From a filamentous cyanobacterium ESFC-1 (GTDB taxonomy: Bacteria > Cyanobacteriota > Cyanobacteriia > Cyanobacteriales > Spirulinaceae), in the NCBI GenBank assembly GCA_000380225.1, contig KB904821.1, positions 2,636,196 through 2,700,195 of the forward strand: 64,000 bases of DNA. Reading direction: 5' to 3'. The translations under genes were made by a program, and so were the position numbers. The notes beneath the pieces are model-generated. The model worked only from the letters and a program-made list of their open reading frames with translations, was not told the origin of the DNA and ran no database searches. Below are positions 1 to 64,000 of the stretch, one piece after another; the first letter of the stretch is position 1, and the number at the start of each line of letters is the position of its first letter.

Positions 1-268
1 GTTCCCCAAAAGCCCTTTACAAAACTTCAAAAATACCCTCATCTGGAAAACTAAGGTAAAAATAAGGCTAGTTGAACCTATCCGACTCCCAAGAGAGCGA
101 GCCAACCTGCCACGATCCCAAAATCTGGTCTCAATCCTACTACTCATGGGGATGACGAGGTTGTTTACCTTATCCCATCGACCCAGAAAATATCCGATTC
201 AATATTTCAAGTCCCTCTAGCTTTAGGCAAAAGCCCTGATAACTGATAACTGATAATTGATAACTGAA
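1..268. other. Intergenic stretch at window edge, no gene seen
   Basis: No convincing reading frame or RNA is visible. The last 30 bases are a short tandem run of the heptamer family AACTGATA/TGATAACT, which runs straight into the start of the cupin gene. Confidence 0.5.
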
Positions 269-745
269 ATGACTCACCCTATCTCAATTCGCGATCATTG
301 CGTCCTTCCTGTCGTCAAATCCCCCAAAGATTACCAAGCCTACCGCATTAGCCCAGAAGACAGCAATCGCCTTGCCCTCGTCTTCGATCCCAAAACTTCC
401 GGGAAATCACTAACCTTTTGCGTGGAAATCTTCGATCCTGGCGGCAAAACGCCTCCCAATCGTCACCAAATCGCTGTAGAAATGTTCTTTGTCCTCAAAG
501 GCCAAGGAATCGCCCTATGTGACGGCAAAAGCATTCCCATTCAAGCCGGAGACAGTTTACTGGTTCCCCCAACCGGCATTCACGAAATTCGCAACACCGG
601 ATCGGATCGCCTGTATGCCTTATGTTTCATGGTTCCCAACGAAGATTTTGCCGAGTTGATTCGCAGTGGTACTCCTGTCCCTTTAGATGAAGAAGATATG
701 GCTGTATTACGACGCGGAGATTTCTTTAATCGTGTTGTCGCTTAA
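269..745 (+). CDS. Cupin-domain protein
   Basis: This is a 158-aa single-domain cupin of unknown substrate, probably cytosolic because no signal or membrane segment is seen. The double-stranded beta-helix metal-site pattern is present: His in NRHQ, Glu in VEMFFVLKG and a downstream His in GIHEIRN, with the glycine/proline turn AGDSLLVPP between them. I chose the ATG; an in-frame TTG 12 bases upstream lies in a heptamer repeat and is less likely. It stands alone, with no operon partner in the window. Cupins cover enzymes, storage proteins and sensors, so the role is open. Confidence 0.8.
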   Translation: MTHPISIRDHCVLPVVKSPKDYQAYRISPEDSNRLALVFDPKTSGKSLTFCVEIFDPGGKTPPNRHQIAVEMFFVLKGQGIALCDGKSIPIQAGDSLLVPPTGIHEIRNTGSDRLYALCFMVPNEDFAELIRSGTPVPLDEEDMAVLRRGDFFNRVVA

Positions 746-889
746 GCCTGTCTCAAACTTCAACGGTGGGTTACATCAGAAAAAACAACCACTCTCCGCG
801 AAAACCCCGGTTTCTAGCAAAAAATTTTAACTGGACTGTGTAAGCAGGTAAGAAACCGCCAAATTGGTCAGGACAACATTTCCATTCTT

Positions 890-930
890 AGAAAATAAGC
901 CCCTCTCCCGTGGGAGTTGGGGTGAGGGCG
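890..930 (+). repeat. Dispersed palindromic repeat, truncated copy
   Basis: The core CCCCTCTCCCGTGGGAG is followed by GGGGTGAGGGCG. The second arm is shortened compared with the copy about 145 bases downstream. The preceding AGAAAATAAG is shared with that copy. Confidence 0.7.
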
Positions 931-1034
931 CTCCTTGCGAGTCAAAACGTCCTAACTGTTTTGCTTGCTGCTATAAGAAACCGGGGTTAATACAGCTTCA
1001 CTAACTAAGCGGATTTGATATCACTACCCATTCT

Positions 1035-1083
1035 CAGAAAATAAGCCCCTCTCCCGTGGGAGAGGGGTTTGGGGTGAGGGCGC
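1035..1083 (+). repeat. Dispersed palindromic repeat, full copy
   Basis: CCCCTCTCCC-GT-GGGAGAGGGG forms a near-perfect 10-bp hairpin, followed by TTTGGGGTGAGGGCG. It matches elements near 2.8 kb (inverted) and 60.0 kb. It could fold as a transcription stop, but its recurrence points to a repeat family. Confidence 0.75.
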
Positions 1084-1164
1084 ACCAGGGCGCTGTACGC
1101 TGATGTCAGCGTCACCGATGAGAAATGGTAAATACAGTTAACCTCAAAAGTTTTTCAACAATTC

Positions 1165-1356
1165 CTAACTATTAGCATTAAAATGTTGAATGGCATTGAC
1201 GGATTGCTGAGAAGCTGAGTTGAAGGAAGTAGCTGATACGGAGGAAGTCTCGTTAGTAGACTGGGTTTGTTCTTGAGCAAAAGCAGCTTGATTGATTAAC
1301 GAGCTTAATCCGACTAAACTGGCAATTAAGACGGTATTTTGGTGGTGAGGTGTCAT
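1165..1356 (-). CDS. Small secreted hypothetical protein
   Basis: A 63-aa product with an N-terminal hydrophobic stretch (about residues 8-22) ending in AAFAQ, a good signal-peptidase site. The mature part of about 35 residues is Ser/Thr/Gln/Asn-rich and low in complexity. I do not recognise a family. No RBS decides the start and it has no operon partner. It could be spurious, but the signal peptide argues for a real exported peptide. Confidence 0.4.
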   Translation of the reverse strand: MTPHHQNTVLIASLVGLSSLINQAAFAQEQTQSTNETSSVSATSFNSASQQSVNAIQHFNANS

Positions 1357-1558
1357 AAATAATAAGTAATTAACTTTAGATTTATTAACTATTTTTAGTT
1401 TAAGCCTTGGCGATCTCGGTTACTTCACACCAGAGAGGGACTTGATTGATTTTAAGGTTTTATGATTTGCTCTAGGGTGTTATGGCTTGAATCATCGAGC
1501 GATCGTCGTTTATATTCTATTTATTTGTATGCGGCTCGACCCCAAAAACAGGAATTTT

Positions 1559-2755
1559 ATGGCTCAAAAGGAAGACAAATCGAAAAATTTTTATGCCCCC
1601 AATTTAAATCCTTTGCTGGCTCGTTTTGTTCAAAGTATTACGCCTTTAGGAACTTATTTATTTTATCAATTTAATCTCAAAGTTTCCGAAGATGATATCG
1701 CGACAGTCAAAGCTTTACGCAACGAGCGTTGGGTGTTGTTGTGTAATCATTCCTCGTTTCAAGATGGGATTGCCATGTATGCCCTTTCTGGGCGTTTAGG
1801 AGAGCTATTTCATTACATGGTGGCACAAGAAGCATTTGAGGGGTTTTTTGGCGGTATTATGCCTCGCTTGGGCTGTTATTCCATTCGTCGGGGTTTGGCA
1901 GATCGCACCAGTATTGCTACCACATTAGATTTATTAACCCAACCGCGATCGCGTTTAGTGATTTTTCCAGAAGGGGGTTGTTCTTTTCAAAATGATACGG
2001 TAATGCCGTTTCGCACTGGGGCTATTCAAATCCCTTTACAAGCGATGAATCGTTTAGCGAAACAAAATCAAACTGTGCCGAATTTTTATGTTATTCCAGT
2101 CAGTTTAAAATATCGCTATCCCCAACCTATGGAAGCCGAGATCGAACAAAGTTTAAGCGGTTTAGAAAAAACTTTGAATCTGTCTCCCGACACCTCAGAA
2201 TTTTATCCTCGGTTGCGGGCGATCGCGAATCGAGTTTTGAGTAACATCGAGGCAGAATATAACTTACATCCCCCAGAAAACTCGGCATCCGATTGGAACG
2301 ATCGCATCAATACATTAAAGCAAAAAGTCGTTAATCGTTGTGAAAACGAAGTCAATTTACCCCAGAGTGATAATTTGCCCATCCGCGAGCGCGTGTACAA
2401 AATTCAAGCCACTTTAGACGACTTACCCCCAAACTGGAAATCTCCCCAAAACTGGACACAGGATACTCTATACAACGCCACAAACCGCTTATTAAACTTC
2501 GATGCCATTTATGACGGTTATGTGGCTTCTGCCCCTACCCAAGAGCGCTTCCTTGACACGCTAACCCGCTTAGAGCGAGAAGTTTTTGATATTAACCAAC
2601 CGCCCCCGAAAGGCTACCGCCACGCAGTTTGTCGCTTAGGAAATCCAGTTAATCTTAAAGATTATTTTGATGATTATAAGCAAGACAAAGCTAAAACCGT
2701 GACGAGTTTGGCACAGCAGTTTCAAGCAACAATACAGGGTTTTTTGAAGGAATAA
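1559..2755 (+). CDS. 1-acyl-sn-glycerol-3-phosphate acyltransferase (PlsC-like)
   Basis: This 398-aa protein has an N-terminal PlsC/LPLAT domain that would transfer an acyl chain to a lysophospholipid or similar acceptor at the membrane. The catalytic NHxxxxD motif is seen as NHSSFQD (residues 63-69) and the acceptor-binding block as FPEGG (136-140). The region after about residue 230 is not typical of short PlsC enzymes and appears to be a lineage-specific extension. I chose the ATG preceded by AGGA; TTG and ATG codons upstream in frame lack a good RBS. The gene is monocistronic. The substrate cannot be read from sequence; glycerolipid synthesis is the default. Confidence 0.8.
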   Translation: MAQKEDKSKNFYAPNLNPLLARFVQSITPLGTYLFYQFNLKVSEDDIATVKALRNERWVLLCNHSSFQDGIAMYALSGRLGELFHYMVAQEAFEGFFGGIMPRLGCYSIRRGLADRTSIATTLDLLTQPRSRLVIFPEGGCSFQNDTVMPFRTGAIQIPLQAMNRLAKQNQTVPNFYVIPVSLKYRYPQPMEAEIEQSLSGLEKTLNLSPDTSEFYPRLRAIANRVLSNIEAEYNLHPPENSASDWNDRINTLKQKVVNRCENEVNLPQSDNLPIRERVYKIQATLDDLPPNWKSPQNWTQDTLYNATNRLLNFDAIYDGYVASAPTQERFLDTLTRLEREVFDINQPPPKGYRHAVCRLGNPVNLKDYFDDYKQDKAKTVTSLAQQFQATIQGFLKE

Positions 2756-2791
2756 TTAGCTCAAATCCGAAAAAACTACTGTTTGAGGTTT

Positions 2792-2839
2792 GCCCTCACC
2801 CCAACCCCTCTCCCACGGGAGAAGGGCTAATTTTCTGAG
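2792..2839 (-). repeat. Dispersed palindromic repeat, inverted copy
   Basis: GCCCTCACCCCAACCCCTCTCCCACGGGAG is the reverse-complement form of the element at about 1.04 kb. It lies 36 bases after the acyltransferase stop codon and could also act as a terminator hairpin. Confidence 0.7.
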
Positions 2840-2918
2840 GATGGATATGGTGTCTTAACCGCTTTGGTGGTTGCTATATTATAGAGAATTAACACAGTCC
2901 GATCGCCTTAATTTTAGG

Positions 2919-3410
2919 ATGAAAGCAACACATCAAAACTATATTATTCGCTCTTGGGAATCTCGCGATCGCGAAATAGCCGCGAATCTGATTCGAGATG
3001 TTTTAAAAGAATATGGCTTGCCGTGGCAGCCCGAAGAAGCGGATCGGGATGTAATCGCTATAGAGGATTGTTATCTCGTCCCAGGCGGCGAATTTTGGGT
3101 GATAGAAGAAGATAATACCATCGTCGGGACTGGGGCTTATTATCCCATCGAACGGGGCGATCGCGCCGTGGAAATTCGCAAAATGTATCTGTCTCCCAAA
3201 GTACGCGGAAAAGGCTTGGGCAAGTTTCTTTTACAAGCCCTGGAAACGGCAATTCAGCAACGGGGCTTTCACGAAATCTGGATCGAAACTGCTTCGGTTT
3301 TAAAAGAAGCCGTCCAACTTTATGAAAAGTCTGGCTATCACCCCGCGACTGGCGTTGAAACGGCTCGTTGCGATCGCGTTTATGTTAAACGATTGATTGC
3401 GCCTGAGTAA
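2919..3410 (+). CDS. GNAT family N-acetyltransferase
   Basis: A 163-aa acetyl-CoA-dependent N-acetyltransferase. The acetyl-CoA pyrophosphate-binding motif A is clear: MYLSPKVRGKGLGKFLL, with the RGKGLG loop. A typical C-terminal strand/Tyr region follows (QLYEKSGYHP). The acceptor is unknown; many relatives act on amino acids, peptides or small amines. The ATG chosen begins MKATHQN; an upstream in-frame start would add 16 residues. It stands between a dispersed repeat and a convergent membrane-protein gene with only a 3-base gap. Confidence 0.85.
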   Translation: MKATHQNYIIRSWESRDREIAANLIRDVLKEYGLPWQPEEADRDVIAIEDCYLVPGGEFWVIEEDNTIVGTGAYYPIERGDRAVEIRKMYLSPKVRGKGLGKFLLQALETAIQQRGFHEIWIETASVLKEAVQLYEKSGYHPATGVETARCDRVYVKRLIAPE

Positions 3411-3413
3411 TCT

Positions 3414-4106
3414 CTATTTTGTTAATAAATTCAAGACAAACTGCCGCGATTTATAATTTCGAGAAAATCGCCCCGCCAACATCTGACGCAGTAACCAACG
3501 GCGAAAAGACGGTAAGATTAGCCAAATAATGCGTTTAATGCCTTCTGCCAATAGCCAAATTGCCACGAAAGGTAACAGCCAAAAAACTGGATTGAGAACT
3601 TGGAAATTCGCCAAACTAATGACCACACTAACTGCGACAATCACTACAGCTAAAAGCCAAGCCAAGCGAGTCCCCAAACGTTTATATTGTAGGGGAACTT
3701 GGGCGACTAATTCTTGAATTAGCCAATGATGAATCGACGCGATCGCGACGGCTAACTCTTGTCGTTCCAAACAGTCGTGACGCACTTGGTTTATCACATT
3801 ACCCTCTAACGCGATCGCACTGCGAAAAACCAATTCTTTTTGATAAAAGGTCGAAAAAACCAATACCGGAGAAAATAACGTATAGTAGCGGATTTCTTGC
3901 GCCATTTTCGGCGGCACAATCAACAGTTCACCTTGTTCCTTTGCCGCTTTTAAATGGGCAAGTCGATTAGCATTAAGATCGAACTCAAACCCATGCACAA
4001 TTACATTTTTGGCATCAACTTTTTCTTTCCGAATCCGCAACCATCGCTCGATATGTAAATCATGAGCCGGAGTAGAAGAAGGCGAACGAATAACAGCTTT
4101 TTCCAC
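3414..4106 (-). CDS. Hypothetical membrane protein
   Basis: A 230-aa protein with a cytosolic-looking N-terminal half and two closely spaced membrane segments (roughly residues 145-165 and 170-192, AWLLAVVIVAVSVVIS and VFWLLPFVAIWLL), followed by an Arg-rich tail. It starts with GTG. It is the last gene of a leftward unit of four genes that includes the acidic repeat protein. I do not recognise the family. Its place suggests it anchors or serves the same unknown process. Confidence 0.6.
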   Translation of the reverse strand: MEKAVIRSPSSTPAHDLHIERWLRIRKEKVDAKNVIVHGFEFDLNANRLAHLKAAKEQGELLIVPPKMAQEIRYYTLFSPVLVFSTFYQKELVFRSAIALEGNVINQVRHDCLERQELAVAIASIHHWLIQELVAQVPLQYKRLGTRLAWLLAVVIVAVSVVISLANFQVLNPVFWLLPFVAIWLLAEGIKRIIWLILPSFRRWLLRQMLAGRFSRNYKSRQFVLNLLTK

Positions 4107-4212
4107 AGTTTAATAATCCCAGATAATCCCAAATTCCCCAATTTTTATGACAAAACTGATGACCAACAACCCGTCAATCTTCGGAAAAACGTTCTCGCGC
4201 TTGTGCTAAAAA

Positions 4213-5019
4213 TTAACCGCGATCGCGAGCAGAACCAAAAGCATTTTGCAGAATTTCTAACACAAAACCCAGAATACCGCGCCATTGTCGTTCCCCGGCT
4301 TCTACGCTGTCATGGTGAATCTTTAACAGGGTGTCGCGATGGGGATGGGCGATCGCGTCTTCGCTGTAACGATTAATAATATCACCATCGAGTTGCACCA
4401 CAGTTTGAGCGTAAATTAAATCCGTTTTAATCGCCTTCGCGATCGTCGCTGGGGGTAAATCGGGACGACTCGCGGCCAGACGCTGTAACGCCCGATTGCG
4501 ACGATCCCAACAAATTTTTAACTCCGCTTGTTTGCGTAAATTTCGCAGAAAGCGGCTATCGCTCAAAAGTAGCTGCACCGTCACAATTTCCGCCGATGAA
4601 CCCCCTTGAAAGGGATTAGGCAGAGGATTCTCGCTCATGTCCAAAGCCGCCGCCTGAGCGTCATATAAGGACGAATCCGGGTTACCGATCAGCATGGCAT
4701 ATTCTCGTTCGAGGTTGCGACGTAAATCCAGATAGCGATCGCGCAGGGTCGGATGAATAGCAGATTCTTCGAGAAAAGAAGGCGAAATCTCGTAAATATC
4801 GCGATAACTCTGCCAAGGAATAAACTTATCCCCGGCAATCTCCTCAACAATCATCGTATTAACTTCTAGCGCCGTCATTTCCATCAACACCCCACTCAGG
4901 GAATTGATAAAGTCAACGGTTTGGGAATTCACCAGCGATCCAGAAGGCTTGCCCGTCGTCATCTGAGATGATGGGGAATTGCGTTCATTTTGGGATTTAT
5001 GACCGGATTTTCTCGCCAC
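4213..5019 (-). CDS. Hypothetical protein in acidic-repeat unit
   Basis: A 268-aa soluble, mostly helical protein with a polar, disordered N-terminus of about 30 residues. It starts with GTG, supported by AAGGAG seven bases upstream; the next in-frame ATG is 57 bases in. No recognised catalytic motif is visible. It starts 20 bases after the stop of the acidic repeat protein, so the two are very likely co-transcribed. Confidence 0.6.
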   Translation of the reverse strand: MARKSGHKSQNERNSPSSQMTTGKPSGSLVNSQTVDFINSLSGVLMEMTALEVNTMIVEEIAGDKFIPWQSYRDIYEISPSFLEESAIHPTLRDRYLDLRRNLEREYAMLIGNPDSSLYDAQAAALDMSENPLPNPFQGGSSAEIVTVQLLLSDSRFLRNLRKQAELKICWDRRNRALQRLAASRPDLPPATIAKAIKTDLIYAQTVVQLDGDIINRYSEDAIAHPHRDTLLKIHHDSVEAGERQWRGILGFVLEILQNAFGSARDRG

Positions 5020-5039
5020 ACCAACACTCCTTCACAACC

Positions 5040-7055
5040 TCATTCGTTTGAAGATGACTCATCTTCAGGGGTTTCCGGCTTTTTTTGAATCGCCGTTAGA
5101 CCACTAAATAAATCGTCATCCTCCTCATCGGTATCATCATCGGCAAAATCAGAGCCAAACACCGTTTCGTCACTCCAATCGGTTTCATCCCAATCTTCTT
5201 CCGGGGGAGGCATCGCGATCGCGTCGGTCGGCTCTGACTCGGCTTGATTCAACGAGTCTAACTCAGAATCGCCCTCGAACGACTCAGACTTAGGGTAAGG
5301 TTCCAGTTCTTCTGGGGCAAAATCGTCCCAATCCTCTACTAAATCGGGACTGCTGGCTGTCGTCCCTTCGGTACTTGGAGAAGCAAACGGATCGAGGGAT
5401 TCAAAATCTTCCCATTCTTCCTCACTACCCAAATCCACCACTTCAGATTCCGGTGCCGTATCTTCTGCAAAGGGACTCGATTCATTCAGCCAATCTCCCT
5501 CCCACTCCTCCTCGTCATTGCTGATTGCGGGGGGTGGCGTAACAAAAGGCGATTCTGTCTCCTCTGAGGCCAGGGGATCAGTTGTAGACGAATCAAGCAA
5601 GTCAAATTCACCTTGACTATTTTCTTCTAAACTGCCCACTTCTGTATCAGCATCCCAAGCATCCACCTCCGCCGGGGTTTCATCCGAAGATATATTTTCA
5701 AAGTCACCCCAATCTTCGCTTTCTAAATCCAATGACTCGGTTTGAGAGGTGGGAGGTGTTTCAGTTGGAGTCGTTTCTTCCAACTCATCCCAGTCTTCTT
5801 CAGCACTCAAGCCTAAATCTGACGTTTCTGTTGTTTCTGGAGTCGAACTGTCTTCAAAGTCACCCCAATCTTCACTTTCTAAATCCAATGACTCGGTTTG
5901 AGAGATAGGAGGTGTTTCGGTTGGAGTCGTTTCTTCCAACTCATCCCAGTCTTCTTCAGCGCTCAAGCCTAAATCTGACGTTTCTGTTGTTTCTGGAGTC
6001 GAACTATCTTCAAAGTCACCCCAATCTTCACTTTCTAAATCCAATGACTCGGTTTGAGGGATAGGAGGCGTTTCGGTTGGAGTCGTTTCTTCCAACTCAT
6101 CCCAACTTTCTTCAGGAATGTCTAACGCCAAACTTCCAGCTTCGGTGATTTCGTCGCTGGCTTCTTCGTCAAAGACATCCCAATCATCCTCATCACTTTC
6201 AGGGGTAGACGGTAAATCTAAAACTGGGGGAGCCGTTTCGGAAATTTCTGTGGCAATTTGATCGAAGTCATCATCATTCCAATCTTCAATTTCATTGTCC
6301 GGGGAAACGGCTTCGTCAATGGGGGCTTCTGGGGTTTCTGGCTCTGTCGGAGCGGGGGACAGTGGCAAATCTGCGGCGGTAAAAACTTCTTCGTCCGCGA
6401 TCGCGACTTCTGGCGTTTCTTCTGGACGCGGGGTTGAAACGCCTTCCCAATCTTCAATTTCTAGCTCGGAAACCGGGTCTTCTGGCGGTGGGGGCGTGGG
6501 AATTTCAGGGATTGAGGTGGGTTCGCGACTGGGCTGGACTTCAGGAGTGAGATCGGCAACAACGGCTAAGTTTTCCCAAGTGTCCCTGGGGGGAGTGCTA
6601 ACGGGTTCAACCGTTGGTGTTTCGGTGGGGGTTGCCGTGGCCACAGTCCCCCCCAGGGCTGGAATATCAATGTCTGGCAGGGTTAGGGGTTCATCGGGGT
6701 TGGCTTGATGCTGTTTGAGGGCAATGAGTACCCGAAACAAAGCCGACAAGCTCTGAAGGTTTTTTTGGATGGTTTTGTTGCCTTCGAGAACTTGCTGATG
6801 ATGAAATTGCTGGAGTTCGGTGTAGGGGCCATTACCAATAAAGCGATCGCCCACTTCGTTTTCGATTTCACCGCCAATGAGGTTAATCCGCGTGTGCAGG
6901 CGGTGACCGGGTTCGGCAGCAGTCGGGGCGGCATCGGTAGCCGACGCAACCCAAGTGGTAATGTTCAATTCGACGGCGTTACCCAGGGCTAACACCAGAG
7001 CCTCGTCAAATCGCCCTGCTTGAATTGCTTTTTTAAAGTCGTCGCTTGCTGCCAT
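5040..7055 (-). CDS. Large acidic repeat protein of unknown function
   Basis: A 671-aa protein with two parts. Residues about 1-115 form a compact domain that is clearly homologous to the whole of the 137-aa protein encoded just upstream (shared GNGPY, ENEVG, ITTWV and QNLxSL motifs). The rest is extremely acidic, Pro/Thr/Ser-rich and probably disordered, dotted with short EDWDxF/EDWGDFE motifs and containing three near-identical 52-residue tandem repeats. GGAG precedes the ATG. The E-D-W-D motifs look like short linear binding sites on a flexible tail. Function unknown; a scaffold role is only inference. Confidence 0.65.
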   Translation of the reverse strand: MAASDDFKKAIQAGRFDEALVLALGNAVELNITTWVASATDAAPTAAEPGHRLHTRINLIGGEIENEVGDRFIGNGPYTELQQFHHQQVLEGNKTIQKNLQSLSALFRVLIALKQHQANPDEPLTLPDIDIPALGGTVATATPTETPTVEPVSTPPRDTWENLAVVADLTPEVQPSREPTSIPEIPTPPPPEDPVSELEIEDWEGVSTPRPEETPEVAIADEEVFTAADLPLSPAPTEPETPEAPIDEAVSPDNEIEDWNDDDFDQIATEISETAPPVLDLPSTPESDEDDWDVFDEEASDEITEAGSLALDIPEESWDELEETTPTETPPIPQTESLDLESEDWGDFEDSSTPETTETSDLGLSAEEDWDELEETTPTETPPISQTESLDLESEDWGDFEDSSTPETTETSDLGLSAEEDWDELEETTPTETPPTSQTESLDLESEDWGDFENISSDETPAEVDAWDADTEVGSLEENSQGEFDLLDSSTTDPLASEETESPFVTPPPAISNDEEEWEGDWLNESSPFAEDTAPESEVVDLGSEEEWEDFESLDPFASPSTEGTTASSPDLVEDWDDFAPEELEPYPKSESFEGDSELDSLNQAESEPTDAIAMPPPEEDWDETDWSDETVFGSDFADDDTDEEDDDLFSGLTAIQKKPETPEDESSSNE
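5690..6112 (-). repeat. Three tandem 156-bp coding repeats in acidic protein
   Basis: The string CCCCAATCTTC and its flanks recur at about 5708, 5864 and 6020, a strict 156-base spacing. Each unit encodes 52 residues beginning DWDELEETTPTETPP and containing EDWGDFE. The first two units in the protein are almost identical and the third diverges at its end, which suggests recent expansion. Confidence 0.85.
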
Positions 7056-7128
7056 AACAGTTGTTCTCCAATGCCGTTTAGGGGGCTGCTTGAGGTTTGC
7101 CGCTTTAATGAGGGGCGATCGCGTTTAG

Positions 7129-7542
7129 TTAACCAAAGTCTTCTTCCTCGCCAGGGGAAAGGGCGGGCCGCGGTGGATTGTCCGAGGCTAATCGAGGCAT
7201 GGTGCTTGCCAAGATTGTAAACACTTGTTGGAGACTTTCTAAATTTTGCTGTAAGATTTGTCGCCCTTCGTGGACTTGAGCCAAATGAAAGTCGCGCAAT
7301 TCCCGATAGGGGCCATTGCCAATAAATTGGGTTCCGACTTCATTTTCCACGGTACTATCAACCAAGTTGAGATGGGTTCGCATACAAGTTCCCGGTTGCG
7401 GCCCGCTTGGAGGCGAGTTTTCCGAGGAAACCCAGGTGGTAATTTCGAGGTCTACGGCTTCACCCAGGGCCAGGGTTAAGGCTTCGGCGATTTCACCATT
7501 TTTGAGTTTTTGTTTGAATTCGTCACTAGCTGACATTGCCAT
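7129..7542 (-). CDS. Hypothetical protein, paralogue of the acidic protein's N-domain
   Basis: A 137-aa soluble protein aligning end to end with the first ~115 residues of the neighbouring 671-aa protein; ITTWV, ENEVG, FIGNGPY and QQNLESL are shared. It lacks the acidic tail. It is the first gene of the four-gene leftward unit, 73 bases before the next start. A second Met two codons in is an alternative start. This is a tandem duplication of a domain that I cannot assign to a named family. Confidence 0.65.
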   Translation of the reverse strand: MAMSASDEFKQKLKNGEIAEALTLALGEAVDLEITTWVSSENSPPSGPQPGTCMRTHLNLVDSTVENEVGTQFIGNGPYRELRDFHLAQVHEGRQILQQNLESLQQVFTILASTMPRLASDNPPRPALSPGEEEDFG

Positions 7543-7627
7543 ACTCCCGCGATCGCGCTTGGTTTATTTTTGCATCTATTTAACATCTTCTCTAGAAAAA
7601 TCCCAGATTCGACCCTAGAAAATGTTA

Positions 7628-7690
7628 AATTTTGTCTTTTGTCATTTGTCCTTTGTCTTTTGTCTTTTGTCCTTTGTCATTGGTCGTTCC
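7628..7690. repeat. Heptanucleotide tandem repeat (TTTTGTC/CTTTGTC)
   Basis: Nine or so head-to-tail heptamers of the TTTGTCC/TTTTGTC type, followed by ACTGCCC/ACTGCCG heptamers at about 7728-7752. Similar arrays recur through the window. Confidence 0.8.
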
Positions 7691-7794
7691 CCAAATCTCT
7701 CAATTGGTAATTGGTAATTTCTCCCTACTGCCCACTGCCGACTGCCGACTGCCCAAGAAAACCCACTACCCTGAAGATGCTGTTGACTGAGACT

Positions 7795-8394
7795 TCACGG
7801 GCTTTCCCAAAAATCGGCAACGCTGTAACCCAACTCGGCCAGCATTTGCCGCAAGAGGGGTAAACTCAAGCCAATCACGTTGCTATGACAGCCTTCGAGT
7901 CGTTCGATGAATAGGCCGCCTTTGCCGTCGAGGGCAAAACAGCCCGCACAGTTGAGGGGTTCACCACTGGCCACATAAGCTGCGATTTCGCGATCGCTCA
8001 CCTCGGCAAATTTAACCTGAGTCATGCCACAGCGCAGGATTTGCTTAGATTGTGTTGTGTCGAGTAAGGCATGGCCGGTGTAGAGTGTGCCTTGCTGACC
8101 GCTCATTTGCTGCCAGCGCGCGATCGCGGCTTGGGGAGATTCAGGCTTACCGTGAATTTCCCCTGCAATCGCCAAAACCGAATCGCACCCCAACACCAAA
8201 GCCTGCTCAAACCGGGAGGCGACAATTTCGGCTTTAGCGCGAGCTAATTCCCTCACGAGGGCTTCGGGATCGTTGATTTTGACTTGGGACTCATCAAAGT
8301 CGCTACGACAGGCGAGAGCGTCAATTCCGGCGAGTTGGAGCAGTTGTTTCCGCGCCGGGGAAGCCGAAGCCAAAATAAAATGAGGAACTGTCAT
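7795..8394 (-). CDS. maf: Maf-like nucleoside triphosphate pyrophosphatase
   Basis: A 199-aa Maf/HAM1-superfamily enzyme that hydrolyses non-canonical or excess nucleoside triphosphates to monophosphates plus pyrophosphate. The N-terminal substrate-binding loop ASASPARK is clear, as is the catalytic Asp region VLGCDSVLA and the later [12 protein letters not shown] block. Length is normal for the family. Heptamer repeats lie on both sides and no operon partner is evident. Confidence 0.9.
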
Positions 8395-8678
8395 TTCAGT
8401 TATCAGTCATCAGTCAACAGCGCCTAAGTGGAACGTTTTTCCCATAGTTTACTGGTTTTCTGTTATTGGTTATTGGTTATTGGTTATTTGTTTTCATTGA
8501 TTGCGAGAGGTTTTGTTCCCCAGAAAGAAGATCAGAAACTTTGGCCTATGGGGCAGACTCTCTAAATAGCTAAAAGCTAGACTAGATGGGCATTACAGGC
8601 TCAAAAAGTAAATTTAAGTTTCTGGAGAGTTATCAGTCCCTCTGCCTGGGGGTGTGAGGTGTTCTAATCGTTGGGACT
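8395..8678. other. Intergenic region with heptamers and a dispersed repeat
   Basis: It holds a run of TATTGGT heptamers (about 8462-8490) and, at 8530-8562, an inverted copy of a dispersed element (AGAGTCTGCCxxxTAGGCCAAAGTTTCTGA on the minus strand) seen twice more at 12.7 and 13.95 kb. No gene is seen. Confidence 0.6.
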
Positions 8679-9233
8679 TTAATACACCGTAAAGGATTTG
8701 GCCATTGCTTCAAAGCGATCGCTCACCTTTTGCCAACGGTCTTCTGAAGTCGAAACATTAAAAGTAAAAAGCTTGTTGCGGCTAACGGCGACACTGGCAA
8801 TATTGTGGCGTTGCTGGCCGCTTGGTAGTTCTACCGCGTATTCTAAAAGGTAATGGGCATGGTTTTTAGCGTCTTGATAAGACCCGGCGCGAATAAACTC
8901 AGTTTCGCGGCCTTGGGGGGCTGCTGTGTTAGTTTCTTTCAAAAAGCGATAGCCGATTTCTGTGGGTGTTCCTAAACTGGCTAAATCTCTCCCTTCTGGC
9001 ACTTGGCTAATCACAACGCTTAAGTTTTCCGAGCGTTCGATAATATCCCGAAAAACCCGATCTACGCCTTCAGAGGATTCTTGAACCTCGACCTGTACCC
9101 ACCCGTTAGGATAGAGGAATTCATAGCCTTTGAGACTATCAACATACTGTTGTAAGCCACTTACTGCGGTAGAACAGCCCGTCGTCACCAAGGCGATCGC
9201 GAGCAGTAGAGCGGTAATCCAAGACTTCAGCAT
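8679..9233 (-). CDS. CyanoP, PsbP-like photosystem II lipoprotein
   Basis: A 184-aa thylakoid-lumen protein of the PsbP family that associates with photosystem II during assembly. A lipoprotein signal peptide is visible: hydrophobic residues 5-17 followed by the lipobox TTGC with Cys at about residue 20. The PsbP fold hallmark GYEFLYPNGWVQVEV follows directly. Length matches cyanobacterial CyanoP. The Psb34-type gene just upstream on the same strand adds to the photosystem II context. Confidence 0.85.
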   Translation of the reverse strand: MLKSWITALLLAIALVTTGCSTAVSGLQQYVDSLKGYEFLYPNGWVQVEVQESSEGVDRVFRDIIERSENLSVVISQVPEGRDLASLGTPTEIGYRFLKETNTAAPQGRETEFIRAGSYQDAKNHAHYLLEYAVELPSGQQRHNIASVAVSRNKLFTFNVSTSEDRWQKVSDRFEAMAKSFTVY

Positions 9234-9307
9234 TGCTTCCTCTAAATCCTTTTTAATCGGTGGTATTGTAGCCGAACGCCGACTCCTTCAGCAAGGAGTC
9301 TCAAAAC

Positions 9308-9478
9308 CTAGCTCACGGTAACGGCAATAAACATTAAACTGCTCACCAGAACCAAAGCTCCGATGCCCATAATGATGTAATTCCGTTTCTCCGTCGGGCT
9401 AGGGGGTTCAGCTTTGTAAACTTTAGGTTCGGCAGCAAAATTATTTAAGCGTCCGCCTTCTTCATTGGTATAGGGCAT
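9308..9478 (-). CDS. psb34: Psb34-type (Ssl1498 family) small photosystem II assembly protein
   Basis: A 56-aa peptide, too short for many gene finders. It starts MPYTNEEGGRLNNFAAEPKVY, continues with PP..TEKRNYIIMGIGALVLV and ends in one membrane helix (about residues 34-54). This is the signature of the cyanobacterial Ssl1498/Psb34 family, a single-pass protein bound to photosystem II assembly intermediates. It lies 75 bases upstream of the CyanoP gene on the same strand. Translation was done by eye; the reading frame is clean from ATG to TAG. Confidence 0.85.
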   Translation of the reverse strand: MPYTNEEGGRLNNFAAEPKVYKAEPPSPTEKRNYIIMGIGALVLVSSLMFIAVTVS

Positions 9479-9587
9479 TATTTAAAACCTTAATTAACGA
9501 CAAAATGTAACAATTGTTTACACAATTATAAGGGTATTTGGTGCAATGCGATCGCTTTTCTAGCAGCTAGAGACAAAAATACCCCTT

Positions 9588-10085
9588 CTAAAGCCCGCGA
9601 TAGCGGTTATACCGATGTCGCCGTTTAATTTTTTCAATTTGTACCGGCGTTAAATCCCCCGATAAAGCATCCGCGAGGGTTTGACGCACCGTAGTTGGCA
9701 AACTCCGCCAACTGAGCGAACCCTGTTGTAAAAGGTCTTCAAGTTCTTCGAGAGCCGTATAAGCCTCATGGTATTCGGTTCCCTTTTCAGGGATCAAGGG
9801 CGTAGACATCCGCAAAGGGTCGCGTTCTACCGCCGCAATGGCTTGACGAACCGCCGTCACAATTTGCTCGCTAAACTTTTGTTCTCCGCGCACTTGTTGT
9901 TGATGAGAACCTTCAGCACTCGACGCATAAAGCGGCGGTAAGCGGTTGAGGGCATAAGTACACACCTCAACCTCATTAACATATTGAGCGAGATTCGGAG
10001 GAATTTGACGCAACTGCCGCTTGGCTTCCTTGGCCACAAGGGTTTCCATAATATTGCGGTAGCTTTTGGTTTGGGAGTCTGGCAT
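9588..10085 (-). CDS. ComFB-like (late competence) domain protein
   Basis: A 165-aa soluble protein. The stretch NEVEVCTYALNRLPPLYAS (about residues 45-64) matches the core of the ComFB family, named from the Bacillus late-competence operon. Cyanobacterial members are conserved regulators whose mechanism is not settled by sequence; some ComFB proteins have been reported to bind cyclic dinucleotides. The C-terminal half (TPVQIEKIKRRHRYNRYRGL) is basic. The ATG follows closely after thiG on the same strand, so the two may share a transcript. Confidence 0.7.
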   Translation of the reverse strand: MPDSQTKSYRNIMETLVAKEAKRQLRQIPPNLAQYVNEVEVCTYALNRLPPLYASSAEGSHQQQVRGEQKFSEQIVTAVRQAIAAVERDPLRMSTPLIPEKGTEYHEAYTALEELEDLLQQGSLSWRSLPTTVRQTLADALSGDLTPVQIEKIKRRHRYNRYRGL

Positions 10086-10123
10086 AGCTGTTCTACAAAC
10101 CTCCGACTGCGAGGTGGATAACG

Positions 10124-10975
10124 TTAACTATTAATCGTTCCAGTCAAGGGGGAACTCGCACTCGCGTAAGACTTAATCGGAATCCGTCCGGCATTGTAGG
10201 CCAAACGACCTGCAACGGTAGCAAGTCCCATCGCTTTAGCCATTACTGCGGGATTTTGAGCGAGGGCGATCGCGCTATTAATTAATAAAGCATCAGCCCC
10301 TAATTCCATCGCTGCCGCCGCTTCACTCGGTGTACCAATGCCCGCATCAACCACGACTGGAATATTCGTTTCTTCAATAATAATGCGAATATTGGCAGCG
10401 TTCTGAATTCCCTGACCCGACCCAATCGGAGACCCCAAAGGCATCACCGTCGCACAGCCCACTTCTTCTAGGCGTTTGGCTAACAAGGGGTCGGCGTTGA
10501 TGTAGGGCAAAACCGCAAAACCCTCTTTCACCAACTGTTCGGCTGCTTCTAACGTGCCAATGGGGTCGGGGAGTAAATATTTCGCATCCGGGATCACTTC
10601 GAGCTTGACAAAATTATTATCTTCTTGACCTAAAAGTTTCGCCATTTCGCGACCCAACCGCGCCACCCGAACCGCATCTTCGGCAGTTTTACAGCCAGCC
10701 GTATTGGGCAGCATCCAGATTTTTTGCCAATCGATGGCCTCAGCCAAACCCTCATGGCCAGGGGCTTGGGTTTGGACGCGACGCACCGCCACGGTAACGA
10801 TTTCGCCCTCGCAGGCCTCGATGCTGTGTTTCATGGTTTCGAGGTTGGGATATTTCCCGGTTCCCGTCATCAAGCGAGAGCGAAATTCCCGACCCGCGAT
10901 GATGAGAGAATCGGTTTGATGAGGAGTTGTATTTTGAGGAAGGGTACTAGCAGTTTGTTGTTTGTCCTTAGTCAT
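10124..10975 (-). CDS. thiG: Thiazole synthase ThiG
   Basis: A 283-aa TIM-barrel enzyme that forms the thiazole phosphate moiety of thiamine from deoxyxylulose 5-phosphate, dehydroglycine/glycine imine and ThiS thiocarboxylate. Family blocks are clear: [61 protein letters not shown]. The N-terminal ~20 residues are polar and variable. No thiS lies beside it. No TPP riboswitch could be recognised in the leader by eye. Confidence 0.95.
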
Positions 10976-11319
10976 TGGTCATTCGTGACAAGTTAAGGTT
11001 TGGGTTGAATTGTCAAGTTTATAGTAAAGATGGGGTTTCCCCACCCAATTTTACGTTTTGGCAACGCGATCGCATCCCCCCATCGTAATTTCGCTAGAAG
11101 TTGAAATGGGGCTTGAGACCTGTTCCCCGATACAGGGATTTTAGGCTTTCTTGACATCCTGCTTTTAGCCTTAACTTGTCACCAGTGGTCATTGATTATT
11201 GGCAACTGATGAGGCGATAACTGAAAAAAACCCTGCCAATTCACGCCAAAATTGGGCATACTGAAAAGAAGACCCAACCTTCAAAATACAGGCTCCGCCC
11301 TCGTTGATTGCAGAAGCTT
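10976..11319. other. Divergent intergenic region thiG/DUF3172 gene
   Basis: About 340 bases between divergent genes. It contains scattered TTGGTCA and GATAACT heptamers and one HIP1 site. No RNA gene or convincing operator is seen. Confidence 0.4.
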
Positions 11320-11913
11320 ATGAAACGTAGACCCAGAACCACTTACGACCGCTACGCCGAACGGGATTATGACCGTTCCTACAGTCGCGGCTACGACCGT
11401 TCGACCGAGACCAACCCCAAAAAAAGTAGTCCCTTCAGCTTAAACTACGCCAAAGCCGCAATGGTCGGGGGTATCTTGGTTATTGGCATCGTAATTGGTA
11501 TGGTATTGGGTTTATACAATGGCTCCAACCCTCAAAACGTGACCTCTACGGTGGTGATTGACCGCAGCGCCCCCAACGCCGAACTATGCCAGCAATACGG
11601 GGCAGGCGCATTGGTCACGGATATGCGGATTTTCGTCACCCTGAACCCCTTTAAAGTGTTTGTCACGCAACCGCAAATGCAACCGGGTTGCGTCCTTCGT
11701 AGTAACAACTGGGCATTACTCGAAAAACAAAACTTGGTCAGTCACGAACAAGTGGTTGATTGTAAAAAACGCATGAACACCTTTGGATTTGTGGGGAACT
11801 TGGAAGGCAACTCCCCAGAAATTGCTTGTATTTATCCCAACGACGACGCAGAAAACCTATTCTTGAATAAGCCTGGAGCCGTTGAACCCCGTGGCGGTAA
11901 TAATAATTTCTAA
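11320..11913 (+). CDS. DUF3172 family membrane-anchored protein
   Basis: A 197-aa cyanobacterial protein. The N-terminal 45 residues are Arg/Tyr/Asp-rich (YDRY..RDYDRSYSRGYDRS), followed by one membrane helix (about residues 48-70, MVGGILVIGIVIGMVLGLY) and a C-terminal domain with conserved Cys in LCQQYG, PGCVLR, VVDCKKRM and EIACIYPNDDAENLFL. This matches DUF3172, which has no known role. I chose the ATG; an in-frame TTG four codons upstream is possible. The next gene begins 30 bases downstream. Confidence 0.8.
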   Translation: MKRRPRTTYDRYAERDYDRSYSRGYDRSTETNPKKSSPFSLNYAKAAMVGGILVIGIVIGMVLGLYNGSNPQNVTSTVVIDRSAPNAELCQQYGAGALVTDMRIFVTLNPFKVFVTQPQMQPGCVLRSNNWALLEKQNLVSHEQVVDCKKRMNTFGFVGNLEGNSPEIACIYPNDDAENLFLNKPGAVEPRGGNNNF

Positions 11914-11942
11914 TGTTTTGAGGTCGCGTAATTTTTAGAGCC

Positions 11943-12512
11943 ATGGCTGTTAATTCTGATTCTAAGTCTGCTGCTTCCCTGCCCTCTGAGGCGGAATCTC
12001 TGGGTTTGTGGGCGCAAATCAAAGAAGATTGGCAAGCTCATGGCTGCGACTGGACAAAGCCAGGATTTCGGGCAGTGGCGGTGTATCGGTTTGGTAATTG
12101 GCGCATGACCCTTGAGCCGAAAATTTTGCGTGCGCCGTTTAGTATTTTGTACCGAATGCTATATCGTAAAGTCCGCAATACCTACGGCATCGAACTACCC
12201 TACACCGCAAAACTGGGTCGTCGCGTCATTTTTGAACACCAACACGGCATTGTAATTCACGGTTTCTGCACCCTTGGGGATGATTGCATTGTGCGTCAGG
12301 GGGTCACCATTGGTAATCGCTATATAGACCGACCCTTAGAAGCGCCAAAGTTTGGCGATCGCGTTAACATCGGTGCAGGCGCAAAAATCCTCGGCGCGAT
12401 CGAAATTGGCCCCGATGCGAATATTGGCGCGAATGCAGTAGTACTGCATGATATTCCCCCCGGCGGCACAGTGGTAGGCATTCCCGCAAAACTCCTCAAA
12501 CCCAAAGAATAA
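11943..12512 (+). CDS. Serine O-acetyltransferase-like hexapeptide transferase
   Basis: A 189-aa left-handed beta-helix acetyltransferase. Hexapeptide repeats run through the C-terminal half (VIFEHQHGIVIHG, IVRQGVTIGN, VNIGAGAKILGAIEIG, ANIGANAVVLHDIP, VVGIPAKLLK). The helical N-terminal part is shorter than in CysE. Such proteins annotate as serine acetyltransferases but many act on exopolysaccharide or lipopolysaccharide sugars. A true CysE-type gene is present in the nif cluster at 54 kb, so this one may have another acceptor. Confidence 0.75.
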   Translation: MAVNSDSKSAASLPSEAESLGLWAQIKEDWQAHGCDWTKPGFRAVAVYRFGNWRMTLEPKILRAPFSILYRMLYRKVRNTYGIELPYTAKLGRRVIFEHQHGIVIHGFCTLGDDCIVRQGVTIGNRYIDRPLEAPKFGDRVNIGAGAKILGAIEIGPDANIGANAVVLHDIPPGGTVVGIPAKLLKPKE

Positions 12513-12705
12513 ACCCTGAAAGCAAGAATTCCCTTTCTTGGCAACGTTAATTTTACTTTTTGAGGTTAAAACCCAGATACGTTATAGCGTTGAGCCTTTT
12601 TATAGAGTAATTCTAAATAAGAACCGACAGCCCGCCCGCAGATTAAAATCTGGGGAACCAACAAGAACAAAGGCCGTTTTCACGGACTGAGCCAATTGAG
12701 TTAAT

Positions 12706-12790
12706 GTGCGGAACTTAATTGAAATGACTATAGAGTCTGCCTTCTAGGCCAAAGTTTCTGACATCTATTGGAGGGGCATTCATCCCACCT
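12706..12790 (+). repeat. Dispersed repeat, copy A
   Basis: It starts GTGCGGAACTTAATTGAAATGACTATAGAG and runs into AGAGTCTGCCTTCTAGGCC and then AAGTTTCTGACATCTATTGG. The first half recurs at 60103-60130, the second half at 13950-14005 and, inverted, at 8530-8562. Confidence 0.75.
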
Positions 12791-12879
12791 CCCCCCCGAT
12801 TGCCGATTGCCGATTGCCGATTGCCCACTCCCCCCCCACAGCACGCGCTGCCCACTGCCCACTGCCCCTTAGAAGCTGA

Positions 12880-12963
12880 TTACTGAAATAACCCACCTGA
12901 GAGGATGCTACCAATCGGAAGAAGCCAGAAAGCGAGAATTCCGGCAATATAGATCGAAAGCAT
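12880..12963 (-). CDS. Possible 27-aa membrane peptide
   Basis: An ATG-to-TAA frame encoding 27 residues, MLSIYIAGILAFWLLPIGSI then LSGGLFQ. It is almost entirely one membrane helix, as in many tiny cyanobacterial photosynthetic or respiratory subunits, but I do not recognise it. AAAGG lies immediately next to the ATG, too close for a good RBS. Low confidence. Confidence 0.25.
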   Translation of the reverse strand: MLSIYIAGILAFWLLPIGSILSGGLFQ

Positions 12964-12984
12964 CCTTTATCAAAAATCATACTC

Positions 12985-13755
12985 ATGCTTGAAAACGGTT
13001 GGTTATTAGCTTTTGGTGGTGTTGGCGCAGGCTTACTGGCGGGGTTACTGGGTATTGGTGGGGGAACCGTTCTTGTCCCGCTTTTAATCGTTCTTGGTTA
13101 TGTTTACGACCAAGCGGTAGCAACCAGTAGTTTAGCGATTATCCTCACTTCTAGCTCAGGTACTGTGCAAAACTGGCGCATGGGCTATCTGGATTGGCAA
13201 CGGGTCTTATATTTGGCGGTTCCTGCCCTCTTTACGGCGCAACTGGGGGCTTATCTCGTCGAAAAGTTGCCCGATTATGTTAAAGAAGCCGCTTTTGGCG
13301 TTTTGCTGTTGGTGACGATTTTTCTAGTGGCGCTTAAAAAGCGTTTACGGCATCAAACTGCTGCGTCCCCCAAAATCAACCCTTTAGCCGCTCGTATCGG
13401 TACAGGAGCAGCCGCAGGACTGCTGGCGGGGTTATTTGGAGTCGGGGGTGGGGTCATTATGGTTCCCCTACAAATGTTATTGTTGAGCGAACCGATTAAA
13501 ACCGCGATTCAAACCAGTCTCGGTGTAATTGTGATTACTTCGATTTCGGCGGCGGCGGGTCATGCGTATCACGGTAATGTGTTGTGGCTACCGGGCATTA
13601 TTTTGGGGGTGGGGGGTATTTTAGGCGCACAAGTCAGTACCCGCTATTTACCCAAATTGCCGGATAAAGTGGTAGATTTTTGCTTTCGTGCCTTACTCGC
13701 TATCCTAGTGGTGTATTTCTTCTGGCAAGCTTGGCAAAGTTACCAGGGAATGTGA
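12985..13755 (+). CDS. TauE/SafE family sulfite/organic-anion permease
   Basis: A 256-aa inner-membrane protein with about eight hydrophobic helices in two homologous halves. Each half starts with the family glycine motif: GLLAGLLGIGGGTVLVPLL (about residues 16-34) and GLLAGLFGVGGGVIMVPLQ (about 147-165). Relatives export sulfite, sulfoacetate or related anions, but the substrate cannot be set from sequence. The gene is bracketed by copies of the same dispersed repeat, so it may be mobile or recombination-prone. Confidence 0.85.
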   Translation: MLENGWLLAFGGVGAGLLAGLLGIGGGTVLVPLLIVLGYVYDQAVATSSLAIILTSSSGTVQNWRMGYLDWQRVLYLAVPALFTAQLGAYLVEKLPDYVKEAAFGVLLLVTIFLVALKKRLRHQTAASPKINPLAARIGTGAAAGLLAGLFGVGGGVIMVPLQMLLLSEPIKTAIQTSLGVIVITSISAAAGHAYHGNVLWLPGIILGVGGILGAQVSTRYLPKLPDKVVDFCFRALLAILVVYFFWQAWQSYQGM

Positions 13756-14071
13756 TTTTGATTTGACCTAATTTTATGACCCAGAATTGTGGGTGGCAAG
13801 CTTCCCTTTTCCAGAAGATGAATCGACAAATCTTCTTAATTTCTAAGCTACTGACTTGGCTGGAGTCGCCACTGATAACTCTCGCGTGAAACTTAAATTC
13901 GCTTTTTGAGGAACCGAACCCCAGTATATTCTAGTGTTGAGCCTTTTTTAGAGTCTGCCATCTAGGCCAAAGTTTCTGACATCTATTGGAGGGGCATTCA
14001 TCCCCACTCCCCCCCGATTGCCGATTGCCCACTGCCCCTGAGAAGCTGATAACTAATAACTAATAACTGAA
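13756..14071. other. Repeat-rich intergenic region
   Basis: About 315 bases. Copy B of the dispersed repeat occupies roughly 13903-14005, followed by CCGATTGCC and ACTAATA heptamers that run up to the next start codon. No gene is seen. Confidence 0.5.
13903..14005 (+). repeat. Dispersed repeat, copy B
   Basis: CTTTTTGAGG..CCCAGTA..GTTGAGCCTTTTTT is followed at once by AGAGTCTGCCATCTAGGCC and TTGGAGGGGCATTCATCCC. In copy A the same two halves are separated by about 130 bases, so one copy has gained or lost a segment. Confidence 0.75.
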
Positions 14072-15412
14072 ATGACCGTAGCTCGGACAATTTGCCTTGG
14101 ATTTTTAGCGTTAATTGCTTTGGGAACGCTGCTTTTATTACTTCCTTTCTCGACGAGTAGTGAGGGTTGGAATGACCCGATTGTTGCTTTATTTACCGCG
14201 ACTTCGGCGGTTTGTGTAACAGGATTAGCCGTGGTGGATACGGGAACGGATTTTTCCCTTTGGGGACAAATTTGTATTTTATTTTTGATTCAAGTTGGGG
14301 GGTTGGGTTATATGACCACAACTACCTTTTTGATTTTACTGATTGGTCGCCGTTTTGACCTCCGCCATAAAATCGCTATTCAGGAATCATTTGACCGTCC
14401 TTTGTTACAAGGAAGTCAGAATTTGATTCGCTCAATTATTGGGATGACGCTTTTTTTTGAAATTACGGGTATTTTTGCGTTATTGTTTGTTTTTGTGCCA
14501 GATTTTGGTTGGTCTCAAGGACTTTGGTTGTCGATTTTCCATAGTATTAGTGCTTGGAATAATGCGGGATTTAGCTTATTTCCTGATAGTTTAGTTCGCT
14601 ATCGTAGTTCTGTCCCGATTAATATTACGGTGCCAGCTTTGATTATTTTTGGGGGCATTGGCTATCAAGTCATTATGGAAATGTACAATTGGTTTTTAAA
14701 TATTGTCCAAAGACGGAAAATACGGTTTACTTTTTCTCTCAATTTTAAAGTGGTAACCAGTACCACGATTTTTCTTTTAATTTTAGGAACGATTGCCTTT
14801 TTATTCACCGAGCTTGCTAATCCTGAAACTTTTGGGATGTTAAGTTTTGCCGAAAAAATGATGGCGGCTTGGTTTCAATCGGTAACGACTCGGACGGCAG
14901 GTTTTAATACGGTTGATTTTGGTTTACTGCAAGCGGCGGCATTATTTATTACGATGGGTTTTATGTTGATTGGGGCAAGTCCGAGTGGTACAGGAGGGGG
15001 TATGAAAACCACGACGATTCGGATTATTAGTAGCTGTACGCGCTCAATGTTGCGGGGGAAAGATGATGTTCATTTGTTTGCTCGTCGTGTCCCTAATACT
15101 TTGATTTTGAAGGCGATCGCGGTGGTTTTTGGTTCTTTGGCTACGATTGTAATTGGTACGATTTTAGTGTTTTTAAGCGAAGCTCAGGGCAGTTTTGAGT
15201 TTATCCAGATTTTCTTTGAAGTAATTTCTGCTTTTGCGACTGTGGGTTTATCGATGGGAATTACAGCGAGTTTATCGGCGGGGGGTAAAATTATTTTAGT
15301 TTGTATCATGTATATTGGTCGGGTGGGGGTTCTATTATTTATGGCGGCAATTTTAGGCGATCCTAAACCCAGTGTGATTCAGTACCCCGAAGAAAATTTG
15401 TTAGTCGGTTGA
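14072..15412 (+). CDS. TrkH/KtrB-type potassium (Na+-coupled) uptake channel subunit
   Basis: A 446-aa polytopic membrane protein of the Trk/Ktr/HKT superfamily. Four selectivity-filter-like loops can be seen: TATSAVCVTGLA, ISAWNNAGF, VTTRTAGFNT and ISAFATVGLS, each with the conserved glycine. The glycine-rich SPSGTGGGMKTTT segment is typical of KtrB. It would pair with a regulatory KtrA/TrkA-like subunit that is not in this window. The start lies just after heptamer repeats, with weak RBS evidence. Confidence 0.9.
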   Translation: MTVARTICLGFLALIALGTLLLLLPFSTSSEGWNDPIVALFTATSAVCVTGLAVVDTGTDFSLWGQICILFLIQVGGLGYMTTTTFLILLIGRRFDLRHKIAIQESFDRPLLQGSQNLIRSIIGMTLFFEITGIFALLFVFVPDFGWSQGLWLSIFHSISAWNNAGFSLFPDSLVRYRSSVPINITVPALIIFGGIGYQVIMEMYNWFLNIVQRRKIRFTFSLNFKVVTSTTIFLLILGTIAFLFTELANPETFGMLSFAEKMMAAWFQSVTTRTAGFNTVDFGLLQAAALFITMGFMLIGASPSGTGGGMKTTTIRIISSCTRSMLRGKDDVHLFARRVPNTLILKAIAVVFGSLATIVIGTILVFLSEAQGSFEFIQIFFEVISAFATVGLSMGITASLSAGGKIILVCIMYIGRVGVLLFMAAILGDPKPSVIQYPEENLLVG

Positions 15413-15425
15413 CGGGAGTTTTTCT

Positions 15426-17537
15426 TTGTTTTTAAAAAGATTCATTTCCAGATATTGGTGCAAACAATGTTTACTTTTTTTTCTCACACTTACTGTTATT
15501 TCTGGAAGTTGTAGCATGACCCAAGCAAAAACAGAAATTCTTTGGGATACTTGGGGTGTTCCTCATATTTTTGCAGAAAATAATTCTGGCTTATTTAAAG
15601 CCTTTGGTTGGGCGCAAATGCACAGTCATGGGGATTTGATTTTACGGCTTTATGGTCAAGCGAGGGGCAAAGCCGCAGAATATTGGGGAGAGGAATATAT
15701 CGAAAGCGATCGCCAAATTTTGACCCTGGGAATCCCCGATCGCGCGGCGGTTTGGTACGAAGAACAATCCCCGGAAATGCGCGAGGCGTTGGATGGTTTT
15801 GCTGAGGGGATGAATGACTATGCAGATAATAATCCCGATCGCATTGACGATCGCGTTAAACCGGTTTTACCGATCGCGGGAAAAGATGTTTTAGCCCATA
15901 TTCAAAGAGTCGTACATTTTAACTTTTTGATTGGTTCTGATCCTGATGCGTTAGGGGCAATTCAGCAATGGCAAAAAGGGGGGTCAAATGCTTGGGCGAT
16001 CGCGCCTTCTCAATCCGAGAATAATCATGCTTTGTTGTTGATTAATCCTCATTTACCTTGGGGCGATCGCTTTCTGTTTTACGAAGCCCAAATTACAGCC
16101 CCAGATGTTGATGCTTATGGCTGTACCTTGGTGGGAATGCCGATGTTAGTGATGGGATTTAATGATAATTTAGGCTGGGCCCATACGATTAATCAACATA
16201 ACGGTTGGGGCTTGTATGAATTAACCCTGACTGCCGATAACGGCTATCAATGGGATAACGAAGTTCGACCTTTAGAAGCCGCACAAAAAGTTATCAAAGT
16301 TAAACAACCAGACGGCACAACTCGCGAGCAAACTATTACCATTACTCGCTCCCTTCACGGGCCGATTCTGGCGCAAAAAGGCAATAAAGCTTTGGCTTTG
16401 CGGGTTACGGGCTTAGAAGCATCGGGAATTATTGAACAGTATTGGCAGATGCTACAAGCCGATAATTTAGCTCAATTTGAAACAGCTTTGCAACAGTTGC
16501 AAGTTCCCCTATTTACCGTACTGTATGGCGATCGCGACGGCCAAATTATGCACCTGTTTAACGGTATTGTTCCCCAGCGTCCGGTGGGAGATTGGCAAAC
16601 CTGGCTTCAGCCTGTACCGGGGAATACAGCCCAAACCCTATGGACTCAAACTCATCCTTATGCAGACTTACCCCGCGCGGTTAACCCGGAAACAGGCTGG
16701 TTGCAAAATGCTAACGATCCACCCTGGACGACGACATTTCCCCAAGCCTTGAAAGCGGAGAATTATCCCCCTTATATGTCGTCGCAGTTGATGAATTTAC
16801 GAGCGCAACGTTCGGTTGAATTAATTACCGAAAATCTCCCCCTCTCTCTTGATAAGATGATTGCCGGGAAATTTGATACTCATCTAGCTGTTGCAGACCG
16901 CTTTTTAGATGATTTGATTGCTGCCAGTGAAGAATATGGGGGAGAATTGGCCCAAGACGCGATCGCGATTCTCAAAACCTGGGATCGAAAAGCCGAAGCC
17001 GACAGTCGGGGTGCGGTACTATTTGCCCAATGGGCCCGAGCGATGAACTTCCGTTTTATGCCCGATCCTGATGTTGTCGCTCAAAATTGGCAACCGGAAA
17101 ACCCCCTCACCACCCCTGACGGACTCGCGAATCCTGCCGACGCGATCGCAACTTTGGAAACCGTCGCGCAACAAATCCAGGACAACTACGGCAGTCTGGA
17201 TATCCCCTGGGGGGAAGTGTACCGGGTTCAAGTAGGCGACCAAGATTTGCCTGCGAGGGGGGCAACGGGGGATTTAGGAGCATTTTCGGTTTTGCAGTTT
17301 GCCGCTACCGAATCGGGGCAATATCGGGCGACTGCGGGGGATTCTTTTATTGCGGCGGTGGAGTTTGGCGATCGAGTCGAAGCGAGGGTTTTACTCACCT
17401 ACGGCAATGCCACCCAACCCCATTCAACCCATCGGGGGGATCAATTGCCGTTATATCTTAATCAAGAATTGCGTCCGGTGTGGCGCGATCGCGCCACGAT
17501 TGAATCTCATCTCGAATTGCGTCAAGAGATTCTTTAG
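15426..17537 (+). CDS. Penicillin acylase family amidohydrolase
   Basis: A 703-aa N-terminal-nucleophile hydrolase of the penicillin G acylase/acyl-homoserine-lactone acylase family, exported and self-cleaved to expose a catalytic Ser. The first ~30 residues form a signal peptide ending near SGSC. The WDTWGVPHIFA start of the alpha chain, the GGSNAW motif with nucleophile Ser at about 187, and the INPHLPW block are all present. The likely start is a TTG 13 bases after the channel gene stop; an ATG 90 bases on would remove the signal. The substrate may be N-acyl amino acids or acyl-homoserine lactones. Confidence 0.85.
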   Translation: MFLKRFISRYWCKQCLLFFLTLTVISGSCSMTQAKTEILWDTWGVPHIFAENNSGLFKAFGWAQMHSHGDLILRLYGQARGKAAEYWGEEYIESDRQILTLGIPDRAAVWYEEQSPEMREALDGFAEGMNDYADNNPDRIDDRVKPVLPIAGKDVLAHIQRVVHFNFLIGSDPDALGAIQQWQKGGSNAWAIAPSQSENNHALLLINPHLPWGDRFLFYEAQITAPDVDAYGCTLVGMPMLVMGFNDNLGWAHTINQHNGWGLYELTLTADNGYQWDNEVRPLEAAQKVIKVKQPDGTTREQTITITRSLHGPILAQKGNKALALRVTGLEASGIIEQYWQMLQADNLAQFETALQQLQVPLFTVLYGDRDGQIMHLFNGIVPQRPVGDWQTWLQPVPGNTAQTLWTQTHPYADLPRAVNPETGWLQNANDPPWTTTFPQALKAENYPPYMSSQLMNLRAQRSVELITENLPLSLDKMIAGKFDTHLAVADRFLDDLIAASEEYGGELAQDAIAILKTWDRKAEADSRGAVLFAQWARAMNFRFMPDPDVVAQNWQPENPLTTPDGLANPADAIATLETVAQQIQDNYGSLDIPWGEVYRVQVGDQDLPARGATGDLGAFSVLQFAATESGQYRATAGDSFIAAVEFGDRVEARVLLTYGNATQPHSTHRGDQLPLYLNQELRPVWRDRATIESHLELRQEIL

Positions 17538-17540
17538 GGT

Positions 17541-17643
17541 TGGTTATTGGTCATTGGTTATTGGTCATTGGTCATTGGTTATTGGTCATTGGTTATTGGT
17601 CATTGGTCATTGGTTATTGGTCATTGGTCATGGGTCACGGGTC
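17541..17643. repeat. Heptanucleotide tandem repeat (TTGGTTA/TTGGTCA)
   Basis: Fourteen or so consecutive heptamers begin just after the acylase stop codon and decay into ATGGGTCACGGGTCG. Frames across it translate to monotonous VIGHWLL strings and are not genes. Confidence 0.9.
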
Positions 17644-17830
17644 GTTCCTATCATCCCTAGGGGAATTGCGATTTGAGGGCGCGATCGCCCCAAATGATAG
17701 AGGCGATTTTAACGTAAAATTGGGCAGAGAAACCCAGTCTCTATAGATTTGGGCAAAATTCCCACAAGTTTAACCGATCGCTTCTGGGAACTGACAACCC
17801 TGAATTTTCGTTAACCAACAAGGAGTAAAA

Positions 17831-19306
17831 ATGTATATTGTCCAAATCGCCTCTGAATGCGCCCCAGTCATCAAAGCAGGTGGCCTGGGCGATGTGGTAT
17901 ATGGCCTCAGTCGCGCTATCGAAGAAAAAGGCCATACTGTCGAACTCATCCTCCCCATGTACGACTGTATGCGCTATGACCACATCTGGGGACTCCACGA
18001 TGCTTACCGCGACCTCTGGGTACCTTGGTATGGTGGGACGGTTCACTGTTCCGTGTTTTGTGGTTGGGTTCACGGTAGACTCTGCTTTTTCATCGCACCC
18101 CATTCCCAAGACGACTACTTTAATCGTGGCATTTACTACGGCGCTTCTGACGATAATATGCGCTTTGCCTTTTTTAGTAAAGCCGCCATAGAATTTTTAT
18201 TAATTAGTAACAAACGTCCCGATATTATTCACTGTCACGACTGGCAAACTGGCCTCATTCCTGTCTTACTCTACGAAATTTATCAATGGCAAGGGATGGG
18301 CAATCAACGGATTTGTTACACCATCCACAACTTCAAACATCAAGGCCCTGCCGGGTCAGAAGTATTACGGGCTACCGGTTTAAATAACGAAGCTTATTAC
18401 TTTAATCTAGAACGTTTACAAGACGACCATAATCCCTTTGCTATCAACGCCATGAAAGGGGGAATTGTTTATTCTAATTACGTTAATACTGTTTCGCCTC
18501 ATCACGCTTGGGAAGCCCGTTTTAGCGAAGTGGGCTGTGGTTTAAACCCTACCCTCCACCGCCATCATTATAAATTTGGGGGTATTCTCAACGGCTTAGA
18601 TTATCGGATATGGAACCCGGAAACCGATGATTATATCCCCCATCACTACACCCATGAAACCTTTGAATATAAAGTTAAAAATAAAACGGCTTTGCGCCAA
18701 TATCTCTTGTTAGCCGATAGCGATAAACCCCTCATCGCTTATATTGGTCGCCTCGACGGTCAAAAAGGCGTTCACCTCGTTCATCATGCCATGTATTATG
18801 CCCTGAATCGGGGCGCTCAATTTGTCCTTTTAGGTTCGGCAACAGAACCGAGTATTAGAGATTGGTTTGCCCACGAAAAACACCATCAAAATGATAACCC
18901 CGATTGTCATTTAGAATTAAGTTTCAACGAAGAACTCTCTCACCTGATTTATGCCGGGGCAGATATGATGGTTGTTCCCAGTAATTATGAACCCTGCGGC
19001 TTAACTCAAATGATTAGTTTGCGTTACGGTACTGTGCCGATTGTACGGGGGGTTGGGGGCTTACTGAATACGGTTTTTGATTGGGATTATGACGAAAATC
19101 GCCGCCCCGAAAAACGCAATGGCTTTGTCTTTTTCCAATCGGATCGTGAAGCGATTGAATCAGCAATGGGTCGTGCGTTTGATTTGTGGTATCTCAATCC
19201 TGAATTATTCCAACAATTAGCGGTTCAAGGGATGCAACATAACTATTCTTGGCAAACTCCCGCCGAACAATATCTTGGCGTTTATAATTTTGTCCGGCAT
19301 AAGTAA
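17831..19306 (+). CDS. glgA: Glycogen synthase, GlgA2-type
   Basis: A 491-aa GT5 glycosyltransferase that extends alpha-1,4-glucan from ADP-glucose. The ADP-glucose-binding motif KAGGLGDV lies at residues 15-22, the N-terminal domain continues with HCHDWQTG, and the C-terminal GT-B domain shows IGRLDGQKG and the PSNYEPCGL motif with the conserved Glu. The variant N-terminal region (YDCMRYDHIWGLHDAYRDLW) is characteristic of the second cyanobacterial isoform. AAGGAG lies eight bases before the ATG. It converges with leuD 13 bases downstream. Confidence 0.95.
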   Translation: MYIVQIASECAPVIKAGGLGDVVYGLSRAIEEKGHTVELILPMYDCMRYDHIWGLHDAYRDLWVPWYGGTVHCSVFCGWVHGRLCFFIAPHSQDDYFNRGIYYGASDDNMRFAFFSKAAIEFLLISNKRPDIIHCHDWQTGLIPVLLYEIYQWQGMGNQRICYTIHNFKHQGPAGSEVLRATGLNNEAYYFNLERLQDDHNPFAINAMKGGIVYSNYVNTVSPHHAWEARFSEVGCGLNPTLHRHHYKFGGILNGLDYRIWNPETDDYIPHHYTHETFEYKVKNKTALRQYLLLADSDKPLIAYIGRLDGQKGVHLVHHAMYYALNRGAQFVLLGSATEPSIRDWFAHEKHHQNDNPDCHLELSFNEELSHLIYAGADMMVVPSNYEPCGLTQMISLRYGTVPIVRGVGGLLNTVFDWDYDENRRPEKRNGFVFFQSDREAIESAMGRAFDLWYLNPELFQQLAVQGMQHNYSWQTPAEQYLGVYNFVRHK

Positions 19307-19319
19307 GTATTCGATATTT

Positions 19320-19916
19320 TTAATTCGTTTGCCAGCTTAAATAAGGCAATTGAGCCGCCGTTGCGCGAATTTGGTCGCTTTGGGCGGTAAGCTGACCGCA
19401 GCTATCCCAAGTTCCCGATCGCATCATTTGTTGTGCGCCGGGGTTCATTTGTACTGAAAAGACTTGCGATCCACAATGAACTTCGAGGGTTTCGAGGTTG
19501 ACGGTCATTGGGGCTTCGGGATGGTCTGCGATCGCTTGTTGTAATTGCTGAACTGTATCGCGATCGGCGGTAACGCAAGGGATACCAATGGCAACACAGT
19601 TCCCAAAGAAGATTTCCGCAAAGCTTTCACCGACAATGGCTTGAATGCCCCATTTTGAGAGGGCTTGAGGGGCGTGTTCGCGAGATGACCCACAGCCAAA
19701 GTTATTGTTGACTACGAGGATATTGGCGTTTTGGTATTGGGGTTGGTCGAAGGGGTGTTTTTCTTGGGCTTGGCTGCGATCGTCTGCGAAGACTTTTTCC
19801 CCTAAACCGTCGAAGGTGACGCAACGAAGAAAACGGGCGGGAATAATGCGATCGGTGTCGATGTCGTTTCCGGTGAGGGGGATACCGTGACCGGAGATTT
19901 GGGTAATTTGAGTCAT
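19320..19916 (-). CDS. leuD: 3-isopropylmalate dehydratase small subunit
   Basis: A 198-aa aconitase-superfamily swivel domain that with LeuC isomerises 2-isopropylmalate to 3-isopropylmalate in leucine synthesis. Hallmarks: [15 protein letters not shown], the [13 protein letters not shown] substrate-binding loop and [21 protein letters not shown] chose the internal ATG (MTQITQ); the longer frame adds 26 residues with no family match and overlaps the leader hairpin. leuC is not adjacent. Confidence 0.93.
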
Positions 19917-19945
19917 AAGAATTTGTGTAGTGAAAACATAAAGAA

Positions 19946-19984
19946 TACACCTCTGTGTGCAACTGTGATTGGCAGAGGTGTATA
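19946..19984. terminator. Perfect 11-bp inverted repeat in leuD leader
   Basis: ATACACCTCTG and CAGAGGTGTAT pair perfectly around a 17-base loop. It lies between the ATPase gene and leuD, about 30 bases before the leuD start. It may stop the upstream transcript or act in the leuD leader. No strong U-tract follows on the minus strand. Confidence 0.5.
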
Positions 19985-20002
19985 AATGTAGCATTTCAGA
20001 AC

Positions 20003-20028
20003 AATGCTGAGTTTGAGGTCAGCATTGT
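20003..20028. terminator. Second hairpin after the ATPase gene
   Basis: CAATGCTGA and TCAGCATTG pair perfectly (9 bp) around GTTTGAGG, 20 bases downstream of the ATPase stop codon. It is probably a transcript-end structure. Confidence 0.5.
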
Positions 20029-20047
20029 TACTTTCTTTATTTTTGTT

Positions 20048-21514
20048 TTACCAATCATCCATCAAGGGGGGTTCTATATATTCAGGGCGTTTGATTTCAG
20101 CAAAACTCTTAGGGAGATTATATTTAGGAAACTCTTGTTCGGAAATTGATAAACCGTAGGCAATCGTAAAGCGGTGAAAATCTGAGTTCTTGAGACCATT
20201 CATGTTTAAATCGTCGGGTACAGTCAAACCTCTGGTATCTTTTACATAACCAATAATTCCCGCACGATCTTGTTGGAAGGTCTCATGAGTATCAAAAATG
20301 GTTTCTTCGTAGTATTCAATATCTTTACCACCACCACTCAAAATAATAATTAAATCCTTTTTGAGTTGATCGGGTGCTTTACGTTTAACGCTATAAGTAA
20401 TTGCCCCAGTTTGTTGATGAATGGCTCGTTGTCCTAAAATCAGAGAAGCAATCTTTGCGTCTTTACTCTTGAGTTTTTGTTGAATATCTCCCCTTGTCAA
20501 ATAATCTATATTCGCCACTGTCTCTTTATTTTTGACATCTTTTTCTGTAAGTGGTCTTTTATTTTTTCGGGAGTATTCCTTAATTGAACTAATTAGTTCT
20601 TGGCTTTGAGTTTCCAGTTCGTTTCGAGCTTCTGTAAAAGGCATTCCTGTATTTCTTGCAACTCTGTGTGCTAAAGAAGCTACACCAATTGGGAAAATTG
20701 ACGCAGAAAGACAGTCAATTGTATCGGAATCAGGATCGCCTTTACTCCGAAAAGATGCGGCTTCGACTGTACCACTGCCAATATCAAACAGAATATAAGC
20801 TCCTTCTGTCCGTCGTTGAGAAGCTGCATAGACGGCAGCGATTAATTCAGGAACAGTCTTAATATGATTTGGACTGTTGGAAGTATTATTTCTTAAATTA
20901 CTTAGATATTCTTGTATTTCTGTATAGGTAAAAGATGCTTGAGATTCTTGACTTAGTTGTAATGCATATTGCAAAACACGCTCGAAGCGTTGAACGGCTT
21001 TAGAATCTTGATACTGAACAGGAACACATACATTAATACTACTAATTTCATTTCCTTCAGCTTTTTCTCGATCTGAAACTCTTTTGATAACGCGACTGAG
21101 ATAATAAATTGCTAAGTTTTCGATGTTCTCAGGACTATTGAGATTCTGCTTTTCAAATTTTGGCAGGGGTTCAAATACTTTAAATCGATCTCCCTGTTCT
21201 TCTGAAGATAAGTCCAAATCTGCGAGACGCATTTTAATAAAATCAATTGGGATTGACTGATTTAGTTCTTCATCATATTTTTTCCATTCTGTATCTGTCA
21301 AACCCGCTAAAATAGTTCCGTTGTTCAATATACGAATTTGCGTAGGTAACAGTGCATTTTGTAATTTAGGTTTGCTAGTTGATTCAAAAACGAAAACCCT
21401 GGATTCATCTATACCTGTGTTTCGAACACAAACTTTAGTAAAGCTTGTCCCGAAGTCAATACCAATATTAATATCTGCCACACTCAACTCCTTTAGCTCA
21501 GTTATATCAATCAA
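20048..21514 (-). CDS. Actin/Hsp70-fold ATPase-like protein
   Basis: A 488-aa protein with the ATP-binding signature of the actin/Hsp70/MreB/ParM superfamily: phosphate-1 motif IGIDFGTSFTKV (about residues 17-28), phosphate-2 DIGSGTVEAA (about 245-254) and an adenosine-type ILSGGGKDI near residue 395. The Hsp70 substrate-binding domain is absent. It overlaps the upstream partner gene by 8 bases, so the two are translationally coupled. The pair is AT-rich, free of HIP1 sites and unlike its neighbours, which suggests transfer. Function unknown; defence or plasmid-type roles are inference only. Confidence 0.7.
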   Translation of the reverse strand: MIDITELKELSVADINIGIDFGTSFTKVCVRNTGIDESRVFVFESTSKPKLQNALLPTQIRILNNGTILAGLTDTEWKKYDEELNQSIPIDFIKMRLADLDLSSEEQGDRFKVFEPLPKFEKQNLNSPENIENLAIYYLSRVIKRVSDREKAEGNEISSINVCVPVQYQDSKAVQRFERVLQYALQLSQESQASFTYTEIQEYLSNLRNNTSNSPNHIKTVPELIAAVYAASQRRTEGAYILFDIGSGTVEAASFRSKGDPDSDTIDCLSASIFPIGVASLAHRVARNTGMPFTEARNELETQSQELISSIKEYSRKNKRPLTEKDVKNKETVANIDYLTRGDIQQKLKSKDAKIASLILGQRAIHQQTGAITYSVKRKAPDQLKKDLIIILSGGGKDIEYYEETIFDTHETFQQDRAGIIGYVKDTRGLTVPDDLNMNGLKNSDFHRFTIAYGLSISEQEFPKYNLPKSFAEIKRPEYIEPPLMDDW

Positions 21515-22880
21515 TTTTAATGATACCTAGTGATAGTATATCATTAGATTTCAGGTCTTGCTTATATTCTTGTATTTTTTCTTTATACTTAGGATAGTTA
21601 GGGTTTCCCTTTGTGATGGGAGATTTGTTTTTTTGGAACGCTGTTTGTTGGATTATTTGTTTAAATTGATCTGGGGATTTTTGGGATTTTTTGGTTTCAT
21701 CTCCATTGTCTATTTTTTTTAACTCATACTGAATTTCTTTAGGTTCCTTATTAGGCTTAAAAACTGCATATAAGTATTCACCCGATGAAACATCTGATGT
21801 TTCATTTTGTTTAAGTTCAATGGCAGACAAACGATGAAAATGCCACCAAGGTTTCTCTTGGTCTTGGTATTCTTTTTGAATCCACTGAATAAATGGATGA
21901 GATATATTTAATAGTTCGTATTTCGTAGGATTTTGTCTGATTTCAGTAGAAACTTTTCCAGAGTCAAAATAGCATTCGATTTCTTTATTATGTAATTGTG
22001 TTTTAACAGGAAAGTTGGATTTTTCATAGTATTCTTTGAAAACTTCCTTTAATTTGTCTTCCATTGCTAATTCATATACTTGTTCTTTATCGCTATCGCT
22101 TAGAGGATTAAATAAAGATTTTTCTTGGTTATCATTTAAGAAGAACTTAATAATTTCTGGTAGGTTTTTAATGACTTCATCATTATTTATACTTGAAATT
22201 GCTTTATCAAAGTCATCACAAACGCATTTAGATAATGGGGTAAAAGTTTGTTTAAAGGACAACTGTTCCAAAATTGCTTCTTGCAAAGAAACTATTACTA
22301 GATCAAATATTTTCTTGCCGTTTTGAATATTTTTCTCGAAGTATGAGACTAATTCTTTGAGTGGCTCTGAGACGGTTTTATCTGTTGTTTCAATAATCTT
22401 TTTAGGAATAATAATAGCAGAGCAAGAATTATCCTGAGATTTTATTTTTTTTAAGCAATCTTCTATTGCTTTCTTTTTAGTTTCAATTTGATGTATATTG
22501 TTTTCAAAAAAATGCTGTTTTATTTGTTGTTCATGTTTTTCAGCGTCTTTTTTTGATGAGCAAAATACTAAAATGCGTCTAGCATCCTTTACATTTTGCA
22601 ATGTTTTTGGTGAATATTTGTTTAACTCTTCATAAGCTATTATTTTGCCTAAATCATGAGCATGACCGTAATACTCTTTTTCTAAAAGTTCATCGATAGT
22701 TTCTTGTGGGTCGAATTTTTCTAATTTTTTTGCTGGTATGATCTTGAATTTAGCAACACCGATTTTAACCTTATAGGACGGATCTTCGGTCTCTTCTTGA
22801 ATAGTTCCTTTTTGACCAGGATTTTCTGTATTTCTGACCCAATCACCTCTTTCAAACTCTTGACGATTTTTAGGCTCCAT
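21507..22880 (-). CDS. Partner of actin-fold ATPase; resembles ends of a RapA/SNF2-type helicase
   Basis: A 457-aa, Lys/Glu-rich protein. Residues about 8-55 (FERGDWVRN..GQKGTI..) look like the SH3-like domain at the start of RapA/DrmD-type helicases. The next block (DELLEKEYYGHAHDLGKII) resembles the segment that normally precedes the helicase motor, and residues about 330-395 (HPFIQWI..GEYLYAVFKPN) resemble the C-terminal part of those enzymes. No Walker A or DEAH motif lies between. These resemblances are from memory, not a search. It is either a shortened non-motor relative or a deletion remnant. Confidence 0.5.
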   Translation of the reverse strand: MEPKNRQEFERGDWVRNTENPGQKGTIQEETEDPSYKVKIGVAKFKIIPAKKLEKFDPQETIDELLEKEYYGHAHDLGKIIAYEELNKYSPKTLQNVKDARRILVFCSSKKDAEKHEQQIKQHFFENNIHQIETKKKAIEDCLKKIKSQDNSCSAIIIPKKIIETTDKTVSEPLKELVSYFEKNIQNGKKIFDLVIVSLQEAILEQLSFKQTFTPLSKCVCDDFDKAISSINNDEVIKNLPEIIKFFLNDNQEKSLFNPLSDSDKEQVYELAMEDKLKEVFKEYYEKSNFPVKTQLHNKEIECYFDSGKVSTEIRQNPTKYELLNISHPFIQWIQKEYQDQEKPWWHFHRLSAIELKQNETSDVSSGEYLYAVFKPNKEPKEIQYELKKIDNGDETKKSQKSPDQFKQIIQQTAFQKNKSPITKGNPNYPKYKEKIQEYKQDLKSNDILSLGIIKID

Positions 22881-23034
22881 AAATAAATGCTTTTCTGATT
22901 TTAGACAAAACTCTATTATCTAATATTTGTATAACTCTTGTCAAGAACCTATGAATCGCGCAGCCAAAAAAGAGACGCTGCATCAGCAACGCCTCGACGA
23001 AGTACACAAAAACACCCAGAGGAAAGTTGAAAAT

Positions 23035-23421
23035 CTAGATATCCCAGTTGCGATTCAGCAAGCGGTTGAGCATTTGGCGGCCGCGGCTATCAAAAACTTG
23101 AACGCGGACGTAATCGGGGTCGCTGGGTCGCCAAGCCACTTGATAGCGGTAATTGCCGTTTTGCCAGGTGTAGGTGCGGCGTTGGGAATTGCCGCCGACG
23201 GTTGCGCCACTGAGGTAGATGGTATCCCCGGTACGCTTGTTTTCGCCGTAGTAGGCGATGGTGTTGTTGGCGTAGCTGACGTTAACTGCCCAGGTGCGGT
23301 CTTGGAATGTGCCGTAGGGAATGGCCGCTTGGGCGATCGCGCTTTGGGGATTAGTCATTTCGACGATCGCGGGAGTCGAAAGACCGAGAAGGGTGGCGAG
23401 GGCAACAGCTTTAATATTCAT
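23035..23421 (-). CDS. Small secreted protein of unknown function
   Basis: A 128-aa protein with a signal peptide (residues 1-32, core AVALATLLGL, cleavage near AIAQA) and a compact beta-rich mature domain with Tyr/Trp/Asn-rich strands (TWAVNVSYANNTIAYYGENK, YTWQNGNYRYQVAWRP). The family is not recognised; similar short exported proteins are common in cyanobacteria. AAGG precedes the ATG. The opposite strand is also open over the same stretch but lacks these protein-like features. Confidence 0.65.
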   Translation of the reverse strand: MNIKAVALATLLGLSTPAIVEMTNPQSAIAQAAIPYGTFQDRTWAVNVSYANNTIAYYGENKRTGDTIYLSGATVGGNSQRRTYTWQNGNYRYQVAWRPSDPDYVRVQVFDSRGRQMLNRLLNRNWDI

Positions 23422-23636
23422 CGTTAGGCTTCCTTAAAATTGAGAGTAAGAGTGATTTCAAAAGTAAATTAATACACCCTGTACCAATGCACGCTCACTT
23501 CGCTTGGGTTCAACCTTGGCTCTTTTAGCTTCAATCTTGGGGATTGGGTTGAATCAATGGGAGTTATTAAAGCGTGTGGTTTCGTTCTATTAAAGCCTAC
23601 AAACCCTAGCTCTAGGATTTCGCAAAATTTCCCCCA

Positions 23637-25109
23637 TTAAATTTCATTGCCTGTGGCGAGGGATTCTCGTTCGGTGGGGATGGGTGTGGTGGTGACATCA
23701 GGAGTGGTGGGGGATTCGGTCGGAGTCGGGGCGTTGAAATACTCGTAAGCGGTGCGAGAAATCTCTTGGATCAGTTCGATGGCTTTGGGGTCGTTGTGGG
23801 GGCGTTTGACCATGACAACCGCGAGATAGCGTTTTCCGGTAGGAGTGTCGATAATACCGGCATCTGCGACCAAAGAGCCGATATTGCCAGTTTTATGGGC
23901 GATGGTGGCTTCTTGACCGATGCCTTGGCGTAACAGAGAGTTGGTTTGGACATTTTGCATAATGTCAAGGACGCGATCGCGCGATCGCGAGGACATGATT
24001 TCCCCTTGATTCATCATGGCCATGAGTTCGGCTAAATCTTTGGGACTGGTGGTATTCGTTCCTTCCACATCCGGTAATAAGTTCTGAATCACCGTGGCTT
24101 GCAAGCCCCAATCTTGAAACCGTTGATTGAGTACCGTTGCCCCTCCTAAACGATCGATAGCAATATTCGTGGCGGTGTTATCGCTAATTTCGATCATCTT
24201 TTTCATCGTTTCGAGGGCGGTGAATTGGGTTCCCGGTTGCTGATACTGCATCGTCCCCGCTTCCCCGGCGATCAAATCTGGGCGCATGGTCAGTTTTTCA
24301 TCCAGGCTGACTTGATTAGCATCGATGGCTTGGAAAAAGGCAATGAGAATCGGGAGTTTGATGGTACTAGCGGCCGCAAAAGATTCTTCGCCGCGAATAT
24401 TGACATACAGCCCCGTATCGAGATCGACCAATAACGCCCCAACTTCTAAATCGGTATATTGGGCGGCCAGGGCTTCAATTTTTTGTTTTAAAACGGTGCT
24501 TTCTTGTTTGAGGGGTAAAAATGACTGAACGGCATCTTCTACCACTTGGGTACTTTGGAGGGCGGTAGAATCAGCTTCGGACGTAGACGCTAGGGGGGCA
24601 TCCCAGGCAGAAAGTAGGGTTCCCACAATTGCCCCTAACCCCACGCCCACAATGAGTAAGCGCAGGAGGTACAACATGGGGGGCGAGAGTAGCCAAGTCA
24701 GAGAAGGAGGTAGAGGCAGGGGGGTGGCGATCGCGCGACGGCGGGGTTTAGCAGGCTTGGGGGCGGCCACCGCCGGATTTTGAGGGTGGGGGGGATTGGG
24801 CTTTTTTTCCCGGCGGAGGGGGGCAATCTTGCTGTTAGGGGTGGGAACTCGTTGCGGGCGACGAGAACGGCTAGAGGAGCGTCCTATTGCCGGATTAGGG
24901 AGAGATTGAGGTGTGGGGTTGGGGCGAGATTCCTGGCGCAAGCGCGATCGCCGCGATCGGGAAACCGGGGGACGTTGAGGGGATGGGGAGTTGCGGTTGC
25001 TCGGTCGAGAAGCGGGGGGTTTGGGTTTGATTTGAGATTTTGCTGGGGTTTGATTGGTTGTTTTTTTCGGCCGAAATAAAGATAACAAAACCACCACAAT
25101 CCTCCTCAC
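23637..25109 (-). CDS. Membrane-anchored class A beta-lactamase-fold serine hydrolase
   Basis: A 490-aa protein. Residues 1-135 are basic and Pro/Arg-rich, probably cytosolic and disordered; one membrane helix follows (about 143-168); the periplasmic part has the penicillin-recognising triad STIK (Ser248, Lys251), SDN (309-311) and KTG (406-408). This makes it a beta-lactamase-like or low-molecular-weight transpeptidase-like enzyme acting on peptidoglycan-type substrates. The start is a GTG next to AGGAGG. Whether it confers beta-lactam resistance is unknown; chromosomal cyanobacterial relatives are common. Confidence 0.85.
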   Translation of the reverse strand: MRRIVVVLLSLFRPKKTTNQTPAKSQIKPKPPASRPSNRNSPSPQRPPVSRSRRSRLRQESRPNPTPQSLPNPAIGRSSSRSRRPQRVPTPNSKIAPLRREKKPNPPHPQNPAVAAPKPAKPRRRAIATPLPLPPSLTWLLSPPMLYLLRLLIVGVGLGAIVGTLLSAWDAPLASTSEADSTALQSTQVVEDAVQSFLPLKQESTVLKQKIEALAAQYTDLEVGALLVDLDTGLYVNIRGEESFAAASTIKLPILIAFFQAIDANQVSLDEKLTMRPDLIAGEAGTMQYQQPGTQFTALETMKKMIEISDNTATNIAIDRLGGATVLNQRFQDWGLQATVIQNLLPDVEGTNTTSPKDLAELMAMMNQGEIMSSRSRDRVLDIMQNVQTNSLLRQGIGQEATIAHKTGNIGSLVADAGIIDTPTGKRYLAVVMVKRPHNDPKAIELIQEISRTAYEYFNAPTPTESPTTPDVTTTPIPTERESLATGNEI

Positions 25110-25433
25110 TTGGCAATGGTGAAACGGTTAACAACACGGGATGCCCTTTTCTGCCGACACCAGATCGGACAATATTTTTCACTGACACACCGAAGCCGTT
25201 AGCTGTTCATTGATTTAATTTGTACTTATGGGATTGTATTGCGTTTGCATCGCAATATCAATTGATTGCTGTTTAAAGCCCTAGGTGAACCCGAAAGGCG
25301 ATTCAACCCCCGGTCTCGTCTACACTGAGCGAGCAGGGGTTGAAGGGTTTTTGAGTTGAGCGCAAAAATCCGAAAATTTCCTCAAAACGCCAAGGACATT
25401 TGGGGATACATAGGGGTTATTTTGAGGCAGATT
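25110..25433. other. Intergenic region with a hairpin
   Basis: About 320 bases between cdsA and the serine-hydrolase gene. A 9-bp stem TTCAACCCC/GGGGTTGAA (25302-25310 with 25336-25344) followed by GGGTTTTT could be a terminator or fold in the leader. No gene is seen. Confidence 0.45.
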
Positions 25434-26348
25434 TCACCAGGATGCCGGGAATATGGGCAAAATTACAGTAATAAAGTAATACACCAGGGGGGCGGTAAAT
25501 ACATAACTGTCTGTGCGGTCTAAAATGCCCCCATGACCGGGAATGAGTTGTCCTGAATCTTTGATTCCCGCATCGCGTTTCATCATCGATTCGGTGAGGT
25601 CGCCCAGCAGACTGGTTACGCCGATCAGGATACCGAGTAAGGCACCACTCACGGGCCAAGAATGCCAATTGAGTAACCAAGCCCCGGTTACAGCCACAAT
25701 AGCGCTCCCCATCACGCCAAAAACAGCGCCTTCGACGGTTTTCTTGGGGCTGATTTCCGATAAGCGGGTGCGACCAATCCAGCGCCCCATGGTATAAGCA
25801 CCAATATCGGCAGCCCAGATGCAAGCCATGGCAATAAAGGTGATTTTGAGGGCTTCGGGAAATGCGCCCAAGTCATCCCAAGCGGCGGGCCAATAGCCGT
25901 CAAAGGGTAAATTCCAAGCCGCCGTCGCGACATCTCCCGATTGAGGGGCCGCTTGGGCTACTTGGGTTAAGCCGACTCGTAACCGAATCCAATAACTGGG
26001 CAACCAGCCGCCGTAAAACAGCCCCAGAATGGAGGTAGAAATATCGGCAATGGTGGCCATTTTGGGCTGAAACAGCAAGTAGAAACAGATAAAAGTGCCA
26101 GCGAGGGGAAATACTGCATCGGTAAGATTAGGAGTTAGGGTCGAACTGAGCAGCAAAAGTTGCGACACCACTAAGGTACTTTTGCCAGCCGGGGCGATTC
26201 CTTTGGCCTTGACCATCCGAAAATATTCCAACTGGCCGAGCAGGGCGATCGCCATGATTGCTACGGTGAAGTACCAGCCCCCCATAACGATCATGCCCAA
26301 AGCGAGGGCGATCGCCACAATTCCACTGAAGATACGAGTCCAAGGCAT
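25434..26348 (-). CDS. cdsA: Phosphatidate cytidylyltransferase CdsA
   Basis: A 304-aa polytopic membrane enzyme that makes CDP-diacylglycerol from phosphatidic acid and CTP, feeding phosphatidylglycerol synthesis. The C-terminal family signature is present at about residues 245-281: SLLGDLTESMMKRDAGIKDS followed by GHGGILDRTDS, with the catalytic acidic residues. AWAADIGAY-type motifs precede it (IWAADIGAYTMGRWIG). It has about eight membrane segments and normal length. Confidence 0.95.
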   Translation of the reverse strand: MPWTRIFSGIVAIALALGMIVMGGWYFTVAIMAIALLGQLEYFRMVKAKGIAPAGKSTLVVSQLLLLSSTLTPNLTDAVFPLAGTFICFYLLFQPKMATIADISTSILGLFYGGWLPSYWIRLRVGLTQVAQAAPQSGDVATAAWNLPFDGYWPAAWDDLGAFPEALKITFIAMACIWAADIGAYTMGRWIGRTRLSEISPKKTVEGAVFGVMGSAIVAVTGAWLLNWHSWPVSGALLGILIGVTSLLGDLTESMMKRDAGIKDSGQLIPGHGGILDRTDSYVFTAPLVYYFITVILPIFPASW

Positions 26349-26520
26349 AATATGCGGGATGTTAAGTTTAAACCCTCAATTACCTTAATAGGCAATTGTC
26401 ACAAAAATGACCGCAATAATCGCGGTTTAGAAATTGAATTTAGATTAACGAAATATTATCAAAAGTTAATCGCTATTCCCTGTATTATAATTTTCTATTG
26501 ACGATTGAGACGGGAAAATT

Positions 26521-27117
26521 TTAAATATCTAGTTTTTCGCCACTGAGGATAAACATGGGATTCAAGGCGGCGAGGACTTGGTGAATGCCTCGGGTTTCAA
26601 GACGATTGACCGCCGATTGCACCACTTCGATATTACGGGCTTGGAGGTGCGAAAAGCCACTGGATAGGGCATACAGGGTTTCGAGGTTGTGGGCGGTGGC
26701 GATCGCTCGTCCAGAGACTTTGAGGTGTTGCCAAGCGGTTTCGAGGATGGCTTCGATCGGTTTGCCGCCTTCGATACAAATTCGATCGGGGGCGGGTTGG
26801 AGATCGGCGAGGCAATCGGGCGCACTGCCTTCGATGACTTCAACATTGGTGAGGCCAAAGCGATCGCAGTTGGTTTGAATTAAATCGGCCACCTCGCGAT
26901 CGCGCTCTAGGGCAATAATTTTAGCATCGGGACACAACAACCCCACTTCGACGGGGATTGTACCTGTGCCTGCCCCAATGTCCCACAATACCGAATCGGG
27001 TTTCATCCGCAAGCAAGACAGCAGCAAGACGCGCACTTCTCGCTTACTCAGGGGAATGCCGGGAAGTCGCGCAAATAAGTCGTCAGGAATGCCAGGGGTT
27101 TTGTAGGGCCAAGTCAT
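26521..27117 (-). CDS. cbiT: Cobalt-precorrin-6B methyltransferase (decarboxylating) CbiT
   Basis: A 198-aa Rossmann-fold SAM methyltransferase of cobalamin synthesis. GIPDDLF..PLSKREVR is the CbiT/CobL-C substrate region, and DIGAGTGTIPVEVGL is the SAM-binding motif I; IALERDREVADLI and FIxGG-type motif CIEGGKPIE follow. I start it at the ATG of MTWPYKTPG; a longer frame would add 72 residues translated from an upstream heptamer repeat, which is not protein-like. Other cobalamin genes are not in the window. Confidence 0.88.
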   Translation of the reverse strand: MTWPYKTPGIPDDLFARLPGIPLSKREVRVLLLSCLRMKPDSVLWDIGAGTGTIPVEVGLLCPDAKIIALERDREVADLIQTNCDRFGLTNVEVIEGSAPDCLADLQPAPDRICIEGGKPIEAILETAWQHLKVSGRAIATAHNLETLYALSSGFSHLQARNIEVVQSAVNRLETRGIHQVLAALNPMFILSGEKLDI

Positions 27118-27169
27118 AGTTTGGGTAGTGGGCAGTAGGGGGAGGGGGGAGAGGGGGAGGAGGGGGAAG

Positions 27170-27357
27170 AAATTACCAATAACCAACAACCAATAACCAA
27201 TAACCAATAACCAATAACCAACAACCAACAACCAACAACCAATAACCAACAACCAATAACCAACAACCAACAACCAACAACCAACAACCAATAACCAATA
27301 ACCAACAACCAACAACCAACAACCAATAACCAATAACCAATAACCATAACCATATAA
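27170..27357. repeat. Long heptanucleotide tandem repeat (AACCAAC/AACCAAT)
   Basis: About 26 uninterrupted heptamers alternating ACCAACA and ACCAATA, the longest array in the window, immediately upstream of cbiT and ending beside the decarboxylase stop codon. Confidence 0.95.
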
Positions 27358-28833
27358 TCAAGATTTAACAACGCGCAGAGTGGTTAAAGTCGGATCGCTA
27401 CAACCTGTAATTTGACCGCCCAAAGCGAGGACTTGTTGTAGATAGGCGATCGCGTCTGCGGTAATGACTTCACCGGGCATCAAAATGGGAATACCGGGGG
27501 GATAAGGACAGATTAACTCAGCACTGATGCGATCGCGAGCCTTTTGGCTTGAAATGGTTTCAGTGGGGGCAAAATAGGCTTGGCGGGGGGTGAGGGCGAG
27601 TTGGGGTAGGGGGGTGGAGGGAGAAACAGCATCAACGGTGAGGGGGATTTGAGGGCGATGGGCTAAGGTGGCAAAGCCTTGGCATAAAGCTGTGATATCG
27701 GCGGCGGTGTTGCCCAAGGTAATCATAAAGGTTAAGGAGCGCAGCAGGGGTAATTCGGCCACAATATTAAGTTGTTCGTTGAGAATTTCGTCGGCTTCAA
27801 ATCCTGTGAGGCCGAGTTTATCCACCCAGACGGTGAGGCGGGTGCGGTCGAGGGCAAAAAAGCCGGGTTGCCCAGTATCGGGAGGATTGAGGACGCTTAA
27901 GCCGGGAATTTGAGCGATTTGGTGACGAGCGCGATCGCTATATTGTAAAGTTTGCGCCATCAATGCTTGTCCTTGGGTGGCGATTTGCTGACGGGCGGCA
28001 TCGAGGGAAGCGAGTAGCAAGGCGTTGGGGCTGGTGGATTGGACGAATTGTAAAGTTTGACTGATACGCTGTGGGGAGACGCGATCGCCCTGTTGATGCA
28101 GCATGGCGGCTTGGGACATTGCCCCTAAGACTTTGTGAGTGGATTGGATGGTGATATCGGCTTTAACACTGAGGGCGGCGGGGGGTAAGTTTTCATGGAA
28201 ACCAAAATGTGCGCCGTGGGCTTCATCGATAATGAGGGGGAGGTGGTGCTGATGGACAAGGGACGCGATCGCGGCCAGGTCGCTACAAATGCCTTGATAA
28301 GTAGGGTTAACGAGGAAAACGGCTTTGCTGTCAGGATGGGCGTTTAAGGCGGCTTGGACGGCAGCAGGCGTGACGTTGAGGGTAAGGTCTCGGTGGGGGT
28401 CGTATTCGGGATTAATGAAGATGGGGACGGCTCCAGAAAGCACTAATCCCGCGATCGCGGACTGATGGCTATTGCGGGGTAAAATGAGCTTATCGCCAGG
28501 GTTACAGGTGGCTAGAATCGCGGCAACCACACCAGAGGTTGAACCGTTGACCAAAAACCAGGTTTGTGCCGCACCAAAGCATTCGGCGGCGAGGTTTTGG
28601 GCGGCGGCAATCACTCCTTGGGGCGCAAATAGGTTGTCAAATTCGGGTAATTCTGGCAAATCGGCTGTAAATACAGTTTTTCCTAGCCATTGCTTGAGAT
28701 TAGGAGGTATGCCTTGACCTCGCTTGTGACCAGGGGCATAAAAAGGAGTCTGGGGTTGCTGCGAGAGAGATTGCAAGCACTCAACCAAAGGAGCCGTTGT
28801 TTGTAAAGAGACGCGATCGCTAAACTTCATCAA
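27358..28833 (-). CDS. Orn/Lys/Arg decarboxylase family PLP enzyme
   Basis: A 491-aa fold-type I PLP enzyme. FYAPGHKRG near the N-terminus, NGSTSG, IIDEAHGAHF and the Schiff-base lysine in STHK (Lys234) are characteristic of the group that includes lysine, ornithine and arginine decarboxylases. The C-terminal PYPPGIPILMPGE block is also typical. It lacks the N-terminal wing domain of large inducible enterobacterial enzymes, as usual in cyanobacteria. Substrate not certain. Confidence 0.85.
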   Translation of the reverse strand: MMKFSDRVSLQTTAPLVECLQSLSQQPQTPFYAPGHKRGQGIPPNLKQWLGKTVFTADLPELPEFDNLFAPQGVIAAAQNLAAECFGAAQTWFLVNGSTSGVVAAILATCNPGDKLILPRNSHQSAIAGLVLSGAVPIFINPEYDPHRDLTLNVTPAAVQAALNAHPDSKAVFLVNPTYQGICSDLAAIASLVHQHHLPLIIDEAHGAHFGFHENLPPAALSVKADITIQSTHKVLGAMSQAAMLHQQGDRVSPQRISQTLQFVQSTSPNALLLASLDAARQQIATQGQALMAQTLQYSDRARHQIAQIPGLSVLNPPDTGQPGFFALDRTRLTVWVDKLGLTGFEADEILNEQLNIVAELPLLRSLTFMITLGNTAADITALCQGFATLAHRPQIPLTVDAVSPSTPLPQLALTPRQAYFAPTETISSQKARDRISAELICPYPPGIPILMPGEVITADAIAYLQQVLALGGQITGCSDPTLTTLRVVKS

Positions 28834-28953
28834 AACTTTACCTAAAGATCAAAAGTTGATGAGGAAGGAAAATAATCCTCCCATTTTATTTAATCTGCCA
28901 CTAAGATTTAAACAATTTCTCTCCTCCAAAGCCGTGATTCCCTGTAATTTACT

Positions 28954-29658
28954 ATGAAAACTACAACTCCGAAAATTTTAGTAATCGATGATGACGTAGC
29001 CATTCGTAACTTAATACATCGCTTTCTATCGTTACAGAGCTATCGCTTAGAATCGGCTGCTGATGGGGAATCCGCCTTATCTGCGTTTGAAACATTCCAG
29101 CCCGATTTGGTCGTCCTCGACTTGAATTTGCCAGATATTAGCGGCTTCGACTTGTGTAAAATGCTGCGGAATAAAGCCGATGTTTTAGTGGTGATGCTCA
29201 CCTGTTTGAACAATACTCAGCAGATTTTACAAGGCTTTGAGCAGGGGGCTGATGATTATTTAACCAAGCCTTTCGATCTACATATTCTGTTGGCTCGGAT
29301 CAAAGCAATTTTACGCCGGAGTACCCATCCAAATTTTCGTAAAAATCAATCTCAAATTATTGTTTCTGACCGCTTAGAAATCGATCCGCAAGCTTGTGAA
29401 GTCCGGCTCGATGATTATCCCATTGCTTTGACGGCGTTAGAGTACAATTTACTATACTTTTTAGTGAATAATCCTCATCGCGTGTGGAAACGGTCGGAAT
29501 TAGTCAATGAAATTTGGAACGAAGAATATCTCAAACAAGACCGTAAAGTTGACGTTCATATTGGTCAACTCCGTCGCAAAATTGGAGATACAGATAATCA
29601 ATTAATTCAAACAATACGCGGCCAAGGTTATAAGTTTGAACCACCGCACAATTATTAG
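28954..29658 (+). CDS. OmpR/PhoB-family response regulator
   Basis: A 234-aa two-component regulator. The receiver domain (residues 5-118) has the acidic pocket IDDD, phospho-acceptor Asp56 (VVLDLNLP) and conserved Lys in YLTKPFD. A winged-helix DNA-binding domain (about 135-232) ends with the recognition helix VDVHIGQLRRKIG and IRGQGYKF. No histidine kinase gene lies beside it, so its signal is unknown. Confidence 0.92.
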   Translation: MKTTTPKILVIDDDVAIRNLIHRFLSLQSYRLESAADGESALSAFETFQPDLVVLDLNLPDISGFDLCKMLRNKADVLVVMLTCLNNTQQILQGFEQGADDYLTKPFDLHILLARIKAILRRSTHPNFRKNQSQIIVSDRLEIDPQACEVRLDDYPIALTALEYNLLYFLVNNPHRVWKRSELVNEIWNEEYLKQDRKVDVHIGQLRRKIGDTDNQLIQTIRGQGYKFEPPHNY

Positions 29659-29803
29659 TTTGCCGCTTATCTTGGGTGCTATCGGTCAATTAGACAAGAG
29701 AATAATACTACATTTTGAAAGAGTCTTGATTGACAATGATAGTTAGAGAGATTGTGTTGAGTTATTGAGAGAAATTTGAACAAATTTTATCTCAATTTCG
29801 GGC

Positions 29804-31645
29804 TTATTTCAATAGCATGAGCCGTAACTCAGACAGTTGAATGTCCCAAGGGAAGGGACGCTCTTTTAGCACTTGCCATTTATCTTTAAATATTTCGGCT
29901 TGGAGATGATAGTCTTCGGGATGATCGGCGGGATGATGGAGTTTTAAATAAAGGGTTATGCGGTGTTGGGTTTCGCTAATGGTCGCTAACCAACAAGGAA
30001 AGGTATTATCTTGGGGAGTATCGGGAAAAATAAGTTGGTGAGCGCGAATGCCGACATATTCTAAAGTTGGGGGAGTGGGTTCGATGACTTCTAAAGTACA
30101 ATCCCAATCAAGGGCTTTGATGTGATGTTGAGAAAGTGCGATCGCCCTCGAAAAGTTTTTACAGCCTGTGAGTTGCGCGGTTCTCCAATTGGTCGGACGT
30201 TCAAATATATCCTGTTTAGAACCGTGGGCGATCGCTTTGCCTCGGTCAATAATTAATAAGTTAGGACAAACGCGATAAGCTTCTTCTAAGTTGTGGGTAA
30301 TAAAGAGGGTGATACCTTGGTAGCGGATGAGGTTTTTTCTTAATAGCTTTTCTTGGCGATCGCGCAAATATGTATCTAACGCCGAAAAAGGCTCGTCTAG
30401 GAGGAGAATTTCGGGTTGATTGATTTTGGCTCTCGCGAGGGCGACTCGTTGCTGCTGCCCCCCAGAAAGTTCCCCTGGATAGCGATCGCCCATACCCCCT
30501 AAGTCTACAGCGATCAGTTGTTTTTCGACTTCTTGTTTAATAACACGATGAGATTGCCCTTTTTCCATGCCAAAAGCAATATTTTCAGTCAGGGTTAAAT
30601 GGGGAAATAAGGCATAGTTTTGAAACAAAAAACCACAGGCGCGATCGCGAGGGGGTAGATTGATTTTTTGCTCAGAATCAAACAACACCCGACCATTCAA
30701 AATAATTTTACCGCGATCGGGAGTTTCCAAACCCGCAATGCAGCGTAAAACTGTACTTTTTCCTGACCCCGAAGCCCCCAATAACCCCAGGGGAGTTTGA
30801 TCTGTAGTAAAGGCAACTTTCAGGCAAAATTCTGAGAGTTGTTTCTCGATATCAACAATCAGTTCAAATTGGTTTTCGGGAACCGGATAATATTGATGCG
30901 GTTTGCGGCGAGAAGCGGCTTGAGTCGAAAGAAATTCCCGGATTCGATAAGGTAATTTTCGATAAGGACGTTGGTTTTGATAAGAAGCGAGTTGATAATT
31001 TTCTGTCCAATAGTTGACGGTTGTAATCACCCCCAAAGAGATAAAAAGCATCACAATAACTAATATTAAGGCGCGATCCATTGCGCCCCCTTCTGCGGCT
31101 AAAAAGATGGCAATGGGGATGGTTTCGGTTTTCCCCGGAATCGAACCCGCTAACATTAACGTTGCGCCAAATTCCCCCAAAGCCCGCGCAAAAGCCAGTA
31201 AAGTTCCGGCGACTAACCCCGGTTTAGCCAGGGGTAATAAAATCCGCCAAAAAATAGTCCATTCGGTTGATCCTAATGTTCTAGCGCAGGCGATTAAGTT
31301 GGCATCAATTTGTTTAAAAGCTGCCAATGCCGTTTTATACATAAGGGGTAATGCCACTACGGTTGCCGCAATTACTGTGGCATACCAAGAGAAGATGATA
31401 GTAACACCAAAACGAGCTAAAATTTCACCAATCAAGCCATTTTTGCCGAGTAATAGTAGCAGTAAAAAACCAACCACCGTTGGCGGTAAGACCAACGGTG
31501 CGGTTAATAAAGCTTCGATAATACCCTTAAATTTGCCTTTATAGCCCAGCATTAATCGCGCCGCGATAATACCCACGATAAAGGTAAAAATTGTGGCAGT
31601 TAGGGCAGTTTTAAGGGATATCCAAATTGGTGTAAAATCGCTCAT
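29804..31645 (-). CDS. modBC: ModBC fused molybdate ABC transporter permease-ATPase
   Basis: A 613-aa fusion: an N-terminal ModB permease (about residues 1-215, with the EAA-like loop RTLGSTEWTIFWRILLPLAKPG) and a C-terminal ModC ATPase (from about 250) with Walker A GASGSGKST, signature LSGGQQQRVALARA, Walker B ILLLDEPFSALD and a terminal domain. It imports molybdate with ModA. The fused arrangement is known in cyanobacteria. It lies in the same orientation as modA, with a methyltransferase gene between them, and supplies Mo for FeMo-co. Confidence 0.95.
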   Translation of the reverse strand: MSDFTPIWISLKTALTATIFTFIVGIIAARLMLGYKGKFKGIIEALLTAPLVLPPTVVGFLLLLLLGKNGLIGEILARFGVTIIFSWYATVIAATVVALPLMYKTALAAFKQIDANLIACARTLGSTEWTIFWRILLPLAKPGLVAGTLLAFARALGEFGATLMLAGSIPGKTETIPIAIFLAAEGGAMDRALILVIVMLFISLGVITTVNYWTENYQLASYQNQRPYRKLPYRIREFLSTQAASRRKPHQYYPVPENQFELIVDIEKQLSEFCLKVAFTTDQTPLGLLGASGSGKSTVLRCIAGLETPDRGKIILNGRVLFDSEQKINLPPRDRACGFLFQNYALFPHLTLTENIAFGMEKGQSHRVIKQEVEKQLIAVDLGGMGDRYPGELSGGQQQRVALARAKINQPEILLLDEPFSALDTYLRDRQEKLLRKNLIRYQGITLFITHNLEEAYRVCPNLLIIDRGKAIAHGSKQDIFERPTNWRTAQLTGCKNFSRAIALSQHHIKALDWDCTLEVIEPTPPTLEYVGIRAHQLIFPDTPQDNTFPCWLATISETQHRITLYLKLHHPADHPEDYHLQAEIFKDKWQVLKERPFPWDIQLSELRLMLLK

Positions 31646-31662
31646 GGTTTTTTGATAATGGG

Positions 31663-32259
31663 TTAGAGTTTACGAGCGACAATATGAAAAATATGCCAAT
31701 CTCGGTCTTCTCCGAGGGGGGTTTTGCCGGGGTGTTCTTCTTCTTCTAGGAGTTCAATCGTGAAGGGCTGGAGGAGGGTTTCGACTTGCGAACGACTGAG
31801 AGTATGAATGAGGTCAGTTTCTCCCCAAGAGTCGCGATCGCCAAAGAAATGACCGCAAAATCGTCCCCCCGGTTTTAAGGAATTGACGATTTGTTCCCAT
31901 AAACTCGGAAAGGCTTGGGGACTACAAAACGGTAGACAAAAACTAGCATTAATTAAGTCTACCGTTTGGGTTATTTTTAATTCTTTAAATTGCGAAACTT
32001 GGGTTTGGAGTTGGGGGGCAAAATCAGCCAGATCGGTTTGCAACTGCGCGATCGCGTCTGGACTTTTATCAATCGCTAAAACCGTCCAATTTCGTTGCAG
32101 TATCGCGATCGTATCTCGACCGATTCCACAACCGAGATCGATAGCCAATCCGGGGTTTTCAAAAGCTGCAAGGGCGGTTAAAATGGTTTTGCGAGGAGGT
32201 CGTTCTTTGACGGCTTTATAATAGGCGTTCCAGTCTCGTTTCAGACTCGGTGCATTCAT
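31663..32259 (-). CDS. Class I SAM-dependent methyltransferase
   Basis: A 198-aa Rossmann methyltransferase. Motif I is AIDLGCGIGRDTIAIL, post-I VLAIDKSPDAI, and motif IV-like INASFCLPFCSP. It resembles small-molecule (TehB/thiopurine-type) methyltransferases, with no substrate evident. It is sandwiched between modA and modBC with 17-18-base gaps, so it is almost certainly in the same transcript. A link to molybdate or pterin metabolism is inference only. Confidence 0.75.
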   Translation of the reverse strand: MNAPSLKRDWNAYYKAVKERPPRKTILTALAAFENPGLAIDLGCGIGRDTIAILQRNWTVLAIDKSPDAIAQLQTDLADFAPQLQTQVSQFKELKITQTVDLINASFCLPFCSPQAFPSLWEQIVNSLKPGGRFCGHFFGDRDSWGETDLIHTLSRSQVETLLQPFTIELLEEEEHPGKTPLGEDRDWHIFHIVARKL

Positions 32260-32277
32260 ATTTTTCCTCCTAACCTT

Positions 32278-33099
32278 CTACGGATTTGTGATTGGTATAA
32301 AGCCATGCTCTACAAAAATTTCTTGGGCTTCTGGCGTTGCTAAAAACTCGATTAATGTATTCGCCGCTTCAGTATTGGGGCTGTCTTGAAGTACCGCGAT
32401 CGGATAAGTAACTGGAGAATGAGTATTCTCAGGAGCCGTGGCAGCAATCTTGACATAATCCGAGGATTGTGCATCAGTTTGATAAACAATTCCTGCTTCT
32501 ACATTGCCCGTTGCCACATAGTTTAAAACCTGACGGACATCTTTGCCATATACGGCTTTGGCGTTGACTTCTTCGCTGATTTGAAAAGAGGTTAAGACTT
32601 CTTGGGCATATTGACCCGCCGGGACGCTTTCGGGTTCTCCTAATGCAATAATCTGTATTTTGTCTGTCGTTAAATCTTTAAAATCAGTGATAGTTTCAGC
32701 CAGTTTACTCTCAGTCGGGATAATCAAAACCATTTGATTTTTGAGTAAATCTTGGCGGGTTTCGGAGTTAATTAATCCCTGTTCTTCGATAGCATCCATT
32801 TTAGCCACTGCTGCCGAAATAAACACATCAACAGGTGCGCCTTGTTCGATTTGCCGTTGTAGCGATCCTGAAGAAGCAAAGTTATAAATAATCTCGGTGT
32901 CGGGATATTTTTCTTGATACAAAGGCTTGATTTCTGCCATCGCATCTTTGAGACTTCCGGCGGCTGAAATGGTGATTTGGGTGGTGGGAATAGCGTTGCT
33001 GAGGTTGTTGTCGGGTAATGGCGTATTATTGCAGCCGAAAGTTAAGGCAGAAGATAAAAGACCAATGCTCAAGAGTTGTAGAGATTTTTTCGTTTTCAT
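32278..33099 (-). CDS. modA: Molybdate-binding lipoprotein ModA
   Basis: A 273-aa periplasmic binding protein. The lipoprotein signal peptide ends in LTFGC (Cys about 23). The ligand-binding start ITISAAGSLKDAM, the FASSGSLQRQIEQGAPVDVFISA block and the late GIVYQTDA are family hallmarks. It delivers molybdate to ModBC. Confidence 0.93.
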   Translation of the reverse strand: MKTKKSLQLLSIGLLSSALTFGCNNTPLPDNNLSNAIPTTQITISAAGSLKDAMAEIKPLYQEKYPDTEIIYNFASSGSLQRQIEQGAPVDVFISAAVAKMDAIEEQGLINSETRQDLLKNQMVLIIPTESKLAETITDFKDLTTDKIQIIALGEPESVPAGQYAQEVLTSFQISEEVNAKAVYGKDVRQVLNYVATGNVEAGIVYQTDAQSSDYVKIAATAPENTHSPVTYPIAVLQDSPNTEAANTLIEFLATPEAQEIFVEHGFIPITNP

Positions 33100-33137
33100 G
33101 ATTATCCTCTGAAATGGCTAAAACTTGATAGAATCAG

Positions 33138-33395
33138 TTAATCGTTGTGAATGACTTTGACTTTAATAGAACGGGCGATATTATTATCAAGTGCCAAACG
33201 AGTTTGACCCACTTTAATAATAAAAGAAGGAAACTTTTGTTCGAGAGTAATGGGCATACCTTTATAAACCCCCATAGACAAGAGTTTACTAATGATTCTA
33301 TCGTCTTGATTCCGAATCGCGGTGATAATGCCTTCAGTGTGGGTTTCGAGAATGTTGAGGGGGGAATAGTAAACGGAAAAACCTTGAGTAAACAT
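33138..33395 (-). CDS. feoA: FeoA-type ferrous iron transport protein
   Basis: An 85-aa SH3-like FeoA protein (RIISKLLSMGVYKGMPI, ALDNNIARSIKVK). FeoA helps the FeoB Fe2+ importer at its cytosolic face. Its start codon lies one base after the FeoB membrane-part stop codon, so the three feo genes form one unit. Confidence 0.88.
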   Translation of the reverse strand: MFTQGFSVYYSPLNILETHTEGIITAIRNQDDRIISKLLSMGVYKGMPITLEQKFPSFIIKVGQTRLALDNNIARSIKVKVIHND

Positions 33396-33396
33396 C

Positions 33397-34839
33397 TTAC
33401 AAACTAAGCTCCATAATGGTTAATAATTGGTTTAAGCCGTAGCCTAAAGAAAAAGCAAATAAAATTACAAAACTCGCAATAGCAATTGTTGTTTTTATGC
33501 CCCGTTCTTTGAACATAAATTGCAGTTGAGCAATGCAAGGCATAAAGAGGGTTAGGGTTACCGCAGCCACGACTAATTGCTGGCTAGATAAGATACCAGA
33601 ATCGTGAAGATCGAACATTCCGGCTGCGCCATAATCCCGTCGGAAAAAGCCGTAAAGGAAGGTGGGGGCGGCGGCTTTGGGTAAACCTAATGCGGTCACG
33701 ATCGGTTCTAAACCTTTGATTAATATCCCGAATAACCCTGTTATTTTACCAATCCAAATGAGGACAGAGGCTAAAATAAATAACGGTAAAACTTCGCCGA
33801 AGTACCATTTTAAACGCACATAGGTTTTCGTTAAAATAGCTTGAGGACGGGGAATTCTTAAGGGGGGGATTTCCATGTAGAAACAAGTGGATTCTCCGGG
33901 GATCGCTTTTCCGGCGAGGAAACCAATTCCCACAAAGATCGCAAGCATTACAATTGTCCATACGAATAAGGCAACGGGTTCTTGGGAAAGTAATGCTAAA
34001 ATAACTCCTAATTGCGCTGAACAAGGAACTGTCAAAGCCAGGAGTAAGGTAGCGATAACTCGTTCTCTTTTGCTTTCGAGGGTGCGAGTGACTAGGGTTG
34101 CCATTGTGCCGCAACCTAACCCTAAAATTAAGGGAATAATGGAGCGTCCCGACAAGCCCATGGTTTTAAAAATCCGATCGACTAATAAAGAAAGTCGGGG
34201 TAAATAGCCACTATCTTCTAAGCAGGAAAACATGAGAAAGAAAGTGGTGACAATCGGGAGAACAATGGCGATCGCGTACCGCAATCCTAGGGTAATAATG
34301 CCGTAGTCATGGGCAAATAAATCTTGTAAAATCGGCCAGGGAATAATTGCGGCGACTAGGATATCTACTTGAGGGTTAATTTGAGCTTCAAAAAAGCCCT
34401 CAATACTATCAACTAAAGTGCCACCCCCAAAAACACCGACGAATTGATAAATGCCAAAGTAAAGTATTAATAAAAGTAGAGGAATCCCTGTGAGGGGATG
34501 GACGGTTAAGTGATGTAACCACTCGTATTTAACGGCTTTGGGGTGTTGGGGGGCGACGGTGACTTCTTGGGCGATCGCGAGGGCAAGATTATGACGAGAT
34601 TCGGCGATCGCGAAACTCAGCGATTCGGTAAAGTTGGCTTGGGTTTCCCTGATAATCGCTTCGATTTCGGGAAAATAGGGTTCTCCTTGGAGTTGCGATC
34701 GCGTTTCGGGGTCGTTTTGCAACAACAGCAAGGCTAGACTCCGAGGAGAGAGGGTAGAGTCAAAGCGATCGCGAATCAAGGCTTCAATGCGGGCGATCGC
34801 GGATTCAATAAGAGGTGGATAAAAGAGGAGGTTGGACAC
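33397..34839 (-). CDS. feoB: FeoB membrane part (Gate/nucleoside-recognition domains)
   Basis: A 480-aa protein corresponding to the C-terminal two thirds of FeoB: the helical spacer (residues 1-100), then about eight membrane helices with the FeoB_C and Gate domains (GRSIIPLILGLGCGTMATLVTRTLESKRER; PCSAQL; LFMPCIAQL). The GTPase domain is encoded separately just upstream. The two frames overlap by 35 bases in different phases. It moves Fe2+ across the inner membrane. Split natural genes or one frameshift would both explain it. Confidence 0.88.
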   Translation of the reverse strand: MSNLLFYPPLIESAIARIEALIRDRFDSTLSPRSLALLLLQNDPETRSQLQGEPYFPEIEAIIRETQANFTESLSFAIAESRHNLALAIAQEVTVAPQHPKAVKYEWLHHLTVHPLTGIPLLLLILYFGIYQFVGVFGGGTLVDSIEGFFEAQINPQVDILVAAIIPWPILQDLFAHDYGIITLGLRYAIAIVLPIVTTFFLMFSCLEDSGYLPRLSLLVDRIFKTMGLSGRSIIPLILGLGCGTMATLVTRTLESKRERVIATLLLALTVPCSAQLGVILALLSQEPVALFVWTIVMLAIFVGIGFLAGKAIPGESTCFYMEIPPLRIPRPQAILTKTYVRLKWYFGEVLPLFILASVLIWIGKITGLFGILIKGLEPIVTALGLPKAAAPTFLYGFFRRDYGAAGMFDLHDSGILSSQQLVVAAVTLTLFMPCIAQLQFMFKERGIKTTIAIASFVILFAFSLGYGLNQLLTIMELSL

Positions 34840-35446
34840 GATCGGCGACCTCTGCGATAAGTTTTCTGAGTCCGATTTTTTGGACTGCTGACATTAGGAC
34901 GACCGGAATCCCCAGTTGATAAGCCAGTTGATGTTCATCGATGCGAAGGCCGAGTTGTCGGGCTTCATCCATCATATTAACGACCAGCAACACGGGGAGT
35001 TTAGCTTCAATCAGTTGTAGGGTCAAATTTAGCATTCTATCTAAATTTTTGGCATCAACAACATGAATGACTAAATCCACTTTTTGACTCAAAACTAAAT
35101 CTCTAGCAACCCGTTCTTCTTCGGTAATCGGAATGAGTGAGTACATTCCCGGCGTGTCGCAAAATGTCAATATTTCTCCGGCAACGTTAGCGTTTCCTTG
35201 GGCAACTTCTACCGTCGTTCCGGGATAATTAGAAACGGTGACGTAAGTTTTGGTTAAAAGGTTAAAGATTAAACTTTTTCCCACATTGGGAGGGCCAACC
35301 AGTGCGACCTTTTTATGGGCAACTGCTAGGGATTGTTTTGATGATTTTCCTGGCAGTAACCCGAAAAATCTCCGTCTTTGGGGATGCGGTTTGAGGCGGC
35401 AGCTTTGAGGACAGTCATGGCAATTCATGGTTCTTCTCCTAATCAT
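34805..35446 (-). CDS. FeoB G-protein part, separate gene
   Basis: A 213-aa GTPase equal to the FeoB N-terminal domain: G1 GPPNVGKS, G3 DTPGMYS, G4 NMMDEARQLG, G5 SAV. A Cys-rich leader (CHDCPQSC) precedes it. It ends with VQPPLLSTSY after the G domain, and its last 35 bases overlap the start of the membrane-part gene. Translational coupling of the two halves is likely if the split is real. Confidence 0.88.
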   Translation of the reverse strand: MIRRRTMNCHDCPQSCRLKPHPQRRRFFGLLPGKSSKQSLAVAHKKVALVGPPNVGKSLIFNLLTKTYVTVSNYPGTTVEVAQGNANVAGEILTFCDTPGMYSLIPITEEERVARDLVLSQKVDLVIHVVDAKNLDRMLNLTLQLIEAKLPVLLVVNMMDEARQLGLRIDEHQLAYQLGIPVVLMSAVQKIGLRKLIAEVADRVQPPLLSTSY

Positions 35447-35547
35447 TTATAACTTAGCAAAAGTAAACTTCATAAACTGCAAACTTAGATACAAAAATAT
35501 ATTTTTGACTATAATACTTTAGAATAAATATTGAGGACAACTTAACC

Positions 35548-35757
35548 ATGAAACTAAGTACCCGCAACCTCCTTTCCGGTACGATCAAAAAGGTAGAAAT
35601 CGGCAACGTTAATGCTGAAATTACCTTAGAAATTGCGCCGGGGATAGAGATTGTATCGGTCGTGACCAAAAGCTCGGCAAAAAGATTAGAACTTACCGAA
35701 GGAAAAACCGCTTACGGGCTAATTAAATCAACCGATGTCGCGATCGCGGTAGATTGA
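35548..35757 (+). CDS. mop: Molybdenum-pterin/molybdate-binding protein Mop
   Basis: A 69-aa single TOBE-domain protein (MKLSTRNLLSGTIKKVEIG, VTKSSAKRLELTEGKTAYGLIK), the molbindin fold that stores or buffers molybdate in the cytosol. It is divergent from the feo/mod group. Its position in the metal-supply part of a nif region fits a Mo buffer for nitrogenase. Length is normal for mono-TOBE Mop. Confidence 0.9.
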   Translation: MKLSTRNLLSGTIKKVEIGNVNAEITLEIAPGIEIVSVVTKSSAKRLELTEGKTAYGLIKSTDVAIAVD

Positions 35758-35867
35758 AATTTGGCGCTAAAAAAGGTTAGCCACCGATCGCGAAACGTTA
35801 GAATCTAGATAAATGACTAACTTTTTGACTCGGTAAGTCAAGGTTAAAGAAATAAATTTTTGTAACC

Positions 35868-36104
35868 TTATTTTAAGCTTCTGTGAACTACAAAAAATTT
35901 ATTCAGGACTGCAAAAAAGACGACCCCTAATAAACCTTTAAGAATCGGCGGCATCAGAACCAAACTACAAACTAAAGCAATCATTCCTGATAAAAACGCT
36001 ACCAGTTGGTGAATTTCATCCCGGTTGTGTATCGTTAAAAGAATGGTTCCAATACAGATTGATAAGACTAACAAACTCATCGCTACCATGGGTACTTTCC
36101 TCAA
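35868..36104 (-). CDS. Small hypothetical membrane protein
   Basis: A 78-aa protein with about two to three hydrophobic segments (LLVLSICIGTILLTI, FLSGMIALVCSLVLMPPILKG, GVVFFAVL). No family is recognised. It starts 3 bases after the stop of the 114-aa gene, so the two are co-transcribed. Confidence 0.55.
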   Translation of the reverse strand: MRKVPMVAMSLLVLSICIGTILLTIHNRDEIHQLVAFLSGMIALVCSLVLMPPILKGLLGVVFFAVLNKFFVVHRSLK

Positions 36105-36107
36105 AAT

Positions 36108-36452
36108 TTAATCAACGTGACTAGCAATCCAATTGAGTTCTAGCCAAAACCGCACATCTTGTTCTTTGAGAGGGGATAGAGGGTCTTTGACGATATGGGT
36201 GGCATTAAAGAAAGCGACTTCCACTAACCCCATATTTTCCGCAATATCCTTGAAAATATCTTGATGAGTTAGAAGGCGATCGCCCAATTCATTGGGGTAA
36301 TAAATCCCCAAATAATAAGTATTTGTATTCAGTTTTCGGTTGCGGTAACTAATAACTTTGAGTAAGCAGTAGTGCAGCAAGTGACCCGCAGCAGGATGAT
36401 ATTTATTGACAATATCAGTATATTCTTGAACGAACTGTTCTCGGCTAATCAT
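36108..36452 (-). CDS. Hypothetical protein at the end of the nif arm
   Basis: A 114-aa soluble protein rich in Tyr, His and Leu (AAGHLLHYCLLKVISYRN, YYLGIYYPNELGDRLLTHQ). It is not recognised. It is paired with the small membrane protein gene and lies between mop and fdxH, so a nitrogen-fixation role is possible by context only. Confidence 0.55.
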   Translation of the reverse strand: MISREQFVQEYTDIVNKYHPAAGHLLHYCLLKVISYRNRKLNTNTYYLGIYYPNELGDRLLTHQDIFKDIAENMGLVEVAFFNATHIVKDPLSPLKEQDVRFWLELNWIASHVD

Positions 36453-36848
36453 GATCTTTAGGTTTCAACGTCAGCAAACTTTTCAGAAACAATGCCCACA
36501 AATTTTGGGCAAGATGTCGCCAGTTGCTTAACATTTAAACTTCAAGATCGCAGTCTTAACTGTAGGAAAGTTTCTGGCGAGATCGATCGGTATAGCAAGG
36601 TAACAAACGTTGTCAAACTTCAGATTCAATTCAAAAACAGTTTGAGTCAATTGAATAGCTCATTGACTCATACAAAATATTGTCTTCGGCGGCTAATGCC
36701 TACCCAATTTTTTTAGATCGTGCTCTAAACTTTGACAACAATCCCAATCCGATTTAATTCATCCCCCAAATCCAACGATCGGAAACGGAGTCATTGGTTT
36801 TAAAAATAATACTGATTCCCAAGCAACCAATGACTCGCAATTTCGGTC
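36453..36848. other. Intergenic region upstream of the 114-aa gene, after fdxH
   Basis: About 395 bases. A short plus-strand open frame here is low-complexity and not believed. ATTCAATT and AATTGAAT form an 8-bp stem near 36625-36655. No GTA-N8-TAC box is seen. Confidence 0.4.
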
Positions 36849-37175
<327 letters not shown>

Positions 37176-37242
37176 CTAAAAAATAATCGTTTTTCTGGGA
37201 TTAGCGAGTGATTTTTAGAATCTATAATCCCTTCAAAAACTA

Positions 37243-37611
37243 TTAGCTACAAGGGACAGCTTCGGGGGTACAGTCTCCGGCAGAGAAAGACTTACCACAG
37301 CCACAGCCGTCTGTAGCGTTGGGATTTTCAAACGTAAAACCGCTTTGAATTAAGCTGTCTACGAAATCAATAACAACTCCATCGATTAAGGGCGCACTGG
37401 CGCGGTCGAGATAGATTTTCACCCGGTCTTGTTCGTAAACCAAATCATCAGTTTCCGGGGAATTAACAATATCTAAATCGTACTCAAAGCCATTGCAGCC
37501 GCCGTTAATCGCGGCGAGGCGAACTCCCCTGGCCGAAGTCTCCGCCGTCGCCTCCGAACGGATAAAACCACGGAGTCTAAAAGCAGCTTTTTCGGTTAAA
37601 TAAACAGTCAT
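37243..37611 (-). CDS. hesB: HesB/IscA-like iron-sulfur protein
   Basis: A 122-aa A-type Fe-S carrier. The three family Cys are seen in GGCNGFEYD and DGCGCGKSF. HesB proteins bind Fe or [Fe-S] and are linked to nitrogenase cluster supply. It sits between hesA and fdxH, as in other cyanobacterial nif clusters. Confidence 0.93.
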   Translation of the reverse strand: MTVYLTEKAAFRLRGFIRSEATAETSARGVRLAAINGGCNGFEYDLDIVNSPETDDLVYEQDRVKIYLDRASAPLIDGVVIDFVDSLIQSGFTFENPNATDGCGCGKSFSAGDCTPEAVPCS

Positions 37612-37633
37612 GGGATATCTCCTTAAATCTGAG

Positions 37634-38416
37634 TTAAACGTTGACAGGATGCTGTTGTTGGGCGGTTTCTACAGGATGAGAAATACCACCGCACACTGGA
37701 CAATTGGGGTCTTTGTAAAGGCGCAGTTTATTAAACTCGGCCTGGGCTAAATCCATATTGAGCAGTTGACCCAATAAAGGCTGACCCAAACCAGTAATGA
37801 GTTTGATGGCTTCTAACGCGGCCAAACAAGCCAGCGTCCCGGAAACTGCACCGAGAACCCCAAACGCCCGACGATCCCAATCCGGCATTTCTGGGAATAA
37901 ACAAGACAAGCAAGGGGTTTTGCCGGGGACGATGGTGGTCAGATAGGCATCCATGCTGTTCATGGCTGCTTCGACCATGGGTTTCTGCCAACGCACGCAA
38001 GCGGCATTAAGTAACGTGCGTTCGGGGAAGTTGTGAGCGCAACTTAGGGCAATATCCGAGCGTTGTACGAGAGAGTCTACGTTATCTGCGGTAATATATG
38101 CCGCGATCGCTTCTACTTCGATGTCGGGATTGATTTGTATGAGGGTTTCTTTGGCTTTTGTAACTCTCGTTTTTCCAACCCAATCATCCGTCATCAAAAT
38201 TTGGCGATTGAGATCGTCAAGACGCAACTCGCCCCCGCGAACGAGAATCAACTTACCCACGCCAGCAACCGCCAGATACAGGGCAACGGTTCCCCCTAAA
38301 CCCCCCACGCCAGAAATAACGGCAGTGGTGTTTTTCAGGGTATTTTGACCCGCTTCCCCGATGCCTAAAAGCTGGATTTGTCGGCTGTAGCGTTCTCGTT
38401 CTTTGGGTGTCAACAT
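37634..38416 (-). CDS. hesA: HesA, MoeB/ThiF-family E1-like adenylyltransferase
   Basis: A 260-aa ThiF/MoeB-type protein. ATP-binding GVGGLGGTVALYLA (about residues 35-48), the Arg/Asp region DDLNRQ and two zinc CxxC pairs (CLSC, CPVC) are clear. Related enzymes adenylate the C-terminus of a sulfur-carrier protein. In nif clusters HesA is needed for efficient fixation, but its partner is not defined here. Confidence 0.9.
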   Translation of the reverse strand: MLTPKERERYSRQIQLLGIGEAGQNTLKNTTAVISGVGGLGGTVALYLAVAGVGKLILVRGGELRLDDLNRQILMTDDWVGKTRVTKAKETLIQINPDIEVEAIAAYITADNVDSLVQRSDIALSCAHNFPERTLLNAACVRWQKPMVEAAMNSMDAYLTTIVPGKTPCLSCLFPEMPDWDRRAFGVLGAVSGTLACLAALEAIKLITGLGQPLLGQLLNMDLAQAEFNKLRLYKDPNCPVCGGISHPVETAQQQHPVNV

Positions 38417-38498
38417 GATTTTTGTCCTAAGTTTTTGTGCCAGAGTTATAAAGTATCAATTAATACAATATGTCTGAGGAACTCCGGCAGCATTGCGC

Positions 38499-38840
38499 TT
38501 ATTTTCCCTCAACTTTTTGGGTAAGGTCGTCTAATGAAACAAAGTTTTTAGGTTTGTTTTGGAAAACTTTAAATAACTTAGTTTCGAGAGGGCTAGATGT
38601 CAAGAAAACTTGATATGCTTCTTCTAGCGCCAAGTTATATTTTTCCAGCTTTTCGGCTTCGGTCGTATCGGGAAAAACCCGGTCTACCTCTTTAATGAGT
38701 AATGAAAACTGCTTCAAAATATGAAGGCGATTCACATTCACTAACTGGCTGTCGTATTCAATCCCAAAAAATTGAAGATAATCTTCAGCATTGGTGAGAT
38801 TTTGAAACGTTGCAAGAGTTTTCGGTGTAGTGGTAGACAT
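38499..38840 (-). CDS. nifW: Nitrogenase-stabilising protein NifW
   Basis: A 113-aa NifW (DYLQFFGIEYDSQLVNVNRLHILKQFS, normal length). NifW binds MoFe protein intermediates and protects or matures them. Its start codon shares one base with the stop of the upstream CCE_0567-like gene. Confidence 0.92.
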   Translation of the reverse strand: MSTTTPKTLATFQNLTNAEDYLQFFGIEYDSQLVNVNRLHILKQFSLLIKEVDRVFPDTTEAEKLEKYNLALEEAYQVFLTSSPLETKLFKVFQNKPKNFVSLDDLTQKVEGK

Positions 38841-39073
38841 TAAACTTGTTTCTCCCAGGTTTTGAGTTGTACTTTGAGTTCGGCCAGTTGATGATAGATG
38901 TCGTAAGTTTTGGTCGCTTCTTCGATCAGTTTGGTATAGTCTGTCGGCAGACCTTCGGCTAAATCGTGCAGATCCATTTTCATTTGACCCGCTTTGCTAT
39001 TCAGCCGTTTGATCGATTTTTTTAACTGCTCGATGGCTTCGGGGGTAGGGGGTTTTGTTGTTGCTTGCACCAT
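38840..39073 (-). CDS. CCE_0567-type small metalloprotein (DUF683)
   Basis: A 77-aa all-helical protein (IEQLKKSIKRLNSKAGQMKMDL, AEGLPTDYTKLIEEATKTYDIY) of the family typified by Cyanothece CCE_0567, which occurs next to nifX and nifW in diazotrophs. The exact role is unknown. It is packed between the DUF269 gene and nifW, overlapping nifW by one base. Confidence 0.88.
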   Translation of the reverse strand: MVQATTKPPTPEAIEQLKKSIKRLNSKAGQMKMDLHDLAEGLPTDYTKLIEEATKTYDIYHQLAELKVQLKTWEKQV

Positions 39074-39109
39074 TGTTATTGAGGAATATAAGGGATAGAC
39101 TTGACGTGA

Positions 39110-39589
39110 TTACGCATCTGCCGTTTCTGGGAATTGTTCAATATTTTTGATGCCAGAAGCGACTAATCTTTCTCCTTGGGCTGCGAGCTTTTTAAATGAA
39201 GGATAACCGAAGCGTTGAGCATCCCGTAAAGTCCGAGATACGACAATTAAACGCCCGGTCCAAATCAATGCCCAACCAAAGCCTTCGTGAGAAAGATCGG
39301 TGACCACTTGACAAAGTTTTCCGGTTTCTTTTTCGACACAAGTGGCGATCGCGCGGTAGAAACAAAGAATCCTTAACTGAGTTGCCGGATCGACATCGCC
39401 TTCTACTGAAATTTTGCTTTTCTTCTCTTTGGTCGTGACAAAGTTAGCAATGACTAACTCATCTTTCCAACTGCGATACACACCGTAATGATCTTGCGCT
39501 CGCACTTGCCGGACTAACTCTTGTAAAAACTTACTTTCAGCAATAATTTCAGCATTCGTTGGAGGAGTTGTTGTTGTTGTTGCTGTCAT
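39110..39589 (-). CDS. NifX-associated protein (DUF269)
   Basis: A 159-aa protein of the NifX-associated family (FLQELVRQVRAQDHYGVYRSWKD, GWALIWTGRLIVVSRTLRDA, PSFKKLAAQGE). It regularly follows nifX and is linked to FeMo-co handling, with no defined chemistry. A diverged second copy lies on the other side of nifX. Confidence 0.92.
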   Translation of the reverse strand: MTATTTTTPPTNAEIIAESKFLQELVRQVRAQDHYGVYRSWKDELVIANFVTTKEKKSKISVEGDVDPATQLRILCFYRAIATCVEKETGKLCQVVTDLSHEGFGWALIWTGRLIVVSRTLRDAQRFGYPSFKKLAAQGERLVASGIKNIEQFPETADA

Positions 39590-39644
39590 AATTTATAAAG
39601 GGTTGAAATTTACAAAGAATGGGTTTTGAGAAAAACCGAAGAAA

Positions 39645-40040
39645 TTAGACTTCCTCAAAATCAAAACTCGGAGAAGGTACGCCCAAAGCTTTACGCAACC
39701 AAGGCGGAGGACTATTGAGGGTTGCGATTAAACTTTTGAGGACATCACTGATTTCGTCATTTTGAGTCTTCGCTTTGAGGGGGGTAATTTTATGTTTGAG
39801 CAACCGCGAAGCCGCACTGCCACCAATGGCAGAAACATAAATTAAAGTACATCCCTCAATCGCATTGATTTTAGGAATTAACTTGTCTTCGTTGCCATCT
39901 TCTTTGAGGTCGCCCTCAAATTGAACCGTTTGCAAAAATTTGTAATTTTCAGGGGAAACATCATAAATGTCTACCTGTTTAGCCCAACCAAAGTGAGCAT
40001 TGATGTGAACATTGTCTTGGGTTGCAAAAGCAACTTTCAT
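39645..40040 (-). CDS. nifX: FeMo-co precursor carrier NifX
   Basis: A 131-aa NifX/NafY-type protein (MKVAFATQDNVHINAHFGWA, YDVSPENYKFLQTVQF, LIYVSAIGGSAASRLLK). NifX binds NifB-co and VK-cluster intermediates in transit to NifEN. Same fold as the NifB C-terminal domain. Confidence 0.95.
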   Translation of the reverse strand: MKVAFATQDNVHINAHFGWAKQVDIYDVSPENYKFLQTVQFEGDLKEDGNEDKLIPKINAIEGCTLIYVSAIGGSAASRLLKHKITPLKAKTQNDEISDVLKSLIATLNSPPPWLRKALGVPSPSFDFEEV

Positions 40041-40057
40041 GGTAACCCATCTCCCAG

Positions 40058-40522
40058 TTACTCAACAAAGTCTAAATAACGATTGGCTTTCGCGATCGCG
40101 AAGCCGATTTGATGTTCGCTCGTTTCAATCAGGTGTGTTAAAGACTGAAACCTCGAATAGTTAGATTCCCAAACCCAGGAATGAAGAACTAAAACACCAC
40201 CACAAAAAATTACCGTAGAGCTTAATTCTTTACCTTTGAGGTGTACAAAAGTTTCGGTAGGGTGTCCGGTGGCTCGCGCGATCGCGTCTCCGATAGTGTG
40301 ATAAAAAGCATGGAGAAATACTCGATAAAGAGGACTAAAGTTGAACGTTCTTAAGCTGTTTTGGGGAGTGATAATCAAGCTATCAATCAGACTTCGATCC
40401 GACCAATGATAAAATACTTTATCCGTATCAGCGCTCCGAATTTTGACAATTAACTCTTGCAAAAAAGGATGCTGAGTGTAGCCAAGATATAGTGGTTTTT
40501 CTGGGGACGAAATCAAAGGCAT
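40058..40522 (-). CDS. Diverged DUF269 (NifX-associated) paralogue
   Basis: A 154-aa protein that aligns with the DUF269 protein 470 bases away: FLQEL..R..D..VFYHWSDRSLIDSLIIT against FLQEL..R..D..GVYRSWKDELVIANFVT, then RVFLHAFYHTIGDAIARATGH against RILCFYRAIATCVEKETG, and the VLVLHSW/ LIVVSRT strand. Identity is low, so the duplication is old. It sits between nifN and nifX. Function unknown, presumably a variant of the DUF269 role. Confidence 0.75.
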   Translation of the reverse strand: MPLISSPEKPLYLGYTQHPFLQELIVKIRSADTDKVFYHWSDRSLIDSLIITPQNSLRTFNFSPLYRVFLHAFYHTIGDAIARATGHPTETFVHLKGKELSSTVIFCGGVLVLHSWVWESNYSRFQSLTHLIETSEHQIGFAIAKANRYLDFVE

Positions 40523-40560
40523 TGGGTCACTCTCCTGAAACGGTAGAAAAAACTCAAATC

Positions 40561-41865
40561 TTAATGACCGAGTTCAATAAAAATATTGCCGAGGTCGAAT
40601 AAAAACTGCATCGTACCGCGATAACCGACTAAACAACGAGAACCATTACCCAGACGGTCGTAAATCGGATATCCCATACGATATAAAGGAATGTGCAGCT
40701 TATCAGCCAGGCGTTTCCCTTGGGAATTAGTAATAATTAAATCCGCCCCAGTCGCCACATCTTCTAAATCTTCTAAATCGCCAATCAGGACATTTTCACA
40801 AGGCAATTCTTTTAAAATTGGGGATTTATAAGTCGTGATGGCACTTTGAATTTCTATCCCCATTTGCTGTAACATTGTTGCGGTTTGATAAAGCAAATCT
40901 GGTTCTAACGCCACAGCCACCTTTTTACCACCGAGATAAAAATGGGTGTCGAGAATCGCATCTTGTAACTGACGGCGTTGGCGCTGGTATTTCGCCGGAA
41001 TTTGAGGAGTCGGGGAAGCCAGTTGTGCTAACTGCCATAAAAAGGCATCAACCGCGCTTAATCCCGCTAAATTCGGGAAAACCGCAAACTCTGTACCAAA
41101 CTTTTCCTGTAGGGCGATCGCGCTCGGTCGCAAACTTTCACCCATCACAATCGTAAAACGCGATCGCGCCAACTGCTGTAACTCTTGTAACGAAGTGCCA
41201 CCCGGCGTTATGCTATTGTAGTCATCGTCCAAATGACCGTCCACAGACTCAGATAAATCGGGAATCATCAGGGGAGTCAAGCCAAACGCCGCGACAATCT
41301 CTTTAATCTCCGCCACATCCCCCGGCCCCAGCAGCGAACCCGCCAAAATCGTGACCTGCTTCGGGTCAACCTCAGTCGTTTCCGGCGTACCGTAATCCGT
41401 CGTTACAATCGCCTGCACCGCCGCCGCATACCCCTCTTGCAACGCCCCCTTATAATCAGGAGTCGAAGCAAAAATAATCGGCAAACCGTCCAACTCCGGG
41501 TGACGCTGGCGAATACTCTTGAGAATACCGTGCATATCATCGCCCCGCGTTTCCATCAACCCAGTCGTCAGCAAACCCAACAACTGCGGTTGAGCTTTTT
41601 CAACCAAAGTTAAAATCGCTTGTTCGATGTTATCCTCACCGCCCAACACCGTCGAAACCTCCGTCATCGCCGTCGTTGCCAGAGGAATCGCCTCGCGGAA
41701 ATGCCGCACCAACAACACCTTCGCAAACGCCGTACAGCCCTGAGAACCGTGAAACAACGGCACAATTCCCTTTAAGCCGAGAAAAGCCAAAGCTGCACCC
41801 AAGGGCGGACTTTGTTTAAGGGGATTCACTGCAACGGGTTTTTTCGACCGGGTAATAGTAGCCAT
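40561..41865 (-). CDS. nifN: FeMo-co assembly scaffold subunit NifN
   Basis: A 434-aa NifK-like subunit of the NifEN scaffold on which FeMo-co is completed. KQSPPLGAALAFLGLKGIVPLFHGSQGCTAF shows the first conserved Cys region; VSTVLGGEDNIEQAI and TTGLMETRGDDM follow. The ATG is next to a heptamer repeat that separates it from nifE. Confidence 0.95.
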   Translation of the reverse strand: MATITRSKKPVAVNPLKQSPPLGAALAFLGLKGIVPLFHGSQGCTAFAKVLLVRHFREAIPLATTAMTEVSTVLGGEDNIEQAILTLVEKAQPQLLGLLTTGLMETRGDDMHGILKSIRQRHPELDGLPIIFASTPDYKGALQEGYAAAVQAIVTTDYGTPETTEVDPKQVTILAGSLLGPGDVAEIKEIVAAFGLTPLMIPDLSESVDGHLDDDYNSITPGGTSLQELQQLARSRFTIVMGESLRPSAIALQEKFGTEFAVFPNLAGLSAVDAFLWQLAQLASPTPQIPAKYQRQRRQLQDAILDTHFYLGGKKVAVALEPDLLYQTATMLQQMGIEIQSAITTYKSPILKELPCENVLIGDLEDLEDVATGADLIITNSQGKRLADKLHIPLYRMGYPIYDRLGNGSRCLVGYRGTMQFLFDLGNIFIELGH

Positions 41866-41873
41866 TTTCTTTA

Positions 41874-41950
41874 GTTGTTGGTTATTAGTTATTAGTTATT
41901 GGTTATTGGTTATTGGTTATTGGTTATTGGTTATTGGTTATTGGTAAGGA
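41874..41950. repeat. Heptanucleotide tandem repeat (TTATTGG/TTATTAG)
   Basis: Ten or so heptamers between nifE and nifN, followed by CCGATTG (about 41992-42018) and TGACTGT (about 42028-42056) heptamers that reach the nifE stop codon. Confidence 0.9.
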
Positions 41951-42059
41951 ACAGGGAATAGGTTTTTGGTCATTTCTTCCCACTCCTCCCGACTGCCGAT
42001 TGCCGATTGCCGATTGCCCAAAACACTGATGACTGTTGACTGTTGACTGATAACTGTTA

Positions 42060-43421
42060 TTACTCCCACGGTGCAGGCTGTCGCACTTGCTCCCAAATCG
42101 GGCTGTGTAAAACGCGGTCAAACTCTTTAGCCATCTCAACTAAGCCCACATAACCCGCATAGGGGTTGTGACGCTCTTGGTTGATGTCGAGGAAGGGAAC
42201 ACGGGCCTTCAGAGCCGTGTATTGGTTTCGTCCCCCGGCAACAAGCATATCAGCGTTCGTCTTTTCAATTACGCGCAACAGCTCTTGAGCATTACCCTTA
42301 CTGAGCATGATGCCATCTTTGCCCAATAATTCCTTGATTTTCGCTTTATCTTCTTCGGTACTTTTCTTGGTGCTAGTGGCCGCCACTTCCATCCCCAAAT
42401 CCTGGGCAGCAGAAACAATCGACCAACTCTTAACACCCCCGGTGTAAAGTACCATACGCTTACCTTTCAGTCTTTGACGATAGGGAGCCAGAGCAATATT
42501 GAGCTTTTCGGTTTCTTCAGCGATGACTTCTTCTACTCGGTCTTGGAGAGCGCGATCGCCAAATTTCGCCGCCACATTGCGCAAACAGCGATTCATATCA
42601 GCAATCCCGTAAAAAGACTCCTCGATGTAAGGAATACCGTAGCGCTCCTCCATCTTACGCCCCACATTCACCAACGCCTTCGAGCAGATCATCACATTCA
42701 GCTTGGCGCGATGAGCATAACAAATCTCGCCATAGGTCGCATCCCCTGATATCTTCGAGAGAACGCGAATCCCCACCTTCTCGAACAACGGCAACACACC
42801 CCAGAGTTCTCCGGCAATGTTGTACTCGCCAATCAGATTAATATCATAAGGAGTCGTGTATTCCGGTTCTGCCGTGCCGATAACATGATCGAGGAGTGCT
42901 TCTCCGGCCAAGCGATTACCGAGGTTTTTACTCCCCACAAAGCCCGGAGAATGTACCGGAATAATCGGGGTATTAAACTTTGCCTTCGCTGCCTTGCACA
43001 CCGCGTCCAAATCGTCCCCAATCAACGCCGTCACGCAAGTAGAGTAGACAAAAACGGCGGCGGGGTTGTAGCGGTCGATAATCTGCGCGATCGCCCGATA
43101 CAACTTCTTCTCGCACCCCATAATAATATCATTCTCGCTGATATCCGTCGTAAAGCCCAACTGATACAGCGTCGCATCCGAAGACAAACTACCGCGACTT
43201 CCCCAAGAATTGCCCGCACAAGCAATCGGCCCGTGAACCAAATGGGCAGCATCCGTAATCGGCACCAGCGCGATCGAAGCCCCATCAAAAGCACAACCCC
43301 CCTGGGCGGCTCCCGGCTTGGCTTGTTGCGTACAAGCCTTATTTTTACCGTTTTCTCCTTTTTTATGATTGTGTTCACAACCCGGTTCATTGAGGAGGTC
43401 TGCAACCTTGGGTTTAGTCAT
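42060..43421 (-). CDS. nifE: FeMo-co assembly scaffold subunit NifE
   Basis: A 453-aa NifD-like subunit. GGCAFDGASIALVPITDAAHLVHGPIACAGNSW holds the cluster Cys region; VFVYSTCVTALIGDD is the third Cys site. I start it at MTKPKVADLL; the longer frame adds 39 residues unlike the family. It is separated from nifN by heptamer repeats. Confidence 0.94.
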   Translation of the reverse strand: MTKPKVADLLNEPGCEHNHKKGENGKNKACTQQAKPGAAQGGCAFDGASIALVPITDAAHLVHGPIACAGNSWGSRGSLSSDATLYQLGFTTDISENDIIMGCEKKLYRAIAQIIDRYNPAAVFVYSTCVTALIGDDLDAVCKAAKAKFNTPIIPVHSPGFVGSKNLGNRLAGEALLDHVIGTAEPEYTTPYDINLIGEYNIAGELWGVLPLFEKVGIRVLSKISGDATYGEICYAHRAKLNVMICSKALVNVGRKMEERYGIPYIEESFYGIADMNRCLRNVAAKFGDRALQDRVEEVIAEETEKLNIALAPYRQRLKGKRMVLYTGGVKSWSIVSAAQDLGMEVAATSTKKSTEEDKAKIKELLGKDGIMLSKGNAQELLRVIEKTNADMLVAGGRNQYTALKARVPFLDINQERHNPYAGYVGLVEMAKEFDRVLHSPIWEQVRQPAPWE

Positions 43422-43531
43422 GGATACTGAATCTCTATATGAGGTGTGCGTTATCGAGGCAGTGGGCAGGGGTAGATAAGCTCCTAGGGGCGCTCTTTTC
43501 CCCCGTAGGGAGAACTTGAGCAGATAAACAA

Positions 43532-43855
43532 TTAACAAATATATTGAGTCACATCAACGCCGCAATCCCCTTCTAGATACACCAGGGCGCGGAAACGCAA
43601 ACTCACAAGCTCTTGATACAGAGGATTCAGTTTGCACAACGGCGGAATGTGAAATGCCCGTCCTAAAATCTTGAAATCGCGCTCAAACGGACAAGTGCAG
43701 GGAATCAGCTTACAAACAAAATGCGCGAATCTTTCCTTCTTAACTTCGATGCGATTGACCCAGTAACGGAGGGGAGCAAACAGATCGAAATGGGGTCTAG
43801 GGGCAGAGGAATGTAAATAACTTGGGCTAGGGATTGCCATCGTCGCCTTACTCAC
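43532..43855 (-). CDS. Mo-dependent nitrogenase C-terminal-type protein (Mo-nitro_C)
   Basis: A 107-aa stand-alone protein matching the family named for the C-terminus of Mo-dependent nitrogenase components (RPHFDLFAPLRYWVNRIEV, LCKLIPCTCPFERDF, IPPLCKLNPLYQELVSLRFRAL). Conserved Cys lie in CKLIPCTCPF and LCKLNP. It overlaps the end of nifZ by 8 bases. No biochemical role is established. A second Met at residue 6 is an alternative start. Confidence 0.8.
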   Translation of the reverse strand: MSKATMAIPSPSYLHSSAPRPHFDLFAPLRYWVNRIEVKKERFAHFVCKLIPCTCPFERDFKILGRAFHIPPLCKLNPLYQELVSLRFRALVYLEGDCGVDVTQYIC

Positions 43856-44108
43856 CTACTAACTCAAGCTCTTTACCCAGACAACCCACCACATTTCCTG
43901 TTTCTAAAAAATGTACCGCATAGATATACGCAGTTTGTAAATAAGTGCCAATGGAAATAATGTAACCTTCATCGCCTTTGTCGGCTAAAGTTTCCCCCAC
44001 TTGCTTACCGGGGAACGTGCCATCATTGCGGATTTTGCGACAAACTCTAACTTTACAATCTAAATCAAAATTAGGTTCGCGATCGAGTTCAATTTCACCA
44101 AGTTTCAT
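43848..44108 (-). CDS. nifZ: NifZ, MoFe-protein P-cluster maturation factor
   Basis: An 86-aa NifZ (EIELDREPNFD, VRVCRKIRNDGTFPG, GYIISIGTYLQTAYIYAVHF). NifZ helps form the second P-cluster of the MoFe protein. I start at MKLGEIELD, with AGGA nine bases upstream; a longer frame adds 21 residues. It lies directly after nifK rather than beside nifV/nifT as in many cyanobacterial clusters. Confidence 0.88.
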   Translation of the reverse strand: MKLGEIELDREPNFDLDCKVRVCRKIRNDGTFPGKQVGETLADKGDEGYIISIGTYLQTAYIYAVHFLETGNVVGCLGKELELVGE

Positions 44109-44199
44109 TTCTTTTTTCCTGTATATCAAACAAATCGGAAAGGAGGTCATGAGTTGGGAAGTTTTTAACAACCAATAACCAATGACCTCCGAAGAACAA

Positions 44200-45774
44200 T
44201 TAACGAATTAAATCGAAGGAGATATCCGTTTTCGACGGGATAATCGTCTTGCGGTCTAACTCATCCAGAATCGTATTCACAATCCAGTTGTGCATATTAA
44301 TCGCGCCTTGATAGCCCAGGGTCGGATAACGGTGCATGTGGTGGCGATCGAAAATCGGATAACCAATGCGAACCAAGGGGGTCTTGGTATCACGCCAGAG
44401 ATACTTACCGTAAGAATTACCAATCAATAAATCAACCGGTTCAGTAAACATCAAACTGCGGAGATGCCACAAATCTTTCTTGGGCCAAATAGTCGCTTTT
44501 TGACCATAAGGATTCGCATCTAAAATTGCTTGCAGTTCTTTTTCAAAATCAGGATTGCTGTTGCTGACCACAATATGAATCGGTTCTGCACCCAATTCCA
44601 TCGTGAAGTTAACCACACCCAAAACATGATCCGGGTCGCCATAAATCGCAATCCGCTTGCCGTGAATCCAAGCTTGAGAATCGGTCATCGCGTCAACAGC
44701 GCGACCGCGTTCGTCGATCAATTCTTGGGGAACGGGTTTGCCCGTAACTTCTGATAGTTTCGTCAAGAATTCATCAGTACCGCGAATACCAAAAGGTCGA
44801 GCATTAAATGTAGATTGCTGCCAATCTTTTTCGAGGTATTCTTGAGTCTTCAGCGTAGAATATTTCTGGAAGAAGAATGTACCTTCACCATTAATCGCAT
44901 CCCCCGCTTCTTCTAAAGTCGTGAGACCGTTATACATCTTGAATTCGCCCGTATTCGGAGAATCAAAGGAATCCGCATTATCCGACAAAATTGTGTAGTC
45001 AATGTCAAACAATTGCAGAATCCGCTTCAGTTCGCGAATATTACCAATGTAAGGATCGAAGCCCAAGTTAAAGTTGTACTTGCCGTTGGTGGTTTCTTGC
45101 TTCTTATCTTTGCTCAAGCAATCTAAAATCGCTTTGAGCATATTGTCATAACCCGTGATGTGGGAACCCACAAAACTCGGTGTATGAGCGTGGGGAACTG
45201 GGAAATCTTCAGGAACTGAACCTTCATTTTTCGCGGTTTGCACGTATGCACCCAAGTCATCCCCGATGACTTCTGCCATACAAGTGGTGCAAAGGGCAAT
45301 CATTTTCGGCTTGTACAACTCGTAGGAGTTAGCCAAGCCATCAACCATATTTTTCAAGCCACCAAACACGGCTGCTTCTTCAGTCATAGAGGAAGAAACG
45401 GCTTGGAAAGGCTCTTTGTAATTCCGGGTTAAGTGGGTGCGGAAATAGGCAACACAACCTTGAGAACCGTGGCTGTAGGGTAACGTGCCTTCAAATCCAG
45501 CAGCGACGAACAGCGCCCCTAACGGTTGACAAGCTTTAGCTGGGTTAATGGTGAGGGCTTCGCGGGAAAAGTTTTTCTCGCGGTACTCCCAGCTTTTTGT
45601 CCATTCAGCAACGCGGGCCACTTCTTCTTTGCTGTGAGCGCCTTCAAACTGACGTTTGTATTCAAATAAATCTTGATAGGGGTCGGTGTGGAATAAATCG
45701 AAGTGGTCTTGAATTTTACCGGGTTCGGTATTGACGGCGGCGGGATTTTGGTTGTTTTCAGTGTTCTGTGTCAT
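44200..45774 (-). CDS. nifK: Nitrogenase MoFe protein beta chain NifK
   Basis: A 524-aa beta subunit. P-cluster ligands are at Cys82 (ACQPLGA), Cys107 (GSQGCVAYF) and Cys165 (CTTCMAEVIGDD), and Ser/Thr environments match the family. I start at MTQNTEN, with AAGGA about 11 bases upstream; the longer frame adds 21 polar residues. Stable alpha2-beta2 partner of NifD. Confidence 0.96.
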   Translation of the reverse strand: MTQNTENNQNPAAVNTEPGKIQDHFDLFHTDPYQDLFEYKRQFEGAHSKEEVARVAEWTKSWEYREKNFSREALTINPAKACQPLGALFVAAGFEGTLPYSHGSQGCVAYFRTHLTRNYKEPFQAVSSSMTEEAAVFGGLKNMVDGLANSYELYKPKMIALCTTCMAEVIGDDLGAYVQTAKNEGSVPEDFPVPHAHTPSFVGSHITGYDNMLKAILDCLSKDKKQETTNGKYNFNLGFDPYIGNIRELKRILQLFDIDYTILSDNADSFDSPNTGEFKMYNGLTTLEEAGDAINGEGTFFFQKYSTLKTQEYLEKDWQQSTFNARPFGIRGTDEFLTKLSEVTGKPVPQELIDERGRAVDAMTDSQAWIHGKRIAIYGDPDHVLGVVNFTMELGAEPIHIVVSNSNPDFEKELQAILDANPYGQKATIWPKKDLWHLRSLMFTEPVDLLIGNSYGKYLWRDTKTPLVRIGYPIFDRHHMHRYPTLGYQGAINMHNWIVNTILDELDRKTIIPSKTDISFDLIR

Positions 45775-45887
45775 GATGCTTATTTTTCCTTTATCCTGTG
45801 TCGTTTGTCCTGTATTGTTGTTCATTGGGTTCGCCATTTATGGCAATGGTTGAAAATGGCGAAGAACCAATGATTCATGACCAATGC

Positions 45888-47333
45888 TTATTTCTGCCAA
45901 GGATTTTCGATTAAGCTCCAGGTGGGGTTATTAATCGCCAAGTCCATATCGCGAGCAAAGACCGCAAAGCCGTGATAGCCGTGATAAGGCCCGGAGTAAT
46001 CCCAGGAGTGCATCTGACGGAAAGGCAGAGCCATTTTTTGGAAAACGTATTTTTCTTTGATTCCCGCAGCAATTAAGTCGGGATTCAGTTTCTTGGCAAA
46101 TTCTTCAAATTCATGACCGCTTACGTCATCGTAGATAATTGTGCCTTCTTTGATGTATTCTGTCGTGCGTTTGTAGTCATCGCCATGCCCGAATTCATAC
46201 CCGGTGCCGATAACATCCATACCCAGGTCTTGGAAAGCGGGGATAACGTGACGGGGGCGCAGTCCGCCGACCATCATCATGACGGTTTTGCCTTCTAAAC
46301 GTGGACGATATTGCGCGATGATCGCATCCATATTGGATTGATATTCGGCAATGACACGCTCGGCATTGGCTTGAATCGTTTCGTCAAACTTAGCCGCGAT
46401 GCTTCGCAGTGATTTGGCGATTTGAGTCGGGCCAAAGAAGTTGAACTCCATCCAGCCGATGCCGTAGGTTTCTTCCATGTGGCGGCAGAGGTAGTTCATC
46501 GACCGATAACAGTGGATGAGGTTCAGTTTTGCCAAAGGAGCCATGACTACTTCGTTAAAGCTGCCATCTCCAGAGAATTGACTGATCACCCGTAAACCCA
46601 TGGCTTCGAGTAGCATCCGACTGGGCCAAGCGTCACCGCCGATGTTGTAGTCACCGATGATGTTGACATCATAGGGGCCGGGTTCGTAGCCTTCGGGAGT
46701 CTTGCGATATTCGTCGGCTTTGGGCAGTACCCAGTCGCGCACGGTGTCGTTGGCGATGTGGTGACCGAGGGATTGGGACACACCCCGGAAGCCTTCACAA
46801 CGAACGGGAACAACCGGTTTTCCAGTTTCTTTGGCTTTGGCGCGAGCCACAGCTTCGATGTCGTCTCCAATTAAGCCGACGGGACATTCTGATTCAATCG
46901 TGGTGCCTTGGCTTAAGGGGAATAGCACTTCGAGTTCGTCGAGCAGTTTGGCGAGTTTTTTGTCACCGCCGAAAACGATATCTCGTTCTTGGAAGTCGGA
47001 GGTAAACTGCATCGTGCCGAAGCTATCTATACCTGTGGTACCGACGTAGTAGTTACGACGACCCGACCAGGAGTAGTAACCACAACCAACGGGTCCGTGG
47101 CTAATGTGAACCATGTCTTTGACTGGTCCCCAAACCACCCCTTTCGCACCAGCATAGGCGCAACCGCGAGTGGTCATTACTCCAGGAACGGATTTTTTAT
47201 TGGATTTTACGCCGCAATCGGAGTTGTTTTCTTCGTAAACGTCGAGGTGTTTTTGACGTTTTTTCGCTGCCTTTTCGGGATAGGCTTCGAGTACCTCTTT
47301 GATGAGGTCTTGATTATTTTCTACGGTGGTCAT
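45888..47333 (-). CDS. nifD: Nitrogenase MoFe protein alpha chain NifD
   Basis: A 481-aa alpha subunit. P-cluster Cys58, Cys84 and Cys150; FeMo-co ligands Cys275 (HCYRSMNY) and His442 ([15 protein letters not shown]); the residues match the usual numbering at the active site. The gene is intact, with no excision element inside. The ATG follows AAGGGAAAG; an upstream TTG adds six residues. Confidence 0.97.
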
Positions 47334-47420
47334 GATATCTTTCCCTTGCAATTGATGAGGTGTGGGCTTGGGGAGAAAAGGGAGGAGGGGAATCGAGTCT
47401 CTCCTCCCACAGAATGCGGG

Positions 47421-48565
<1,145 letters not shown>

Positions 48566-49468
48566 TTAAACGGATTCAACCCGAAGTAGGGGAGATACTA
48601 AGTCTTTGAGGGTGGCTTCGATGGCGAGTTTGAGAGTTTCAGTAGAAGACGCACAGCCACTACAAGCGCCTTTGAGTTGGACTTTGACGAGATCGCCATC
48701 GATGTCAAATAGTTCTAGGTCGCCGCCATCTTCGGCTAAGATGGGTCGGATGTCGTCGTTAATGACTTTTTGAATTAAGGTAATTTTTTGCAGATTGGTT
48801 AAGGTGGGAGGCGCGGTCTGGGTAGCAGTTGGAGGATTAGTTTCTGTCCAGACTTGGGTGGCGACCTCAACACCTTTTTCTCGTTCGGCGGCAATTTCAA
48901 AGAGGATGTCATCGATGTCTGCGAGACAAGAGCTACAGCCGCCGCCTGCTTTAACGTAATTTGTAACTTGTTCTGCGCTTATGAGATTATTATCGCGTAT
49001 AACTCTTTTGATTTTTGTATCGGTTATACCAAAACAGCGACAAATTAAATTTCCTTCTTCATCATCGTGGGTATCGAGGGGAATACCTTGGTAAGTATAG
49101 ATCGCAGCTTCTAAGGCTTCTTGACCCATAACCGAACAGTGCATTTTTTCTTCGGGTAAACCCCCTAAAGATGCCGCAATTTCTTTATTGGTGAGTTTGA
49201 GGGCTTCTTCGACTTTGCGGCCTTTGAGCAGTTCAGTCAGGGCTGAAGAAGACGCGATCGCGCTGGCACAACCAAAGGTCTGAAATCGGGCATCTTGAAT
49301 GGTTTGGGTGGCTTCGTCAATCTTGAGATGCAGCTTGAGCGCGTCGCCACAGGCAATACTACCGACTTCTCCAGTGACTACCTTTTCGCCTTCTTGTTTA
49401 TCCGTAATCGCGCCTTGGTTACGCGGATTATGGAAGTGTTCCATTACTTTGTCTGTATAATCCCACAT
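48566..49468 (-). CDS. nifU: Nitrogenase Fe-S scaffold NifU
   Basis: A 300-aa three-domain scaffold. The N-terminal IscU-like domain has Cys in IACGDA, FGCASAIA and HCSVMG (residues 1-125); the central [2Fe-2S] domain has CRCFG and CSSC (about 134-175); the C-terminal Nfu domain has CSGCAS (about 275). It assembles [4Fe-4S] clusters from NifS sulfur for NifB and NifH. Confidence 0.95.
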   Translation of the reverse strand: MWDYTDKVMEHFHNPRNQGAITDKQEGEKVVTGEVGSIACGDALKLHLKIDEATQTIQDARFQTFGCASAIASSSALTELLKGRKVEEALKLTNKEIAASLGGLPEEKMHCSVMGQEALEAAIYTYQGIPLDTHDDEEGNLICRCFGITDTKIKRVIRDNNLISAEQVTNYVKAGGGCSSCLADIDDILFEIAAEREKGVEVATQVWTETNPPTATQTAPPTLTNLQKITLIQKVINDDIRPILAEDGGDLELFDIDGDLVKVQLKGACSGCASSTETLKLAIEATLKDLVSPLLRVESV

Positions 49469-49475
49469 AATTCTG

Positions 49476-49556
49476 TCCTTTGTTGTTTGTCCTTTGTCGT
49501 TTGTTGTTTGTCCTTTGTCGTTTGTCCTTTGTCCTTTGTCCTTTGTCCTTTGTGAT
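49476..49556. repeat. Heptanucleotide tandem repeat (CTTTGTC/TTTGTTG)
   Basis: Eleven or so TTTGTCC/TTTGTCG heptamers just upstream of the nifU start, in the gap that also carries the inserted four-helix gene. Confidence 0.9.
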
Positions 49557-49610
49557 GTGATTAGCTATAAGAGTGTGATGTGATGTTGCGTAACAGGGTG
49601 CATCGAATAA

Positions 49611-49982
49611 ATGGGAAGTCAACGGTTCCAAGACTTAAAGGTTTATCGATTAGCCGAAACACTATCAGAGGAGATATGGCAAATTGTTGGAACATGGTCA
49701 CCTTTGGCAAAAGATACAGTAGGAAAACAAATCATTCGTTCGGTTGATAGTATCGGAGCGAATATTGCTGAGGGAGTAGGAAGGGGGAGTTTTCAGGACA
49801 ATAAACGTTTTGTGAGAATTGCCAGAGGTTCGTTGTATGAAACTCAACACTGGCTCAGGAGAGCTTATTGTCGTCAACTGTTAACTCAAGAACAACTCGA
49901 TAAACTAAAACCTATGGTGGATGAGTTGGCTCCAAAATTAAACGCATATCTAAACTCCATCGGTAAATTGAATAACAAATGA
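49611..49982 (+). CDS. Four-helix bundle protein (23S rRNA IVP family)
   Basis: A 123-aa four-helix bundle protein: FQDLKVYRLAETLSEEIW, GKQIIRSVDSIGANIAEGVGRGS, FVRIARGSLYETQHWLRRA, then a C-terminal helix. The family is named from proteins coded in intervening sequences of bacterial 23S rRNA but is widely scattered, often mobile, with no known activity. It is inserted between nifU and nifS on the opposite strand, with heptamer repeats on both sides. Confidence 0.88.
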   Translation: MGSQRFQDLKVYRLAETLSEEIWQIVGTWSPLAKDTVGKQIIRSVDSIGANIAEGVGRGSFQDNKRFVRIARGSLYETQHWLRRAYCRQLLTQEQLDKLKPMVDELAPKLNAYLNSIGKLNNK

Positions 49983-49989
49983 CCAATGA

Positions 49990-51189
49990 CTAATGACTAA
50001 TGACCAAAGACTGCTCTTGCAGCCATCCGGCATCGTCGCTAGTAAAGGGAGAGAGTTCGCGCAAACGGGTGATAATGCTCGGTAAGACTTCCAGGACGCG
50101 ATCGACTTCAGCTTCAGTGGTGTAACGAGACAAACTAAAGCGAATTGAACCGTGAAGAATGGTGTAGGGCAGTCCGAGGGCGCGAAGAACATGGGAAGGC
50201 TCAAGGGAACCGGAAGTACAAGCCGAACCGGACGACGCACAGATGCCGTATTGGTCGAGGGATAATAAAATGGCTTCCCCTTCGATATACTTAAAGCCGA
50301 TGTTGGTGGTATTGGGTAAACGATGAGTGCGATCGCCATTCACAACCGTATTCGGAATCGTCTCTAAAATGGCTTGTTCGAGCTTATCGCGCAGCCGTTG
50401 TTCTTCAGCGACACCCGCTAAATGGGCTTGAGCCAACTCTGCCGCTTTACCCAACGCCACAATCCCGGCGACATTTTCTGTACCGCCGCGACGGCCTCGC
50501 TCTTGGTGACCGCCCATCACTAAGGGACGGAAGCGCACACCTTTACGCACATACAGCGCACCAATGCCTTTCGGGGCGTGGAGTTTGTGACCCGATAAGG
50601 TCAAAAAGTCGATGGTGCTGGTTTTCATATCCAAAGGAATTTTACCCACCGCTTGCACCGCATCAACGTGGAACAAGGCCCCGTATTCTTTCACGACTTG
50701 GCCAATCTGTTCGATGGGAAAGACCACGCCCGTTTCATTGTTGGCATACATCACCGAAACCACGGCGGTATCGCCAGTCAATGACGCTTCTAGCTCGTCA
50801 AAATCAATTTGACCTTGGCTGTTCACCGAAAGATAAGTCACCGAGTAACCGGTTTTTTCGAGCTTTCTGCACAGATTCAAGACGGCGGGATGCTCAACGG
50901 CGGTGGTAATAATGCGTTTTTTCTGGGGTTGAGCTTGCAATGCGGCGAGAATGGCTGCATTATCTCCTTCTGTGCCGCAACTGGTAAAGACAATTTCGGA
51001 ATCTTCAGCACCGAGCAGAGAGGCAACTTGTTGGCGGGCTTGTCGAATGGTGCGACCGAGTTGACCGCCAAAGGTGTGCATACTCGAAGGATTGCCGTAA
51101 TAGGTGCTGAGGTAGGGCAGCATGGCCGCTAAAACTTCCTCGTCTATTTTGGTTGTCGCGTTGTTGTCAAGATAAATGCAGTCATTCAT
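49990..51189 (-). CDS. nifS: Cysteine desulfurase NifS
   Basis: A 399-aa class V PLP enzyme that draws sulfur from cysteine for NifU. PLP lysine Lys202 (SGHKLHAPKG), the active-site Cys324 in GSACTSGSLEPSH, and the EAILLSLDQ motif are seen. The last residues (LVISH) are read from heptamer repeat DNA that has run into the gene end. Confidence 0.95.
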   Translation of the reverse strand: MNDCIYLDNNATTKIDEEVLAAMLPYLSTYYGNPSSMHTFGGQLGRTIRQARQQVASLLGAEDSEIVFTSCGTEGDNAAILAALQAQPQKKRIITTAVEHPAVLNLCRKLEKTGYSVTYLSVNSQGQIDFDELEASLTGDTAVVSVMYANNETGVVFPIEQIGQVVKEYGALFHVDAVQAVGKIPLDMKTSTIDFLTLSGHKLHAPKGIGALYVRKGVRFRPLVMGGHQERGRRGGTENVAGIVALGKAAELAQAHLAGVAEEQRLRDKLEQAILETIPNTVVNGDRTHRLPNTTNIGFKYIEGEAILLSLDQYGICASSGSACTSGSLEPSHVLRALGLPYTILHGSIRFSLSRYTTEAEVDRVLEVLPSIITRLRELSPFTSDDAGWLQEQSLVISH

Positions 51190-51231
51190 TGCTTTTTCTT
51201 ATTCGGTGATTGATGGGATTGAGGAGGCGTT

Positions 51232-51594
51232 TTAGGTGTGGAGCAGTAAATCTAATTTTTGGGAATAGGTGTCAAACCAGTGCCGCCAATATTGGGTTTC
51301 GTGTTGAGTTTCGAGGCGTTGCACTAAGCGGTTGTGAGTGGCGAACCAGGTATCCCAGTAATTATCTGAAGTCGTTTTTACTGATTGAATCAAGCTGCTG
51401 AGGGTAATCTGACAGCCGTTAAAGGTCGGACAACTGGCCATACATTGGGCTACGCCGTAAGTTTCCGTACAGTCATTGCAGAGATCGGGATTGACCGAGA
51501 ATTTGCTGTTGTTGTTTTTGGTAATTGCCCCGGTAGGGCAACTGGTGGCACAAGCATTACAGTCAATACATTGATCGGTGATGGTGTAAGTCAT
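51232..51594 (-). CDS. fdxN: nif-specific 8Fe ferredoxin FdxN
   Basis: A 120-aa bacterial-type ferredoxin: CIDCNACATSCPTG and the wider CNDCTETYGVAQCMASCP motif support two [4Fe-4S] clusters. The ~55-residue C-terminal tail is usual for cyanobacterial FdxN. It lies between nifB and nifS and donates electrons for nitrogenase or NifB chemistry. Confidence 0.93.
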   Translation of the reverse strand: MTYTITDQCIDCNACATSCPTGAITKNNNSKFSVNPDLCNDCTETYGVAQCMASCPTFNGCQITLSSLIQSVKTTSDNYWDTWFATHNRLVQRLETQHETQYWRHWFDTYSQKLDLLLHT

Positions 51595-51701
51595 GGTCTT
51601 AAATCCTTTGTTGTTTGTTATTGGTAAATTTGCATTGGTTAATGGGGGAGGAGGGCGTTTCTGCGCCCATTAACCAATAACGTCTAACTAACAAGCAATA
51701 A

Positions 51702-53129
51702 CTAATGACTGGTTTGTAACTGTTCGTAGTAAGTCAGGGCGAGTTTGTCGATGGTGTCGTAGCCTTCGACGGGTTCGACCCCGGCTTCGCGCAGCATTTC
51801 TTGGGGACAGTCGCCAATCTTGGCTGAAATAACGGCTTTACAGTCTTTAATCGCGGCGATAATGTTGTCGAGGGTGGCGGCTTCACCATAACCCCCTTGA
51901 CAGTAAAGATCGACTTTGCGGTGACCGATAAACTTAACGTCTACACCGTCTACTTCAAAGATTTGGAATTCTTTGGCGTGACCGAAGTGTTGATTAACAA
52001 TGCCACCCCCTTTGGTAGAAACGGCAATCAGGACTTTTTCACCTCGTTTTTGATGGGCTGTGGCTTGTTGGGCTTTAGCGACTTTGAGGGCTTCGCGGAC
52101 TTGTTGAATGCTTTCGCGCACTTCTTGGCGTTTTTCCAGATTGTATTCTGGAGTCATTTCTAAGAATTTTTGTTTGGTAAATTCTTGGGAACGGTCTTCA
52201 CCGAGTAAGCCCACGGCATCTGCCCGACATTGGCGACAGTGGCGCATCATTTTCATGTTGCCCGAACAACTGTCTTGTAAGGCTTTGAGTTCTTTGGGAT
52301 TGGGCCCGCGTTGTCCGGTTAAGCCGAAGTAGGTGCCGTGTTCGGGGGCAGAGATTAAGGGCATGATGTTATGCAAGAATGCCCCTTTCGAGCGAATTAC
52401 TTCGTCTACTTCGACGAGGTGTTCGTCGTTAATCCCCGGAATCATCACGGAGTTGACTTTACAAAGGACATCGGCTTCTTGGAGGGCTTGTAAACCTTCC
52501 ATTTGCCGTTCGTGCAGGATTTGGGCGGCTTCTTCACCTTTCCAGCGTTTGCGTTGGTAGCGTACCCAAGGATAGATTTTTGTCCCAACTTTGGGGTCTA
52601 CCATATTAATAGTAATGGTGACGTGATCGATGTTGAGTTCTTTAATCTTTTCTACATAGTCGGGCAGCATCAAGCCGTTGGTAGACAAGCAGAGTTTGAT
52701 GTCTGGGGCTTGTTCGGCAACCAGTTCAAAGGTGCGGAAGGTTTGTTTGGGATTGGCAAGGGGGTCACCAGGACCGGCAATGCCGAGTACGCTCATTTGC
52801 GGAATTTTCCCGGCAATAACCAGAGCTTTGTGGGCGGCTTCTTCGGGGGTGAGTAGTTCGCTGACGACTCCTGGGCGGCTTTCGTTGGCGCAGTCATACT
52901 TGCGATTACAGAAGTTGCACTGAATGTTGCAAGCGGGGGCGACGGCAACGTGCATTCTGGCGAAATGATGATGCGCTTCTTCGCTATAGCAGGGATGGTT
53001 TTCGATTCGTTCTTGAAGTTTCGGATCGATTTGTTGGGGTGTGGTGGAGCTACAGCCGCATTTTTGAGCAGCTTTCTTAGCTTGTGTTTCGGTTTCCGAG
53101 GCTAAGGAGGTGTGAGTCGTGGGTGACAT
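51702..53129 (-). CDS. nifB: FeMo-co core synthase NifB
   Basis: A 475-aa radical-SAM enzyme that makes NifB-co, the 8Fe-9S-C core. Radical-SAM Cys67, Cys71 and Cys74 ([15 protein letters not shown]), upstream Cys-rich CGCSS, GxIxGxGD-like IAGPGDPL and the C-terminal NifX-like domain ([23 protein letters not shown]) are present. It is the first gene of the leftward arm, and its leader lies in the large regulatory region to the right. Confidence 0.96.
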
Positions 53130-53372
53130 TAAATTGAATTCCGCAATAGATGGTATGGACTAAAAACAAAAATTGACGTAGATATAACACCGAGTCTGGA
53201 ATATAGAGATAGAGGTTAAATAGGTGGGACTGGTGCGATCGCGTTACTCGAACGGGGTTTCAGGCTCAATCATTAAAGGTGACAACAGTTAGGGGTTGAG
53301 GCTGAACTCGGAAGGTTCGATGACGTTATGAAAGTTATATCATCGGGTTTTCTGGGGCGGGTTATCTTTGCA

Positions 53373-53494
53373 CTCGGTTAGTTTGATTGAATTACTTAGG
53401 ATGTACTCAAACCTCCAAACCCTTGTGGCCTGGGGGCTAATTTTTTTGGGGGGGGTGGGCTACGAGTATTTTCGGAGTGGGGGGCTAGTATTTA
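53373..53494 (-). promoter_or_regulatory. Mirror module facing nifB
   Basis: Read on the minus strand: AATACTAGCCCC, then AAAATACTC, then CCCCCCCCAAAAAAA and TTAG, then TTTGAGTACATCCTAAGTAA and TTCAATCAAACTAACC. The same blocks in the same order appear on the plus strand at 53936-54090. The last block would leave a nifB leader of about 240 bases. Confidence 0.6.
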
Positions 53495-53734
53495 TCCATG
53501 CGGACTCTGGTATTTCTTCTACTCGCGGTCTAAAGGTGATGAGCTAAGGGTTTGAGGGGGATTTGAGGGGGGATTTGCGGGGGAAATATTTTGTACTCAG
53601 ATGGGATTTTGAGTGGAAAAAGGGGGAGAGGAGTTGTCGGGCCTCTCCTAATAATGTAATGCGATCGCGATCGAGCGAAATTCAATTTTTGTTTTCTAAT
53701 GGCGGAATTGGGGGTCTTTCCCGAATCCGTATCC

Positions 53735-53740
53735 AATTTA
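53735..53740 (-). promoter_or_regulatory. Candidate -10 box of NtcA-type promoter toward nifB
   Basis: On the minus strand TAAATT fits TAN3T and lies 23 bases after the TAC of the upstream NtcA box, the spacing of class II NtcA-activated promoters. A start about 7 bases on would give a leader of roughly 600 bases. Confidence 0.5.
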
Positions 53741-53763
53741 ACATTTAGAATTTGAGCGAGTTT

Positions 53764-53777
53764 GTAGCGGTTCGTAC
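53764..53777. promoter_or_regulatory. NtcA box 1 (GTA-N8-TAC)
   Basis: GTAGCGGTTCGTAC is a perfect match to the NtcA consensus, bound by the 2-oxoglutarate-responsive nitrogen regulator. Confidence 0.7.
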
Positions 53778-53793
53778 TTTTCTTAAATAAAAT

Positions 53794-53807
53794 GTAGCAG
53801 TCGCTAC
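53794..53807. promoter_or_regulatory. NtcA box 2 (GTA-N8-TAC)
   Basis: GTAGCAGTCGCTAC is a second perfect NtcA consensus exactly 30 bases from the first, about three helical turns, so two dimers could sit on the same face. A TATTCT lies 17 bases further on the plus strand, closer than usual. Confidence 0.65.
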
Positions 53808-53935
53808 AAAGCCCATGATAACTGTATTCTGCGATCGCGAGAAAACACCCCCCTTTTGAGTACCCGATTTCCCCAGACTCAAAGGGTGCGATCGCGCAGT
53901 CTGACTGAATTGGAGCGATTTTGGGTTTGAGTACT

Positions 53936-54090
53936 GAATACTAGCCCCTTGGTCAAAAAATACTCAGACCCCCCCCAAAAAATACTAGCAGGTGACCCCA
54001 AAAATAAAGTTTAACGAGTCTGAAACCCTGACGACACGGGGATTTTATTTTTTTGAGTACAATCTAACCAATCCAATCAATCTAACCTTG
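53936..54090 (+). promoter_or_regulatory. Mirror module facing cysE/nifP
   Basis: GAATACTAGCCCC, AAAAAATACTC, CCCCCCCCAAAAAATACTAG, then after a longer gap TTTGAGTACAATCTAACCAA and TCCAATCAATCTAACC. The final 39 bases match the nifB-facing copy at 30 positions by eye. The spacing between the last two blocks is about 38 bases longer than on the nifB side. Confidence 0.6.
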
Positions 54091-54174
54091 GGCAGTTGGG
54101 GAGGGCGGCGCGATCGCTATTGTTATAAGCATCATAGTAAGTCCGAACCCGATTCACCTCATCCCCCAAAGATT

Positions 54175-54927
54175 GTGCAAGAGTCTATATTGATCGAAAG
54201 AGAACAAAAGAGAAAGCGCCACTCGTCTCGCCCCCAAGTCAACTTACCGGGGTTAAGCTTTTGGCACGATCTCCAAATTATCTTCGATCGCGACCCGGCA
54301 GCCCATCATTGGCTTGAGGTGTTAATCTGCTATCCTGGCGTTCATGCCTTGGCGTTTCATCGGCTTGCCCATTGGCTGCATCAGCAAAACATTCCCTTAA
54401 TTCCCCGGATCATCTCCCAAATTGGGCGTTTCCTCACAGGAATTGAGATTCATCCTGGTGCAACCATCGGCAAAGGAGTCTTTATCGATCATGGTATGGG
54501 AGTGGTGATTGGCGAAACCGCCATTGTGGGCGATTATTGCCTAATTTATCAAAACGCTACCCTCGGCGGTACGGGTAAACAAACCGGAAAACGCCATCCT
54601 ACCCTCGGTCACCATGTTGTGGTTGGGGCGGGGGCCAAAGTTTTAGGTAATATCACCATTGGTCAGAATGTGCGCGTTGGTGCGGGTTCAATCGTACTGC
54701 GGGATGTTCCTAATGATTGTACCGTTGTGGGTGTTCCTGGGCGAATTGTGTCCCGTACAGGTCACGGTTGCCCCCTCGAACACCCCCTCGAACACGGTCA
54801 ACTCCCCGATCCAGAAGCGCAAATGATCCGCACTTTACTCAATCGCATTGAAGCCCTCGAACAACAGCTTCAACCCCTTCGCCCTTTATCCTCCACTCAA
54901 AACCATGAGACATCCGAGACCAACTGA
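54175..54927 (+). CDS. cysE: nif-linked serine O-acetyltransferase (CysE/NifP)
   Basis: A ~250-aa serine acetyltransferase that makes O-acetylserine, boosting cysteine for Fe-S synthesis. [23 protein letters not shown] and HRLAHWLH form the helical domain; hexapeptide repeats start at [19 protein letters not shown], with the catalytic His-containing [13 protein letters not shown]. Start uncertain: I use a GTG; a TTG 15 bases on has CAAGAG before it. A GTG at 53992 would add 61 residues but falls inside the promoter-like mirror module, so I reject it. Confidence 0.85.
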
Positions 54928-55174
54928 AGCTATTGTCGCTGCGGTGGCAAAAATCGATCGCTGCGATCGCTGGCAAGCTCATCAACGTTTACAACAGTTA
55001 AGTATTGCTTGTTGGTGTCCTGAAGATGGTCAGCTTTGGGTCGCTATTGAAAACTGCCGAGAAGCGATCTTACTGCGGAGTGCGATTCAATCTTTGACCA
55101 CACCCCGTACAGAGTTGGTCGATTGGTTAGAACGCTGCTGGAACCCTGATTTAATCCCCAGTCATTCAGCCTAA
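54905..55174 (+). CDS. Small nif-cluster protein (Asr1408-like)
   Basis: An 89-aa soluble protein ([39 protein letters not shown]) resembling the small gene found between cysE/nifP and nifV in other cyanobacterial nif clusters. Role unknown. It overlaps the end of cysE by 23 bases, so it is translationally coupled. I start at MRHPRPTEA. Confidence 0.7.
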
Positions 55175-55236
55175 GATGGGCGGGGAAACCCCGCCCCTAC
55201 AAGCCTACTGCCCCAAAAAAAAGAGGAGTTTTCGCG

Positions 55237-56361
55237 ATGCCACCCATATATATTAATGACACCACCCTCAGAGACGGCGAACAAGCCGCCGGGGTCGCGT
55301 TTACTGTCGCTGAAAAAGTGATGTTTGCAGCGATGCTGGATGCCATTGGTGTACAGGAGTTAGAAGTCGGTATTCCGGCGATGGGTAGCACTGAAGCCGA
55401 AGCCATTAGCCAGATGATGCGGTTGGGTTTAAAAACGCAACTGACCAGTTGGAATCGGGCAGTACAGTCTGATATTGATGCGTCTTTGGCTTGTGGTTTA
55501 CAACGGGTGCATATTTCGGTTCCCGTATCGGAAATTCAGATTGCTGTGAAGTTTCAAGGGGATAGTCAGCAGGTGTTTGACCGTTTGCGTCAGACGGTGA
55601 GTTATGCTTGCGATCGCGGCTTGTATGTATCTGTTGGGGGCGAAGATTCCTCGCGGGCTGATGCTGGCTTTCTGGCAAAAGTGGCCGCAGCCGCGCAAGA
55701 ATGGGGGGCTTCTCGGTTTCGCTTTTGCGATACGGTGGGCATTCTCGACCCTCTGATGACTTATGAAAAGGTGCAGCATTTGGTGAGTCAGTTGACAATC
55801 CCAGTCGAAATGCACACTCATAATGATTTGGGAATGGCAACGGCCAACGCGATCGCGGGGATTCGAGCCGGAGCCACTTCTGTTAATACTACCGTGAATG
55901 GCCTCGGGGAACGCGCCGGCAATGCGGCGTTAGAAGAAGTGGTGATGGCGCTCAAACGCATCTATGGCATTAGTACGGGGATCGATACCCGTCGGTTTCA
56001 CGAAGTCTCAGAGTTTGTCGTAAAGGCTTCGGGCTTCGATCTTCCCCCCTGGAAGGCGATTGTCGGCAAAAATGCCTTTGCTCACGAATCAGGGATTCAC
56101 GGCCACGGTGTATTGCAGAATCCCTCGGCTTATGAGCCTTTTTCCCCCGAAGAAGTGGGTCGCGAGCGCAGTTTAGTGCTTGGCAAACATTCGGGCAAGC
56201 ATATCTTAACCAATATGCTGCAACAATACGGCATCAGCCTCAGTTTAGAAGAAACGCGATCGCTCCTCGATGCCGTCCGGGATTTATCGGTTCAACTCAA
56301 ACGCAGTCTCACACCATCGGAATTGTTGAGTTTGATCTCGAATAAAAGCGCGATTTCTTAA
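55237..56361 (+). CDS. nifV: Homocitrate synthase NifV
   Basis: A 374-aa TIM-barrel enzyme condensing acetyl-CoA and 2-oxoglutarate to homocitrate, the organic ligand of FeMo-co. INDTTLRDGEQAAGVAF is the family signature; HTHNDLGMATANAIAGIRAG holds metal-binding His; FAHESGIHGHG and VLGKHSGK follow. AGGAG lies eight bases before the ATG. Confidence 0.96.
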   Translation: MPPIYINDTTLRDGEQAAGVAFTVAEKVMFAAMLDAIGVQELEVGIPAMGSTEAEAISQMMRLGLKTQLTSWNRAVQSDIDASLACGLQRVHISVPVSEIQIAVKFQGDSQQVFDRLRQTVSYACDRGLYVSVGGEDSSRADAGFLAKVAAAAQEWGASRFRFCDTVGILDPLMTYEKVQHLVSQLTIPVEMHTHNDLGMATANAIAGIRAGATSVNTTVNGLGERAGNAALEEVVMALKRIYGISTGIDTRRFHEVSEFVVKASGFDLPPWKAIVGKNAFAHESGIHGHGVLQNPSAYEPFSPEEVGRERSLVLGKHSGKHILTNMLQQYGISLSLEETRSLLDAVRDLSVQLKRSLTPSELLSLISNKSAIS

Positions 56362-56426
56362 TTTCTGGCAATTTTGCCTTAATGCCCATCTTTTCCCGAT
56401 TGTTCACTCACTACCCCCCAAAAATC

Positions 56427-56627
56427 ATGAAAGTCATGTTGCACCAGAACGACCTAGGTCATTTATCGGTTTATGTTCCTAAAAAAGACCTAGAAGAAGA
56501 AGTCGTCGAACAATCGATGGCAGATGGGCAAAAAGTTTTGACCTTAGCCAATGGCTGGCAGTTGTCTTTCAGTAATTTAACGGACGACACAAAACTTCCG
56601 AAAACGTTAAATGCGAAACGACTGTAA
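56427..56627 (+). CDS. nifT: NifT
   Basis: A 66-aa NifT (MKVMLHQNDLGHLSVYVPKKDLEE, LANGWQLSF). The role is unclear; it often co-occurs with nifZ. I start at the internal ATG, since the longer frame has 15 unrelated residues. Here it follows nifV, with nifZ displaced to the other arm. Confidence 0.9.
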   Translation: MKVMLHQNDLGHLSVYVPKKDLEEEVVEQSMADGQKVLTLANGWQLSFSNLTDDTKLPKTLNAKRL

Positions 56628-56756
56628 CACAAGTTTTGGTTAGTCTTTGGAGTCGTCTTGTTTCAACCCCAAGGGCTAATCGAATGACAGACGAACGAGC
56701 GCGGTTCGCCATCAAAAAGCGAAATTAGCGGACGTTCAACCCTTTATCCAACTTGT

Positions 56757-56787
56757 AGAGGCATTTGTCCTGTCGAGAAATGCCTCT
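56757..56787 (+). terminator. Hairpin between nifT and fdxB
   Basis: AGAGGCATTT and AAATGCCTCT pair perfectly (10 bp, 11-base loop), followed by ATTATTTC. It ends 27 bases before the fdxB start. It may partly stop or stabilise the transcript between nifVT and fdxB. Confidence 0.6.
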
Positions 56788-56814
56788 ATTATTTCACTCC
56801 ACAGGAGAACGATT

Positions 56815-57108
56815 ATGGCTACACTTACTGGTTTAACAAGAGGCGGTGCTGCTTGGGAACCCAAGTTTATTACCGCTATCGACAAGGATGTATGTCTAGG
56901 CTGCGGCAGATGCTATAAAGTCTGCGGTCGCGGTGTTCTAGGTCTGCAACCCATGAATGAGTTTGGCGAGTTTATTGACGAAGACGACGATGATGATATC
57001 GAGCGTCAAGTGATGACCGTTATCAATGCGGCTAAGTGCATTGGCTGTGAAGCTTGCGCTCGTATTTGTCCGAAGAAATGTCACACCCACGAACTCGCGA
57101 CGGTTTAA
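56815..57108 (+). CDS. fdxB: nif-specific ferredoxin III FdxB
   Basis: A 97-aa 2[4Fe-4S] ferredoxin with CLGCGRCYKVCGR (about residues 27-39) and CIGCEACARICPKKC near the C-terminus, separated by an acidic loop EDDDDDIE. The leading TGLTRGGAAWEPKFI is characteristic of FdxB. CAGGAG precedes the ATG. Confidence 0.94.
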   Translation: MATLTGLTRGGAAWEPKFITAIDKDVCLGCGRCYKVCGRGVLGLQPMNEFGEFIDEDDDDDIERQVMTVINAAKCIGCEACARICPKKCHTHELATV

Positions 57109-57472
57109 GTTTTAGGGGGTAATCCTGCCCCCATTCTTGACTTCTGGTTTTCGCTCTCGTTGTTTGATGCACAGCAAGTTTAGCGGTTGTCGCGATCGCT
57201 GTATTTTTTCAGAATTGCAAAATGCCAATTTGGGTACTTTTAAACTCCCTAAACTTGCTTGTTTTATTCCGTTTAGCTTTCTTTTTTCTACTGAAACACG
57301 TTTCTAGTATTGCGAGATTTTCTCTATAAGCTTTTGAGGAGATTGTCCGAAGTAACGAAGTTTTCAAACTTGGCCTTACGAGTCGTCAAGCAGCTTGAAG
57401 ATTGAAGACTTTAATTCAAATTTTGGCGGGATGCAAACTATCTAAAATTAGTCCTTCATTCCCACAAGTTCC
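57109..57472. other. Intergenic region after fdxB
   Basis: About 360 bases with one HIP1-type site and AT-rich DNA. No gene, NtcA box or strong hairpin is seen. It may hold a promoter for the accessory genes that follow. Confidence 0.4.
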
Positions 57473-57622
57473 ATGAAAAATGTAAAACAAATTCAAGAAG
57501 AAGTTTTTACGGTTTTGGCTTTAGTCTTCGCTCTTGCTTTGACTTCGAGTTACATTAAACCCGAATTTTTCCGTAATGCCTTGTTTCCCGAAATTACTCC
57601 GACTTCTGAACTCAGCAACTAG
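57473..57622 (+). CDS. 49-aa single-helix membrane peptide in nif accessory group
   Basis: An ATG-to-TAG frame, translated by eye, begins MKNVKQIQEEVFTVLALVFA. One membrane helix (about residues 11-28) is flanked by a polar N-terminus and a tail with EFFRNALFPEITP. No family recognised. It lies 41 bases before the 86-aa gene on the same strand. Probably a real small protein because of its clear amphipathic/hydrophobic layout and context. Confidence 0.5.
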   Translation: MKNVKQIQEEVFTVLALVFALALTSSYIKPEFFRNALFPEITPTSELSN

Positions 57623-57663
57623 CAAATTTTTGTTCACCCCAAACAATTATACAGGAAAAGCCC

Positions 57664-57924
57664 ATGCCTGAGAACTCACGCCAAGAACAATATTTCCAAC
57701 TGATCGATCGTTTACTGCGTTGTGAAAATGGTAGTGAACCCGAAGTTTTAAACGAAAGTGCCGACTTAATCGATGAAGAATTCGTCAGGTCTGTTTTAGA
57801 AGTTGCAACTTTTATGTCCCATGAAAATAACCAAGAAGGCGCAAGATTCTTATTCTTCATTGCGCGTCAGTTAGCGAAAGAGCTAGGGTTATATCCTGAC
57901 GTTACGCCAGCTTCAAATTCTTAG
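57664..57924 (+). CDS. Small helical protein in nif accessory group
   Basis: An 86-aa all-helical protein (YFQLIDRLLRCENGSEPEVL, ARFLFFIARQLAKELGL). The pattern resembles a helical module found within larger cyanobacterial TPR/CHAT-type proteins, here alone. Function unknown. It is followed by the thioredoxin-like ferredoxin gene. Confidence 0.7.
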   Translation: MPENSRQEQYFQLIDRLLRCENGSEPEVLNESADLIDEEFVRSVLEVATFMSHENNQEGARFLFFIARQLAKELGLYPDVTPASNS

Positions 57925-57986
57925 CAGTGGGATTTATCTCTATTGGTTTTTGAGTAAAAACAATCAACTATTTTCTTTAAATTATC

Positions 57987-58535
57987 ATGAAAAATTCAGT
58001 TTGTTCCCAGAGTTTCTTAGAAGTAGAAGGCAACTTTCTAGGATTTACCCCGCGACCGGGAAATGAATTTAAGTATATGCGGTTACAAACCACAGACCGC
58101 ATTATTTCCATTAAAATCGCCAAAAAACTCCGCTTTCCTCTGAGTCAAAGTTTAATCGAGGGCGATCGCCTCCGAGTTGCTCTTAAAGCTAAAGGAAAAC
58201 TCAAACTCAAAGCAGAGCGCGTTGAAAAAATCAACGAATGCGAACTTTCTTGTCCCCTTCCTTGTCAATCTCCTGCTCCTGCAAAAAACAGCAAAATCCT
58301 GGTTTGTCGTAAATCTAGTTGTTCTAAACGGGGTGGCAAAAAACTGCATTCTGCGCTCGAAGAAACCCTGCAATCCTTGGGGTTACACGACCAAGTAAGC
58401 ATTCAGCTAACGGGTTGTCAGAAGCAATGTAAAAAGGCTCCAAGTTTAACTTTGATGCCCGGAAAAGTGAAACACGCTTATGTCGATCCTGACGACCTTT
58501 CCACCTTGATTCAAAGCCACTATCGGGATAACTAA
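57987..58535 (+). CDS. Thioredoxin-like [2Fe-2S] ferredoxin-domain protein
   Basis: A 182-aa two-part protein. Residues 1-90 are a small beta-rich domain (FLEVEGNFLGFTPRPGNEFK, SLIEGDRLRVALKAKG); the C-terminal part (from about 102) is a thioredoxin-like ferredoxin with Cys in VCRKSSCSKRGGKKL and LTGCQKQCKKAP. It would carry electrons or sense redox state. The partner in nitrogen fixation is unknown, but the gene is in the accessory train. Confidence 0.75.
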   Translation: MKNSVCSQSFLEVEGNFLGFTPRPGNEFKYMRLQTTDRIISIKIAKKLRFPLSQSLIEGDRLRVALKAKGKLKLKAERVEKINECELSCPLPCQSPAPAKNSKILVCRKSSCSKRGGKKLHSALEETLQSLGLHDQVSIQLTGCQKQCKKAPSLTLMPGKVKHAYVDPDDLSTLIQSHYRDN

Positions 58536-58647
58536 AGTTCGATTTTGCGATCGCGTTGTTCCGAAAAATTTGCTTTGTTTCTTAGCATATTTAGCTCAAA
58601 AAAGCAAGATTTTTACGATCTAAATCTTCAAAACTGGAGGTCAAACC

Positions 58648-58866
58648 ATGCCATTTGTTACCATTCAAATTGCTCAAGGTCACTCCGTTGCCCAAAAACG
58701 GGACTTAGCCAAAGCAGTTACCGATACCCTGGTGGCTCAACTGGGAACCAAGCCCGAATGGGTTACGATTCATATTGATGAATTTGACCGGGAAAACTGG
58801 GCTGTTGGGGGTGAGTTACACATCGACAAACCCAGTCGCAAACACCAAAAAGAATCCCTCAAATAA
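58648..58866 (+). CDS. Tautomerase family (4-oxalocrotonate tautomerase-like) protein
   Basis: A 72-aa protein with the beta-alpha-beta tautomerase fold (MPFVTIQIAQGHSVAQKRDLA, PEWVTIHIDEFDRENWAVGG). Pro1 is present after Met removal, the usual catalytic base. Physiological substrate unknown. GGAGG is 9-13 bases before the ATG. Confidence 0.8.
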   Translation: MPFVTIQIAQGHSVAQKRDLAKAVTDTLVAQLGTKPEWVTIHIDEFDRENWAVGGELHIDKPSRKHQKESLK

Positions 58867-58908
58867 AGTATAACCCTAGAAGTTGTATTTGCTGATTATC
58901 AAAAAATC

Positions 58909-59529
58909 ATGAAAGCGGATTGGTTAGTTCAGGAAAATGGCGTTTGTTCCCTTTGCGAGCGAGTTCGCGAGTGGGACTTAATCGCAGCAGAATATCGCAT
59001 CTATCGCTTTTTAACCGAAGTAGAAGACGCGATGCGATGGGCGACAGATTCTAACATCGATCAAGTGCAATTACTTTCAATTTTACGTCCTTTGACGAGA
59101 AAATTAATTCTGAATTGTTATACAGTTCAAACCCGTTTACCTGAACCCAATCCTAAAACTGGCATTGCCATTGCTTCGTTATACGATGAGTTGGGATTGC
59201 CTGTCACGGTGCAAACCGAATCCCACTTGCCGAAAGCCACTTCACCGATTCACAATCATGGCACTTGGGGCATTATCGCAGTTTTAAGTGGTCAACAAAA
59301 AAACACATTTTGGCGACGCGATCCTGTTCCTGATTTTCCCGATCGCATCGAATATGTAGGCGAGAAAGTGATTAAGCCAGGGGAAATTATTAGTTTTACG
59401 ACCGATGCGATTCACAGCATCGAAGCCCTCGGAGATGAACCCACCGTTACCTTAAATCTCTACGGCGAAACGGAAGGTTATAAGCGCTTTATGTTCGACC
59501 GCGATCGCGCCTCGGCAAAGCATTTTTAA
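58909..59529 (+). CDS. Cupin, cysteine-dioxygenase-like protein
   Basis: A 206-aa cupin of the cysteine dioxygenase type: metal His in SPIHNHGTWGIIAVLSG (HxH) and His in FTTDAIHSIEALG. It would oxidise a thiol, possibly linking sulfur metabolism to Fe-S supply. Similar cupins occur in cyanobacterial nif clusters. Substrate not shown by sequence. Confidence 0.8.
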   Translation: MKADWLVQENGVCSLCERVREWDLIAAEYRIYRFLTEVEDAMRWATDSNIDQVQLLSILRPLTRKLILNCYTVQTRLPEPNPKTGIAIASLYDELGLPVTVQTESHLPKATSPIHNHGTWGIIAVLSGQQKNTFWRRDPVPDFPDRIEYVGEKVIKPGEIISFTTDAIHSIEALGDEPTVTLNLYGETEGYKRFMFDRDRASAKHF

Positions 59530-59557
59530 TTGTCGCAAACATTATCTCAAAAAGAAA

Positions 59558-59953
59558 ATGGTACAAGTTATTTTTTACGAAAAACCTGGCTGTATCAACA
59601 ACGCCAAACAAAAAGCCTTACTCTGGAAAGCTGGCCATGAGGTCATTTCCCATAACCTTTTAAAAACTCCTTGGACGGGTCAAAAGTTGCGTCCTTTTTT
59701 TGGCGATCGCCCGGTCACGGAATGGTTTAATCAAACAGCCCCGGCGGTCAAATCAGGAGAGGTGATTCCCGAACAAACTTCCCCCGAAACCGCTTTAGCC
59801 CTAATGGTCGCTAATCCCCTCTTGATTCGTCGTCCCTTGCTGCAAGTGGGACATAATTATCAAGTGGGCTTTGATTATGCCACGATTGACGCTTGGATTA
59901 ACCTTAAATCTGACAATCCCTTGGAAGATTTAGAAACCTGTCCTCGTTCTTGA
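59558..59953 (+). CDS. ArsC-like nitrogenase-associated protein
   Basis: A 131-aa thioredoxin-fold protein of the ArsC/Spx group (VIFYEKPGCINNAKQKALLW, LKTPWTGQKLRPFFGDRPV, MVANPLLIRRPLLQVG). One Cys in the PGC motif remains; the arsenate reductase resolving residues are absent, as in the nif-associated subfamily. Redox or regulatory role unknown. It is the last clear nif-linked gene of the rightward arm. Confidence 0.85.
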   Translation: MVQVIFYEKPGCINNAKQKALLWKAGHEVISHNLLKTPWTGQKLRPFFGDRPVTEWFNQTAPAVKSGEVIPEQTSPETALALMVANPLLIRRPLLQVGHNYQVGFDYATIDAWINLKSDNPLEDLETCPRS

Positions 59954-60028
59954 AAACCCCGCTTTCTGGTGCAATATTCTCATTCAGTTCGGTTGGTATA
60001 GTAATAGTAATACCCAATAAAAACTAAC

Positions 60029-60067
60029 AGCCCTTCTCCCTGCGGGAGAGGGGTTTGGGGTAAGGGC
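60029..60067 (+). repeat. Dispersed palindromic repeat copy
   Basis: AGCCCTTCTCCCTGCGGGAG then AGGGGTTTGGGGTAAGGGC matches the element near 1.04 kb. It lies about 75 bases after the ArsC-like gene. Confidence 0.7.
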
Positions 60068-60102
60068 AATGGACAGTACAACACCTGTAGGGGAAGATTA
60101 CT

Positions 60103-60130
60103 GTACGGAAATTAATTGTAATGACTATAG
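60103..60130 (+). repeat. Fragment of the dispersed repeat seen at 12.7 kb
   Basis: GTACGGAAATTAATTGTAATGACTATAG differs from the 12706 copy at only a few positions. Confidence 0.6.
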
Positions 60131-60185
60131 ATGACGGAAATACCAATTCCTGTCACAATAAAAACAAGAACTGGTTTCATTTTTT

Positions 60186-60542
60186 ATGGCAACTTGGCTT
60201 TGTGTAAAAAACTGTGGGGCGTGTTGTCACCTCGATCCCGCCGAACGTCCCGACCTCGAAAGTTATCTTACCCCCGCCGAACTCGAACATTACCTGAGTT
60301 TGGTGGGGGATGAGGGTTGGTGCATTCACTACGACCGCGATCGCCGCAACTGTCGTATTTATGAGGATCGTCCGACGTTTTGCCGTGTTAGTCCCGCTAC
60401 TTTTGAGCGTATGTTTGGTGTTGATGAGACGGAGTTTAACGATTTCGCGATCGCTTGCTGCGAAGAACAAATTTCTTGGCTCTACGGGGAAGATAGCCCG
60501 GAAATGGAGCATTTTGAATCATCTGTGAACAATGAACAATGA
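60186..60542 (+). CDS. YkgJ-type cysteine cluster protein
   Basis: A 118-aa zinc/iron-chelating Cys-rich protein: CVKNCGACCHLDP, then CIHYDRDRRNCRIYEDRPTFCR and a late ACCEEQ. The family coordinates metal, with no certain function. Its final residues (NNEQ) and stop codon come from repeat DNA that follows. Confidence 0.85.
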   Translation: MATWLCVKNCGACCHLDPAERPDLESYLTPAELEHYLSLVGDEGWCIHYDRDRRNCRIYEDRPTFCRVSPATFERMFGVDETEFNDFAIACCEEQISWLYGEDSPEMEHFESSVNNEQ

Positions 60543-60683
60543 GCAATTTACAATGAGCAATTTACAATTTACAACGACCGAACCAATAACCAACAACCAA
60601 TAACTAATGAACAATGAGCAATTTACAATGAGCAATTTACAATTTACAACGACCGAACCAATAACCAACAACCAATAACTAAT
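60534..60683. repeat. Perfect 75-bp tandem duplication
   Basis: The unit 60534-60608 (GAACAATGAGCAATTTACAA... ending CCAATAACTAAT) is repeated immediately at 60609-60683. The first copy contains the stop codon of the YkgJ-type gene; the second overlaps the first two bases of the ATG of the TPR gene. Confidence 0.9.
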
Positions 60684-61521
60684 GCACATCGATTTGTTGG
60701 AAAGTCTGACCGAACAGAATCGAAACTGGTCAGAAACCGGGAAACATTTGCTCGAAACCGGGGAATATCACGAAGCCTTGGCTTATTATGACCGCGCCAT
60801 AATCGCCGAACCGCAAGATCATCAAGCGTGGTATGAAAGAGGGGTGGTTTTAGAAACCTTGGGCTTGGCCAAAGAAGCGATCGCGTCTTATGAAAAAGCG
60901 ACCCAAATCCAACCGCAATCTTATTGGCCTTGGTATGCTTGGGGCTATGTGGCGTTTAAGGAGTTGGGCGACAACGAGCAGGCTTTGCAGTGTTTTGAGC
61001 AGTCTTTGGCGTTGCGTCCTGATGATTATTGGAGTGCTTATCGTCGGGGGGAGGCGTTGCGTTGTTTGGGGCATTATGGGGCGGCGATCGCGAGTTATGA
61101 TGCTTTGTTAGAAACGCGATCGCCAGATTACTGGCTGTGGTATCGGCGTGGTGATGCGTTGCGAGATTGGGGCAAATTCAAGGAAGCATTGTCGAGTTAC
61201 AGTCACGCGATCGCCCTGAAGCCCCAGGATTTTTGGGCATGGTATCGCAAAGCCGACTTGCTGCAACGCCTCGGTCGCTGGCAAGCGGCGATCAAGAGCT
61301 ATGAGCAGGCTTTGGCCGCAGATGATGAGGACGGCCTCGTTTGGTATGAATACGCTTGTTGCTGTGCGTTGTGCGGCGACTCAGACAAGGCGATTTTGGG
61401 GCTACGGGAAGCTTTATCTTTGCAATACCCCGGCGATCGCGAGGCAATTTTGAGCGATCGCCGTTTGGCTCGGTTGCAGGATCATCCCCAGTTTCAGTTA
61501 ACGATGACCAATGACCAATGA
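60682..61521 (+). CDS. Tetratricopeptide-repeat protein
   Basis: A 279-aa protein of about six TPR units (AWYERGVVLETLGLAKEAIASYEKA, then WYAWGYV.., YRRGEALRCLG.., WYRRGDALRDWG..), each with Trp/Tyr at the helix start. It would be a protein-interaction adaptor. The last residues (TMTNDQ) are coded by a heptamer array, so the natural C-terminus may have been extended by repeats. Confidence 0.85.
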   Translation: MHIDLLESLTEQNRNWSETGKHLLETGEYHEALAYYDRAIIAEPQDHQAWYERGVVLETLGLAKEAIASYEKATQIQPQSYWPWYAWGYVAFKELGDNEQALQCFEQSLALRPDDYWSAYRRGEALRCLGHYGAAIASYDALLETRSPDYWLWYRRGDALRDWGKFKEALSSYSHAIALKPQDFWAWYRKADLLQRLGRWQAAIKSYEQALAADDEDGLVWYEYACCCALCGDSDKAILGLREALSLQYPGDREAILSDRRLARLQDHPQFQLTMTNDQ

Positions 61522-61575
61522 CCAATGACCAATGACCAATGACCAATGACCAATGACCAATGACCAATGACCAAT
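61504..61575. repeat. Heptanucleotide tandem repeat (ATGACCA)
   Basis: Ten consecutive ATGACCA units run from inside the TPR gene's last codons to the stop codon of the convergent DUF2103 gene. Confidence 0.95.
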
Positions 61576-61577
61576 AA

Positions 61578-61880
61578 CTAATCCAGACAAGCCGCGATCG
61601 CGTCTTCTAATTCCGTTTTAGAGAGATTAGTCACGATAAACACTTCTTGTACTGTTTTACCTTGACGGGCGATCGCCTTGTAACCGCCGCGTAAAGGAAC
61701 AGAAACCCGAACCTTCATTTTCGGAATGTGACCTTTAGAGCGACTAATGACTCCGGGGGTGACGGTTTGGATGCCGTCGTGAGTCAGGAGTCGCTCCAAC
61801 ACGGGGATTAACCCGGAAAGATGCGTTGAGTGATTCCAGACTAATCGGCCTTTTTTAGATTTTGATTTGGAGCGACCCAT
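61578..61880 (-). CDS. DUF2103 metal-binding-type protein
   Basis: A 100-aa basic protein (MGRSKSKSKKGRLVWNHSTHLSGLIPVLERLL, KMKVRVSVPLRGGYKAIARQGKTVQEVFIV) matching cyanobacterial DUF2103. Function unknown. It starts 4 bases after the ClpS stop, so the two genes form an operon. Confidence 0.8.
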   Translation of the reverse strand: MGRSKSKSKKGRLVWNHSTHLSGLIPVLERLLTHDGIQTVTPGVISRSKGHIPKMKVRVSVPLRGGYKAIARQGKTVQEVFIVTNLSKTELEDAIAACLD

Positions 61881-61884
61881 GATT

Positions 61885-62211
61885 TTACGCGGCCTCCAAA
61901 GGAGCCATCGTCAAGTCAGCGCGACTGAGTTGTTGATGATATAATTCGGCGGGTTCTTGGGGCCCGACCCAAACAATGGCTTGGCCTTCGTTGTGTACTT
62001 GATGAGTCAAGTCCCAAGCGCGATCGCTGGTCATGTTGGGGATGTATTTCATGAGGCATTCAGCAACGTGCTGGAAGGTGTTGAAGTCGTCATCTAAGAC
62101 AATTACTTTGTAGTTGGGATAAGTTTTGCGAACAACCTGTTTAGCTTGGCTCGGCGCTGCGGTTGGCGAGGCGGCCATCGCCCAACGGGGGGATGAAAGT
62201 CTCGTACTCAT
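61885..62211 (-). CDS. clpS: ATP-dependent Clp protease adaptor ClpS
   Basis: A 108-aa adaptor that presents N-degron substrates to ClpC/ClpA. YKVIVLDDDFNTFQHVAECLMKYIP is the core signature, and the HQVHNEGQAIVWVG strand follows. A ~35-residue low-complexity leader precedes it. I start at MSTRLSS; a longer frame adds 11 residues. Confidence 0.92.
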   Translation of the reverse strand: MSTRLSSPRWAMAASPTAAPSQAKQVVRKTYPNYKVIVLDDDFNTFQHVAECLMKYIPNMTSDRAWDLTHQVHNEGQAIVWVGPQEPAELYHQQLSRADLTMAPLEAA

Positions 62212-62320
62212 GGCGTGGGTGTCCTGTAATATGAATTCCGTCAAAAAGCTAATTTAAGATGTCAACATTTTAACGGCAAGTTGGCGCGTTTTTCAAATGC
62301 GATTATTTTTTGAGGAAGCC

Positions 62321-63625
62321 TTAAATACTGAAAAATAAAGAAACCCAAGCGGTATAACTCAGCCAACCGACGAGTATCAACAAAACAGGAGTCCAAAAGG
62401 CGGCGATCGCTTCACTGATGCGGCTAATTTGCGTTAGACCACTGTATAAAATCAAGACTGTGTAGGAGGTCATACTGGTGGTTAAAACAATCATAATCGG
62501 CATTCCTAAAAAGGGAGAAAAACCACTGGCCAAAGCTAATAAGCCAATGGGGACAACGGTTGCCCCTCCTAAGAAAATATCGCTTTCCCAACTGCCACCC
62601 CGTCCGGTTAAAAGGCGAGTGATGGCGTTGAGCAGCACAAAACTGGCTAAGGGGACACACCCGGCTAAGATGGCATCAAACCAAGCAAAGTTGAATTGAT
62701 CGCGCCAACCATAGGCCCCGAAACTAAAAGCCGCGATCGCGACCGCGCCCCAAGTCAGACCGAGGAAAATGGCTTCAGTCGGCTCGATTTGCTCCCAGAC
62801 GGCGGCTAAACCTCGTCCGGGGTTAAAAAGGGACAAAAGCAAGTTGCGCCCGATCCAGCTTATTTTCTGGCGGCTGTGGTGCAGGAGGTTATAACCGCGA
62901 CGCTGAATTTGGGCTGAAAATCCGGTTTTGAGTTGGCGGAGAGTGGCTTGAGCGAGACGCTGACCGCTAGAATCGTTTTGGGCTTGGTAGAGTTTAGCGG
63001 CGGTTTTGATGTCTGCGATCGCCCCGCCGCGATCGCCCAAATCGTACTGTACTACGCCGCGATGATAAAATGCGTCAGCGTTGTCAGGATCGAGGTCTAG
63101 GGTGCGGTTATAGGCTTCGAGGGCTGATTGGGCATAACCGAGGCGATGTCTGGCTCTGGCTAAATAATAATAGACTTCGGCATAGTTCGGATCGAGGGCG
63201 ATCGCTTGATTGCAATCGGCCAATACGGCGCGATCGTTTCCCATGCGATAATAGATTTCACCTCGTCGCAGATACGCTTCGACCCACTGCGGACGCAATT
63301 CTAGGGCTTGGGTATAACTCGCGATCGCTTGACTGTAAGCGTTTCTTAAGCCTTGCTGCACCCCTTTGATGTAATAATCGTAAGCATCGCGATGACGGGG
63401 AGGAGGGGAGGGTGCGCGATCGCTTTGATTCGTTTGTACTTGAGCCAAAAGCATTTCATAGGCTTCGCAAATCTCTCGAAATTGCGCTTGGGCTTGGGTG
63501 TTATCCGGATTAAGATCGGGGTGATACTGACGCGCTAATCGACGAAACGCGGTTTTAATTTCCGCGATCGTCGCATTAGCAGAAACATTGAGTATCTGGT
63601 GATATTCCCGGCGATTGTCCGACAT
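62321..63625 (-). CDS. DnaJ-TPR membrane protein
   Basis: A 434-aa protein with an N-terminal J-domain (residues 6-70, with the HPD tripeptide in RQYHPDLNPDN), three TPRs (about 85-210) and four to five membrane segments from about 275 to the end. It may recruit Hsp70 to a membrane site. It is a cyanobacterial architecture with no proven role. Confidence 0.85.
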   Translation of the reverse strand: MSDNRREYHQILNVSANATIAEIKTAFRRLARQYHPDLNPDNTQAQAQFREICEAYEMLLAQVQTNQSDRAPSPPPRHRDAYDYYIKGVQQGLRNAYSQAIASYTQALELRPQWVEAYLRRGEIYYRMGNDRAVLADCNQAIALDPNYAEVYYYLARARHRLGYAQSALEAYNRTLDLDPDNADAFYHRGVVQYDLGDRGGAIADIKTAAKLYQAQNDSSGQRLAQATLRQLKTGFSAQIQRRGYNLLHHSRQKISWIGRNLLLSLFNPGRGLAAVWEQIEPTEAIFLGLTWGAVAIAAFSFGAYGWRDQFNFAWFDAILAGCVPLASFVLLNAITRLLTGRGGSWESDIFLGGATVVPIGLLALASGFSPFLGMPIMIVLTTSMTSYTVLILYSGLTQISRISEAIAAFWTPVLLILVGWLSYTAWVSLFFSI

Positions 63626-63888
63626 AGAGTTGAGTCACTGATTATGGGTTATTTGTTATCCGCCACTTATCTTTAATTTCTAATATAAACTGTCTACGAT
63701 TGGGTTGACGACTGTGTTTTTCAATGAGAGATTAAGTTTTGACCGACTCCCCGCTAGGAAGGAAAACCGTAAGCTATTGTGGGGAGGAGAATACTTAAAG
63801 TTTAGACTTAAGTTTACCTGAGAAATGGTCATCTAGGATAACCCTAGGTTCAGACTTTACCCTTTTTTATTTTAGTTTAAATTAATCT
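63626..63888. other. Intergenic region, no gene seen
   Basis: About 260 AT-rich bases between divergent genes. No RNA gene or operator is recognised. Confidence 0.4.
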
Positions 63889-64000
63889 ATGTATTATCGG
63901 GTTGGCGGGAGTTTAAACTATGATACTCCCAGTTATGTTGAAAGACAAGCAGATACAGAACTTTATCAAGCTCTAGAAGCCGGAGAGTTTTGTTATATTT
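63889..64000 (+). CDS. N-terminus of an AAA-like domain protein, cut by window end
   Basis: 37 codons from an ATG read [20 protein letters not shown] and [17 protein letters not shown]. This is the start of the cyanobacterial AAA-like (AAA_35) family, in which a nucleotide-binding motif with RQMGKSSL normally follows and the C-terminus often carries WD40, TIR or kinase-like parts. The rest lies outside the window. Confidence 0.75.

Follow-up and report, generated by a model that had tools for sequence, protein, structure and literature searches.

The intergenic region between the divergent nifB and nifP genes of the filamentous cyanobacterium ESFC-1 probably holds a switch of two layers, in which a pair of outward-facing promoters, apparently read by CnfR, encloses a gene for a small RNA (sRNA) that would pair with the start of the nifB message. 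The region belongs to a stretch of 64,000 nucleotides (contig KB904821.1, positions 2,636,196 to 2,700,195 of the forward strand), which is called the window below and to which all coordinates without a locus label refer. The sRNA gene between the CnfR elements has apparently gone unreported so far, and no report of a nifB-linked sRNA was found in the accessible portions of the openly licensed literature. From the comparison of many genomes, it is fairly likely that this sRNA stands for a conserved nif-linked family, encoded between or upstream of the CnfR elements, which co-evolves with the nifB start and represses it (together with the starts of nifP and a small DUF2949 gene in some lineages). 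Such a family would restrain the synthesis of nitrogenase cofactor post-transcriptionally, and would have been retained in diatom endosymbionts that fix nitrogen as well as in one genus without nifB.

In the window, nifB occupies 51702-53129 on the minus strand, with its ATG start codon at 53127-53129 and matches to TIGR01290, Radical_SAM and Nitro_FeMo-Co. On the plus strand, nifP (54175-54927) encodes a cysE-like serine O-acetyltransferase (TIGR01172, 243 bits); its GTG start was picked from the reading frame and from relatives, and loci L003, L007 and L008 align from that codon. When the left half of the intergenic region was aligned with the reverse complement of the right half (local gapped alignment), the two arms matched as an inverted pair with a score of 49, whereas 1000 dinucleotide shuffles averaged 13.9 (sd 2.0) and never exceeded 25.5. 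Aligned directly, the same arms score 13. The inverted alignment extends outward to 53266 and 54197, past the span first described. An inverted duplication of one activator-dependent promoter had been suspected here in the preliminary description, and both these scores and the mirrored module at other nifB/nifP loci bear this out.

The architecture of the arms required one correction to that description. It had listed four blocks mirrored in the same order outward, and all of the strings are indeed present on both sides: AATACTAGCCCC at 53937-53948 (plus strand) and 53481-53492 (minus strand), AAAATACTC at 53957-53965 (plus) and 53464-53472 (minus), a C8A6 tract at 53969-53982 (plus) and 53442-53455 (minus), and TTTGAGTACA at 54052-54061 (plus) and 53402-53411 (minus). 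However, only the block from TTTGAGTACA to CTAACC is in register between the arms, and the inter-arm identities of AATACTAGCCCC, AAAATACTC and C8A6 are displaced by one 22-bp repeat. Because these identical strings are one box out of step, they reflect a repeat internal to the module. The final blocks of 39 bases, estimated to agree at about 30 positions, were counted to agree at 31, and GAGTAC was found five times as had been noted, at 53858, 53929 and 54055 on the plus strand and at 53403 and 53593 on the minus strand, each copy facing the nearer gene.

The internal repeat consists of three AATAC boxes per arm, spaced by exactly 22 bp. They start at 53937, 53959 and 53981 in the right arm (plus strand), and in the left arm (minus strand) they comprise AATACCAG at 53507-53514 followed by boxes at 53487-53492 and 53465-53470. 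Alignment with 17 other loci pairs the first AATAC box of the right arm with the AATACCAG box of the left arm. In each arm a GAGTA site stands 8-10 bp before the first AATAC box, and the last GAGTAC comes 106-118 bp after that box; in the left arm the GAGTA that opens the element is degenerate (GCGAGTAG, with GAGTA at 53520-53524). The left CnfR-type element thus covers 53402-53524 on the minus strand (degenerate GAGTA, three AATAC boxes, C/A tract and TTTGAGTACA), and the right one covers 53926-54061 on the plus strand (TTTGAGTAC, three AATAC boxes, A tract and TTTGAGTACA). An outer TTTGAGTAC is located on the nifP side at 53855-53863 (plus strand), and similar sites were seen by eye in many loci. 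Both arms end in a predicted extended -10 with the conserved TGnTA that closes the module, namely TGATATAAC at 53334-53342 (minus strand) for nifB and TGTTATAAG at 54121-54129 (plus strand) for nifP. A simple sigma-70 scan returned no sigma-70-type promoter pair (0 pairs).

The inverted duplication is old, since the arms are nearer to their counterparts in other genomes than to each other. Among the 20 loci with both arms in the alignment, the nifB-side arm was nearer to the nifB-side arm of another genome than to its own partner in 20 of 20; for the nifP-side arm, a counterpart in another genome was the nearer one in 18 of 20. The mean identity of arms was 53.7% within a genome, and 54.2% and 51.8% for like arms between genomes. 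A recent duplication was ruled out in the window: its two arms share 54% identity, lower than the 64% and 60% that they show to their nearest counterparts elsewhere, the arms of L008.

Conservation of the module was surveyed in 92 nifB loci including the window, taken from the best 80 of 443 nifB relatives plus further relatives. Thirty-four of the 92, again with the window, have nifP divergently upstream; L005 is cut by a contig end, and the nifP side is partial in L049 and L114, which are one and the same contig. When the profile contained only the two arms of the window, the module was found upstream of nifB in 87 of the 91 other loci, and its mirrored form upstream of nifP in 21 of the 33 other divergent loci (E<=1e-3), the best E among 273 shuffled sequences being 0.86. 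The blocks are conserved in related nif clusters. A profile of 70 elements placed the module before nifB in 92/92 and before divergent nifP in 34/34 loci, figures that are largely in-sample. In L115 and L120 the nifP-side element is present and no nifP was found in the stretch. The consensus of the module reads TGAGTACA, three AAATACTnG-CCC boxes, an A tract, TGAGTACA again, TTAATnAATnnAATnAATC, and the extended -10 TGnTA.

CnfR had also been named as the likely reader of this module. This assignment is supported by a CnfR-type gene in the genome, by the extended -10s without a sigma-70-type pair, and by the fit to published CnfR elements, so that an inverted duplication of one activator-dependent promoter, presumably read by CnfR, is the favoured and best reading of the arms. 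The CnfR-type protein is encoded elsewhere in the genome; it has 535 aa with an N-terminal 4Fe-4S dicluster domain and a C-terminal HTH_3, and is called CnfR by this domain make-up, no CnfR model having matched it in Pfam or NCBIfam. When the genome itself was searched with a sequence-only model of the module, which includes both arms, the right arm was recovered at E 1.1e-29 and the left arm at E 1.6e-29. One further strong match appeared at E 3.9e-8, and the next one stood at 0.10. This third CnfR-type element (L198, G000:C1:2835837-2835967) precedes a nafY-type gene, whose product of 243 aa carries DIMCO_N and Nitro_FeMo-Co domains, a make-up that we take to be that of NafY.

Between the CnfR elements, on the nifB-directed strand, a further conserved block, which the preliminary description had missed together with the 22-bp period of the arms, was first recognised in loci aligned on the nifP element. 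It consists of an extended -10, the sequence GATACAGAATTGAATTyCGn, a few bases, a hairpin of the type CTGGAG...CTCCAG, and a T tract. A profile made from 13 loci found the block in 80 of the 91 other nifB loci (E<=0.1), always on the nifB-directed strand, with L006 and L032 matching at the promoter end only. The 11 loci without a match to this profile are L001, L002, L005, L009, L014, L054, L111, L116, L117, L120 and L121; of these, L009, L014, L116, L117 and L120 do give matches of mixed strength to the general sRNA model, R1. The distance from the nifB element outward to the sRNA is about 180 bp in most Nostocales loci, with 249 in L011 and L067. The predicted RNA would measure roughly 60-70 nt. 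The TGnTA of its extended -10 is invariant in the 26 rows of alignment A1, which holds 26 of the 32 non-redundant loci (without L003, L006, L032, L077, L078 and L118). The cells of the hairpin are 88% paired, a T tract follows in most loci displayed, and the fold of the window copy has a z of -1.26; covariation in the terminator hairpin was not above that of shuffles. Rfam gave no match in 53100-54300 of the window up to E 5. Among six loci searched up to E 1 there were four weak Rfam matches, all in L077 and none at the sRNA block, and five loci searched at gathering scores gave no match. As a side observation, L010:4552-4588, L006:4525-4553 and L003:4482-4514 hold an extra sRNA promoter and the first bases of the RNA adjoining the nifB-side element, without the full RNA.

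The occurrence of the sRNA was compared with that of nifB. In 386 genomes of the phylum, matches to R1 were found in 55 and nifB in 73, with both in 48 (Fisher p 5e-35, a value that ignores shared ancestry). In 47 of these 48 genomes, sRNA and nifB share a strand, and the sRNA precedes the conserved part of nifB by 410-1093 nt. Twenty-five of the 73 nifB genomes have no R1 match, where the filters used lose weak matches. Conversely, seven genomes carry the sRNA without a nifB match, and all of them belong to one genus, g47, which is perhaps Microcystis. Three copies of this genus (L161, L162 and L167, from G124, G335 and G276) have seed and hairpin intact and adjoin the same gene of 475 aa, a family 2 glycosyltransferase in L161. 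Second copies of the sRNA were observed in two small genomes of genus g54 (L163:2881-2963 and L164:2825-2907) beside a peroxiredoxin-type gene, with a Redoxin domain in L163; these copies keep the seed and miss the usual -10.

Across loci, the sRNA seed matches the start region of nifB as its reverse complement. For example, the match extends over 14 nt in Crocosphaera watsonii WH 8501 (L033), 13 nt in Fischerella thermalis PCC 7521 (L060), 15 nt in Calothrix brevissima NIES-22 (L069), and 18 nt, all perfect, in Xenococcaceae MO_167.B52 (L008). In the endosymbiont of Epithemia turgida (L059) it comprises 13 nt with a compensated change, and in Microseira wollei (L077) 14 nt, where a change of length is compensated. 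Single compensated changes occur in L059 (CACGGAATTCGAT / ATCGAATTCCGTG) and L061 (GCGAAACTCAAT / ATTGAGTTTCGC), and compensated length changes in L077 and L113. Among the 92 loci, the bases before and at the nifB start codon (GCGAAATTCAATG, CACGGAATTCAATG) are nearly fixed within lineages, which is seemingly unusual for a leader. Of 81 loci with the window included, 64 fit one register; if G-U is counted as a pair, all 12 of the 12 positions are paired in 38 of them, 11 in 17, and 10 in 9. The 17 set aside from this register are L003, L004, L006, L007, L008, L032, L041, L049, L072, L075, L077, L112, L113, L114, L115, L118 and the window.

Co-variation of seed and target was assessed on the 18 distinct seed/target pairs by shuffles, all of which ignore shared ancestry. 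It was found that 93.5% of cells are paired against 89.1% (sd 0.7) when shuffled, that 11 cells are changed on both sides against 2.5, and that the covariation score is 0.219 against 0.117, none of the 500 shuffles being as high in any of these measures. Watson-Crick pairs number 195 of 216 against 179.5 (sd 3.2), a value reached in 0 of 5000 permutations. A weaker measure, pairs changed on both sides, was equalled by 29 of 500 shuffles, and further pair types were not raised (232 of 500 as high). Loci with nifB that were fetched later give a helix of at least 11 bp in 23 of 28 and no 11-bp helix in 5 of 28, several of them repeating species or sequences of the first set. Redundancy in the sample includes the single contig behind L049 and L114, and G208, which repeats L034, among others. 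As a whole, judged from these alignments, the family appears to have a conserved seed complementary to the start of its target, with compensated changes.

The pairing is uneven among lineages and loci. In a Nostoc subclade it is broken, with one A-C mismatch in 11 loci, two mismatches in 6, and a few single cases; the lost pairs lie in mid-seed, and one line (L061) has restored them. This loss and restoration fits a decay of constraint as well as noise. When seeds were shuffled 200 times in 30 of the 32 non-redundant loci (without L006 and L032), at least one shuffled seed did as well as the real one in 12 of the 30, and at least 31 of 200 were as good in L022, L029, L051, L078 and L118. In only 38 of 81 loci does the nifB start rank first among all contiguous-helix sites of the locus. 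Energies of the whole-length duplex from RNA.duplexfold were tried and replaced by these contiguous-helix scores, since several other genes were placed above nifB through long multi-loop structures.

The sRNA gene of the window is predicted at 53617-53733 on the minus strand. It was assigned as a positional homologue and has a GATACGG start as in L003 and L007. Its predicted extended -10, TGTTAAATT, lies at 53735-53743 and has the TGnTA that is invariant in the 26-row sRNA alignment. The start TGTTAAATT-GGATACGG is much like those of L003 and L007, the 5' part is longer, and the RNA would exceed the usual block by about 50 nt. The predicted seed AAATTGAATTTCGC at 53675-53688 (minus strand) pairs with nifB from -15 to -2, that is, with the translation-initiation stretch GCGGAATTCAATTT at 53131-53144 (minus strand), of which it is the reverse complement over 14 bp with one G-U. 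The energy of this helix was reached by 3 of 1000 shuffled sRNAs. In its own genome the 11-mer GCGGAATTCAA occurs solely at the nifB start and at one other place, the latter without a gene start. The predicted intrinsic terminator at 53617-53648 (minus strand) has the hairpin GGAGAGG...CCTCTCC (stem 53648-53642/53631-53625) and a T5 tract at 53621-53617; it is absent from a simple terminator scan whose loop limit is 8, and occupies the same relative place as the hairpins of other loci. Searched with the R1 model, the genome of the window itself yields nothing at E<=1e-3. The window copy may thus be a diverged and weaker member of the sRNA family, and the chance that it still works as such seems slightly better than even.

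Further targets are suggested by the same complementarity. Eight chosen genomes contain the 12-mer CACGGAATTCAA 15 times in all. It stands opposite the sRNA (in one case facing a second copy), at the starts of nifB, at those of nifP in G173 and G208, and at two places elsewhere in G134. In the g47 genomes G124, G335 and G276 the 12-mer target is found only opposite the sRNA. The nifP start reads CACGGAATT(C/T)AATG in ten Crocosphaera-type loci (L013, L018, L025, L027, L033, L034, L038, L057, L059 and L076), CACGAAATTCAATG in L118, and CCGGAATTCAATG in L049/L114. In addition, a second stretch of the sRNA matches the start of a small gene downstream of nifP on the minus strand (L013:2634, L025:1433, L033:2745, L038:2867 and L018:2816). 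This gene encodes 70-74 aa and matches over 11 nt in L013, L025, L033 and L038, and its protein in L013 is a DUF2949; the like place in L018 has a 24-bp match to the sRNA with one G-U, and no reading frame was given there. In some lineages the sRNA could therefore also pair with the starts of nifP and of the small DUF2949 gene. Pairing with nifP was dropped for the window, where no matching nifP start was seen.

Sites of the NtcA type (GTAN8TAC) were surveyed upstream of the sRNA in 33 loci, namely 30 non-redundant ones, the window, L007 and L008. The window has an exact site at 53764-53777 (minus strand), centred at -38.5 of the sRNA with TAAATT as -10, and it is the only one of the 33 loci with an exact site at that place. 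An NtcA promoter of class II would have GTAN8TAC near -41.5 and a TAN3T -10, kept from locus to locus, and NtcA control of the sRNA as a general rule was rejected on this count of one exact class II site in 33 loci. A second site at 53794-53807, also an exact consensus, is centred at -68.5 and is exact in 4 of the 33 (the window, L003, L007 and L008). The same window site belongs to a set of GTAN8TAC that 9 of 36 loci, from several lineages, have outside the nifP element at a constant distance of 105-108 bp; in five of those nine (L040, L062, L063, L111 and L121) the sRNA has another place or was not found. Counted across the intergenic stretches as a whole, GTAN8TAC exceeds expectation only slightly (63 vs 49.8). 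A cluster of near matches at -200 to -230 was dropped, being mostly GTACTCA motifs of the nifP side. In Anabaena, NtcA is reported to bind at a distance of hundreds of bases ahead of the site where nifB transcription begins, according to the accessible part of PMC4284476; the ChIP paper behind this claim (PMC3898017) does not name nifB in its accessible part. A nifB-linked sRNA may explain NtcA bound so far upstream. Transcript ends are on record in partially accessible accounts of two genera: Nodularia has a single strong start 296 nt upstream of nifB, with no such RNA mentioned in the accessible text, and Anabaena RNA-seq gives a 5' end at -282 of nifB.

These features can be combined into a mechanism. 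As the first layer, two outward promoters derived from the old inverted duplication would depend on CnfR, one driving nifB and the other nifP. From published work with relatives, CnfR would bind the boxes under low oxygen and open both promoters, and since steps of 22 bp are about two helical turns, CnfR units could line up along the same side of the helix. As the second layer, a short RNA would start from an extended -10 of its own, run toward nifB, and terminate at its hairpin ahead of the nifB-side CnfR element. Through its seed it would pair with the nifB message, either at the start codon or immediately ahead of it, and most likely block translation. Leaky nif messages would be kept silent in this way until the CnfR-driven messages outnumber the sRNA, which would set a threshold.

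It is unlikely, on the other hand, that only the CnfR promoter pair is functional and that the central block acts as DNA, either as an insulating promoter-terminator or as a protein-binding site, its likeness to the nifB start being a shared operator. The core GAATTC of many sRNA copies is palindromic, the seven genomes of genus g47 keep the block without nifB, and the seed match of the window is modest, all of which would suit a DNA element. The accessible part of PMC8510180 also describes conserved transcription-relevant sites 300-600 bp upstream of the nifB starts of Anabaena variabilis, so that part of the central stretch may act as promoter DNA. However, the match coincides with the start codon of nifB, a place that follows the promoter, and is antisense in the loci compared, and the fact that it runs into non-palindromic flanks (15 nt in L069, 18 nt in L008) and follows the single changes of L059 and L061 is against a shared operator. 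The succession of extended -10, GATAC start, seed, hairpin and T tract is, moreover, the usual order of an sRNA gene. Origin of the block as a by-product of the inverted duplication, or of gene conversion from the nifB leader, would explain the likeness by DNA exchange instead of selection for pairing, and such an event is imaginable at a locus that is already an inverted duplication and whose Crocosphaera-type nifP starts bear the same stretch. This explanation is very improbable, because the identity ends at 10-18 nt where exchange tracts should reach further, the likeness outlasts single substitutions and small indels, and the arms are without a sign of recent exchange in the comparison with other genomes given above.

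The sign of the regulation was also considered. An sRNA that activates, by opening or stabilising the nifB leader through pairing, would have precedents in NfiS and NfiR of Pseudomonas stutzeri, which stabilise the nifK and nifD messages according to the accessible part of PMC9170634, and a position beside nif would presumably suit co-activation. Activation is nevertheless quite unlikely here, as the predicted duplex covers bases at or just before the start codon and, from this position, would normally block initiation. Repression of nifB by the sRNA is therefore kept as the preferred reading. The promoter pair is ordinary among diazotrophic cyanobacteria, and an sRNA that fits the start of nifB would extend cyanobacterial nif control to the level of RNA. 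It would matter as well when nif clusters are transferred to new hosts, since a piece of DNA that ends at the nifB promoter could include the sRNA or lack it.

The closest known system is the CnfR cis-element of Leptolyngbya boryana, which Tsujimoto, Kamiya and Fujita reportedly described for nifB and nifP with motifs I-IX (2016, Mol Microbiol 101:411). The arms resemble it in their position upstream of both divergent operons, in the presence of a CnfR-type gene, in the extended -10 and in the wide conservation among cyanobacteria, and as the place of the module, its extended -10 and the CnfR-type gene all fit, the promoter pair appears to be of an already known kind. The likeness to motifs I-IX is one of description; the 22-bp triple box comes from the present alignments and may be in the 2016 paper. 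The accessible text of PMC5943405 likewise speaks of "motifs I to IX" for CnfR recognition and of divergent nifB and nifP promoters, and that of PMC8510180 describes CnfR-activated nifB promoters with an extended -10 and no -35. For nifB1 and nifB2 of Anabaena variabilis, a conserved TGAGTATA and other motifs upstream (PMC4284476, Fig. 11 legend) and CS1-CS3 (PMC8510180) are given in the accessible parts of these papers. They share the GAGTA core and the extended -10 with the module, whereas the descriptions in those parts have neither a mirror partner nor an sRNA. NsiR4 and other nitrogen-linked cyanobacterial sRNAs are alike in being short RNAs predicted to pair with a start region and repress, in their nitrogen context, and in the NtcA-type sites of some loci. 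However, the target of NsiR4 is gifA (PMC9170634, accessible part), and the nifB-linked sRNA has no Rfam match and is set apart from NsiR by description. NfiS and NfiR of Pseudomonas stutzeri are also sRNAs that pair with nif messages, but they belong to another phylum, target nifK and nifD, and act by stabilising, as the accessible part of the same article states.
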